This document shows positions 1-39,252 of a stretch of 39,252 bases of DNA, in pieces. The DNA is taken from the NCBI GenBank assembly GCA_028873525.1, contig JAGWIM010000007.1, positions 1-39,252 on the forward strand. The letters are read 5' to 3'. Each line of letters begins with the position of its first letter. Position 1 is the first letter of the stretch. Both the position numbers and the translations under genes were made by a program. The notes under the pieces are model-generated. The model did not search any database and was not told the DNA's origin. It saw only the letters and a list, made by a program, of their open reading frames with translations. This stretch comes from Pseudomonadota bacterium. Its GTDB lineage: Bacteria; Pseudomonadota; Alphaproteobacteria; Rickettsiales; SXRF01.

Positions 1-150
1 GATTACCTCGGCCACGGCATATTTGGGCGGTATCTTGATGAGCATGTGGACGTGATCCTGAACCATCGAGCCGCTCAGGATTTTACTGCCGCGTTGCCCG
101 GCCAATTCGTGGAATACCGGCTTCAGAAAGCTGCGTATCTTGCCGTATAT
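1..150 (-). pseudogene. tnpA: IS200/IS605-type transposase TnpA fragment
   Basis: Read on the minus strand, bases 150 to 1 are an open frame of 50 codons that continues off the left edge. It contains the phrase FHELAGQRGSKI and then QDHVHMLIKIPPKY, which is the HUH metal-binding motif (HVH) and its neighbourhood in the Y1 transposases of the IS200 group. The N-terminal 25-30 residues of the family are missing because homology stops abruptly near 150, where methylase sequence begins. The catalytic tyrosine would lie off the window, so I cannot say whether the 3' half is intact. In the family TnpA is a single-strand transposase; here it looks like a relic. The family call is fairly firm, and the truncation is seen directly. 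Confidence 0.75.
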
Positions 151-369
151 TCGTCGAAGCACGGCGAAAACGTGCTCGACCTCTTCGGCGGCAGCGGTTC
201 GACGCTGATCGCCGCCGAGCAAGCCGGGCGCAAGGCGTTCCTGATGGAACTCGACGCGCTCTACTGCGACGTCATCGTCACGCGCTGGCAGGAATTCACC
301 GGCAAGGACGCCGTGCTCGGCGGCGAGGACAAGACGTTCGACGAGATGAAGGAACAGCGGGCGGCTTAA
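151..369 (+). pseudogene. C-terminal fragment of DNA (adenine) methyltransferase
   Basis: From base 151 the frame reads SSKHGENVLDLFGGSGST and then AGRKAFLMELDALYCDVIV, which is the C-terminal SAM-binding lobe of phage and plasmid N6-adenine or N4-cytosine methylases of the ParB-linked/DpnA-like type. The motif DLFGGSGST corresponds to the FxGxG SAM loop. The N-terminal part, including the catalytic DPPY-type motif, is absent. The same frame stays open to the left edge, but those residues are the reverse complement of an IS200 transposase, so a GTG start at 46 would be artificial. It ends at 367-369 (TAA) and is followed by phage structural remnants. I infer a dead gene left after deletion or insertion in a prophage. 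Confidence 0.7.
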
Positions 370-385
370 GCCCGCGATTCATTTA

Positions 386-461
386 AGCGGGATAGAGCAG
401 TGGAAGCTCGCGTGGTTCATTTGCCACGAGGCCGCCGGTTCGATTCCGGCTCCCGCACCCA
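386..461 (+). tRNA. tRNA-like sequence, CAU anticodon, 8-nt anticodon loop
   Basis: A 76-base cloverleaf can be drawn. The acceptor arm pairs GCGGGA (387-392) with TCCCGC (451-456), with an A:A mismatch at position 1:72 and an encoded CCA at 459-461. The D stem is GAGC/GCTC, the anticodon stem CGTGG/CCACG, and the T arm GCCGG-TTCGATT-CCGGC. The loop TTCATTTG has eight bases instead of seven, so function is doubtful. CAU with a mismatched first pair recalls initiator tRNA-Met. It ends exactly where the capsid frame resumes, which suggests it is a phage-borne tRNA or a deletion scar. I am confident of the fold but not of activity. Confidence 0.5.
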
Positions 462-739
462 TCATCTATACCAAGAGCAGCGACTACAACCCGTTTGCCA
501 ATAAGCTGCAGGTGCTGGCCGAGCCGAGGCTGGACGCCAATTCCACGATTTCCTGGTACATCGCTGGCGATCCGTCGCAGATCGACACCATCGAGTACGC
601 CTATCTCGACGGCGCGGAAGGCGTGTACCTCGAAAACCGCATCGGCTTCGATGTCGATGGTGTCGAGTTGAAAGCGCGCATGGACTTCGCCGCCAAGGCG
701 ATTGACTGGCGCGGTTTCTACAAAAACCCCGGCGCGTAA
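461..739 (+). pseudogene. Phage major capsid (prohead protease/capsid type), C-terminal fragment
   Basis: The frame reads IIYTKSSDYNPFANKL, then a region rich in acidic residues, and ends with the phrase AAKAIDWRGFYKNPGA. This ending is typical of phage major head proteins that are often fused to a ClpP-like or U35 prohead protease. The frame begins immediately after the tRNA-like element with no credible start; an internal ATG at 512 lies inside conserved sequence. About 92 residues remain out of a usual 300 or more. A hairpin terminator follows at 773-795, and the next gene is a DUF2190 capsid-associated protein, the order found in many tailed phages. I read it as a truncated relic. Confidence 0.6.
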
Positions 740-772
740 TTTCCATGCCGGGTTTTCTAAAAAGCCTATGGC

Positions 773-795
773 GGCGGCTTAAAGCCGCCATTTTT
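773..795 (+). terminator. Rho-independent terminator
   Basis: A perfect 7-bp stem GGCGGCT/AGCCGCC with a TAA loop is followed by ATTTTT. It lies between the capsid fragment and the DUF2190 gene, and probably attenuated read-through between capsid and decoration-type genes in the original phage. Confidence 0.65.
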
Positions 796-819
796 GTAAC
801 CATTGTAAGGAGAATCATT

Positions 820-1155
820 ATGCAAAACTTTCTAAAAGAAGGCAAAATCATCACCCTCACGGCACCGTATAACGTCAATTCCGGCGGCGGCATGCTGGTA
901 GGTTCCATTTTTGCCGTGGCAACCACCACGGCCTTGAGCGGCGCGACCGTTGAAGGGCTGGTGGAGGGCGTCGTCACGCTGGCGAAAAACAGCGCCGAGG
1001 CCTGGACGGTGGGTGAGCTGATTTATTGGGATGACACCAATAAGGTCGTCACCGCCACCTCGACCAGCCACAAGCTGATCGGCGTGGCCACCGACGTGGC
1101 CGCCAACCCGAGCAGCACCGGCAACGTGCGGCTCAACGGCGCGTTCATCAGCTGA
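820..1155 (+). CDS. DUF2190-family phage capsid-associated protein
   Basis: This 111-residue protein starts MQNFLKEGKIITLTAPYNV and contains GGGMLVGSIFAVATTTA, EGVVTLAKNSAEAWTVGE and a C-terminal GVATDVAANPSSTGNVRLNG. That pattern (an N-terminal loop with GG, then small beta strands ending in RLNG) is the DUF2190 family found next to major capsid genes, thought to be head decoration or fibre proteins. I chose the ATG at 820 because TAAGGAG lies 8 bases upstream; a longer frame from 745 would run through the terminator hairpin. The stop TGA shares one base with the ATG of the next gene (TGATG), so the two were translated together. It appears intact within a decayed prophage. Confidence 0.75.
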   Translation: MQNFLKEGKIITLTAPYNVNSGGGMLVGSIFAVATTTALSGATVEGLVEGVVTLAKNSAEAWTVGELIYWDDTNKVVTATSTSHKLIGVATDVAANPSSTGNVRLNGAFIS

Positions 1156-1333
1156 TGAGCGCGTTCGACACCGCCGTCGCCGCCTTGTTCGCCGATCCGA
1201 ACATGGCCACGGACGCCACGTTCATGCCGCAGGTCGGCGCGAACGTGGCGCTGCGCGTCGTGCTGCGCGCGCCGGACGCGTTTCAAAAGGTGGGCAGTTC
1301 GATGATCGATACTCCGACCACAACGCTCGAGGT
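1155..1333 (+). pseudogene. Phage head-tail joining protein, 5' fragment
   Basis: The first 60 residues, from MSAFDTAVAALFADPNMA through VALRVVLRAPDAF to DTPTTTLEVR, match the start of small phage head-tail joining/connector proteins, which usually begin MSAFDxAVxxLFxDPN and run about 100-120 residues. After LEVR the similarity ends, and the frame continues into unrelated residues as far as 1598, across the tRNA-Thr gene. Another frame at 1334-1354 reads QIEETL-stop and looks like the 3' end of a different gene. I infer an internal deletion that joined the 5' end of this gene to the 3' end of a later one. Confidence 0.6.
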
Positions 1334-1354
1334 CAGATCGAGGAAACGCTGTGA
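1334..1354 (+). pseudogene. 3' stub of an unidentified phage gene
   Basis: Six codons, QIEETL, end in a TGA that overlaps the GTG start of the next gene as GTGA. This coupling is typical of phage operons and suggests these bases are the tail of a deleted gene fused to the head-tail joining fragment. Too little is left to say what it was. Confidence 0.35.
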
Positions 1355-1578
1355 GCAAATACCGCTGCTATGTCGACGATCCGGAAACGCCGGTGGTCGA
1401 CTTCGTGTGCGCGTTCCTGGGCGGCGCGACGGGCTTTTTCAATTTCCCCGGTTGGCTGTTGATTTATTTCGGCTGGCTAAGTGTAGCGGCCACGTTGCTG
1501 CTATGCGGCAGCGCAGGCATGCTTTTTGCCCTATATCTGGCCTACGAAAGCGCGAAGGAAAAACGCCAGAAAACCTAG
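1351..1578 (+). CDS. Small two-helix membrane protein of the prophage remnant
   Basis: This 75-residue protein begins at a GTG at 1351, with GAGGA eight to twelve bases upstream and a 4-base GTGA overlap with the stub before it. It has an N-terminal hydrophilic stretch and two hydrophobic segments, roughly residues 18-46 (FLGGATGFFNFPGWLLIYFGW) broken by Gly/Pro, and 45-66 (VAATLLLCGSAGMLFALYL). A charged tail, YESAKEKRQKT, follows. I do not recognise a family. Position and coupling suggest a phage accessory gene, possibly lysis- or morphogenesis-associated, but that is inference. It ends 3 bases before the CCA of tRNA-Thr on the other strand. Confidence 0.5.
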   Translation: MSKYRCYVDDPETPVVDFVCAFLGGATGFFNFPGWLLIYFGWLSVAATLLLCGSAGMLFALYLAYESAKEKRQKT

Positions 1579-1581
1579 GTG

Positions 1582-1657
1582 TGGTGCCGCTTAGGTGACT
1601 CGAACACCTGACCCCGTCATTACAAATGACGTGCTCTACCAACTGAGCTAAAGCGGC
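1582..1657 (-). tRNA. tRNA-Thr (UGU)
   Basis: On the minus strand a full cloverleaf begins GCCGCTTTAGCTCAG at 1657. It has anticodon stem CGTCA/TGACG around loop TTTGTAA (anticodon TGT), a T arm AGGTG-TTCGAGT-CACCT, discriminator A, and an encoded CCA at 1584-1582. It is almost identical to the tRNA at 4363-4438; the differences lie in paired bases of the acceptor and T stems and in the anticodon (C to T). It marks the left edge of the AT-rich cassette and the right edge of the prophage remnant. Confidence 0.95.
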
Positions 1658-2053
1658 ATATACAAACAATCACAAACTATTGCTAGCCTGTTGATGACAC
1701 TGTGCTGACACGGCGGTTGCATCAGCTCAAGTCTTTTCTTCTAACCTCCCGCGTTTTCAACACCTTTTCCCACCGCTGCCCTGCCAGAGTTATGCATTAC
1801 GAACAAGGTAGTGCAAAAGTCAGAATGTAATAAACGTTGTTATATCAAAAACATGCCCGTTTCCAATTTTGCCATTTCGGCAAAAATTTCTGCGCGTTGC
1901 TGATAACACGCTGATATGAAACGATTGACAATGCATTTTCGCTGATATGGGCTTGGTTAAAAATAAGCAATAATCACGCATATATGTTCTCTATGGCAAA
2001 TTGAGAATTAGTGTTACATATTCTTTTTCAAAATCCTGCAAAATGCACAGACT
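1658..2053. other. Gene-free left flank of the AT-rich cassette
   Basis: I see no coding region in these 396 bases. Near 1694-1716 there is a GATGACA..GCTGACAC motif that recurs beside the second tRNA-Thr. A TTGACA hexamer occurs at 1925-1930, but I see no convincing -10 box at the right distance. The base composition shifts to AT-rich from about 1800. No clear ribosome binding site precedes the ATG at 2054. Confidence 0.5.
1690..1716. repeat. GCTGACA-type direct repeat, left copy
   Basis: The sequence GATGACACTGTGCTGACAC lies about 35 bases right of tRNA-Thr(UGU). A similar stretch, GCTGACATAGCGCTGACAT, lies at 4482-4500, at a comparable position beside tRNA-Thr(CGU). A shorter GCTGACACG occurs at 4297. 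Paired motifs beside tRNA genes suggest integrase-binding arms of att sites. I infer this from position and similarity only. Confidence 0.4.
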
Positions 2054-3241
2054 ATGATTTCAAAAGAAGAATTGGCAATCCTAATAAAAAACACGGAATC
2101 CGACCATTTAGAGCGTACGGAATCTACAGATGACACCCAAAAATTCTGTGAAGCTGTATGTGCCTTTGCCAATGATATGCCTAATCATCGAAAGCCCGGC
2201 TATCTTCTGATTGGCGTAAAAAAGGATGGAACACTTTCGGGGCTTAGTGCTACGGAACAATTGCTTGAGACACTAGGGCAAAAGCTTCGTAAGAATGGGA
2301 ATATCTTACCCATACCTACAATTACAATCGGCAAATTTGCTTATCCGGAGGGTGATGTAGTAGCAGTTGAAGTCATACCTTCTGATATACCGCCTGTACG
2401 ATATAATAATAAGATTTATATCAGAACGGGCGCAATGAAAGATGTTGCTAGCGAGCAACAAGAACGTGTTCTGAGCGAAAGAAGGGTTTCGTCCACACTT
2501 AGTTATGATGTGACGCCCTACCAAGGCGCTACCTTAGATGATTTAGCCCTCGATCTTTTTGAGGTATATCGGAAAGGAGCCATCTCTGCAGATATTATTG
2601 AGGCCAATGGTAGAAGTATCGAAGAGCAATTGGCCTCATTACGATTCTTTGATCTTAGGATGCAATGTCCGACTATTGCAGGCATTCTATTGTTCGGTAA
2701 AAATCCTCGTTATTTCTTGCCTGGTGCATATGTACAATATTTGCGCTTCCCGGGAACGGCGATTACTGATGAACCCGATGATCAGCAAGTAGTATCCGGT
2801 GATTTGGGAAGCGTAATGCGTGAACTTGAAATACGCATAAAAACTAACCTTACTACTCATTTGGAAAAAGTGTCTACCTTACAAGAGAAAGTATATCATA
2901 ACTATCCAGAGGTGGCCGTAAGAGAACTTCTCAACAATGCTGTTATGCATCGTGATTATCGTTCTCATACGCCAGTACGTCTTTATTGGTTCGAAGATCG
3001 AATTGAAATACAGAACCCTGGCGCTCTATACGGAGAAGTTACCTTAGATACGATTATTTCTAGGAATAGTTATCGCAATCCAGTTATTGCTGAAACTATG
3101 AAGACGCTTGGTTATGTCAATCGTTTTGGTTATGGTATCCAACGTGCAAAGAAAGCCCTAAATGATAATGGTAATCCTGAACCCGTTCTTGAGTCTGCCA
3201 ACAGTGTTTTCTTAGCAAAGATTTACCGAAGGGCACCATGA
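2054..3241 (+). CDS. AlbA_2 (Schlafen-like) plus HATPase_c_4 protein
   Basis: This 395-residue protein has an N-terminal AlbA_2/Schlafen-type domain. It shows ESDHLERTES near residues 15-24, then CAFANDMPN and the phrase GYLLIGVKKDGTLSGL (about 50-65), the family's AFANxxGGxLxIGVxxxG pattern. The C-terminal half carries a GHKL-type HATPase_c_4 signature, AVRELLNNAVMHRDY, followed by RIEIQNPGALYG and RFGYGIQRA. Such proteins are usually called ATP-binding transcriptional regulators; related AlbA_2 domains act as RNA nucleases or nucleic-acid binders in defence and regulation. Its last codon overlaps the start of the ParA gene (ATGA). Base composition is much richer in AT than the flanking chromosome, and tRNA-Thr genes flank the pair, so recent transfer is likely. 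The start has no clear Shine-Dalgarno. The domain assignment is firm, the role unknown. Confidence 0.8.
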   Translation: MISKEELAILIKNTESDHLERTESTDDTQKFCEAVCAFANDMPNHRKPGYLLIGVKKDGTLSGLSATEQLLETLGQKLRKNGNILPIPTITIGKFAYPEGDVVAVEVIPSDIPPVRYNNKIYIRTGAMKDVASEQQERVLSERRVSSTLSYDVTPYQGATLDDLALDLFEVYRKGAISADIIEANGRSIEEQLASLRFFDLRMQCPTIAGILLFGKNPRYFLPGAYVQYLRFPGTAITDEPDDQQVVSGDLGSVMRELEIRIKTNLTTHLEKVSTLQEKVYHNYPEVAVRELLNNAVMHRDYRSHTPVRLYWFEDRIEIQNPGALYGEVTLDTIISRNSYRNPVIAETMKTLGYVNRFGYGIQRAKKALNDNGNPEPVLESANSVFLAKIYRRAP

Positions 3242-4245
3242 AAACAATAGCCTTCTTTAATAACAAAGGTGGGGTTGGGAAGACATCGCTAGTCTATCAT
3301 TTAGCGTGGATGTTTGCCGAAAAAGGGGTTTCGACGCTAGCGGTCGATCTTGATCCACAGGCGAATTTAACTTCGATGTTTCTTGACGAAGAAAGGCTAG
3401 AAAAACTGTGGGAAGGTGATAAGCATCCTGAAACTATTTTAGGTGCGCTTGATCCCATTCTAAGAGGATTAGGAGATATTAAACAACCTCACACTGAGTC
3501 CATTGACACAGGCAATCTTTTTCTTATTCCTGGAGACCTCGCATTATCAAGATTTGAAGACAAACTTTCAGAAAATTGGCCAAAATGCCTCAGTGGCGAT
3601 GAATCTGCCTTTCGTACCACTACTGCATTTTATCGTTTAATTGCTCAAAGCGCCGAGCAATCTAAAGTACAGCTTGTATTGATTGATGTCGGCCCAAATC
3701 TTGGAGCCATAAATCGTTCTGCAATGGTTGCTGCACAGCAAGTGATATTACCTATTGCTCCCGATCTCTTCTCAATTCAAGGTTTAAAAAACCTAGGTCC
3801 AACGCTGAGAAAATGGCGTGAAGAGTGGGAAGAACGCAAGAAAAAGAAACCTGCGGACTGGACTGAAAAATTGCCTGGTGGAGGAATGCAACCGGCTGGA
3901 TATATAGTTATGCAATTTGGCCTCAGGGATAATCGTCCTGTACAAGCCTATCAACGCTGGTTAGAAAAAATTCCCAGTGTATATAGGGAATCTGTATTAA
4001 ATGAATCTTTGTCGTCCAAATTGCCTAGTGTAACAAATGATCCTTATTGTGTAGCTATGTTAAAACACTATCGTAGCCTAATGCCGCTTGCAATGGATGC
4101 CAGGAAACCGATGTTTTTTCTTAAACCGGCTGATGGTGCGATTGGTGCTCATGTTGGAGCTGTCAAAGCGTGCTATGATGACTTTTTAGCATTAGTCGAA
4201 CGTATCGCTAAAGATGCGGGAATTTCTTTCCCACATTCGAACTGA
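3238..4245 (+). CDS. ParA/MinD-superfamily ATPase, orphan
   Basis: This 335-residue protein opens with FFNNKGGVGKTSL (deviant Walker A, residues about 7-18), then AVDLDPQANLTSMF (Walker A'), and has VLIDVGPNLGAINRSA (Walker B) near residue 150. These mark a ParA-type ATPase that dimerises on ATP and DNA. The C-terminal third (VMQFGLRDNRPVQAYQRW onward) is longer than in plasmid ParA and of unknown role. There is no ParB or parS-like array nearby, so ordinary plasmid partition is unlikely. The ATG overlaps the stop of the AlbA_2 gene, showing translational coupling and probably a shared complex or pathway. The codon use is AT-rich like its partner. An alternative is a relic of an integrated plasmid. 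Family call firm, function open. Confidence 0.85.
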   Translation: MKTIAFFNNKGGVGKTSLVYHLAWMFAEKGVSTLAVDLDPQANLTSMFLDEERLEKLWEGDKHPETILGALDPILRGLGDIKQPHTESIDTGNLFLIPGDLALSRFEDKLSENWPKCLSGDESAFRTTTAFYRLIAQSAEQSKVQLVLIDVGPNLGAINRSAMVAAQQVILPIAPDLFSIQGLKNLGPTLRKWREEWEERKKKKPADWTEKLPGGGMQPAGYIVMQFGLRDNRPVQAYQRWLEKIPSVYRESVLNESLSSKLPSVTNDPYCVAMLKHYRSLMPLAMDARKPMFFLKPADGAIGAHVGAVKACYDDFLALVERIAKDAGISFPHSN

Positions 4246-4362
4246 TTTAATCGCTTATTGCCCATTGCCAAGACCCACACATTATTTCCAACTGCTGACA
4301 CGAAAATGTGTTGTTCTCGGAAAGAAAAAATCTTCTGAAAGCCTCGCGTATCCTAGAGAAAA

Positions 4363-4438
4363 TGGTGCCGCCTACGTGACTCGAACACGTGACCCCGTCA
4401 TTACGAATGACGTGCTCTACCAACTGAGCTAAGGCGGC
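4363..4438 (-). tRNA. tRNA-Thr (CGU)
   Basis: On the minus strand from 4438 it reads GCCGCCTTAGCTCAG, has anticodon stem CGTCA/TGACG around TTCGTAA (anticodon CGT), T arm ACGTG-TTCGAGT-CACGT, discriminator A and an encoded CCA at 4365-4363. It is a close sister of the tRNA at 1582-1657, with compensating stem changes. It probably supplies the CGU-reading tRNA after the chromosomal copy at 4585-4624 was broken. Confidence 0.95.
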
Positions 4439-4481
4439 ATTATTTATAAACTACAGTATCTTATAATCCAATTCAATCCTA

Positions 4482-4503
4482 TTGCTGACATAGCGCTGAC
4501 ATG
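4482..4503. repeat. GCTGACA-type direct repeat, right copy
   Basis: Two GCTGACAT units 11 bases apart lie about 45 bases right of tRNA-Thr(CGU). They mirror the left copy near 1690-1716. Together with the near-identical tRNAs they give a direct-repeat frame around the two-gene cassette. Confidence 0.4.
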
Positions 4504-4533
4504 GGAGTGTAATCAACACCGTTAACAACTTAC

Positions 4534-4560
4534 AACATAATGTTTCCATTATGTTTTTTT
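4534..4560 (+). terminator. Rho-independent terminator
   Basis: A perfect 9-bp stem AACATAATG/CATTATGTT with loop TTTC runs into a T tract. It lies 290 bases downstream of the ParA gene on the same strand and beyond tRNA-Thr(CGU), which is on the other strand. It probably ends transcripts of the cassette or of an older insertion. Confidence 0.65.
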
Positions 4561-4584
4561 ACCACCTTAACCATTAGACCAACA

Positions 4585-4624
4585 CATTACGAAAGCGGTG
4601 CTCTACCAACTGCGCTAAGGCGGC
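4585..4624 (-). pseudogene. 5' half of a broken tRNA-Thr (CGU)
   Basis: From 4624 on the minus strand the sequence reads GCCGCCTTAGCGCAGTTGG and continues through a CGT anticodon loop (TTTCGTAA), then leaves the tRNA consensus. The 3' half, the T arm and the acceptor partner are missing. The anticodon-stem sequence (CCGC) differs from the intact copies, so this may be the original chromosomal gene, cut by insertion at the anticodon loop. A T to G change in the D stem is a further sign of decay. Confidence 0.65.
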
Positions 4625-4702
4625 ATCATGTCTCAAACACAGGACAGGTTGCGGTTTATACCTTATGAAACTGCTGGCTGACAATAAAAATAGCGGCGGG
4701 CG

Positions 4703-6127
4703 TCAGGCTGAAAGCTGCGGCGCCGCGGCGGGCGCGGCGGCGATTTTGTCCTGCCATGCCGTCGACCCCGCCTTGGCAGGCGTAACCACATTGGGCTGAT
4801 CCGGCAGCGCATCTTCCGCCATCGCCCACGGGTTCTTTCGCATGGCTTCCACCTGCGCGCGCAGCAGCGCCGTCACCTCCTCGTCCCTCATGGCCAGCAC
4901 ATCGGGCTTCCCAAGAAATTGCGCCATGTAATCGACCAGCTCGTTCTGCATCCTGGGCGGCTGCCTGACAATCAGGTTGGCGGCCAGGGCAATGACGCTG
5001 TTATCAACGCTGCTGTCATTGACCACGCCTTCGCCATGCCCCTTGGAAGAGATGGCCAGCAGGAACTCCGCCGCCAGGTTGGTGGCGACGAACCAGGCGC
5101 GGTTCTTGATGGCGCCAATCTCATTGGCGGATTTTTTAAGGCGCCGCGCTTCCAGATGGTCAATATAGGTGCTGACCGCATGGCAGCCGGTACTGACCAT
5201 CAGTCCTGCCCCGGCGATGGTCAGTGGCCGCTCGCGCGCCCAGTCGAGCACTGCCTGCACGCCCTTCTCTTGCGGCCGGTCGGGATCGTGCGCTTTCTCC
5301 TCGACCAGCCCGCCGATGGCGGTCGAGGCCATGGTCATCACGCCCAGGCCCACATCCAGCCAGCCGGAAAGTTTCATCCGGCTGATGGCCAGCGCATCCG
5401 GCATGCCCGCCGCACCGTGCCGCAATTTGTGACTGAATGCACCCGCCGCGACGCAGGCGCCGGCCAGGCCGGTAAACAAATTGAACATTTCGGAAGGATA
5501 ATGGCGGAAAAGATCGATCGTATTGCCCAGCGCGCTCTTGTTTTTATCTTCCAGTATATGTTCCCAGCCGCATTCCTTAGGCAGCTTGCGGCTTTCTTTC
5601 ATCAGATGGCGCACAATGCTTCTCGACAGATCCCTCACCTGTTTGTCGGACTGGTCGTTGCGGCCGAATGCGCTTAACGATAAAGTACCGGCGCCATACA
5701 TGATGCCGGCCAGCATTTCCTCCCATTTGCTCTGCTTAAAGCCATAGCGGAAGAAATTATAATCGCCGATGGTATATAACGCCCCGCTGCCTTGCAGCGT
5801 CCGTTTTTTGAGCCTATCCACAAGACCGATGTGGTCGGTTTTTTCCTGCTCGATGACGGGGCCGCCCCCTATCCATTCTTTCCGGCCAAGCAACGCCAGC
5901 AATCCCGTCTCGCGCTTGAACCCGCGCACTTCCATCGTCGGCTTGCCGTCGAACATGAAAGGAACGCACTCAAAATCGGCATCCGTCAGTATGCGCGCAA
6001 TATCCTGAAGAGCCGCCTCATCCGCCCCCTCGCGCGCGTGAAGATAGGCGCGCATGGCGCCGTTGGCGGTTTTGCGGAACGTTACTTCATCGATGACGCC
6101 CGGATGGGAGTAGCGATAAATACTCAC
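4703..6127 (-). CDS. Unknown membrane-associated protein, 474 residues
   Basis: I do not recognise the family. The protein starts MSIYRYSHPGVIDEVTFRK. The first 120 residues look globular; residues about 210-330 hold three moderately hydrophobic Gly/Ala-rich stretches (FNLFTGLAGACVAAGAF, LDVGLGVMTMASTAIGG, LTIAGAGLMVSTGCHAV) that may be membrane helices or a pore-like bundle. There is no signal peptide. The tail (after about 440) includes VVTPAKAGSTAWQDK, a typical translation of a palindromic intergenic repeat, so the C-terminus has been partly rewritten by a repeat element. The gene stands alone, with about 110 bases to the permease upstream. It is GC-rich like the host, so it does not belong to the AT-rich cassette. 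Confidence 0.6.
   Translation of the reverse strand: MSIYRYSHPGVIDEVTFRKTANGAMRAYLHAREGADEAALQDIARILTDADFECVPFMFDGKPTMEVRGFKRETGLLALLGRKEWIGGGPVIEQEKTDHIGLVDRLKKRTLQGSGALYTIGDYNFFRYGFKQSKWEEMLAGIMYGAGTLSLSAFGRNDQSDKQVRDLSRSIVRHLMKESRKLPKECGWEHILEDKNKSALGNTIDLFRHYPSEMFNLFTGLAGACVAAGAFSHKLRHGAAGMPDALAISRMKLSGWLDVGLGVMTMASTAIGGLVEEKAHDPDRPQEKGVQAVLDWARERPLTIAGAGLMVSTGCHAVSTYIDHLEARRLKKSANEIGAIKNRAWFVATNLAAEFLLAISSKGHGEGVVNDSSVDNSVIALAANLIVRQPPRMQNELVDYMAQFLGKPDVLAMRDEEVTALLRAQVEAMRKNPWAMAEDALPDQPNVVTPAKAGSTAWQDKIAAAPAAAPQLSA
4736..4795. repeat. Palindromic repeat inside the coding region of the 474-residue protein
   Basis: The stretch encodes VVTPAKAGSTAWQDK on the minus strand and contains CCTGCCATGCCG and CCGCCTTGGCAGG arms that can pair imperfectly. 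It resembles the TCATGCCCGCG..CGGGCATCC repeats found elsewhere in the window, for example at 14371-14480. Confidence 0.45.
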
Positions 6128-6241
6128 TTAAGTGCCCGTAACTTTAGAGTTCTCCAGCCTTCACTATACAGGAGAATTGTTACAGCCGTGCGACAACCCG
6201 CCGGAAAAAGATGTCTTTTTGCAATAATGCAGTAAAATCAA

Positions 6242-7732
6242 TCAGTTCTCACCTTGCACTTCCAGCAGTTCGCCCATCATTTCCCCACCGTTGCGCAGGC
6301 GGCTATGCCGTTGGCTGTAAAGGAAATAAATGGCAAGCCCCGCTATCAGGTAGAAGAGATAGAACCGCACCGTCACCGGGTTGGAAAGCAACGCCCATAT
6401 CAGGTAGAGGCAGAAAAGGATGCCCAGCACCGGGAATGCCGGGGAGAACGGCACGGTGAAGGGGCGCGGCAGATTCGGCTCCTTGCGGCGCAGATAGAGC
6501 ACCGAGAAACAGATGATGGCAAAAGCGCATAACGTGCCGAGCGAAACGAGATCGCCGAGGATGTCAATCGGCGTCGTCGCCGCTACCAGTCCGATGACGG
6601 CGCCTACGACCAGCGTATTAACCCACGGCGTCTTGAAGCGCGAATGGACGCGGCTGAATACGGCGGGCAGCAGCCCGTCACGCGCCATGGTGTAGAAGAT
6701 GCGGGTCTGGCCGTACATCAGCACCATCATCACCGAGGAAAGCCCGGCGATGGCGCCGATCTTGACCAGGAACGCCAGCCACGGCAGGCCGATGGCATCC
6801 ACCGCCTTGGCGATGGGGTCGGGCACGTTCAGCGTCTGGAACGGCACGAGGCCGGTGAGTACCAATGACACCAGCATGTTAAGCGCCGTGCAGACGAAGA
6901 GCGAGCCCAGGATGCCTATCGGCACGTCGCGCTTGGGGTTCTTGGCCTCCTGTGCCGCCGTCGATACCGCCTCGAAGCCGACATAGGCGAAGAACACAAT
7001 GCTGGCGCCGCGCAGGATGCCGCTCCAGCCGTATTGCCCATCAACGCCGGTATTGGGTGGAATGAACGGATGCCAGTTTGCCGGATCGACGTAAAAAATG
7101 CCTACGGCGACGAACAGTATCACCACCGCGACCTTGACGAAGACGATGACATTGTTGACGGTCGCCGATTCCTTGACTCCCAGCACCAGCAACATGGTCA
7201 TCATCACAATGCCGAGCAGCGCCGGCAGGTTGATGCTGCTGCCGATGACGAGCGCCTGCGTGGCGTGATCCATGGAGGCGGTCGGCGTGGTCAGGTTTTC
7301 GGGAATATGGACGCCGAAACCGGCAAGAAAACTCACCACGTAGCCCGACCAGCCGACAGCCACCGTCGAGGCGGCGACACCATATTCAAGCAACAGCAGC
7401 CAACCCATCACCCAGGCCAGCAGTTCGCCTAAGCTCGCATAGGCGTAGGAATAGGCGCTGCCGGAAACGGGAAGCATCGCAGCGAGTTCGGCATAGCACA
7501 TGGCGGCAAAGGCGCAGCACAACCCGGCCAGCACGAAAGAGAGGATGATGGCCGGACCGGCATATTGCGCCGCCGCCTGGCCGGTCATGACGAAAATACC
7601 GGCGCCGATAATGCAGCCGATGCCAAGGCTCACCAGGTTCGCCGCCGTCAGCGTGCGCTTCAGTTCACCCTGTCCCGACTCCTGCTGGATCAGCGCAACC
7701 GGCTTCTTGGTCATGAATTTTGCAAACGACAT
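6242..7732 (-). CDS. APC-family amino acid permease (CAT/YfnA-like)
   Basis: This 496-residue inner-membrane protein has about 12-14 hydrophobic segments. The N-terminal motif GELKRTLTAANLVSLGIGCIIG followed by GAGIFVMTG is the TM1 unwound GIGxxIGAGIFV substrate site of APC transporters. Later motifs such as SGSAYSYAYASLGELLAW and VFFAYVGFEAVSTAAQEAKN match the cationic amino acid transporter branch. It likely imports amino acids by proton symport; the exact substrate cannot be told. A ribosome site AGAGGT precedes the ATG. It is divergent from the lipoprotein gene on the other side. Confidence 0.9.
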   Translation of the reverse strand: MSFAKFMTKKPVALIQQESGQGELKRTLTAANLVSLGIGCIIGAGIFVMTGQAAAQYAGPAIILSFVLAGLCCAFAAMCYAELAAMLPVSGSAYSYAYASLGELLAWVMGWLLLLEYGVAASTVAVGWSGYVVSFLAGFGVHIPENLTTPTASMDHATQALVIGSSINLPALLGIVMMTMLLVLGVKESATVNNVIVFVKVAVVILFVAVGIFYVDPANWHPFIPPNTGVDGQYGWSGILRGASIVFFAYVGFEAVSTAAQEAKNPKRDVPIGILGSLFVCTALNMLVSLVLTGLVPFQTLNVPDPIAKAVDAIGLPWLAFLVKIGAIAGLSSVMMVLMYGQTRIFYTMARDGLLPAVFSRVHSRFKTPWVNTLVVGAVIGLVAATTPIDILGDLVSLGTLCAFAIICFSVLYLRRKEPNLPRPFTVPFSPAFPVLGILFCLYLIWALLSNPVTVRFYLFYLIAGLAIYFLYSQRHSRLRNGGEMMGELLEVQGEN

Positions 7733-7821
7733 GAGTTACCTCTTGCTGGTTTCAAAAGCGGCGGTCTATAGTTACTAAACGGTTATGCGCCTTTTGCAAA
7801 GCGCTTATGCAGGAGTTCCCT

Positions 7822-8607
7822 ATGAAAAATCGCATCATGTTTTCTGTCGTCACCTGCTGGCTGGCTCTGGCCGGCTGTTCCGGCGCGCCGCAGGTGACAC
7901 ATAAGACACTCCCGCCGCCTATCGCGCGGCTGACGTTATTGCCGCAGGGAGAGATGGTGCGCGGCAAGCCGGTGACCGTGCTGATGAAACTCACCGCCAT
8001 CAAAACGCGCAGCCTGCTGACCGACGCCGACCTGGAAACAATGTACACCAAGAAAATCCACCTGCTGTTGATTGACCCGTCGCTGGCCGATTACCAGCAC
8101 ATCCATCCGATGCCAACCAGAACCCCCGGCCTGTACAGCTTTACCTTCACGCCGAAATCCCCCGGCGGCTACCGCGTCTGGGCCGACATCACGCCCAAGG
8201 CCACCGGCCGGCAGGAATTCGCCATGGCTGATCTGGGTGCGCATCGCATCGGCGCCGTCAGCAAGATTGAAAACCGCACAGCCGTGGTGTCGGGATATCA
8301 TTTCAATCTGACGTTCGACACGCCTCCGGCGGCAGGCGGCGAATCCGTGGGCAGGCTTACCATCACCGGCGCGCACGGCGAAACGGTGACGCTCGAACCC
8401 GTGATGGGCGCCCGTGCCCATATCGTCGGGTTTTACGACGATTTCCGCACCGTCGCGCATATGCACCCGATGGGAGACAACCCGCATGAAATCATGTTCC
8501 ACTTCGCGCCCGACCGCGCCGGATTCGTCAAGCTGTTCGCGCAGGTGGAAATCGGCGGCAAGGCAATTTTCGCGCCGTTCGGGGTCATGGTTGCCAACAG
8601 GTCATGA
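7822..8607 (+). CDS. His-containing periplasmic lipoprotein, possible metal binder
   Basis: The 261-residue product starts at the ATG at 7822, six bases after AGGAG; an upstream ATG at 7807 lacks a ribosome site. The signal peptide ends in the lipobox LALAGC, so the mature protein is a lipoprotein. Two copies of a similar segment occur: YQHIHPMP with SPGGYRVWADI (around residues 90-120) and VAHMHPMGDNPHEIMFH with RAGFVKLFAQV (near the C-terminus). The paired HxHPM motifs suggest metal binding. The gene overlaps the 3' end of znuA by a few bases on the opposite strand, a convergent arrangement that hints at, but does not prove, a link to zinc. I know no named family. Confidence 0.7.
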   Translation: MKNRIMFSVVTCWLALAGCSGAPQVTHKTLPPPIARLTLLPQGEMVRGKPVTVLMKLTAIKTRSLLTDADLETMYTKKIHLLLIDPSLADYQHIHPMPTRTPGLYSFTFTPKSPGGYRVWADITPKATGRQEFAMADLGAHRIGAVSKIENRTAVVSGYHFNLTFDTPPAAGGESVGRLTITGAHGETVTLEPVMGARAHIVGFYDDFRTVAHMHPMGDNPHEIMFHFAPDRAGFVKLFAQVEIGGKAIFAPFGVMVANRS

Positions 8608-9504
8608 TCCGAGACAGTCCTCAAGGTTTCGGGCGATGCCATCCATCAGTTGAAAATATAACTCCGGCCCCGGCGAAAGCAATGCGCCTTCCGGATCGAG
8701 AACGCCGCTTCTGGCCTTCGTACCGCCCAAGAGACTGGCGACGACGTGCCCATCAAACGAAGGCTCGCGGAACACGCAAACAACCCCCGCCTGTACAATT
8801 TTTTCGCGGAGAGCGCGCACGCGCTTCGCGCCGGGCGGCCGATCGGGATTAATGGTAATCGAACCCGCGACATTCAGCCCGTAGGATTTTTCAAAATACT
8901 GAAAGGCATCGTGGAACACGATGACCGGCTTGTCCGCAAGCGGCGCGAGGCGACGCTGCAACCGCGCGTCCAGCGCATCGATCTTCTCATCCAGCTTTAT
9001 TGCATTAGCGGCATACAACGTCCGGTTCTGCGGGTAGAGCGCCGAAAGCGTGCGGACGATTTCGCCCGCCATCGCTTTGGCATTGGCCGGGGACATCCAC
9101 AGATGCAGGTCGTGCGCGCCCGGCACATCGTCATCGTCCGCCTCAAAGCCGTGCGCCAGCCGCAGCCGGTAGAGCGTGATGCCCGGTGCGTTCTCCATCG
9201 GCGCGCGTTCTACGGAAGCCGGCAGCGCCGCAAGCGTTTTATCCAGGAACAATTCAAACGAATCGCCCATGTAAAACACGACGTCGGCATGTTCCAGCGC
9301 ACGCCTTTGCGAGGGACGGAGTGCAAATTCATGCGGCGAGGCGCTGCCGGTCACCAGCAGCACCGGCGCGTCGCCGCTGCCTTCCATAATGGCCGCCACC
9401 AGCGAGTGCAGCGGCTTGATGCTGGCGATGACCTTGCCGTCTTCGGCATGGGCGGATGCCGCAAAAAGCGTAACCGCCGCCACGATCGTCCATATGCGAT
9501 TCAT
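8602..9504 (-). CDS. znuA: Zinc ABC transporter substrate-binding protein
   Basis: This 300-residue periplasmic protein has signal peptide MNRIWTIVAAVTLFAASAHA. The mature part shows VIASIKPLHSLVAAIMEG and GSASPHEFALRPSQRRAL (metal His in SPHEF), an acidic/His loop ADDDDVPGAHDLHLWMSP, FHDAFQYFEKSYGL (second His) and FREPSFDG, the order found in ZnuA cluster A-I proteins. I start at the second ATG of MMNRIW because GGAGGG then sits about 5 bases upstream. No znuB, znuC or zur gene is next to it, so it is an orphan here and would rely on a distant permease. A TTGACA lies about 65 bases upstream; I did not find a clear Zur box. Confidence 0.88.
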   Translation of the reverse strand: MNRIWTIVAAVTLFAASAHAEDGKVIASIKPLHSLVAAIMEGSGDAPVLLVTGSASPHEFALRPSQRRALEHADVVFYMGDSFELFLDKTLAALPASVERAPMENAPGITLYRLRLAHGFEADDDDVPGAHDLHLWMSPANAKAMAGEIVRTLSALYPQNRTLYAANAIKLDEKIDALDARLQRRLAPLADKPVIVFHDAFQYFEKSYGLNVAGSITINPDRPPGAKRVRALREKIVQAGVVCVFREPSFDGHVVASLLGGTKARSGVLDPEGALLSPGPELYFQLMDGIARNLEDCLGS

Positions 9505-9588
9505 CATGCCCTCCGTACTTATAGCAAACCTGGAAACGGTTGCCATGGATAGACGCGAAGGACAGCATACCATACCTGTCAAGGGGGA

Positions 9589-11402
9589 TTAAACTGCGGC
9601 GCAGCGCACTTTAAGCCAGCCGCGCTCGGCGGCGTCCAGCGCGTCGGAAAGCATCGCCAGCACCCAGGCGTGATACGCGTTGAGCCAGTCTTTTTCCTCC
9701 GGCGCCAACATCGCGGCATCCACCAGCCGCGTGTCAATCGGGACGCACGTCAATGTTTCAAAGGCGAGCCAGCCGGTGGACGGCGGATGGCGGATGGCGG
9801 ATGGCGCCGACGCCTCACCTCCCGCCTTGCGCTCCTCACGTTCCACTGTTCTTACAATCACCAGACTCTCGATGCGAATTCCATACTCGCCCGCCTTGTA
9901 GTAACCCGGCTCGTTGGAGACGATCATGCCAGGCTGAAACGGCGCGTCGCCGCCGCGCTTGCTGATGCGCTGCGGCCCTTCATGCACATTGAGAAAATGG
10001 CCGACGCCGTGGCCGGTGCCGTGATCGTAGTCCAGTCCGGCCTGCCAGAGAAACTGCCGCGCCAGCGCGTCGAGCTGCGAGCCGCGCGTACCCGCCGGAA
10101 ATTTCGCCCGCGCCAGCGCGATATGGCCTTTCAGCACGCGGGTGAAACTACTTATTTGTTCCGGCGACGGATTGCCGATGGGCACGGTGCGGGTGATGTC
10201 GGTCGTCCCGTCCGGATATTGCCCGCCGGAATCCAGCAGCATCAACTCGCCCCGCCGCAATACGCGGTCGCTCTCCGGCGTTGCGCGGTAATGCACTATC
10301 GCGCCGTGCGGCCCGCTGCCGGAAATGGTGGGGAAACTCGGCTCGACGAAGTCCGGCTGCGCCGCGCGGAACGCCCGCAGCTTCGCGCATACATCCATCT
10401 CGCTTACCGGCCGCTCCGGCCTTCGATTATCCAGCCAGCACAGCAGCTTTGTCACCGCCACGCCGTCGCGGATATGGGCGCTCCGCATCCCCTGCAACTC
10501 GACCGGATTTTTAATCGCCTTGGCCAGCAGGCAGGGATCCTCGGCCTCGACAATAATTGCACCTGCTTTGCTCAACGTTTGCGAAAACCACACCGGCGCC
10601 GATTGCGGATCACATAACACACGCCGCTTTTTTTCGCCGAGCGCCTTGAGGTCGGCAGCAAGCAATACCGGATCGCGCAAGCGAGTGTTCTTCAGGTGTT
10701 TTTTAGCTTTGGCATCGCAGCGCTCCGGCGAGACATAAAGCTGCGCATGGCCGCGCGCATCAAGGATGGCCGTCGCCAAAAGCAACGGCGCATTTTCAAT
10801 ATCGTGCGCGCGGATATTGAGCAACCAGCACACCGCGTCCGGCGCGGTGATGACGGCGGCATCGGCGCCCAGCGTTTTTATTTTTTTGGCGACGCGCCTT
10901 CGCTTGCTGGTAGAAGTTTCACCGGCATATTGCAGGCCATGGATGAGGACGGGCGTTGCGGGCGCGGCCGGGCGGTTTTTCCAGATGGCATCCACCGGAT
11001 TAGAAACCGCCGCCAGCTTGATGCCTTTATGCTCCAATGCCTGTCGCATCCGCCGCAGCATGCCGGGCGTATAGAGCTTCGGGTCATAGCCGACGCGCTC
11101 CCCTGCCCTAAGCTGCCCTGAAAGCCACGCTTCCGGCGTCACTTCGCCACTATTATGCTGCTCGAATAATTTCTGGCTCACCTGTTGTTTTGCTTGCAGC
11201 GTATAGCGCCCGTCGGTGAAAAACGCCGCCTTTTTCAAAAGCGCCGCCACCGTCCCCGCCGATCCGGAAAAGCCGGTAAACCACTCCAGCCGCCGGTTAC
11301 AGGCCGGCGGATATTCGCTCATATATTCGTCATGCACCGGCTGCAGATAGGCGGCGAGTTTTTGCTTCGCCATAACCTGCCGCAGTGCCTTTAATTTCTC
11401 CG

Positions 11403-11406
<4 letters not shown>
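9589..11406 (-). CDS. pepP: Xaa-Pro aminopeptidase (M24B)
   Basis: This 605-residue protein matches the three-domain prokaryote/eukaryote aminopeptidase P-type. The N-terminal creatinase-like domain starts RQVMAKQKLAAYLQPVHDEYMSEY, and the M24 domain has metal ligands in LLDSGGQYPDGTTDITRT (Asp), GTGHGVGHFLNVHEGP (His) and NEPGYY (Glu). The C-terminal domain contains FETLTCVPID and EEKDWLNAYHAWV. It removes N-terminal residues before proline in the cytoplasm, using two metal ions. Just before FETLTC there is an unusual segment, KAGGEASAPSAIRHPPSTG, which coincides with a GGCGGAT heptamer repeat. Its ATG overlaps the prmA stop (ATGA), so the two are coupled. Confidence 0.92.
9777..9806. repeat. 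GGCGGAT heptamer repeat inside pepP
   Basis: The plus strand shows three successive 7-base units GGCGGAT preceded by GGAC and followed by GGCGCC. In frame on the minus strand they encode AIRHPPSTG, part of an insertion absent from the family's usual C-terminal junction. Confidence 0.6.
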
Positions 11407-14480
<3,074 letters not shown>

Positions 14481-14489
14481 AAGGGACAA

Positions 14490-16166
14490 TCACGCCGCCG
14501 TCTCCAGCAGTTTCTGCGCCGCTTTTCGCGCCTCCGGCGTAATCGTCGCGCCGGCCAGCATCCGCGCCAGTTCTTCCCCGCGCGCCGCCGCCGAGAGTTC
14601 CGCCACCCGCGTCGTCACCTTCCCGGTTTTTTCCTGCTTCGACACCAGCAGGTGCTGATGCCCGCGCGCCGCCACCTGCGGCAGGTGCGTCACCACCAGC
14701 ACCTGCGCCTCACCGCCCAGCACGGACAATCGCTCGCCGATGGCCGCCGCCACCGCGCCGCCGGTGCCGCTGTCGATTTCGTCGAAAATCAGCGTCGGCA
14801 CCGAACGCCTGGTCGAGAGCGCCACTTTCAGCGCCAACATGAAGCGTGAAAGCTCGCCGCCGGAAGCGATTTTCGACAGCGGCGCGAAAGCCACTTCACC
14901 GGCGCCTTTGGTGACGTTGGTGGCGCATTCGAACCGCACGCCGTCCATGCCCCATTCCGACCAGTTATTTTCTTCCAGCGCGTCAATGCGTACGCGGAAG
15001 CGCGTGCCGGCCATCCTGAGCGGCGCGAGTTCGCGCAGGGTGGATTTTTCCAGTTTGGCCGCCGCTTTTTTGCGCCGATCCGACAGGCCGGAAGCGACAT
15101 CGACAAACGCCGCCCGCGCCTCCGCCAGTTTCCTTTCCAACTCGCCGAGCCGATGATTCCGCGACCCTGTCAGCGCCAGTTTTTCTTCCACTTCCTTATG
15201 CAGCCCGGCCAGTTCATCCACCGGCAGATTATATTTGCGCCCGGCGGCTTTGAGCGCGAATAACCGCTCTTCTATTTTCTCTAATGTCGCAGGATTGAAC
15301 GTCGCCTCCTGCCCGATTTTTTCCAGCGCGAAGCTGGCTTCCTCGGCCTCGATGGCGGATTGTTCCAGCGATTCGATAATGGCTTCCCGCCCGGAAGTCA
15401 GCGGCGAGCGCGTGAGGATACGCTGCGCCGCGCGCAAACTGGCCGCCACGCCCTTGCCGCCGTTCAATTCGGCGATGGCGGCATTCAGCACCTCAAATAA
15501 TTTCTCGCTCTGCATCATGCCGGTGCGCTGGCCGGTGAGCGTTTCCTCCTCGCCCGGCTGCGGCGAAAGCTGCTGCAATTCGTTCTTGATGTGCTCAAGA
15601 TATTCCTGCTCACGGGCTGTCTTTTCTATTTCGGAAACGAGCGCCGCCTTCGCCCCGGCACAGGCGCGCCACGCCAGGTAAGCGGCGGCTACCGCCTTCC
15701 TCACGGAAGCGAGTCCCGCATATTCATCAAGCAGCGCGCGATGAACGGTTGCATCCTGCAGGCCGCGCTGGTCGTGCTGGCCGTGCACCTCGACCAGCGT
15801 CTCGCCGAGTTTTTTCAATCCCGCCACCGTCACCGGCTGGTCGTTGATGAGGCAGCGGGTTTTTCCGTCGGCGCTCAAGCTGCGGCGCAGTATCAGCGTA
15901 TCCGAATCTTCCATTTCCAGTTCGCGCAGCGCGGCTTTTGCTTCCTCGTTGGAGGAAATGTCGAACTCGGCGGCAACCGACCCCGACGCTTCGCCCTGCC
16001 GCACCAGCGCCGCGTCGGCGCGGGCGCCCAGCGCCAACCCCAGCGCATCGAGCAGGATGGATTTACCGGCGCCGGTTTCGCCGGAGAGCACGCACAGCCC
16101 ACGTTTCAAAGGTATGTCGCACGCCTCGATCAGTACGATATTGCGAATGGAAAGCTGTGTGAGCAT
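14490..16166 (-). CDS. recN: DNA repair ATPase RecN
   Basis: The 558-residue SMC-like protein begins MLTQLSIRNIVLIEACDI and has Walker A SGETGAGKSILLDALGLALG (residues about 29-48). A long coiled-coil region follows, and the C-terminal half carries LSKIASGGELSRFMLALKVAL (ABC signature) and TLIFDEIDSGTGG (Walker B). It acts in double-strand-break repair by recombination. It starts 5 bases after the bamD stop, so both are probably one transcript; the order bamD-recN-ligA is the usual alphaproteobacterial one. Confidence 0.95.
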   Translation of the reverse strand: MLTQLSIRNIVLIEACDIPLKRGLCVLSGETGAGKSILLDALGLALGARADAALVRQGEASGSVAAEFDISSNEEAKAALRELEMEDSDTLILRRSLSADGKTRCLINDQPVTVAGLKKLGETLVEVHGQHDQRGLQDATVHRALLDEYAGLASVRKAVAAAYLAWRACAGAKAALVSEIEKTAREQEYLEHIKNELQQLSPQPGEEETLTGQRTGMMQSEKLFEVLNAAIAELNGGKGVAASLRAAQRILTRSPLTSGREAIIESLEQSAIEAEEASFALEKIGQEATFNPATLEKIEERLFALKAAGRKYNLPVDELAGLHKEVEEKLALTGSRNHRLGELERKLAEARAAFVDVASGLSDRRKKAAAKLEKSTLRELAPLRMAGTRFRVRIDALEENNWSEWGMDGVRFECATNVTKGAGEVAFAPLSKIASGGELSRFMLALKVALSTRRSVPTLIFDEIDSGTGGAVAAAIGERLSVLGGEAQVLVVTHLPQVAARGHQHLLVSKQEKTGKVTTRVAELSAAARGEELARMLAGATITPEARKAAQKLLETAA

Positions 16167-16170
16167 AGCA

Positions 16171-16986
16171 TTATGGAATGAGATGATCCCACCACGAACC
16201 GCCGCCGGTTTGCGCGCTGGCTTGCGTGATGTCCTTGCCGGTCATCAGCTTATAGGTGTCGCGGTACCAGATGCTGTTCGGAAAATTATAGCCCAGCACG
16301 GCGGCGTACCGCTGCGCTTCCTCGCGCACGCCGAGCCGGAGATAGCATTCGACGAGGCGGTGCAGCGCCTCCGGCACGTGGCTGGTCGTCTGGTAATTCT
16401 CGACGACGAGACGGTAGCGGTTGATGGCGGCGATATAGTCGTCATGCCGCTCGTAATAGCGCCCGACCTGCATCTCCTTGCCGGCCAGGTGATCGGTGGT
16501 CAGGTCGAGCTTGATGCGGGCGTCACGCGCATATTCGCTGTCGGGGAAGCGGCGAATAACCTCGCGCAGCGCCTGCATCGATTGCTCGGTGATTTTCTGG
16601 TCGCGCCCAACGTCGGAAATTTGATCGTAATAGCACAGCGCGATCAGGTAATAGGCGTAGGGCGTCGAATCATCGCTGGGATAGAGCCGGACGAAATTGT
16701 TAAGCGTGGCGATGGCAGTGTCGTAATCCTCAGCCTCGTAGCTCGAATAGGCCGACATAATCTGGGCGCGGACGGCCCACGGCGAAGAGGGATGCTGGCG
16801 CTCGACCTCCTCGAACAACTTGACGGCTTCCTTGTAGTCATGGGCGTCGAATTTGGCGCGCGCTTCGGTATAAAGCCTGGCGTCGCTTTCCGGCGGCTTG
16901 GGAGCGGCCGCGTCGTCCTTGCTGCCGCAGGCGGCAAGCAGCATCAGCGCACCAAACGCCAGCGGAAACCATGTCTTGCTTGTCAT
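16171..16986 (-). CDS. bamD: Outer-membrane assembly lipoprotein BamD (ComL)
   Basis: This 271-residue lipoprotein has signal peptide MTSKTWFPLAFGALMLLAAC with a LLAAC lipobox. The mature part is a stack of TPR-like helices starting ARLYTEARAKFDAHDYKEAVKL, with typical phrases PSSPWAVRAQIMSAYSSYE and EYARDARIKLDLTTDHLAGKE. It is the essential BamD component of the beta-barrel assembly machine that inserts outer-membrane proteins. It lies between lpxC and recN as is common in Alphaproteobacteria. Confidence 0.93.
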   Translation of the reverse strand: MTSKTWFPLAFGALMLLAACGSKDDAAAPKPPESDARLYTEARAKFDAHDYKEAVKLFEEVERQHPSSPWAVRAQIMSAYSSYEAEDYDTAIATLNNFVRLYPSDDSTPYAYYLIALCYYDQISDVGRDQKITEQSMQALREVIRRFPDSEYARDARIKLDLTTDHLAGKEMQVGRYYERHDDYIAAINRYRLVVENYQTTSHVPEALHRLVECYLRLGVREEAQRYAAVLGYNFPNSIWYRDTYKLMTGKDITQASAQTGGGSWWDHLIP

Positions 16987-17026
16987 GCCTGTTTTATATC
17001 AGGCGAACAGGCGGCTGCAAACAGGA

Positions 17027-18001
17027 TTATGCGTAAGCGGCGGCGGCGGCCTGCCGGGCGGGGAAAGCGGGCGCGGGCATCCGGCCGTCAGCGATGCTGT
17101 AAGCGCCGGCGTCGGCGAAAATAGCGCGCAGCAGCCGGTTGTTAATGGCATGGCCGGGCTTCACGAAGGTGAAACGGGCATCGATGCGGCAGCCGGCGAG
17201 GTAAAGATCGCCCAGGCAATCAAGCGCCTTGTGGCGAATGAATTCATCGTCATAACGCAAACCGTCCTCGTTCAGGACACGGTCTTCTCCGACGACGATG
17301 GCGTTGTCCAGCGATCCGCCCAGCGCCAGCCCGCGCGCGCGCAGCGCCTCCACCTCGTGCAGGAAACCGAAGGTGCGGGCGCGGCTCAAGGATTGCTTGA
17401 AGGTAACTTCGCTGAAGTCGTAACACGATGTCTGCCGGTCGATCATTTTATGGCCGAAATCGATTTCGATGCTCACCACGCAGCCTTCCTCTCCTTCGGG
17501 ATTCGGCATGGCAACGGCGACGCTGCCGCTGTCGCGGACTTCAATCGGACAGCGCAGGCGCAGAACGCGGCGCGGCGCGGCGAGGTTCACCACGCCGGCG
17601 CATTCGAGCATGAAGACGAAGGGTTCGGCGCTGCCATCCATAATCGGCACTTCCGGGCCGTCCAGCTCGACCATGGCATTATCCAGCCCGGCGCCCCACA
17701 GCGCCGCCATCAGATGCTCGATGGTGGACACAGTGACGCCATGACGGTTGGCGATAGTGGTGCCCAGATGCGTGGCGCATACGGCATCGAACCGCGCCGG
17801 GACAAAGGAATGTTCGGTCGGCACATCCACGCGGCGGAAGACAATGCCGGTATGCGCCTGCGCCGGGTACACCGTCATGCCCACCTGGCTTCCGCTGTGC
17901 AGGCCGATACCGGAGCAGGACACTTTGTGGCCGAGCGTGGTCTGCCGGACGGCAGACTCCATCAATGTTTCCGGCGCGATGGAGGTAAGCGTGTGTTGCA
18001 T
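17027..18001 (-). CDS. lpxC: UDP-3-O-acyl-N-acetylglucosamine deacetylase
   Basis: LpxC catalyses the committed step of lipid A synthesis. The N-terminal part has TTLGHKVSCSGIGLHSG, then VSTIEHLMAALWGAGLDNA with the first zinc His and LDGPEVPIMDGSAEPF. The C-terminal half has FIRHKALDCLGDLYLAG (second His and Asp ligands) and FVKPGHAINNRLLRAIF with the catalytic His. I use the ATG at 18001; a TTG three codons upstream is possible and I cannot separate them. An unusual short Ala-rich tail, RQAAAAAYA, ends it. A repeat-bearing gap of about 140 bases separates it from ftsZ. Confidence 0.95.
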   Translation of the reverse strand: MQHTLTSIAPETLMESAVRQTTLGHKVSCSGIGLHSGSQVGMTVYPAQAHTGIVFRRVDVPTEHSFVPARFDAVCATHLGTTIANRHGVTVSTIEHLMAALWGAGLDNAMVELDGPEVPIMDGSAEPFVFMLECAGVVNLAAPRRVLRLRCPIEVRDSGSVAVAMPNPEGEEGCVVSIEIDFGHKMIDRQTSCYDFSEVTFKQSLSRARTFGFLHEVEALRARGLALGGSLDNAIVVGEDRVLNEDGLRYDDEFIRHKALDCLGDLYLAGCRIDARFTFVKPGHAINNRLLRAIFADAGAYSIADGRMPAPAFPARQAAAAAYA

Positions 18002-18067
18002 ATGAGCCAAACTCTATGCCCCGCCCACGCGGTTTTCAATTCACTGTTTGTTTCATATTGTTACAGC

Positions 18068-18142
18068 ACCAATCCTGCAAGCCGCGAAGCGGCACGGATC
18101 CTGCGATCGCGCTTTGCGCGCCACAGGATTATCAGGATTATA
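18068..18142. repeat. AATCCTG-type repeat element between lpxC and ftsZ
   Basis: The stretch has CCAATCCTGC and GGATCCTGCGATCGCG near its left side and CACAGGATTATCAGGATTAT at its right. The two AGGATTAT units are 9 bases apart and can pair with the left AATCCTG. It looks like one more inverted-repeat element with short repeated units. Confidence 0.45.
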
Positions 18143-18145
18143 AAG

Positions 18146-19699
18146 TCAGTTAGCCTGTCTGCGCAAAAACGCCGGGATGTCGTACTGGTCTTCACCACCC
18201 TTGCCTTTTTCGGCAGGATCGGCTGCCGTTTTCTGCACGACATGCACGCGCTCGTGCGCCTGCGGCCTTGAGCCATCGATGTCGTCATGGCGCGCCGACA
18301 ACGCGCGGCCGACATCGGCCATGCGTTTGAAGAACCCGCGCGACATCGTCCCTTCATGCATCTCGCGATATTCATGGCGCGGGGCGGCGGCGCCCATGGC
18401 TATACGGGCTTCCTGCCGCGCCTCCATCACCATCTCCTGCTGCACCGGCGCCGGATCGCGCGGTGCCGGCCTCGATTCGACGGACACGCGATACGCCACT
18501 TCCGATTCGGGTTCCGGCATACGGCGCGGCGCGGCCATTACGGTTTCCGCCGGAGCCGCCGTTTCCGGACGATCCACCGACGCGGCGGCAGGACGCTGCT
18601 CAGGCAGCGGGCGCGGATCATAGGCGGCGCGCACCGGCGGCGTTTTGATCGGTTCCTTGGCAACCGGCACATAGGTAAAGGGCTTTTTGGTTTCGGCGGC
18701 GGACGCTGCGGGTTTGGCGGTGGCCTGCGCCTGCGCGTCAATGCCGGTGGCGACGACGGAAACGCGCATACGCCCCTCGATTTCCTCATTGAGCGCCGTG
18801 CCGACGATGATGTTGGCGTCGGGATCGACTTCCTCGCGGATGCGGTTGGCGGCTTCATCCACCTCGAACAGCGTGATGTCCATGCCGCCGGTGATGTTGA
18901 TCAGCGCGGCGCGCGCGCCTTTGAGCGACACCTCGTCGAGCAGCGGGTTGGAAATGGCGGCCTCGGCGGCCTCAATGGCGCGGCGCTCGCCGCTGGCCTC
19001 GCCGGTGCCCATCATCGCCTTGCCCATTTCGCGCATGACGGTGCGGATGTCGGCGAAATCGAGGTTGATCAGGCCGGGTTTTATCATCAGGTCGGTGACG
19101 CCGCGCACGCCGGAATGCAACACTTCGTCGGCCATCTTGAAGGCATCGGCGAAGGTGGTGCGCTCGTTGGCGATGCGGAACAGGTTCTGGTTGGGGATGA
19201 TGATCAGCGTATCAACGTAATCCTGCAATTCCCTGAGACCGGCCTCGGCCATCTTCATGCGGTGCGCGCCCTCGAACTGGAAGGGCTTGGTGACGACGCC
19301 GACCGTCAGGATCCCCTGCTCCTTGGCGATGCGCGCGACGACCGGCGCCGCGCCGGTACCGGTGCCGCCGCCCATGCCGGCGGTGATGAACACCATGTTC
19401 GACCCTTCGATATAGGCGGCGATTTCGTCATGCGCTTCCTCGGCGGCGGCGCGGCCAACCTCCGGATTCGCGCCCGCACCCAGACCCTTGGTGATGCCGG
19501 CGCCGAGCTGGATGGTGCGGTCGGTGAGCGAGTGATCCAGCGCCTGCGCGTCGGTGTTGGCGACGACGAAATTGACGCCCTCAAGCGAGGCGGCGATCAT
19601 GTTGTTCACGGCGTTTCCGCCGGCGCCGCCAACGCCGATGACAGCGATGGTCGGGCGTAAAAGTTCAGTCCTGGTAGGCAGATGCAGGTTAATAGTCAT
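18146..19699 (-). CDS. ftsZ: Cell-division protein FtsZ
   Basis: The 517-residue protein has the tubulin-like GTPase core: [25 protein letters not shown], the GTP-loop [21 protein letters not shown] (residues about 110) and [11 protein letters not shown]. After about residue 320 there is a long Pro/Ala-rich linker of about 180 residues, longer than in gamma-proteobacteria but usual for Alphaproteobacteria. The protein ends with the conserved partner-binding peptide [10 protein letters not shown]. It polymerises at midcell to form the division ring. AGAGGAT precedes the ATG. ftsA is not within the 430 bases upstream. Confidence 0.96.
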
Positions 19700-19859
19700 G
19701 GTCTATCCTCTAAGTGAAGTATCATCCCGGCACATAATATTGACTATTTTCACTAAAATTACCACTAGATTTTGTGGGGGAGGAACAGATTTTTATTTCG
19801 CCTGGAAAAAGTTAAAAAAAATTAATATTGATTTGCCTCCGGTGTGGTGTGAGACCACC

Positions 19860-20000
19860 TTATCCGGCGAGAAAATAATCCATCGCAACCGTTAATGCCG
19901 CAATAAACAGAATTACCCACAGCGTCATATGCTGAATATCCCAGCCCCTGCCTTGCCCTGCAAACTTATCCGCGGTTTTCACATGATGCCATTTTGGCAC
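19860..20000 (-). CDS. Possible small membrane protein upstream of ftsZ
   Basis: On the minus strand a frame from GTG 20000 (or GTG 19982) to TAA at 19860 encodes 46 or 40 residues. It has a charged start (KTADKFAGQGRGWDIQH) and one hydrophobic segment, MTLWVILFIAALTVAMDYFL, ending AG. The single amphipathic-to-transmembrane layout looks like a real small protein, and it occupies the otherwise empty gap between ftsZ and nrdJ. No ATG start and only a weak GGA near the GTG, so support is modest. Family unknown. Confidence 0.35.
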   Translation of the reverse strand: MPKWHHVKTADKFAGQGRGWDIQHMTLWVILFIAALTVAMDYFLAG

Positions 20001-20036
20001 ATATCCACAGCATCTGGTATGAAAAACGTTGTCAAG

Positions 20037-20050
20037 CACAATATGTGGTT
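20037..20050. promoter_or_regulatory. Possible NrdR box upstream of nrdJ
   Basis: CACAATATGTGG fits 8 of 10 core positions of the NrdR palindrome CwATATaTwG. NrdR commonly represses ribonucleotide reductase genes. A weaker second half-site, CACATATCCACA, lies 40 bases left, which is further than the usual spacing of about 31 bases. Low confidence. Confidence 0.3.
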
Positions 20051-20224
20051 GTCATGACATTTTTGTAATGTTAGCCTGCTTATCGATTCAATAACGGCTT
20101 CAAAAAATCACCGTCCACCGCCGTACCGCGAATGCCCAGCAAGAAGGGCGGCAGAGTTTTTCAGCCGCAAATTCTTGAAAAAAAACTGAAAAAACTATAT
20201 ATTATTATATCATCAGGGGGATAC

Positions 20225-23200
20225 ATGCGCATCGAAAGACACTTCACCAAGCCCGGCCAACCCGTCTACGACGGCATCGCGTTCAAACAGGTGGACGTCG
20301 TAATGAAAAATCCTGACGGATCGGTGGTGTTTGAGGCGCGCGGCACCGAGGTGCCGGAAGCGTGGTCGCAGGTGGCGTGCGATGTCATCGCGCAGAAATA
20401 TTTCCGCAAGGCCGGCGTCGCCCGCGCCTTGAAGAAAATCGAGGAAAATGCCGTGCCGTCCTGGCTGTGGCGCAGCGAGCCGGACGAAGAAGCGCTCGCC
20501 GCCCTGCCCGAAGAAAATCGTTTCGGCGGCGAAACCTCATCCACCCAGGTGTTCGACCGCCTTGCCGGCGCCTGGACGTACTGGGGCTGGAAGGGCGATT
20601 ATTTCGATACCGAGGAAGACGCGAAAAGCTTTTACGATGAGATGCGCTTCATGCTGGCGATGCAGATGGCTGCGCCCAATTCGCCGCAATGGTTCAATAC
20701 CGGTCTGCACTGGGCCTACGGCATCGATGGCCCCAGCCAGGGACATTATTACGTCGATCCGGAAACACAGCACGTCATCCGCTCCAAAAGCTCCTATGAG
20801 CGGCCGCAGCCGCACGCCTGCTTCATCCAGGGCGTCAGCGACGACCTGGTCAACGAAGGCGGCATCATGGATTTGTGGGAACGCGAGGCGCGGCTCTTTA
20901 AATATGGTTCGGGAACGGGAAGCAATTTCTCCGACCTGCGCGGCTCAGGCGAAAAACTCTCCGGCGGCGGAAAATCCTCCGGCCTGATGAGCTTTCTCAA
21001 AATCGGCGACCGCGCCGCCGGAGCGATTAAATCCGGAGGCACCACCCGCCGCGCCGCCAAGATGGTGGTGGTTGACATCGACCATCCGGACATAGAGGAA
21101 TTCATCGGCTGGAAAGTCATCGAGGAACAGAAAGTCGCCGCGCTCGTCACCGGTTCAAAGCTGTGCCGCAAGCACCTGGGCGCCATCATGGCCGCCTGCC
21201 AGGTCGGCCAAAATCAAGCTAATAAATTGGGCGAGTCGCGCTTTCACCCATCCGATAACCCGGCGCTGAAAGCCGCCATGCGCGAGGCAAGAAAATCGCT
21301 CATTCCCGACAATTATATCCAGCGCGTCATCGAGTTCGCGCGCCAAGGCTATACCGACATCGAATTCCCCGAATACGATACCGACTGGGATTCGGAAGCC
21401 TACCTTACCGTCTCGGGGCAGAATTCCAACAATTCGGTGCGCGTGACCAATGACTTTTTAGAAGCGGTCGAGCAGGACAAGCCGTGGCACCTGCTGCAGC
21501 GCCGCGGCGGCAAAGTGGCAAAGACGATCCCCGCCCGCGCGCTGTGGGACGAGGTGGCCTATGCCGCCTGGGCCTGCGCCGATCCGGGGCTGCAATACGA
21601 CACCACCATCAACGAATGGCACACCTGCCCGGAATCCGGACGTATCCGCGCTTCCAACCCCTGTTCGGAATATATGTTCCTGGACGACACGGCGTGCAAC
21701 CTCGCCTCCATTAACCTGCTCAAATTCAGGCGCGAAGGCGAGGATTTTGACATCAAGTCCTTTGAATATGCAACCAGGCTGTGGACGATCGTGCTCGAAA
21801 TCTCGGTGGCGATGGCGCAATTTCCCTCGAAAGAAATCGCCAAGCTGTCCTATGAATTCCGCACTCTCGGCCTCGGCTACGCCAATATCGGCGGGTTGCT
21901 CATGGCGTCCGGCGTCCCTTACGACAGCCCGGAAGGCCGCGCCATCGCCGGCGCCATCTCGGCCATCCTGACCGGCGTTTCCTATGCCACTTCCGCCGAA
22001 ATGGCGGGGCAGCTCGGCGCATTCGACGGCTATGAGAAAAACAAGCCGCATATGCTGCGCGTCATGCGCAATCACGCGCGCGCGGCGCGTGGCGAAACCA
22101 CCGGCTACGAGGAACTGTCCATCCTGCCGGTGCCGCTCGACATCCCGCATTGCCACGACAAGGGGCTGGTGAAAGCCGCCAGGAAGGCGTGGGAAAACGC
22201 GCTGATGCTCGGCGAAAAATACGGCTACCGCAACGCACAATCCACCTGCATCGCCCCCACCGGCACCATCGGCCTCGTCATGGATTGCGATACCACCGGC
22301 ATTGAGCCGGACTTCGCCATGGTCAAGTTCAAGAAACTGGCCGGCGGCGGCTATTTCAAAATCATCAATCAGCAGGTGCCCGAAGCGCTGAAAACCCTCG
22401 GCTATACGCAAAAACAGATCAGCGAAATCATTGATTGCGCAGTCGGTCGCGGCACGCTGAAAGACGCGCCGGGCGTCAATCACGCGGCGCTTCGCGCCAA
22501 AGGGTTCGACGATGACGCGCTGGCGAAAATCGAAAAGGCGCTGCTGGCCGCCTTCGAGATCAAATTCGCTTTCAATAAATGGACGCTGGGCGAAGAATTC
22601 TGCAAGAACAAACTTGGCTTCACGCAGGCGCAGCTCGACGATTTCAGCTTCGACATGCTCTTAAGCCTCGGCTTCCTCAAGGCTGACATCGACGCCGCCA
22701 ATGAATATTGCTGCGGCACGATGACGGTCGAAGGCGCGCCGCACCTGAAGGACGAACACCTCGCCGTGTTCGACTGCGCCAATCCCTGCGGCCGGAAAGG
22801 CAGGCGTTTTCTCTCTTATGAGAGCCATATCCTGATGATGGCCGCCGTGCAGCCTTACATCTCCGGCGCCATTTCCAAAACCATCAACATGCCGAATGCC
22901 GCCACCGTCGAGGAATGCAAGGCGGCGTATCTGATGTCGTGGAAACTGTGCCTCAAGGCCAACGCGCTGTACCGCGACGGCTCGAAACTCTCGCAGCCGC
23001 TCAACTCGGCGATTGCCGCCGAGCTGGCCAACCTCGACGAGGATGAACACGATGCCCAGGTCGCCGCGCTGCGCCAGCCGCAGGCGGTGGCCGAACGCAT
23101 CGTCGAGCGCATCGTCGCCAAGGCGCGCCGCCGCCTGCCCGAACGCCGCAAGGGCTACACGCAGAAAGCCGCCGTCGGCGGGCACAAGGTGTATCTGCGC

Positions 23201-23902
23201 ACCGGCGAATATGACGACGGCAAGCTCGGCGAAATCTTCGTCGACATGCACAAGGAAGGTGCGGCGTTCCGCAGCCTGATGAACAACTTCGCCATCGCCG
23301 TGTCCATCGGCCTGCAATACGGCGTGCCGCTCGAGGAATTCGTCGACGCCTTCACCTTCACGCGCTTCGAGCCGTCGGGCATGGTCGAGGGCAACGAGGC
23401 AATCAAGATGTCAACCTCGATTCTCGATTACATCTTCCGCGAGCTGGCAATCTCCTATCTCGCCCGCAATGACCTGGCGCACGTCGAGATGGGCGACCTG
23501 AGAAGCGATTCCATCGGCCGCGGCGAGGGCGATTCGCCGCGTGCGCGCGACGAACAGCCCGAACTGCCGCTGCACAAGGCAACCAGCAACGGCTTCGTGC
23601 GCGGCAAGATGCCCAAGCTCATCGTCTCCAACACACAGGCGCACGCGCTGGCGATTTCGCCTGAACCCGGCGTACATGCCGAAACCACGGCGCTGCTGCA
23701 CACCGAACAGGACGGCATGATCGTGCAGGTCGGCGTGTCGGTGCATCAGCGGGAGGAGGACAAACTCCGCGCCAGAATCCGCGAAGCCAAGGCCAAGGGC
23801 TACGAGGGCGACGCCTGCACCGAGTGCGGCAACTTCACCCTCGTCCGCAACGGCACCTGCATGAAGTGCGACACGTGCGGCAGCACGAGCGGGTGTTCGT
23901 AG
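20225..23902 (+). CDS. nrdJ: Adenosylcobalamin-dependent ribonucleotide reductase (class II)
   Basis: The 1225-residue enzyme reduces ribonucleotides to deoxyribonucleotides using vitamin B12. Visible signs: [32 protein letters not shown] (redox Cys), [34 protein letters not shown] (active-site Asn/Cys/Glu loop), [21 protein letters not shown], and a C-terminal zinc ribbon with CTECG and [10 protein letters not shown] chose the ATG at 20225 because AGGGGG lies just upstream; the frame opens earlier but without conserved residues. I looked for a cobalamin riboswitch in the leader and saw none. Class II use fits life with variable oxygen. Confidence 0.96.
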
Positions 23903-23954
23903 ATTTTTGATTTCTGCTAGGCTGGCCGACTCACTTGCAATTCTGCGCTTCCGC

Positions 23955-24041
23955 GCTTCACGTATCCGCGTCATCAGTTTCCGCAAGGCCAATGCAAAAG
24001 AAAGGAAGAAATATGAAAAAGAAAAAGAGCAAAACGCCTAA
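23955..24041 (+). pseudogene. brnT: 3' stub of a BrnT-type toxin gene
   Basis: In the frame ending at TAA 24039-24041 the codons read RIRVISFRKANAKERKKYEK, the typical C-terminus of BrnT (RIISARKAxxxExxxYE). The preceding 60 or more residues, which include the toxin's catalytic fold, are absent and the sequence runs straight into the downstream region of nrdJ. The stub overlaps the start of brnA by 29 bases, as brnT and brnA normally do. Confidence 0.6.
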
Positions 24042-24339
24042 ATATATGGAATACGAAGATGGCACGCGCATTGAGCTTGATGAGGATGATGCGCCGGAAC
24101 TGACCGACGAATGGTTTAAAAAAGCCGTAAAGTTTGATGGGCTACCGAAATCATTGCAACGCAAGCTAAGCGCTATTCAGCACCGCGGCAGGCCCCGTAA
24201 ACGGCCATCGGCGCGTAAAATTTCCATCCATCTGCGCATCGATCCCGATATTGCCAAGCGCCTGCGCGCCACCGGCAAAGGCTGGCAGACGCGCCTCAAC
24301 GCCATGCTCAGGACAATGATGGCGGAGCATCGATTGTAG
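24013..24339 (+). CDS. brnA: BrnA-family antitoxin, orphan
   Basis: The 108-residue protein has a Lys-rich start (MKKKKSKTPKYMEYEDG), a linker DDAPELTDEWFKKAVKFDG, and a C-terminal ribbon-helix-helix part, KISIHLRIDPDIAKRLRATG followed by KGWQTRLNAMLRTMM, the signature of BrnA antitoxins. BrnA binds BrnT and represses the operon. Here only a stub of brnT remains upstream, so the antitoxin is probably an orphan. AAGGAAG precedes the ATG at 24013. It is followed after 15 bases by the convergent xerD. Confidence 0.85.
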   Translation: MKKKKSKTPKYMEYEDGTRIELDEDDAPELTDEWFKKAVKFDGLPKSLQRKLSAIQHRGRPRKRPSARKISIHLRIDPDIAKRLRATGKGWQTRLNAMLRTMMAEHRL

Positions 24340-24354
24340 AATCCCGCGCAGCCG

Positions 24355-25371
24355 CTATCGCGGCTCACGGGATTTAGAAAGCGGATGCTTCTCCTGTACC
24401 AGTTTTTTAAGCCGGTCGCCGGCGACATGCGTGTAAATCTGCGTCGTGGCGATGTCGGCGTGTCCCAGCAGTTCCTGGATGACGCGCAAGTCCGCGCCGC
24501 CCTCCAGCAAATGCGAAGCGAAGGAATGGCGCAGCGTGTGCGGCGAGATTTTTTCCGGGTTGATGCCCGCCCTGGCCGCCAGTTCCTTCAGCATCACGCC
24601 GAATTGCTGCCGCGTGATGTAGCCTTGCGCACGGTGGTAGGGGAATAAATAATCCCCCCTCCCCTTGTGGGAGGGGGTTAGGGGGCGGGGGTCTATTAGC
24701 GAAGATTTTTTCTTTGAAGAAGCCCCCCCTCCCTGACCCTTCCCCACAAGGGGGGAGGGAAGAAAAACCTGTCGTATTTCCAGGTACCGCGATAATGCGC
24801 CCCGCGCCTTGCCATGCACCGGCACGAGGCGTTCTTTGTTGCCTTTGCCGGTGATCTGCAAAAATTCGGCATCTACTTTCTTGCCGCCATTTTTTATCCG
24901 CAACGCCGATAATTTCAACCCCACCAGCTCGGAAACGCGCAGCCCCGCGCCATACATGAGTTCGAGCATGGCAAGGAGCCGCAAGCCCCTGGGCGATTCA
25001 TCGGCGCGCGCCGCATCGAGCAGCGCCGTCACCCCCTGGACGGAAAGCGTGCCCGGCAGGTGCTTGCCGAGCTTGGGCGTTTCCAGCGTGGCGGTGGGGT
25101 CGTCGCTGCGGTATTTTTCCTGGTAGATAAACTGAAATAGCTGCCGGATGGCCGATAACTTCCGCGCCGCCGTCGATGCGGACAAACCCTGCCGCCCCAG
25201 CCCGGCCAGAAACCGTTCGATGGCGTCGCGCGGCACGGCTTCAAGCGTCTGGCCGCCGGCTGCCAGCCACGCGGCGAAATCCGACAAATCGCGGTGGTAA
25301 GCGGCAAGCGTTGCCGCCGCCGCGCCGCGCTCGGCGGCCATCATTTCCAGGAATTGTTCAATAGTCCCCAT
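24355..25371 (-). CDS. xerD: Tyrosine recombinase XerD with an in-frame insertion
   Basis: The protein resolves chromosome dimers at dif with XerC. The N-terminal SAM-like domain starts GTIEQFLEMMAAERGAAAAT; the catalytic residues are visible in YGAGLRVSELVGLK (Arg), TGKGNKERLVPVH (Lys), SPHTLRHSFASHLLEGG (His-x-x-Arg), LGHADIATTQIYTHV (His and Tyr). Between QVFLPS and YLFPYHRAQG there is an extra segment of about 35-40 residues (starting PLVGKGQGGGASSKKK and ending SHKGRGD) encoded by an inverted repeat. I start at the ATG at 25371, which gives the normal length of about 300 plus the insertion; a TTG at 25440 would overlap the small gene upstream. Confidence 0.9.
   Translation of the reverse strand: MGTIEQFLEMMAAERGAAAATLAAYHRDLSDFAAWLAAGGQTLEAVPRDAIERFLAGLGRQGLSASTAARKLSAIRQLFQFIYQEKYRSDDPTATLETPKLGKHLPGTLSVQGVTALLDAARADESPRGLRLLAMLELMYGAGLRVSELVGLKLSALRIKNGGKKVDAEFLQITGKGNKERLVPVHGKARGALSRYLEIRQVFLPSPLVGKGQGGGASSKKKSSLIDPRPLTPSHKGRGDYLFPYHRAQGYITRQQFGVMLKELAARAGINPEKISPHTLRHSFASHLLEGGADLRVIQELLGHADIATTQIYTHVAGDRLKKLVQEKHPLSKSREPR
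24652..24762. repeat. Inverted-repeat element inserted in xerD
   Basis: Left arm TCCCCTTGTGGGAGGGGG with TTAGGGGGCGGGGG and right arm CCCCCCCTCCCTGACCC with TTCCCCACAAGGGGGGAGG are imperfect inverted copies of about 39 bases separated by about 28 AT-rich bases. It keeps the reading frame of xerD open on the minus strand. Confidence 0.8.
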
Positions 25372-25396
25372 CCCCTTCACGGGGGGAGAAGGAGCG

Positions 25397-25558
25397 TTAT
25401 TTCTGCTCAAGGATCGCCTTGGCATCGAGCTGTTTTTCAATGCTGTGCCGTGGGGGCGGAACGTCGCGCGTCATCAGCGTCACGATGCCCGAAACGATGA
25501 CTGCCGCCAGCAGCAATGTAAAAACCTGCATTCTGGCGCGGTGTTGCTTTTGTTGCAT
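25397..25558 (-). CDS. Small single-pass membrane protein upstream of xerD
   Basis: An open frame of 53 codons starts at ATG 25558 (preceded by GGAAT) and ends at TAA 25397. The protein starts MQQKQHRARM, has one transmembrane segment (VFTLLLAAVIVSGIVTLM) and a hydrophilic tail (RDVPPPRHS, then EKQLDAKAILEQK). The basic start, single helix and charged tail look like a real bitopic protein. It ends about 25 bases before the xerD start, so the two may be cotranscribed. Its start is divergent from aroK. No family is known to me. Confidence 0.6.
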   Translation of the reverse strand: MQQKQHRARMQVFTLLLAAVIVSGIVTLMTRDVPPPRHSIEKQLDAKAILEQK

Positions 25559-25623
25559 TATTCCCCGCTTCCTTTACCATCAGGAGCGCTATCGTAATCC
25601 GTAAGCATGGGAATACAAGTAAA

Positions 25624-26178
25624 ATGATGGACGCCGTCCCTGCCCCGTTCGCACTGCCCAGGCCCATCGTACTGGTTGGGCTGATGGGCGCCGGCAAATC
25701 CACCGTCGGACGGCGGCTGGCGGCCGCCCTGTCGCTGACGTTCGTCGATTCGGACAATGAAATCGTCGAGGCGGCCGGCTGCAGCATCGCCGACATCTTT
25801 GAAAGCTACGGCGAGGCGATTTTCCGCGACCTCGAACAGCGCGTCCTGCTCAGGCTCGTCAGCAACGTCACGCCTTCCGTCATCGCCACCGGCGGCGGCG
25901 CCTTCCTCAACCCGGCCATCAGGTGCGTTATCAAGGAAAAAGCAATTTCGGTATGGCTGAAGGCCGAGCTTCCGGTGCTGCTCGACCGCGTATCGCGGCG
26001 TGATACGCGCCCGCTGCTCAAATCCGGCGACAAAGGCGCCATCCTCTCGAAGCTGATGGCCGACCGCTACCCCATTTATGCCGAGGCCGACCTTACGATC
26101 GACAGCAACGCCGGGCCGCACGAAACCGTCGTCAAGAACATCCTTTCCATGCTGAAAAAAAGGAGCGCCCATGCCTGA
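25624..26178 (+). CDS. aroK: Shikimate kinase
   Basis: The 184-residue kinase phosphorylates shikimate in aromatic amino acid synthesis. It has Walker A LMGAGKSTVGRRLA, FVDSDNEIVEAAG (substrate Asp), FRDLEQRVL, the GGG loop IATGGGAFL and the lid Arg in SRRDTRPLLK. Either of two adjacent ATG codons (25624 or 25627) may start it. Its 3' end overlaps aroB by 8 bases, showing coupling, and it is divergent from xerD, the usual alphaproteobacterial order. Confidence 0.94.
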   Translation: MMDAVPAPFALPRPIVLVGLMGAGKSTVGRRLAAALSLTFVDSDNEIVEAAGCSIADIFESYGEAIFRDLEQRVLLRLVSNVTPSVIATGGGAFLNPAIRCVIKEKAISVWLKAELPVLLDRVSRRDTRPLLKSGDKGAILSKLMADRYPIYAEADLTIDSNAGPHETVVKNILSMLKKRSAHA

Positions 26179-27262
26179 AACGCTGCGGGTGGAACTGGGC
26201 GCGCGCAGCTACGACATCATCGTCGGCGGGCAGCTTCTGGCACATGCCGGAGAGTACATCGCGCCGCGGCTCAAGAGCAGGCACGTCATCATCATCAGCG
26301 ACGAAACGGTGGCAAAGCTCTACCTGCACCGGCTCACCAGCGCGCTGGAAGAAAAAAACATCGGCTGCCGCCCGGTCATCGTCGCGCCCGGCGAGCGGAC
26401 CAAAAGCCTGGAAGCGTTTTCCGGCCTGATGGAAACGCTTCTCGAACAAAAGCCCGACCGCGAGGCGACCTTGATCGCGCTGGGCGGCGGCGTCGTCGGC
26501 GACCTGGCCGGATTTGCCGCCAGCGTGCTGCTGCGCGGCGTCGATTTCATCCAGATGCCGACGACGCTGCTTTCGCAGGTGGACAGTTCCGTCGGCGGCA
26601 AAACCGGCATCAACTCGCGCTTCGGAAAAAACCTCATCGGCAGCTTCCACCAGCCCATCCTCGTGCTTTCCGACGTGTCGGCGCTGGCGACATTGCCCAA
26701 GCGCGAATGGCTGGCCGGTTATGCCGAAATGCTCAAATACGGGCTTATCAGCGATGCCGGGTTTTTCGCGTGGCTGGAAAAGAACGCCGGCGCCATGCTG
26801 GCCGGCGATGCGAAACTGCTGACGTACGCCATCGTCAGAAGCTGCGCGGCCAAGGCCGCCATCATCGCCGAAGACGAGCGCGAGGGCGGCGTGAGGGCGC
26901 TGCTTAATTTCGGCCACACCTTCGCCCATGCGTTCGAGGCTGAAACCGGCTATAGCGATACGCTGTTGCACGGCGAAGCAGTCGCCATCGGCATAATACT
27001 GGCCTTCCGGTTGTCGGTCGCCCTCGGTCTCTGCCCGGAAGCCGACCTCAAACGCATACTCAGCCATTACGAGGCGACCCGCCTGCCCGCCTCGCCGCTT
27101 TCCATCCGGCCCAAATGGAATATCGACGCGCTCATGGAGCATTTTACGCGCGATAAAAAAACCAAGGACGGCAAGTTCACTTTCATCCTGACGCGCGGCA
27201 TCGGCAAGGCGTTCATAGCGGAAAATATTGAAAAGGACTTTATCAGGGCATGGTTGAGTTAA
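26171..27262 (+). CDS. aroB: 3-dehydroquinate synthase
   Basis: The 363-residue enzyme converts DAHP to 3-dehydroquinate using NAD+ and a metal. Key motifs: ALGGGVVGDLAGFAASVLLRG, TTLLSQVDSSVGGKTGIN, NLIGSFHQP, GYAEMLKYG, and the metal His in LNFGHTFAHAFE and LLHGEAVAIG. AGGAG lies close upstream of the ATG inside the aroK tail. It forms an operon with aroK. Confidence 0.95.
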   Translation: MPETLRVELGARSYDIIVGGQLLAHAGEYIAPRLKSRHVIIISDETVAKLYLHRLTSALEEKNIGCRPVIVAPGERTKSLEAFSGLMETLLEQKPDREATLIALGGGVVGDLAGFAASVLLRGVDFIQMPTTLLSQVDSSVGGKTGINSRFGKNLIGSFHQPILVLSDVSALATLPKREWLAGYAEMLKYGLISDAGFFAWLEKNAGAMLAGDAKLLTYAIVRSCAAKAAIIAEDEREGGVRALLNFGHTFAHAFEAETGYSDTLLHGEAVAIGIILAFRLSVALGLCPEADLKRILSHYEATRLPASPLSIRPKWNIDALMEHFTRDKKTKDGKFTFILTRGIGKAFIAENIEKDFIRAWLS

Positions 27263-27587
27263 CCCCGCGCCATGTCTCCGGTCATTTCCCGAATTTCGCT
27301 TTTGCGGGAAGGAGAATCCAGCTTTTTACCGGATCACCCTGGAATCGCTTGCGCGATTGCGGTGACGACGGGGTGAATCAGCCCTGCTCCGGGCGGATAC
27401 TCGCATATGCCTATCCGCAACAGTCTTCGGCCCGCATGAGGAAACCGCGGTGGACGCGGTACCGGAAAAGGAAGAGCACGTCCATGAGCGACGGCAAGAC
27501 ATGGCGCAATCAAAGGCCTGAAGCGCCGCATGTCGACGAGAAAATTCAATGTGCGCCCGCCCCGGCCGGCATACGGGAGCGACGCGC
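27263..27587. other. Gap between aroB and hppD with a decayed palindromic repeat
   Basis: Near 27278-27376 a worn inverted element can be seen: GTCATTTCCCG..GCGGGAAGG..AATCCAGC on the left and CTGGAATCGC..GCGGTGACG on the right, related to the element at 14371-14480. The remainder (27377-27587) has short open frames in several phases but none with a convincing start and composition. I see no gene. Confidence 0.45.
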
Positions 27588-28730
27588 TTACTCCTTCAAC
27601 ACCCCCCGCTTCACCTGATCTTCCTCGATCGATGCAAACAAGGCGCGGAAATTACCCTCGCCGAAACCCTCGTCACCCTTGCGCCGGATGACCTCGAAAA
27701 AAATCGGGCCAATGACGGTGCTGGTGAAAATTTGCAAGAGCAACGGCGGCGGCTTAGAAGCATCTTTACCGTCTGGCGCCTGTTGCCCGGCGCCTGACGC
27801 CTCGTTGGTCGGCGCCCCATCCATCAAAATCCCATTCCTTTTCAACCTTGCCACATCCTCGCCGTGTCCCGGCAGGCGGGCATCGAGCTTGTCGTAATAG
27901 GTTGCAGGCGGCGGATCCATGAAGCGCACGCCCCTGCCCTTCAGCGCCTCTACCGTTTCATAAATGTTTCCGGCGGCCAGCGCGATATGCTGAATGCCCT
28001 CGCCTTTATAGTCGCGCAGATATTCCTCGATCTGCGATTTGTCGTCGGCGGATTCGTTGATGGGGATGCGGATTTTGCCGCACGGGCTGGTCATGGCGCG
28101 GCTTTTCAAGCCCGTCCGCTTGCCCTCAATGTCGAAATAGCGGATCTCGCGGAAATGGAACACGCGCCGGTAAAATCCCGCCCACTCGTCCATGTGGCCG
28201 CGATAGACATTGTGCGTCAGGTGATCGATTCCGGTCAGCCCGGCGCCTTTCGGGTGTTTATCCGCACCGGCAATAAATTTGAAATCGATGTCGTAGATGG
28301 ATTGGTCGCCATAGCGATCAACCAGATAAATCAGGCTGCCGCCGACGCCGCGGATGGCCGGAATATTAAGTTCCATCGGTCCGACTTGCGAGCCGACGAT
28401 CTCAATGCCCAGTTCGCCTGCCCGCTTCAGCGCCGCCGCCGCATCCTTCACGCGGAAGGCCATGGCGTTGGCCGACGGCCCGTGCGCGTTATAAAAACCC
28501 GCCGCCTGGCTTTCCTTTTCGGCGTTCAGGATGAAATTGATGTCGCCCTGCCGCCATAAATGCACGTTTTTGGAGCGATGCCGGGCAATTTTCGAAAACC
28601 CCAGACGGGCAAACAATTCCTCCAGCGGCGCCGGCTCGAGAGCGGCATATTCGACGAACTCGAAGCCATCGGTGCCCATGGGATTCAAGGCGTCGGGTGA
28701 CGGGTGGCAGGCGGCGGAATTCTTGTGCAT
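27588..28730 (-). CDS. hppD: 4-hydroxyphenylpyruvate dioxygenase
   Basis: The 380-residue enzyme makes homogentisate from 4-hydroxyphenylpyruvate in tyrosine breakdown. The three iron ligands are in [17 protein letters not shown] (His), [13 protein letters not shown] (His) and [17 protein letters not shown] (Glu). Two oddities: the N-terminal extension before [14 protein letters not shown] coincides with one arm of a heptamer hairpin, and between RNGILMDG and LLLQIF there is an extra segment of about 25 residues ([20 protein letters not shown]) that coincides with GGCGCCT-type heptamers. Both are in frame. It is divergent from phhA, which makes its precursor pathway substrate tyrosine. Confidence 0.94.
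27775..27804. repeat. Heptamer repeat inside hppD
   Basis: Four successive 7-base units, GGCGCCT, GTTGCCC, GGCGCCT, GACGCCT, lie within the extra coding segment of hppD. They resemble the units in the other heptamer elements of this window. Confidence 0.6.
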
Positions 28731-28808
28731 GGGGATGATTGAGATGATGAGGATGATTTGCTATAATGCCATTCTAATCCGTCACCCGACACCTGTCACC
28801 CGATACCT
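28689..28808. repeat. Heptamer-armed inverted repeat between hppD and phhA
   Basis: The right arm consists of GTCACCC, GACACCT, GTCACCC, GATACCT in a row. The left arm, read on the minus strand, is GCCACCC, GTCACCC, GACGCCT. The arms face each other about 65 bases apart. The left arm lies within the hppD N-terminal codons, the right arm ends exactly at the phhA start codon, and the phhA promoter sits between them. Confidence 0.75.
28739..28767 (+). promoter_or_regulatory. Sigma-70-type promoter of phhA
   Basis: TTGAGA at 28739-28744 and a perfect TATAAT at 28762-28767 are 17 bases apart. Transcription would start near 28774, giving a leader of about 35 bases made largely of the heptamer arm. 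Confidence 0.7.
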
Positions 28809-29639
28809 ATGAGAGCCGACACCCACCCGCCCGACATGCGCCCGGACTATACGTTCGATTTCGACCCGCGCCAATACGGCAGGGACGACCACGCCATCTG
28901 GCGCTTCCTGTGCGAACGCCAGAAGCCGCTGCTGAAAGATCGCGCCTGCAAAGAATATCTGAAGGCGCTGGAAGATTTAAGCATCGTCACCGAGGGCGGC
29001 ATCCCCGATTTCCGGCGCATCAGCGACCTGCTGGAGAAAATGACGAACTGGCGGCTGGTGGTCGTTCCGGGGCTGATTCCCGGGCGCATGTTCCTTGAAC
29101 ATCTTTCCAGGCGCCGGTTCCCCGTCACCTGGTGGATTCGCGGGCGCGAGCAGACGGATTACCTCAAGGAGCCGGATGTTTTTCACGATTTGTTCGGCCA
29201 TGTGCCGCTGCTCTCCAACCCGGTGTTCGCCGATTACCTGCAGCAGTTCGGCCTCGGCGCGATGAAGGCGGCGGCGCTCAGGGCCGGCAAATACATCGAG
29301 CGGCTGTACTGGTTTACCGTCGAGTTCGGCCTCATCAACACACAGGAAGGCCTGCGGATTTACGGCTCGGGGATTGTTTCTTCAGCCACCGAATCAGTCT
29401 ATGCTCTGGAGAGCAAAAAGCCCAACCGCATCGGCTTTGATCTGCTGCGCATGATGCGCACCCGTTACAAATACGACGATTTGCAGCCGACCTATTTCGT
29501 CATCGACAGCTTCGAGCAACTGTTTGAAGAAACCCGCCCCGACTTCACCGATTATTACGCGAAAATCCGTGATCTGCCGGAGATTGGCGAGCAGGAGACC
29601 GTGCCGGGGGACAGGATGATTACCGGAGACGCCATGTGA
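28809..29639 (+). CDS. phhA: Phenylalanine 4-monooxygenase
   Basis: The 276-residue non-heme iron enzyme hydroxylates phenylalanine to tyrosine with a pterin cofactor. It shows WRLVVVPGLIPGRMFLEHLS, EPDVFHDLFGHVPLL (the two iron His) and LYWFTVEFGLINTQEG (Glu ligand). The length matches bacterial single-domain hydroxylases with no regulatory ACT domain. It is divergent from hppD, so the pair feeds phenylalanine through tyrosine toward homogentisate (an aminotransferase is needed between). The start codon follows directly on a heptamer repeat and lacks a clear ribosome site, so a downstream start cannot be excluded, though none looks better. Confidence 0.94.
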   Translation: MRADTHPPDMRPDYTFDFDPRQYGRDDHAIWRFLCERQKPLLKDRACKEYLKALEDLSIVTEGGIPDFRRISDLLEKMTNWRLVVVPGLIPGRMFLEHLSRRRFPVTWWIRGREQTDYLKEPDVFHDLFGHVPLLSNPVFADYLQQFGLGAMKAAALRAGKYIERLYWFTVEFGLINTQEGLRIYGSGIVSSATESVYALESKKPNRIGFDLLRMMRTRYKYDDLQPTYFVIDSFEQLFEETRPDFTDYYAKIRDLPEIGEQETVPGDRMITGDAM

Positions 29640-29663
29640 CCGCCCGCCGGAATTACGTCGGTC

Positions 29664-29755
29664 TTTTTGCTATTTTACATGATATTTTTCGGTATTTTTC
29701 AGCATTTTTTTTCGTATTTATCGGCCATTTTTCAGCATTTTTTTCGCATTTTTTT
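29664..29755. other. Phased T-tracts: predicted curved DNA
   Basis: Nine runs of 3-8 T begin at about 29664, 29673, 29685, 29695, 29705, 29717, 29728, 29738 and 29749. The steps average about 10.6 bases, one helical turn, the pattern of intrinsically bent DNA. It lies 90-180 bases upstream of a sigma-54-type promoter, where activators and IHF usually act. Part of it is also a rough direct repeat (ATTTTTCAGCATTTTTTT twice). No gene is seen here. Confidence 0.6.
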
Positions 29756-29843
29756 CGAGACGTTTTCCTGCCGCCGAACCGTTCACGGTACCGCCGTCCG
29801 CCATGGCCGGGAAGACATTATCTGCATCCGTCGCGCTTTTAAG

Positions 29844-29859
29844 TGGCATGATAATTGCT
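29844..29859 (+). promoter_or_regulatory. Sigma-54 (RpoN) promoter
   Basis: TGGCATGATAATTGCT matches the -24/-12 consensus TGGCACG-N4-TTGCW with a single change (C to T), and GG and GC are 10 bases apart as required. Transcription would start near 29870, about 38 bases before the ATG at 29908. A sigma-54 promoter needs an ATP-driven activator bound upstream. Confidence 0.7.
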
Positions 29860-29907
29860 TGTGTTTCAGCGCCGCAACAGCATCAAACCATCAACAACGG
29901 GGGTTGT

Positions 29908-30474
29908 ATGAGCATTTCCGGAATCTCTTCGTCAAGTCTCGGTATCTACCAGCCGTCCAGCCGGCAACAGGGCATTCGTTCCGATTTCAAGCAACTGGCG
30001 CAATCGCTTCAGTCCGGCGATTTGACCGGCGCGCAGGCGGCCTATGCGTCGATCGTGCAAATCCAAGGCACACAAAGCGGCGGCAGCCGGAATACGTCAT
30101 CCAGCCCGTTTGCGCAGATGCTAAGCCAGGTCGGCAGCGCGCTGCAAAGCGGAAACCTGTCCGGCGCGCAATCAGCGCTGGCGTCATGGCAACAACTGGC
30201 GCAAACGCAAGGCGCGGGCGGCCATCACCACCATCACCACGCACAGGCGGCCAGCGGCGGCGGCCAATCCGGCAACCTGCTGGCGTCGCTGTTTGGCACG
30301 TCCTCACCCCCGGATGCCGATGGCGATAGCAGCGGCGGCAGCGGCACCGGCGGCGCAACAGCTTCCGCCGGCAACGGCGTCAGCGGACTGCTTGCCAACA
30401 TCGAAAACATCCTGAGCCAGATTCAGTCCGGCGGCGGCGGCACGGCACAGCCGAGCGTCAATATTTCGGCATAA
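29908..30474 (+). CDS. Ser/Gly/Gln-rich protein with two repeats and a His run
   Basis: The 188-residue protein starts at the ATG at 29908 after GGGGG; it starts MSISGISSSSLGIYQPSS and has no signal peptide. Two copies of a helical motif, 45 residues apart, read LAQSLQSGDLTGAQAAYAS (about 30-48) and VGSALQSGNLSGAQSALAS (about 75-93). A natural run of six His lies near residue 108, followed by Gly/Ser-rich sequence and a final helix SGLLANIENILSQIQSGG. The repeat resembles hypothetical proteins with LQSGDLxxAQ motifs in several phyla, whose role is not known to me. Its sigma-54 promoter and bent upstream DNA suggest tightly controlled expression, for example with motility, surface or nitrogen functions. 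Confidence 0.75.
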   Translation: MSISGISSSSLGIYQPSSRQQGIRSDFKQLAQSLQSGDLTGAQAAYASIVQIQGTQSGGSRNTSSSPFAQMLSQVGSALQSGNLSGAQSALASWQQLAQTQGAGGHHHHHHAQAASGGGQSGNLLASLFGTSSPPDADGDSSGGSGTGGATASAGNGVSGLLANIENILSQIQSGGGGTAQPSVNISA

Positions 30475-30477
30475 TGT

Positions 30478-31062
30478 TCATTCCTGCGCAACCAGGCGCG
30501 GACGGTCATCGTTATAAATGACGTAGACACGTGATCCTTTATGTAACGCCGGGTCGGCCGCCTGCACAATCGAGACGACGTCGGTCCTGGTGTTGACCTG
30601 CGTCGAAGTCATGTCTTGCTCGACCGTTGACTTGCCATTGCCGCTCAGTTTCTTGGATATCGTAAAGTATTCTTGAATATACTGCTTATCGATCTTCACC
30701 ATGTATTCCATGCCCTGCGACGTTGAAAGAACGTCCTGCGCCAACGCTCCCGCCACCGCGCCAACGACCGCGCCGCCAACTTCCGCAGCTAATTTTCCAT
30801 TGCCGCGTCCGGTCCGCGAACCGGCCAAAGCGCCGGTACCGCCGCCGGCCAGGCCGCCCATCGTGTTGTCCTGCAGCTTGTCATGCGCCTTGATGGTAAC
30901 GGCGCGCACGTTGATGATCGTGCCCTCGATCACCTTGCCTGCCGACACTGAATCCGTATAGACATTCGAGTCCACGCTGCGCGCGCAGGAGGCAAGCAAC
31001 CCGGCGCACAGCAAAAGTGACAGCGTTTTCATCACGGCGGAATATTTCATACGCATGTTCAT
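30478..31062 (-). CDS. Glycine-zipper outer-membrane lipoprotein (SlyB/Pcp-like)
   Basis: The 194-residue lipoprotein has signal peptide ending LLLCAGLLASC. The middle holds a glycine-zipper pair (MGGLAGGGTGALAGSRTGRG and VGGAVVGAVAGALAQDV) as in SlyB and Pcp proteins, which sit in the outer membrane. The C-terminal part ends in KGSRVYVIYNDDRPRLVAQ, usual for the family. The preceding TTG at 31065 is less likely than the ATG at 31062. It is convergent with the repeat protein gene with only 3 bases between them. Confidence 0.8.
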   Translation of the reverse strand: MNMRMKYSAVMKTLSLLLCAGLLASCARSVDSNVYTDSVSAGKVIEGTIINVRAVTIKAHDKLQDNTMGGLAGGGTGALAGSRTGRGNGKLAAEVGGAVVGAVAGALAQDVLSTSQGMEYMVKIDKQYIQEYFTISKKLSGNGKSTVEQDMTSTQVNTRTDVVSIVQAADPALHKGSRVYVIYNDDRPRLVAQE

Positions 31063-31141
31063 CAAATCTCTTTTCTACCTATCCCCGGGTTAAGTTTTGC
31101 GCAAGCACTATGCGCCATGCCCCGTAACGGGTGCGGGGATT

Positions 31142-32824
<1,683 letters not shown>

Positions 32825-32938
32825 AAATTTCAGATAGTTATGTAGTTACGATTGTCACAAAACCTTCACACACGAAATGAGTAAAATGATTTAATGTATA
32901 AAGCGGGGTAAAGGCAACGTCTTATTAAACTGGGTGAT

Positions 32939-33127
32939 ATGAAAAGTTGGCTTCTCAATATCGTAAAAACAGGGGTAGGATTTTTTATTGCTGCCTCGTT
33001 GGTGGCCGCTGTTGCTCCATATATCGGATCTGCTATAGGCATAGATCCAGCAACGCTTGGTCATACGGCAAATCCACTCCGGCTTGGATCGTTTTCGGTA
33101 GGTATGGAGCCACCGGCGCTGCGATAG
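32939..33127 (+). pseudogene. Small membrane-protein gene, probably frameshifted
   Basis: From ATG 32939 a frame encodes MKSWLLNIVKTGVGFFIAAS and a hydrophobic stretch, then IGIDPATLGHTANPL, and stops at 33127. In the next frame, from about 33090, the residues FGRYGATGAAIAPALNDVF followed by CNDKKKEGEE look like a natural continuation (Gly/Ala-rich second helix and a charged end). A one-base frameshift near 33085-33105 would join them into a protein of about 80 residues. Either the gene is broken or the sequence has an error. The family is unknown to me. Codons are more AT-rich than the neighbours. Confidence 0.4.
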
Positions 33128-33185
33128 CGCCCGCATTAAATGATGTATTTTGTAACGATAAGAAAAAAGAAGGTGAAGAAGTAAG

Positions 33186-33701
33186 TTACCTTCGCTCCCT
33201 GAAAAACCCCTTCAACAACTCCCCGCATTCGCTCTCAGAGATGCCGCCGTAGACTTCCGGCTCATGGTGGCAGGTGGGTTGCGAAAAGAAACGCGCGCCG
33301 TGCTCGACGCCGCCGCCTTTTTTATCATATGCGCCGAAATAAATCCGCCGGATGCGGGCAAACGAAATAGCGCCGGCGCACATGGCGCAAGGCTCAAGCG
33401 TGACGTAAAGGTCGCAGTCAACCAACCGGGCGTTACCCAATGCCCCGCAGGCGGCGCGGATGGCCAGCAGCTCGGCATGAGCGGTGGGGTCGTTATTCGT
33501 TTCGATAAGGTTATGCGCCGAGGCGAGGACGTTTCCGCCCTGCGCAATCACCGCGCCGACGGGTACTTCGCCTGCCCTGGCGGCAGCGCCGGCTTCGGCG
33601 ATGGCCTGGCGCATGAAAGAGGATGAAAGGGGATGAGAATGGATAAGAGGGGATGAGGAAAAATCCTTCTCATCCCGCGTATCCCGCTCATCCATTTTCA
33701 T
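33186..33701 (-). CDS. tadA: tRNA-specific adenosine deaminase
   Basis: TadA converts A34 to inosine in tRNA-Arg(ACG). The zinc sites are TAHAELLAIRAA (His and catalytic Glu) and TLEPCAMCAGAISFARI (two Cys). The conserved part starts FMRQAIAEAGAAARAGEVPVG, so the ATG at 33614 could be the start; the frame extends 29 codons upstream through a repeat-rich stretch (MKMDERDTRDEKDFSS) to 33701. Neither start has a clear ribosome site. The gene follows sspB by 15 bases if the longer start is used, so an operon ssrA-sspB-tadA is possible. Confidence 0.9.
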   Translation of the reverse strand: MKMDERDTRDEKDFSSSPLIHSHPLSSSFMRQAIAEAGAAARAGEVPVGAVIAQGGNVLASAHNLIETNNDPTAHAELLAIRAACGALGNARLVDCDLYVTLEPCAMCAGAISFARIRRIYFGAYDKKGGGVEHGARFFSQPTCHHEPEVYGGISESECGELLKGFFRERR

Positions 33702-33725
33702 CCCGCGTAATGCCGCTCATCCCGG
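33616..33725. repeat. Inverted repeat with about 10-base units at the tadA start
   Basis: The left arm has GGATGA-type units about 10 bases apart (AGGATGAAAGGGGATGAG, then AATGGATAAGAGGGGATGAG). The right arm has TCATCCC units in the opposite sense (CTCATCCCGCGTATCCCGC, then TCATCCATTTTCATCCCGCG). They can pair over about 40 bases. The element covers the N-terminal codons of tadA up to the end of sspB. Confidence 0.65.
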
Positions 33726-34196
33726 CTTCTTGCGGAACGCATCCAGCGAAATGATTTCCGCCGAGCTTTCATCCCCGGACGCGGCGGCGGGCACGATGTC
33801 CTGAGAAATGTCCGCGCCGATGATGTCGACCTCCGACAATCCCGGTTGCTGGAACTGCAGGCCGAACTTGACGTAAGGATCGGCAAAGGCCGTCAGCGCG
33901 GCAAACGGCACGAGGAGCTTTTCCGCCGCGCCGCCGAACGACAGCGTCACGCCGAACTGCTGTTCCTCAACCTTGAAATCCCAGAACTGATGCTGCAGCA
34001 CGATGGTGATGTCTTTCGGGTAGCGCGCCCGCAACTGGTCGGACATGCGCACGCCAGGATGCAGCGTGGAAAAGGAAATGTAGAAATGATGCTCGCCGGG
34101 CAGCCCGGTCGCCTGCACGCGCCGCAGCACGTCGCGCACCACGCCGCGCATCGCCTGGTCGATGAGAATCGGGTAATGGAGCTGGTCTTCGGACAT
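33717..34196 (-). CDS. sspB: ClpXP adaptor SspB, alphaproteobacterial type
   Basis: The 159-residue protein has GLPGEHHFYISFSTLHPGV, ITIVLQHQFWDFKVEEQQFG, VTLSFGGAAEKLLVPFAALT and FADPYVKFGLQF, the core of alpha-type SspB. It ends in a disordered acidic linker and a short tail (EIISLDAFRKKPG) of the sort that docks on ClpX. SspB binds the ssrA tag and brings tagged proteins to ClpXP for destruction. It lies just downstream of ssrA on the same strand, an informative pairing. Confidence 0.88.
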   Translation of the reverse strand: MSEDQLHYPILIDQAMRGVVRDVLRRVQATGLPGEHHFYISFSTLHPGVRMSDQLRARYPKDITIVLQHQFWDFKVEEQQFGVTLSFGGAAEKLLVPFAALTAFADPYVKFGLQFQQPGLSEVDIIGADISQDIVPAAASGDESSAEIISLDAFRKKPG

Positions 34197-34205
34197 AGGG
34201 AGGTC

Positions 34206-34273
34206 GTCAGTTACCGGTTATCAGTTGCCAGCCCTCATCCTACGCCGATAACCGACAACTGACAACCGACAAC
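34206..34273. repeat. Heptamer-armed inverted repeat between ssrA and sspB
   Basis: The left arm is GTCAGTT, ACCGGTT, ATCAGTT, GCC; the right arm GATAACC, GACAACT, GACAACC, GACAAC. Each arm is a run of 7-base units, and the arms are inverted relative to each other with about 17 bases between. Confidence 0.75.
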
Positions 34274-34299
34274 TTGGGAAAGTGGGGAGTTTCTGTTTC

Positions 34300-34729
34300 C
34301 CGGTACTCCCCGGACCGAGTTACGTGCTAGAGCACGCGTGCGCCGTTAGGCGGCAACGCGGGCTGCGACGACGGTGTTGTCGTTAGCAGCAACAAATGCA
34401 ACGTTGTCGTTGGCATTTAACATTGTGACCTGATTACGCCAGTATCATCGCGGGCAAAAACAAGGCCTTTATTGCGGTTGTCGAAGCTATTCGGCCCCAT
34501 AACCGGGAGAATCCCCCTTCGCTCCAAGAGGAGCTTCGGGCGACACTCCCACGCCTAAACCCGCCTTCGGGTGTCAGGCTAATCTACCTGCGCTACTCCG
34601 CAGCTTCGGCAGGCAAACGGCCTGCCACCCGAAGCCGAAGACGCGGGGTGGTGGAGCCGCCGGGTACTGCCCCCGGGTCCAATCCGTCTATTCCGACTTG
34701 CGTTTATCGCCATAGCCACTCGCGTGACA
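34300..34729 (-). ncRNA. ssrA: Two-piece (permuted) tmRNA
   Basis: On the minus strand the acceptor piece comes first. It ends in CGGCTCC-ACCA at 34649, preceded by a T-arm-like GACCCGGGGGCAGTACCC. A spacer of about 150 bases (34648-34499) with hairpins follows. The coding piece then starts at 34498 with GGGGCCG, which pairs with CGGCTCC over 7 positions including the G3:U70 wobble that alanyl-tRNA synthetase reads, and continues AATAGCTTCGAC as in tmRNA heads. The tag frame lies at 34414-34346. The order acceptor-spacer-coding is the permuted form known from Alphaproteobacteria. tmRNA with SmpB frees stalled ribosomes. The 3' end of the coding piece is uncertain (about 34275-34330). Confidence 0.92.
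34346..34414 (-). other. tmRNA tag reading frame with two ANDN motifs
   Basis: The frame encodes 22 residues: ANDNVAFVA, then ANDNTVVAARVAA, then TAA. The ANDN start is typical of alphaproteobacterial tags and the AA ending fits ClpX recognition. The second ANDN suggests an internal duplication, making the tag longer than the usual 11-16 residues. Confidence 0.85.
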
Positions 34730-34735
34730 TCTATG

Positions 34736-34764
34736 AATATAAGGCATTTCCCTGGCTTTGTGAA
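34736..34764 (-). promoter_or_regulatory. Promoter of ssrA
   Basis: On the minus strand TTCACA (34764-34759) and TATATT (34741-34736) are 17 bases apart, each one base from the sigma-70 consensus. Transcription would start near 34729, just before the acceptor piece of tmRNA. Confidence 0.7.
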
Positions 34765-34817
34765 GGGGGAAAAGTGGCTGGCCATAATTAGGCTTTTACG
34801 ATAGGATGTTGCGTATT

Positions 34818-35411
34818 ATGCGTATCATCGCCGGAAAACATAAAGGCCGCCGCATCGATCTGGGAAAGGGCGCCGGCGGCGCCGTCCGCCCGACCTCCGA
34901 TTTCGCCCGCGAGGCGATTTTCAACCTGCTGGCGCATGGGCGGCACGGCTTAAACGGCCATACCTTCAGCGGCAAGGCCGTGCTCGATGTGTTCTGCGGC
35001 AGCGGCGCGCTGGGGCTGGAAGCCCTGTCGCGCGGAGCCGAACGCGTAATGTTTATCGACAGCGCCCGCGAAGCCATCGCCTCGGTACGGCAGAATGCGG
35101 AGCGCATCAGGGAAGACGCGGTGGAATTCCTGCAGGCCGATGCCAGGCAACTGTTACCTTCGCGCAGGGGCTATGATCTGATTTTCCTTGACCCGCCCTA
35201 TTTCGGCGGGCTGCTGGCGCCGGCGCTGAAAAGCCTGCATAAAAGCGGCTGGATCGCCGAGGGGGCACTCATTGTCGCCGAGCACGACGCCAAGGAGGAC
35301 ATCAAAATCCCGGAGCCTTTTTCGGTTACTGACGAACGCAGTTATGGAAGGGCGATGGTGAAGCTCATCATCATTGCGAGCGACCGGAGGGAGCGTGGCA
35401 ATCCGGTTTAA
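34818..35411 (+). CDS. rsmD: 16S rRNA (guanine-966-N2)-methyltransferase
   Basis: The protein starts MRIIAGKHKGRRIDLG, the standard RsmD start; an ATG four codons upstream is also possible but has no spaced ribosome site. It has RPTSDFAREAIFNLL, the SAM motif VLDVFCGSGALGLEALSRG and catalytic LIFLDPPYFGG. It methylates G966 of 16S rRNA. The last dozen residues (IASDRRERGNPV) are encoded by a dispersed repeat (TCATTGCGAGCGACC), so the original C-terminus was altered by the element. Confidence 0.92.
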   Translation: MRIIAGKHKGRRIDLGKGAGGAVRPTSDFAREAIFNLLAHGRHGLNGHTFSGKAVLDVFCGSGALGLEALSRGAERVMFIDSAREAIASVRQNAERIREDAVEFLQADARQLLPSRRGYDLIFLDPPYFGGLLAPALKSLHKSGWIAEGALIVAEHDAKEDIKIPEPFSVTDERSYGRAMVKLIIIASDRRERGNPV

Positions 35412-35448
35412 GCGCCGTGGGCGCGGCGCCGCCTTTCCGCAATGACGG
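35371..35448. repeat. Palindromic element at the 3' end of rsmD
   Basis: Left end TCATTGCGAGCGACCGG and right end GCCGCCTTTCCGCAATGACGG are inverted copies (TCATTGCG on each strand). The left half supplies the last rsmD codons and the stop; the right half ends just before the next gene's stop codon. Confidence 0.65.
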
Positions 35449-35450
35449 AA

Positions 35451-37388
35451 TCAGTTGAGACCCAGCACAACCTCGCTTTTTCCACCCGCCTTCACCTGCA
35501 CCGGGATGTCGAAACTCTTAAGCAGGCATTGCGATCCGGCCTTGTCCTCGCAATAATAGAGCGTGCCTTGCAGGCGGTAGTCGCCGGATTTCAGGTTGGG
35601 CAGGGCGACCGATTTCCTGACCAGCGCCTCGCGGTCGAAGGAAGCGACGGCTTTTCTCGCACTGTCGAACAAGACCAGCGCGCTCGGCGCATCGGCGTTG
35701 ATGTGCCAGCCGGATTTAAGCGCGAGATGCACGGCGGCGTCCGGCGCAACAGTCATCGCGCCCGTTTTCTCGAGGTTGGGCAATGACCCGCTGAACTGCG
35801 GCGCGGCGGCGGCTTCGCTGACTGCCAGCGTTGACACCGTTTTTGTTTTCAGGTTGATGACGCGGATGGCGTTGTTGTTGGTATCGGCGACGTAGATCGT
35901 ATCGCCGATTTTCAGCACGTCGTTCGGCTCATTGAATTCCGCCTGTTCCAGCGCGCCGTCCTTGTCGCCGCGCACGCCACGCCCGGCGAAGTTGGAGAGC
36001 GCGCCGGTTTTTACGTCATAGCGGCGGATGGAATGGTTGTAGGCATCGGCGACGTAGACTTCCACCGCGTCGGCATAAAGGCCCAGCGGATGCTGCATCA
36101 GCGCGGTTCCTTGCTTTCCTTCCCTATAGCCGAAATCAAAGAGGCCGGTGCCGATGAGCGTTCTCACCCCGCCGTTTTCAAATTCGCGCAAGGAGCTGGT
36201 TTCGGCATCGACGAAATAAAGCGTGCCGCCGCTGGCCGACAGGCCGGACGGCTGCGACAGGGAATTATACGGATAACGGCCATCGTCGATGGATTCGCGG
36301 CCATTCCCCGCGATAACGCCGACGGTTTGCCCGGCGACGTCATAGCTCCAAAGCTGATGCGTGCCGGCCATGGCGACGGCGATATGCTTATCGTCGGGAT
36401 AAAAGGCCAAATCCCAGGGCGAGGACAAGGCGGTGGAAAGCGCCGGTGCGTTCTTCACGCCGCGGTCGCTGCCCTGCCGGCCGGTGCCGGCCAGCGTGGT
36501 CACCATGCGCGTTTTGAAATCGGCGGCGCGGAGTTCATGGTTATTGGTGTCGGCGATGTAGAGGATGCCTTTGCTATAGATGATACCCTGCGGCGTGTTG
36601 AAACTGGCGGTATCGAATGCGCCATCCTCATGCCCGGTTTTGCCGGAACCGATGGTCTCGATGATTTTCCCATCGATCGCCGTCACCACGATGCGGTTAT
36701 GGCCGGAATCGGAAACGAACAGCGCCGGTTTTCCATTGAAATCGGCGGTATAGGCCAGCTTTCCGGGGAAACGCAAGACCGTCGGCGCTGTTTTATCTTT
36801 TTCCAGCGCGATGGGCAGCGGCGAGGTATTTATTTTCCCGTCGTATTTTTTTATCAGCGTTTCGATGTCGGCGGCCACGGCGTCGCGGTTGCCCTCGCCG
36901 GAATACATATTCTCAATCATGCCGTTCGGGTTGATGAGGATGAAGGTCGGCCAGGCGTGCACGCCGAAGCCCTGCCAGATTTTGAAATCGAAATCATTGA
37001 CCACCGGGTGATGAATACCGTAGCGCAGGATGGCGTTTCGGATATTGCCAGTATCGCGCTCGTTGGCAAACTTGGCGGAATGGACGCCGATGACGGTAAT
37101 TTTGTCGCCGAATTTTTCTTCGAGGTATTTGAGGTCGGGCATGACATGGATGCAGTTGATGCAGCAGTATGTCCAGAAATCGAGCAGGATGATGCGCCCC
37201 TGCAAATCCTCCGGCGTCAGCGCGCGCGAAGTATTCAGCCAGCCGGTTTGGCTGGCAATCAGGCGGTGGAGGCTGGTGATGGGCATATCGGAATTCAGGT
37301 GTCGGGCGTCAGGTGTCAGATTGTCAGCTAATATATTCGTGCCGAAACCCAGCACCAATATGACGGCAATAAACAACTGCTTTAGCAT
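35451..37388 (-). CDS. Thioredoxin-like and NHL-repeat protein (NHLRC2-like)
   Basis: The 645-residue protein has signal peptide MLKQLFIAVILVLGFGTNILA, so it is exported. A thioredoxin-like domain follows with LLDFWTYCCINCIHVMPDL (CxxC-type site), GVHAWPTFILINPNG and cis-Pro. From about residue 190 there are six-bladed NHL repeats (e.g. TADFNGKPALFVSDSGHNRIV, GIIYSKGILYIADTNNHELRA), then a C-terminal beta domain. I start at 37388 because the signal peptide begins there; a longer frame reaching 37424 only reads through a heptamer repeat. Residues LTPDARHLNS just after the signal peptide are also repeat-encoded. Role: probably a periplasmic redox/scaffold protein; exact task unknown. Confidence 0.85.
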   Translation of the reverse strand: MLKQLFIAVILVLGFGTNILADNLTPDARHLNSDMPITSLHRLIASQTGWLNTSRALTPEDLQGRIILLDFWTYCCINCIHVMPDLKYLEEKFGDKITVIGVHSAKFANERDTGNIRNAILRYGIHHPVVNDFDFKIWQGFGVHAWPTFILINPNGMIENMYSGEGNRDAVAADIETLIKKYDGKINTSPLPIALEKDKTAPTVLRFPGKLAYTADFNGKPALFVSDSGHNRIVVTAIDGKIIETIGSGKTGHEDGAFDTASFNTPQGIIYSKGILYIADTNNHELRAADFKTRMVTTLAGTGRQGSDRGVKNAPALSTALSSPWDLAFYPDDKHIAVAMAGTHQLWSYDVAGQTVGVIAGNGRESIDDGRYPYNSLSQPSGLSASGGTLYFVDAETSSLREFENGGVRTLIGTGLFDFGYREGKQGTALMQHPLGLYADAVEVYVADAYNHSIRRYDVKTGALSNFAGRGVRGDKDGALEQAEFNEPNDVLKIGDTIYVADTNNNAIRVINLKTKTVSTLAVSEAAAAPQFSGSLPNLEKTGAMTVAPDAAVHLALKSGWHINADAPSALVLFDSARKAVASFDREALVRKSVALPNLKSGDYRLQGTLYYCEDKAGSQCLLKSFDIPVQVKAGGKSEVVLGLN

Positions 37389-37421
37389 AATCTGATTCCT
37401 GACACCTGTCACCTGCCACCT
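37296..37421. repeat. Heptamer-armed inverted repeat around the thioredoxin/NHL gene start
   Basis: The left arm is AGGTGTC, GGGCGTC, AGGTGTC, AG; the right arm is GACACCT, GTCACCT, GCCACCT. Arms are inverted and about 70 bases apart, one inside the coding region after the signal peptide, the other just upstream of the start. The signal-peptide codons form the loop. Confidence 0.75.
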
Positions 37422-38059
37422 CATGCCGCATCTTTCTGGTTGACCGGATGCGCCGCGATGAAGGCCGGATGCTCGGCGCAGGCGGCGTCGATGCGGGCAA
37501 TCACCGGATAGGGCGACAGGTCGAGGTGGTAGCGCCGCGCATTATAAACCTGCGGCACGAGGAAGCAATCGGCCATCGTCGGCTCTGCGCCGTGGCAGAA
37601 GGTGCCGGTACAGGAGCTTTTTTCCAGCATCTGTTCCAGCGCGGCGAATCCTGCAATCACCCAGTGGCGATGCCACTGATTTTTCTGCTCCTGCGTCAGT
37701 CCGAATTGCTGGCCGAGGAACTGCATCGGCCCGAGATTGTTCAGCGGCGAGATGTCACAGGCGACAATCTGCGCCAGCGCACGCACGCGCGCACGTTCAA
37801 GCGGCGTCAGCGGCAGCAGGGGCGGGGCGGGATATTGCTCTTCGAGATATTCGATGATGGAAAACGACTGCGTCAACACCTCTCCGCCATCCATGAGCGC
37901 CGGCACGCGCCGCTCGGGATTTATTTTCGCGTAGGGTGCGCTTTTCTGCTCGCCTTTAAGCAGGTTGACCGGAACAATCTCGGCCTTGAGGCCTTTGAGC
38001 GCCAGCGCGATGCGCACGCGGTAGGAGGCCGAAGACCGCCAGTAGCTGTAGAGTTTCAT
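37421..38059 (-). CDS. maiA: Maleylacetoacetate isomerase (zeta-class GST)
   Basis: The 212-residue protein starts MKLYSYWRSSASYRVRIALA with the SSxSxR catalytic loop, then NPERRVPALMDGGEVLTQS and FSIIEYLEEQYP, a thioredoxin-fold GST domain, and a helical C-terminal domain. It isomerises maleylacetoacetate to fumarylacetoacetate with glutathione in tyrosine breakdown. Its partners hppD and phhA lie 9 kb away, while homogentisate dioxygenase and fumarylacetoacetase genes are not in the window. The gene ends next to the heptamer element upstream of the thioredoxin/NHL gene. Confidence 0.92.
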   Translation of the reverse strand: MKLYSYWRSSASYRVRIALALKGLKAEIVPVNLLKGEQKSAPYAKINPERRVPALMDGGEVLTQSFSIIEYLEEQYPAPPLLPLTPLERARVRALAQIVACDISPLNNLGPMQFLGQQFGLTQEQKNQWHRHWVIAGFAALEQMLEKSSCTGTFCHGAEPTMADCFLVPQVYNARRYHLDLSPYPVIARIDAACAEHPAFIAAHPVNQKDAA

Positions 38060-38317
38060 ATGTCACCATGAACCCGGTACGCAGGACATCCCGCTTGCGG
38101 AGGAATATCCGTTCTATTGGTTGTTTATCGAGTAATGCAACCGAATTTAGAGCAAATATAATGCATCATGAAGCCATATGCTATATAATGCTATCAAACC
38201 CGAGAGGATGGTTATCCTTGCCGTATATGTCCGTATTCATCAAAAGAATATTGCCCATCGGCATATCAGCGTTTCTGCTGATGGTGTCCGACGGCGGCAC
38301 CAACACATAAATCGCAC
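38060..38317. other. Intergenic region upstream of the Cys-rich protein gene
   Basis: The 258 bases hold two TATAAT hexamers (38157-38162 and 38184-38189) without good -35 partners. A short frame from ATG 38227 (MSVFIKRILPIGISAFLLMV, ending at 38310) resembles a signal peptide but has no continuation, so I do not call it a gene. Confidence 0.4.
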
Positions 38318-39252
38318 ATGCGCGCCATCGTAAAGCACTACTTGTCGATATCGTTACTAGCGCTTGCGCTGTCGCTGCCTCTAGGGCCGCCAGCCAGCGG
38401 CTATTGCCCGTATCCTGATCCTCTGACGGGTCAAACATGCCAGACAGGCTTCGAATGCGTGGTGTCACAGTTCACAGGAACGTGGACATGCATGTCTACC
38501 ACCACCTGCCCCGACGGAACGCCCCCGCCGAACGGCGATCCCACCCAGTGCAGTTGCGCGTCCGACAGCATGATAAATAATCCCACCGGATCCGGCTGCA
38601 TATATGAATGCGGCACCATTGTTAATGGCGTAGCTGCCAGTCCGTGTGCGTGTCCTTCTGGTACTTCACTTGTGAATGGCGTCTGCACCTGTCCACAGTA
38701 TGGAGTCCTCACCACCACCGGTGATTGCGTTTGTGGAGGAACCGCCCTCCCTCCGGTAAACGGCGCGTGCCCGCCGCCGCAATGCCAGATAATCGGCGCA
38801 GACCCGACTACCTGCCAATGCCCGCCCGGCACGACGGAACAACAAGCGTACCAGGGACTTTCTTGCCTTTGTCCAAACGGCAGTCCGCCGGACGGCAGTG
38901 GCGCGTGCCCGTCGCCGTCGTCGTCGCCATCGCCATCGCCGTCGTCGCCCTGTGCCGGTGGCGTCATTGTAGATAACCAGTGCGAATGCTCGATCCTCAA
39001 TCAAATACCTGTAAACGGCACATGCGAATGCACCGGCGGCAGCGTACTTGGTGATGAAGGCAACGTCTGTGTGTGTCCGGATGGTAGTCCTGTACAGGGA
39101 AATGGCCAGTGTCCAAGCCCCAGCTCCAGTCCAAGCCCCAGTCCTCCCTCATGCGATCATCAGCCGGTATGTAATCCCGACGGCACTTCTCCCAACGATT
39201 GTCCTTGCAGCTGCCCGAACGGCGAACAACATTCTGGCTCCGGCGGCTGCGT
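38318..39252 (+). CDS. Large secreted Cys-rich protein with SPSP linkers (incomplete)
   Basis: A frame from ATG 38318 stays open to the window edge (311 codons). Signal peptide: MRAIVKHYLSISLLALALSL followed by PLGPPASG. The mature part is packed with Cys in a repeating CxCPxG..NGxC pattern (e.g. CACPSGTSLVNGVCTCPQYG, CLCPNGSPPDGSGACPS, CVCPDGSPVQGNGQCPS), like EGF- or tenascin-type small disulfide modules. Ser/Pro linkers (SPSSSPSPSPSS and SPSSSPSPSP) separate groups. It must fold outside the cytoplasm. The role could be adhesion or surface attachment, but I have no family match. The composition is lower in GC in places than the housekeeping genes. Confidence 0.75.
   Translation, partial: MRAIVKHYLSISLLALALSLPLGPPASGYCPYPDPLTGQTCQTGFECVVSQFTGTWTCMSTTTCPDGTPPPNGDPTQCSCASDSMINNPTGSGCIYECGTIVNGVAASPCACPSGTSLVNGVCTCPQYGVLTTTGDCVCGGTALPPVNGACPPPQCQIIGADPTTCQCPPGTTEQQAYQGLSCLCPNGSPPDGSGACPSPSSSPSPSPSSPCAGGVIVDNQCECSILNQIPVNGTCECTGGSVLGDEGNVCVCPDGSPVQGNGQCPSPSSSPSPSPPSCDHQPVCNPDGTSPNDCPCSCPNGEQHSGSGGC

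What the first reader, a model, noticed from the sequence alone, without database searches (positions are those of the whole stretch)
2054..4245. AT-rich AlbA_2/HATPase plus ParA-ATPase two-gene cassette lodged in a tRNA-Thr locus
An AlbA_2 (Schlafen-like) and GHKL-ATPase protein is translationally coupled (ATGA overlap) to an orphan ParA-type ATPase with no ParB. The pair is far richer in AT than its surroundings and sits between two near-identical tRNA-Thr genes with matching GCTGACA motifs. Known: AlbA_2 domains occur in regulators and RNA nucleases, and tRNA sites attract defence cargo. Inference: the two proteins form one system, perhaps a defence or conflict module in which the ATPase gates the AlbA_2 effector.
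Basis: partly seen in the sequence, partly recalled or inferred. Interest (0 to 1): 0.75.

Follow-up and report, generated by a model that had tools for sequence, protein, structure and literature searches.

The report
ParA ATPase paired with Schlafen-like nuclease
Two overlapping genes beside a bacterial tRNA gene form a conserved unit found in many bacteria: a ParA-type ATPase and a protein resembling Schlafen RNA-cutting enzymes, probably an anti-virus or toxin-antitoxin module whose ATPase relatives are each paired with a different toxic enzyme.

Summary
Window 2054-3241 encodes SLFN_AlbA_2 + HATPase_c_4 and 3238-4245 a ParA-family ATPase; they overlap by ATGA, have 41.8% GC against 59% around them, and lie between two tRNA-Thr copies. 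The pair is a real two-gene system: of 43 relatives from several phyla, 39 have the AlbA gene (some broken) immediately upstream of ParA, 28 of 32 intact pairs keep the 4-base overlap, and the two proteins co-diverge (Mantel r 0.69). No ParB lies beside it. The tRNA site is peculiar to this genome, and the GCTGACA motifs are part of the older tRNA locus. The main clue comes from the ParA's wider full-length subfamily: other members sit directly before SIR2, RelA/SpoT or HEPN toxin-like genes, and the ParA tree is partitioned by partner. ParA-HEPN dyads were proposed as toxin-antitoxin systems in 2013. By analogy, AlbA_2-HATPase is the toxic effector, a probable tRNA/rRNA nuclease (Schlafen acidic triad E15/E20/D58 kept), and the ATPase is its restraint or sensor. 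Activity and phage protection are untested; linkage to known defence islands is only modest. Verdict: new variant of a known kind (ParA/Soj-effector dyads).

The parts
2054..3241 (+). AlbA_2 + GHKL-ATPase (HATPase_c_4) protein, 395 aa; predicted effector (Schlafen-like nuclease)
   Evidence: Pfam PF04326 and PF13749; Foldseek: DIP2311, SAMD9 tRNase domain, SLFN11/12/14; acidic triad E15/E20/D58
3238..4245 (+). Orphan ParA/Soj-like ATPase, 335 aa, with a subfamily-specific C-terminal region; predicted restraint/sensor
   Evidence: Pfam AAA_31; invariant deviant Walker A K10..K15 T16, D37, D39, D150 across partners; structure 3pg5 is a full-length family member
3238..3241 (+). ATGA stop/start overlap (translational coupling)
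   Evidence: sequence; same 4-base overlap in 28 of 32 intact pairs
1660..2053 (.). AT-rich (39.6% GC) non-coding stretch upstream of the pair, presumably with its promoter
   Evidence: no promoter above the shuffle level
1582..1657 (-). tRNA-Thr(TGT), extra copy; left border of the insertion
   Evidence: a separate tRNA-Thr(TGT) exists on G000:C125
4363..4438 (-). tRNA-Thr(CGT), right border; host tRNA locus
   Evidence: matching flank in G009 and G005
4549..4626 (-). Orphan 5' half of a tRNA-Thr, also present in G009 and G005
   Evidence: Rfam tRNA 23 bits, below gathering score
1..1577 (+). Prophage remnant (DNA methylase, capsid, cement protein) abutting the tRNA-Thr(TGT); not part of the two-gene system

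Best explanation
The two genes are one horizontally moving toxin-antitoxin-like conflict module, probably anti-phage. The AlbA_2-HATPase protein is the effector: its N-terminal Schlafen-type AlbA_2 domain is predicted to cut RNA (tRNA/rRNA), and the GHKL domain binds a nucleotide and controls assembly or activation. The ParA/Soj-like ATPase holds the effector in check or senses infection, through its ATP-driven dimer cycle and its subfamily-specific C-terminal region, and releases it on a trigger. Shown: gene pairing, conserved overlap, co-divergence, intact Walker motifs, conserved acidic triad, partner exchange within the ParA subfamily. Inferred: nuclease activity, toxicity, direction of control, trigger, phage protection.
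For: Linkage: 39 of 43 loci have AlbA immediately upstream; the others are a contig edge (L049), short or degraded ParA copies (L055, L057) and an AlbA remnant (L254). ATGA overlap in 28 of 32; Mantel r 0.694 against a maximum of 0.242 in 5000 permutations. Lower GC than flanks in 39 of 43 loci, median -6.7 points. Partner exchange: full-length ParA members lie directly before SIR2_2, RelA_SpoT or HEPN_RiboL-PSP genes; the ParA tree needs 7 partner changes (least possible 6, shuffled 20.3), AlbA clade 100/100. Effector: E15 and E20 invariant in 21/21, acid at 57 or 58 in 21/21, with the 5/38 spacing of SLFN13 E205/E210/D248; fold matches SLFN11/12/14 and the SAMD9 tRNase domain. Decay: AlbA is broken while ParA stays open in L246 (IS insertion), L254 and L260 (deletions); the converse was not seen. 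Company: Wadjet JetABC (L037); Hma/DISARM-like operon (L050-L052). Prior proposal of ParA/Soj as antitoxin of HEPN (PMC3710099); a lone ParA-like prophage protein protects against phage (PMC12724215).
Against: No activity is known for any member of this pair. Many loci lie among housekeeping genes (gyrA-serC, mutS, uvrB, probably polA), and PADLOC hits near the pair exceed a control set only in a few strong cases. Gene order is reversed relative to the SIR2/RelA-SpoT/HEPN dyads, where ParA comes first. D58 itself is K or S in 2 of 21 (acid at 57 there). The 3-against-0 decay bias is small, and some cases could be assembly errors. AlbA_2-HATPase proteins without ParA are common and often called regulators.
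Confidence: 0.62

Rival explanations
1. ParA is itself the anti-phage effector (as reported for the lone GiPD474), and AlbA_2-HATPase is its nucleic-acid sensor or regulator.
For: A lone AAA_31/ParA-like prophage protein blocks phages (PMC12724215); lone full-length ParA members exist in P22-like phages and prophages; COG2865-like proteins are often annotated as regulators.
Against: Most chromosomal members of the ParA subfamily have a partner with a known toxic domain; AlbA is the gene found broken. Whether GiPD474 belongs to this subfamily was not testable here.
Confidence: 0.17
2. The pair is a partition or maintenance device of a mobile element, with AlbA_2 acting as a ParB substitute that binds DNA.
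For: ParA fold closest to Soj/ParA after 3pg5; AlbA_2 domains can bind nucleic acid; AT-rich, mobile pattern.
Against: No close relatives of the window ParA on plasmids, phages or viral contigs (only about 30% identical); same ParA subfamily paired with SIR2, RelA/SpoT, HEPN enzymes; subfamily-specific C-terminal region.
Confidence: 0.1
3. Two unrelated cargo genes, or a regulatory pair without conflict role, kept together by chance at a tRNA hotspot.
For: Window location between tRNA copies next to a prophage remnant.
Against: Same pair in several phyla away from tRNA genes, with conserved overlap and co-divergence.
Confidence: 0.05

Closest known systems
HEPN (MAE_18760) + ParA/Soj-like ATPase dyads (Anantharaman et al. 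2013, PMC3710099)
   Same: Two-gene unit of a toxin-like RNase and a ParA/Soj-like ATPase; proposed there as toxin-antitoxin. HEPN-paired ParAs found here belong to the same full-length ParA subfamily as the window's.
   Different: Partner is AlbA_2-HATPase, not HEPN; order reversed (effector first); ParA forms its own clade (100/100). The MAE_18760 family itself was not tested; the HEPN hits here are PF18735 RiboL-PSP.
Schlafen / SAMD9 AlbA_2 RNases
   Same: AlbA_2 domain, acidic triad with identical 5 and 38 spacing, fold match.
   Different: Single AlbA_2 domain plus a GHKL ATPase domain, bacterial, two-gene; activity unknown.
DIP2308 (PDB 3pg5) and DIP2311 (PDB 3lmm) of Corynebacterium diphtheriae
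   Same: Best structural matches of ParA and AlbA respectively; DIP2308 is a full-length member of the ParA subfamily (287 bits; next Soj 99).
   Different: DIP2308 nests with SIR2-paired ParAs. The two locus tags are close in number, but their genomic arrangement was not examined, so they are not claimed to be partners.
GiPD474, Gifsy-1 prophage phage-resistance protein (PMC12724215)
   Same: AAA_31/ParA-like ATPase, anti-phage.
COG2865-type AlbA_2-HATPase proteins
   Same: Same domain order.
   Different: The ParA-linked clade scores far above generic members on the family profile (full-length 513-637 against at most 140 bits), and no C-terminal winged helix was found.

Membership tests
ParA/Soj-effector dyads (HEPN-ParA type of 2013) | ParA/Soj-like ATPase gene directly adjacent to a second gene, no ParB | tested here: met
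ParA/Soj-effector dyads (HEPN-ParA type of 2013) | Partner is a HEPN RNase | tested here: not met
   Partner is AlbA_2 + HATPase_c_4; so a sister variant, not a member of the HEPN type
ParA/Soj-effector dyads (HEPN-ParA type of 2013) | ATPase neutralises a toxic partner | not testable with these tools
   needs expression experiments
Full-length ParA subfamily shared with the SIR2, RelA/SpoT and HEPN dyads (defined here) | About 330 aa with shared C-terminal region and intact deviant Walker A, A', B | tested here: met
ParABS partition systems | Cognate ParB gene next to parA | tested here: not met
   No ParB beside the pair; all ParB hits on other contigs
ParABS partition systems | parS site | not tested
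   no parS search made
Schlafen/AlbA_2 RNases | Acidic triad E-x4-E and D 38 residues on | tested here: met
   (D58 in the window; D or E at 58 in 19/21)
Schlafen/AlbA_2 RNases | tRNA/rRNA cleavage | not testable with these tools
   biochemistry needed
Catalogued anti-phage systems (PADLOC 2.0) | Full-length match to a system component | tested here: not met
   Only partial matches: pAgo-associated and PDC-M28B models
tRNA-integrated genomic island | tRNA repeats at both ends and an empty site in a relative | tested here: met
tRNA-integrated genomic island | Own integrase | tested here: not met
   no other ORF of substantial length between the two tRNA genes besides the pair

The most novel reading that the evidence does not exclude
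A ParA/Soj-type ATPase serves as a shared control part of a family of bacterial conflict systems that swap toxic enzymes (Schlafen-like AlbA_2, SIR2, RelA/SpoT, HEPN), with the AlbA_2-GHKL version a bacterial Schlafen-like tRNase held in check by a ParA switch.
Probability: 0.5. Interest if true: 0.82.

Novelty: new variant of a known kind. Interest (0 to 1): 0.66.

Why it matters
It would assign a function to a widespread group of 'orphan ParA' genes usually read as partition proteins, join several toxin-like enzyme classes to one control protein, and give a bacterial relative of Schlafen/SAMD9 antiviral nucleases in a two-gene unit small enough to test directly. A solved structure (3pg5) of a ParA family member already exists.

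Tried and rejected
Viral contigs: no relative of the ParA confirmed. Plasmids and phages: only about 30% identical relatives, but these revealed the SIR2 partners and Pf1. Defence-island enrichment: PADLOC scan of 179 neighbouring ORFs against 62 control ORFs; the control also gave many generic hits, so only the strong cases (Wadjet, Hma/DISARM-like operon) are used; an RT_UG29/DnaG-like (DRT) hit was not traced to its locus. Promoter/terminator scan at shuffle level. Tried to reach GiPD474 through E. coli and phage collections: no match in E. coli, only the P22-like, Pf1-like and Helicobacter ParAs in phages. Paper searches for AlbA_2+ParA, SIR2+ParA and toxSAS+ParA found no description of the AlbA_2, SIR2 or RelA/SpoT pairings; several likely papers are not held. 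The idea that DIP2308 and DIP2311 are partners was dropped when DIP2308 fell with SIR2-paired ParAs.

Full report
Observation. The two ORFs, their domains, the ATGA overlap, the low GC and the two flanking tRNA-Thr genes are all in the sequence. The host is an alphaproteobacterium by 16S (best listed match 86.7%, Methylosinus). The window is a whole contig of a 2.0-Mb assembly.

The site. In family members G009 and G005 the tRNA-Thr(CGT) is preceded by the same orphan 5'-half tRNA and TGTCAGC repeats. In G009 there is no AlbA-ParA cassette beside it. The window therefore carries an insertion: cassette plus a second tRNA-Thr copy (anticodon TGT; the host has another TGT gene on C125), followed by prophage genes. 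GCTGACA is part of the pre-existing tRNA locus. None of the other loci examined has a tRNA gene next to the pair, so the tRNA location is incidental to the system.

The pair as a unit. A scan of public genomes gave 25 relatives of the ParA, in Pseudomonadota, Chloroflexota, SAR324, Myxococcota, Planctomycetota, Hydrogenedentota and Cyanobacteriota assemblies; several are MAGs, so single phylum labels may be binning errors. In 43 loci, 39 have AlbA immediately upstream, counting broken copies; the exceptions are a contig edge, short or degraded ParA copies, and an AlbA reduced to a remnant. In 398 genomes of the phylum, the 20 ParA hits of at least 360 bits all have AlbA or a remnant of it upstream, and generic AlbA_2-HATPase proteins (140 bits or less) do not have this ParA. 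The 4-base overlap is kept in 28 of 32 intact pairs and the two distance matrices correlate (r 0.694; best of 5000 permutations 0.242). The pair is AT-rich relative to its flanks in 39 of 43 loci, which suggests horizontal transfer.

The wider ParA subfamily. A profile of diverse members (A5) separates a full-length class (268 bits or more for intact copies) from ordinary ParA (about 155 bits or less) in the same genomes. Members without AlbA were inspected one by one. G151, G166, G196 and G132 are followed by SIR2-like genes; G130, G377, G099 and G365 by RelA/SpoT-like genes; G453, G255 and G275 by HEPN genes; G242 by an unidentified 244-aa protein; G325 is a lone prophage gene (the partners in L231, L232 and L233 were read from sequence, not scanned). 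Plasmid members in Vibrio ponticus, Spirosoma, Burkholderia, Photobacterium and Neorhizobium are followed by SIR2 genes (the last three read from sequence). Filamentous phage Pf1 Orf317 is followed by an unannotated HEPN ORF. All these ParAs share invariant Walker motifs and the C-terminal region. The tree is partitioned by partner: 7 changes for 7 labels (least possible 6; shuffled mean 20.3), with AlbA one clade at 100/100 and HEPN at 98/91.

Mechanism. ParA-HEPN dyads were proposed in 2013 as toxin-antitoxin systems with the ATPase as antitoxin. By partner exchange, the AlbA_2-HATPase protein occupies the toxin's place. Its AlbA_2 domain keeps E15 and E20 in 21 of 21 sequences and an acid at 57 or 58 in all, with the spacing of the catalytic E205/E210/D248 of SLFN13. 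The model of the protein (pLDDT 82, pTM 0.61, so relative domain placement is uncertain) matches DIP2311, then the SAMD9 tRNase domain and SLFN11/12/14. AlbA is broken with an open ParA frame in three loci (an IS insertion, two deletions) and the converse was not seen; this is a small sample but the direction expected for a costly effector. The trigger, RNA target and direction of control are not known.

Defence. Supporting: Wadjet JetABC next to the pair in L037; an operon with an HmaB/DUF1156-like methylase and SNF2 helicase in L050-L052; partner classes known from defence; a lone ParA-like prophage protein shown to be anti-phage. Limiting: many loci are inside housekeeping operons, and a control set of ORFs also gave generic PADLOC hits. 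A stress- or element-linked toxin-antitoxin role is also compatible.

Novelty. I found no description of the AlbA_2-ParA pair, or of the SIR2 and RelA/SpoT pairings with this ParA, in the library searched, but several relevant papers are not held. Since ParA/Soj-HEPN dyads are published, the finding is a new variant of a known kind.

Noticed in passing
L064:5019-5546 (phage Pf1, AY324828.1): Unannotated 175-aa ORF overlapping the 3' end of the ParA-like Orf317; Pfam HEPN_RiboL-PSP 37.8 bits with RxxxxH: a probable ParA-HEPN pair in Pf1.
   Followed up: partly
window:386-461(+): tRNA-like gene within the prophage remnant with a four-base anticodon (catt) by ARAGORN; Rfam tRNA 47 bits. Possibly an expanded-loop phage tRNA.
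   Followed up: no
L034-L036, L048, L251, L259, L038: The pair lies directly beside DNA-maintenance genes: gyrA (then serC), uvrB, mutS, probably polA (read from sequence), and Tex, often with gaps under 30 bp.
   Followed up: partly
L173:2536-3270(+): Unidentified 244-aa partner of a ParA subfamily member, no Pfam hit; by eye it recalls a nucleotide-cyclase-like domain.
   Followed up: partly
window:4549-4626(-), L120, L122: Orphan 5'-half tRNA-Thr plus TGTCAGC repeats conserved upstream of tRNA-Thr(CGT) in three genomes of the family, perhaps an old integration scar.
   Followed up: partly
L065, L066, L062: Lone ParA subfamily genes in P22-like and Helicobacter phages and Pantoea plasmids, sister to the HEPN-paired clade and with KGGVSKT Walker A.
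   Followed up: partly

What the first reader, a model, noticed from the sequence alone, without database searches (positions are those of the whole stretch)
34346..34414. tmRNA tag with a duplicated ANDN module
The tag has 22 residues and two ANDN motifs, while most alphaproteobacterial tags have one and are shorter. Alpha-type SspB recognises the N-terminal part of the tag, and sspB is the next gene. Inference: the doubled motif could give two SspB docking sites or a longer reach into ClpX, changing delivery strength.
Basis: partly seen in the sequence, partly recalled or inferred. Interest (0 to 1): 0.7.

Follow-up and report, generated by a model that had tools for sequence, protein, structure and literature searches.

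The report
Doubled SspB-docking motif in tmRNA tag
The degradation tag that this bacterium adds to proteins from stalled ribosomes carries its adaptor-docking motif twice; the doubling is real and conserved across the organism's family and much of its order, but what the second copy does has not been tested.

Summary
The minus strand holds a permuted alphaproteobacterial tmRNA gene (34768-34281, RF01849, 203.9 bits). Its tag, 34414-34346, reads ANDNVAFVAANDNTVVAARVAA-stop: 22 residues with ANDN at residues 1 and 10. Translation resumes at the first ANDN: the frame-setting A at -4 precedes motif 1 in 83 of 83 doubled tags and precedes motif 2 in none of 11 distinct tags of this family. sspB is the next gene. 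The doubling is old: all 14 tmRNAs found in the family have it, as do 16 of 23 readable families of the order (which matches Rickettsiales), and many Micavibrio-type genomes. None of 108 tags sampled elsewhere in the class has a second ANDN; they are mostly 10-13 residues. Motif 2 plus tail is 13-15 residues, a canonical tag; motif 1 plus spacer is an added module. Motif 2 is kept at protein level (pN 0.01 against 0.29 in the tail). Most likely SspB docks at either copy, with longer reach to ClpX. Simultaneous docking is doubtful: some natural repeats are 5 residues apart, and a published E. coli tandem tag showed no significant KD change. No paper found describes this; the mechanism is inferred.

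The parts
34281..34768 (-). permuted (two-piece) alphaproteobacterial tmRNA gene, ssrA
   Evidence: RF01849 203.9 bits over model positions 1-355; RF04321 136.3 bits
34346..34414 (-). tag reading frame, 22 codons plus TAA: ANDNVAFVAANDNTVVAARVAA*
   Evidence: sequence, translation
34403..34414 (-). motif 1, GCC AAC GAC AAC = ANDN, containing the resume codon
   Evidence: preceded by UAAAU; A at -4 in 83/83 doubled tags
34388..34402 (-). spacer VAFVA
34376..34387 (-). motif 2, GCT AAC GAC AAC = ANDN; not preceded by a frame-setting A at -4 (UUGCU)
34349..34375 (-). C-terminal tail TVVAARVAA, the likely ClpX-recognised end
   Evidence: ends in AA in 72 of 74 distinct doubled tags; ClpX role inferred from E. 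coli ssrA
34415..34419 (-). UAAAU, frame-setting element upstream of the resume codon (E. coli counterpart UAGUC, A86)
34362..34390 (-). possible RNA hairpin inside the tag frame that contains motif 2 on its 5' side
   Evidence: predicted folds in nearly all period-9 tags; weak synonymous-shuffle signal; no covariation support
33717..34196 (-). sspB, 159-residue alpha-type SspB with C-terminal IISLDAFRKK ClpX-binding tail
   Evidence: PF04386 145.7 bits; 2nys E 3.1e-40, 2qas E 1.3e-32, 2qaz E 7.5e-31; predicted fold matches 2nys, 2qaz and 1ox9

Best explanation
This is a genuine tmRNA tag made of a canonical C-terminal tag (ANDN plus 9 residues, 13 in all) preceded by an extra docking module (ANDN plus 5 residues). 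Tagged proteins therefore carry two SspB-type docking motifs. Most likely one SspB subunit docks at either motif in turn, which raises the chance of capture or recapture, and docking at the first motif leaves a longer free tail to reach and be gripped by ClpX. Shown: the frame, the resume site (by comparison), the conservation, the protein-level constraint on motif 2, and the presence of SmpB, SspB and ClpX genes. Inferred: that both motifs bind SspB, that binding is either-or, and that delivery is changed.
For: All 14 family tmRNAs and 16 of 23 readable order families have a second N[DE]N motif. In 20 tags of length 22, motif 2 has pN 0.012 against 0.285 in the tail and 0.120 in the spacer. 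The spacer and the repeat period vary (5 to 18, mostly 9) while ANDN persists, and its codons vary synonymously across lineages. Motif 2 to the end is 11-16 residues, mostly 13-15, in 74 distinct tags; single tags of the order are mostly 13-16. The genome encodes SspB, ClpX with its zinc domain and SmpB; ssrA and sspB are adjacent in most of the alphas examined, with either tag type. In E. coli a tandem AANDENYAANDENY tag is degraded with SspB (KM 1.41 uM) without a ClpX motif, attributed to reach, with no significant KD change (PMC8512704).
Against: No binding or degradation data exist for this tag or this SspB. In the same E. coli study a SENY spacer before ALAA did not lower KM, so extra length alone may give little. 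SspB of doubled-tag species shows no obvious special feature. In the 22-residue class motif 2 is nearly invariant even at synonymous sites (pS 0.118 against 0.901 for motif 1), so an RNA-level constraint may overlap it.
Confidence: 0.5

Rival explanations
1. Bivalent docking: both motifs are occupied at once, either by the two grooves of one SspB dimer or by two SspB dimers, giving avidity.
For: Two intact motifs, most often 9 residues apart (40 of 74 distinct tags); SspB is a dimer in known structures (general knowledge).
Against: Seven distinct tags have a 5-residue period (ANDNFANDN), too short for two roughly 7-residue footprints. The E. coli tandem with period 7 gave no significant KD change and its authors doubt double occupancy (PMC8512704). 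The period varies from 5 to 18, which argues against one fixed geometry.
Confidence: 0.14
2. Length only: the added residues help ClpX engage or grip the substrate, and the extra ANDN is an incidental relic of how the tag was lengthened.
For: First motif lies 19-25 residues from the end in nearly all doubled tags; in E. coli longer sequence before ALAA improved SspB-independent degradation (PMC8512704).
Against: Motif 2 is kept at the amino acid level while spacer and tail drift; an incidental relic should decay. Some lineages have decayed copies (ANEN, ANQN), so decay is possible.
Confidence: 0.15
3. RNA-level constraint: motif 2 is kept because its codons form a hairpin within the mRNA-like part of the tmRNA.
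For: Nearly nucleotide-invariant GTTGCNGCTAACGACAACNNNGTCGTA in the 22-residue class; predicted hairpin in nearly all period-9 tags; mean synonymous-shuffle z -1.30 for 47 period-9 tags.
Against: No compensatory changes beyond shuffles. No hairpin excess in period-5 tags (mean z +0.56) or period-7 tags (-0.12), which still keep ANDN. Codons of motif 2 vary synonymously across the whole set.
Confidence: 0.13
4. The true resume codon is at the second ANDN (34387), so the real tag is the 13-residue form.
For: Residues 10-22 alone would be a normal-looking tag. In some Micavibrio-type genomes UA stands at -5/-4 before motif 2 (33 of 83 doubled tags overall).
Against: A at -4 precedes motif 1 in 83 of 83 and motif 2 in 0 of 11 distinct tags of this family; UAAAU before motif 1 is shared with single-tag genomes. 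In E. coli A86 at -4 sets the frame (PMC2481249).
Confidence: 0.03
5. A neutral duplication with no effect, kept by chance and shared descent.
For: Tags tolerate much change in E. coli; several families of the order have single tags (f2, f6, f8, f10, f11, f12, f25).
Against: Kept across many families with different spacers and strong amino acid constraint.
Confidence: 0.05

Closest known systems
Canonical alphaproteobacterial tmRNA tag (e.g. ANDNYAEARLAA type)
   Same: Permuted tmRNA gene, UA(N3) before the resume codon, starts with ANDN, ends in AA, ssrA often next to sspB
   Different: One ANDN and 10-15 residues, against two ANDN and 22 residues
Caulobacter crescentus and Agrobacterium SspB-alpha (2QAZ, 2QAS, 2NYS)
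   Same: 48-52% identical in the structural alignment, same fold; the Agrobacterium protein shares the C-terminal SLDAFRKK tail
   Different: Serves a tag with two candidate docking motifs here
Synthetic E. coli tandem degron AANDENYAANDENY (PMC8512704)
   Same: Two adaptor-docking motifs in one C-terminal tag
   Different: Engineered, period 7, lacks the ALAA end, E. coli SspB; the natural tag has period 9 and a normal end
Tag in L038, ANDNFVFANDNNSSANLVAA (contig length 1,176,248 equals Ehrlichia chaffeensis Arkansas)
   Same: Natural doubled ANDN in the same order
   Different: 20 residues, period 7, different spacer and tail

Membership tests
Permuted alphaproteobacterial tmRNA (RF01849) | Full-length covariance model match with tRNA-like domain | tested here: met
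   203.9 bits, gathering 50, positions 1-355
Permuted alphaproteobacterial tmRNA (RF01849) | Tag frame with frame-setting element upstream, hydrophobic end and stop | tested here: met
   UAAAU|GCC...GCC GCC UAA
Permuted alphaproteobacterial tmRNA (RF01849) | Processing into two pieces, charging with alanine and tagging activity | not testable with these tools
   Needs RNA and proteomics
SspB-alpha adaptor | SspB domain | tested here: met
   PF04386 145.7 bits; fold match to 2nys and 2qaz
SspB-alpha adaptor | Disordered linker with C-terminal ClpX-binding motif | tested here: met
   pLDDT under 50 at 121-153; conserved LD.FRKK-type end in the alignment; that it binds ClpX is inferred
SspB-alpha adaptor | Binds ANDN of the tag | not testable with these tools
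   No binding assay; inferred from SspB work in E. coli and Caulobacter (general knowledge)
Doubled-ANDN tag | Second ANDN conserved in relatives at amino acid level | tested here: met
   14 of 14 family tmRNAs; pN 0.012
Doubled-ANDN tag | Both motifs dock SspB | not testable with these tools
   Inference only

The most novel reading that the evidence does not exclude
A natural bivalent degron: both ANDN motifs of one tag engage SspB together (two grooves of one dimer, or two dimers), so that in these deep-branching Alphaproteobacteria adaptor delivery to ClpX works by avidity instead of single-site docking.
Probability: 0.14. Interest if true: 0.75.

Novelty: new variant of a known kind. Interest (0 to 1): 0.47.

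Why it matters
tmRNA tags are usually treated as one adaptor site plus one protease site. A tag architecture with a conserved second adaptor-type motif, spread over the order that matches Rickettsiales and over Micavibrio-type bacteria, is a natural experiment on how docking number and distance tune ClpXP delivery. It can be tested with purified proteins in a standard laboratory system, and it also warns that tag callers should not trim such tags to the second ANDN.

Tried and rejected
Resume codon at the second ANDN: rejected on the -4 A rule and on conservation upstream of motif 1. Chance repeat: rejected (and conservation). RNA hairpin as the sole reason for motif 2: tested by synonymous shuffles and pair counts; weak in period-9 tags, absent in period-5 and period-7 tags, no covariation. 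A special SspB in doubled-tag species: no genome searched had a second SspB, and no obvious difference was seen. ssrA-sspB adjacency as a clue to doubling: rejected, it also holds with single tags. SspB tree: only 126 columns, many forks open; it needs at least 6 changes of tag type, at least 2 forced by well-supported branches, so the number of origins is unresolved; its Micavibrio rows were fetched by the doubled pattern, so their uniform doubling is by construction. Distance from the tRNA-like domain to the resume codon was uninformative. One caller error (L129) was left out, and L175 is a spurious long frame. Two papers on tag spacing and SspB-alpha that I tried by id were not held.

Full report
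What is there. The window's minus strand carries a permuted tmRNA gene. The whole alpha_tmRNA model matches 34768-34281 at 203.9 bits, and the general permuted model matches at 136.3 bits; ARAGORN on the whole window did not call it. The tag frame at 34414-34346 is GCC AAC GAC AAC GTT GCA TTT GTT GCT GCT AAC GAC AAC ACC GTC GTC GCA GCC CGC GTT GCC GCC TAA, that is ANDNVAFVAANDNTVVAARVAA. The next gene downstream on the same strand is sspB (33717-34196, PF04386 145.7 bits), closest among solved structures to the Agrobacterium and Caulobacter SspB proteins. Its predicted structure (pLDDT over 90 in most of the core) matches these and the E. coli SspB-ssrA complex. It has a long disordered linker and the IISLDAFRKK end expected to bind ClpX; such an end is conserved in relatives. 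The genome also encodes ClpX with its zinc domain and SmpB.

Where the tag starts. In E. coli the frame is set by A86, four bases before the resume codon, in UAGUC (PMC2481249). Here UAAAU precedes the first GCC. Over 83 distinct doubled-tag DNAs, A stands at -4 of motif 1 in all 83; at motif 2 it stands in 34 of 83, and in none of the 11 distinct tags of this family. The conserved UAAAU before motif 1 is shared with single-tag genomes of the order, while motif 2 is preceded by GTNGCN in most. In Micavibrio-type genomes UA does precede motif 2 (for example GTAGCC before GCT), so a second entry site there is not excluded.

How common it is. In the family all 14 tmRNAs that were found have the doubled tag, nearly identical. 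In the order, tags could be read for 23 families: 16 include a genome with a second N[DE]N motif, and 7 have single tags only. A strict DNA pattern gives a lower bound of 38 of 262 order genomes. The order matches Rickettsiales: several contigs of family members have the same lengths as contigs deposited as Rickettsiales bacteria, and L038, with the tag ANDNFVFANDNNSSANLVAA, lies on a contig of 1,176,248 bases, the size of Ehrlichia chaffeensis Arkansas (PMC7789307). Named genomes fetched by the doubled pattern include many Micavibrio-type MAGs with tags such as ANDNFAFVAANDNSVVEGEGRIAA, plus Rickettsiales MAGs and one Holosporaceae MAG. These were chosen by the pattern, so they show presence and not frequency. 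In a sample of 289 genomes of the class the pattern hits 3: this one, one of its family and one from another order. Among 108 tags read outside the order none has a second ANDN; lengths are 10-15, mostly 10-13, apart from one spurious frame and two degenerate doubles in one family, ANSNKAPVANFNRAYAAVAA and ANSNKFASANNNRFGAVASAAA. Those 108 were taken from the better-scoring tmRNAs of the class sample, so divergent lineages are under-represented.

Anatomy of the doubling. In 74 distinct doubled proteins the repeat period is 9 in 40, 7 in 10, 5 in 7, 10 in 7, with others up to 18. The distance from motif 2 to the end is 13-15 in 66 of 74. That is close to the total length of a single tag in this order (mostly 13-16). 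So motif 2 plus tail is a canonical tag, and motif 1 plus spacer is an added N-terminal module. Motif 1 is also held by the resume site; motif 2 is not, so its conservation is the more telling. In 20 tags of length 22 (found by the RNA model and not by the motif), motif 2 has pN 0.012 and pS 0.118, the spacer pN 0.120, and the tail pN 0.285. Across all doubled tags the AAY, GAY and GCN codons of motif 2 vary synonymously. This is what protein-level constraint would leave.

An RNA overlay. Within the 22-residue class motif 2 is unusually fixed even at synonymous sites (pS 0.118 against 0.901 at motif 1). A hairpin pairing its ACGAC with the GUCGU of the following VV codons is predicted in nearly all period-9 tags, and it is somewhat more stable than synonymous shuffles (mean z -1.30 for 47 tags, 10 with p under 0.05). 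Pair counts show no compensatory changes beyond shuffles, and tags with period 5 or 7 show no such excess but keep ANDN. The hairpin is possible in this class but is not a general reason for the second motif.

How it most likely works. In E. coli, SspB docks on the first residues of the tag and ClpX takes the last few (modularity as described in PMC8512704). A protein with this tag offers SspB two docking places: one at the usual distance from the end, and one nine residues further back. Simultaneous docking is unlikely as a general role. ANDNFANDN tags put the motifs five residues apart, and the published tandem AANDENYAANDENY bound E. coli SspB without a significant change of KD; its authors doubt double occupancy and attribute its SspB-dependent degradation to extra reach (PMC8512704). 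I therefore favour either-or docking with rebinding and longer reach (0.5), ahead of length alone (0.15), bivalent docking (0.14) and RNA constraint (0.13). None of these has been tested for this tag.

Origin and novelty. On an SspB tree tag type is strongly clustered (6 changes against 21.5 in shuffles), with at least 2 changes forced by well-supported branches. Single tags inside the order (for example in f18, which also has a doubled one) imply losses or repeated gains. The tree is too small to settle which. tmRNA databases must already hold many of these sequences. The two tmRNA database papers that could be read (PMC11915505, PMC4131195) and the paper searches gave no description of doubled natural tags; most subscription papers were not covered. 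I rate it a new variant of a known kind: well supported as a conserved feature, of moderate interest, with a testable but unproven mechanism.

Noticed in passing
L044 (order family f3): A 33-residue tag, ANDNNVAVNENKAVVANAANDNFIVINKAAAYA, with two full ANDN motifs and a VNEN copy between them: a possible triple docking tag.
   Followed up: partly
L255 and L259 (class family f48): Degenerate doubled tags ANSNKAPVANFNRAYAAVAA and ANSNKFASANNNRFGAVASAAA outside the order, suggesting a further independent or decayed case.
   Followed up: no
L056, L058, L115 and other Micavibrio-type loci: Motif 2 is preceded by UAGCN, resembling the E. coli frame-setting UAGUC, so a second resume site and two tag lengths from one tmRNA are conceivable there.
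   Followed up: partly
window 386-461 +: ARAGORN reports a tRNA-like sequence with a four-base anticodon (CATT), close to an ORF at 745-1155 that I read as phage-like and a DNA-methylase-like fragment at 46-369; possibly a prophage remnant at the contig end (families not searched).
   Followed up: no
window 34202-34274: Between sspB and ssrA: inverted repeat with 21-nt arms (86% complementary) and a 14-nt tandem repeat GATAACCGACAACT.
   Followed up: partly
window 34281-34768 -: The permuted tmRNA match spans 488 bases against a 355-position model; most of the extra length is an insert in the stretch between the two gene pieces, with further extra bases in the tag.
   Followed up: no
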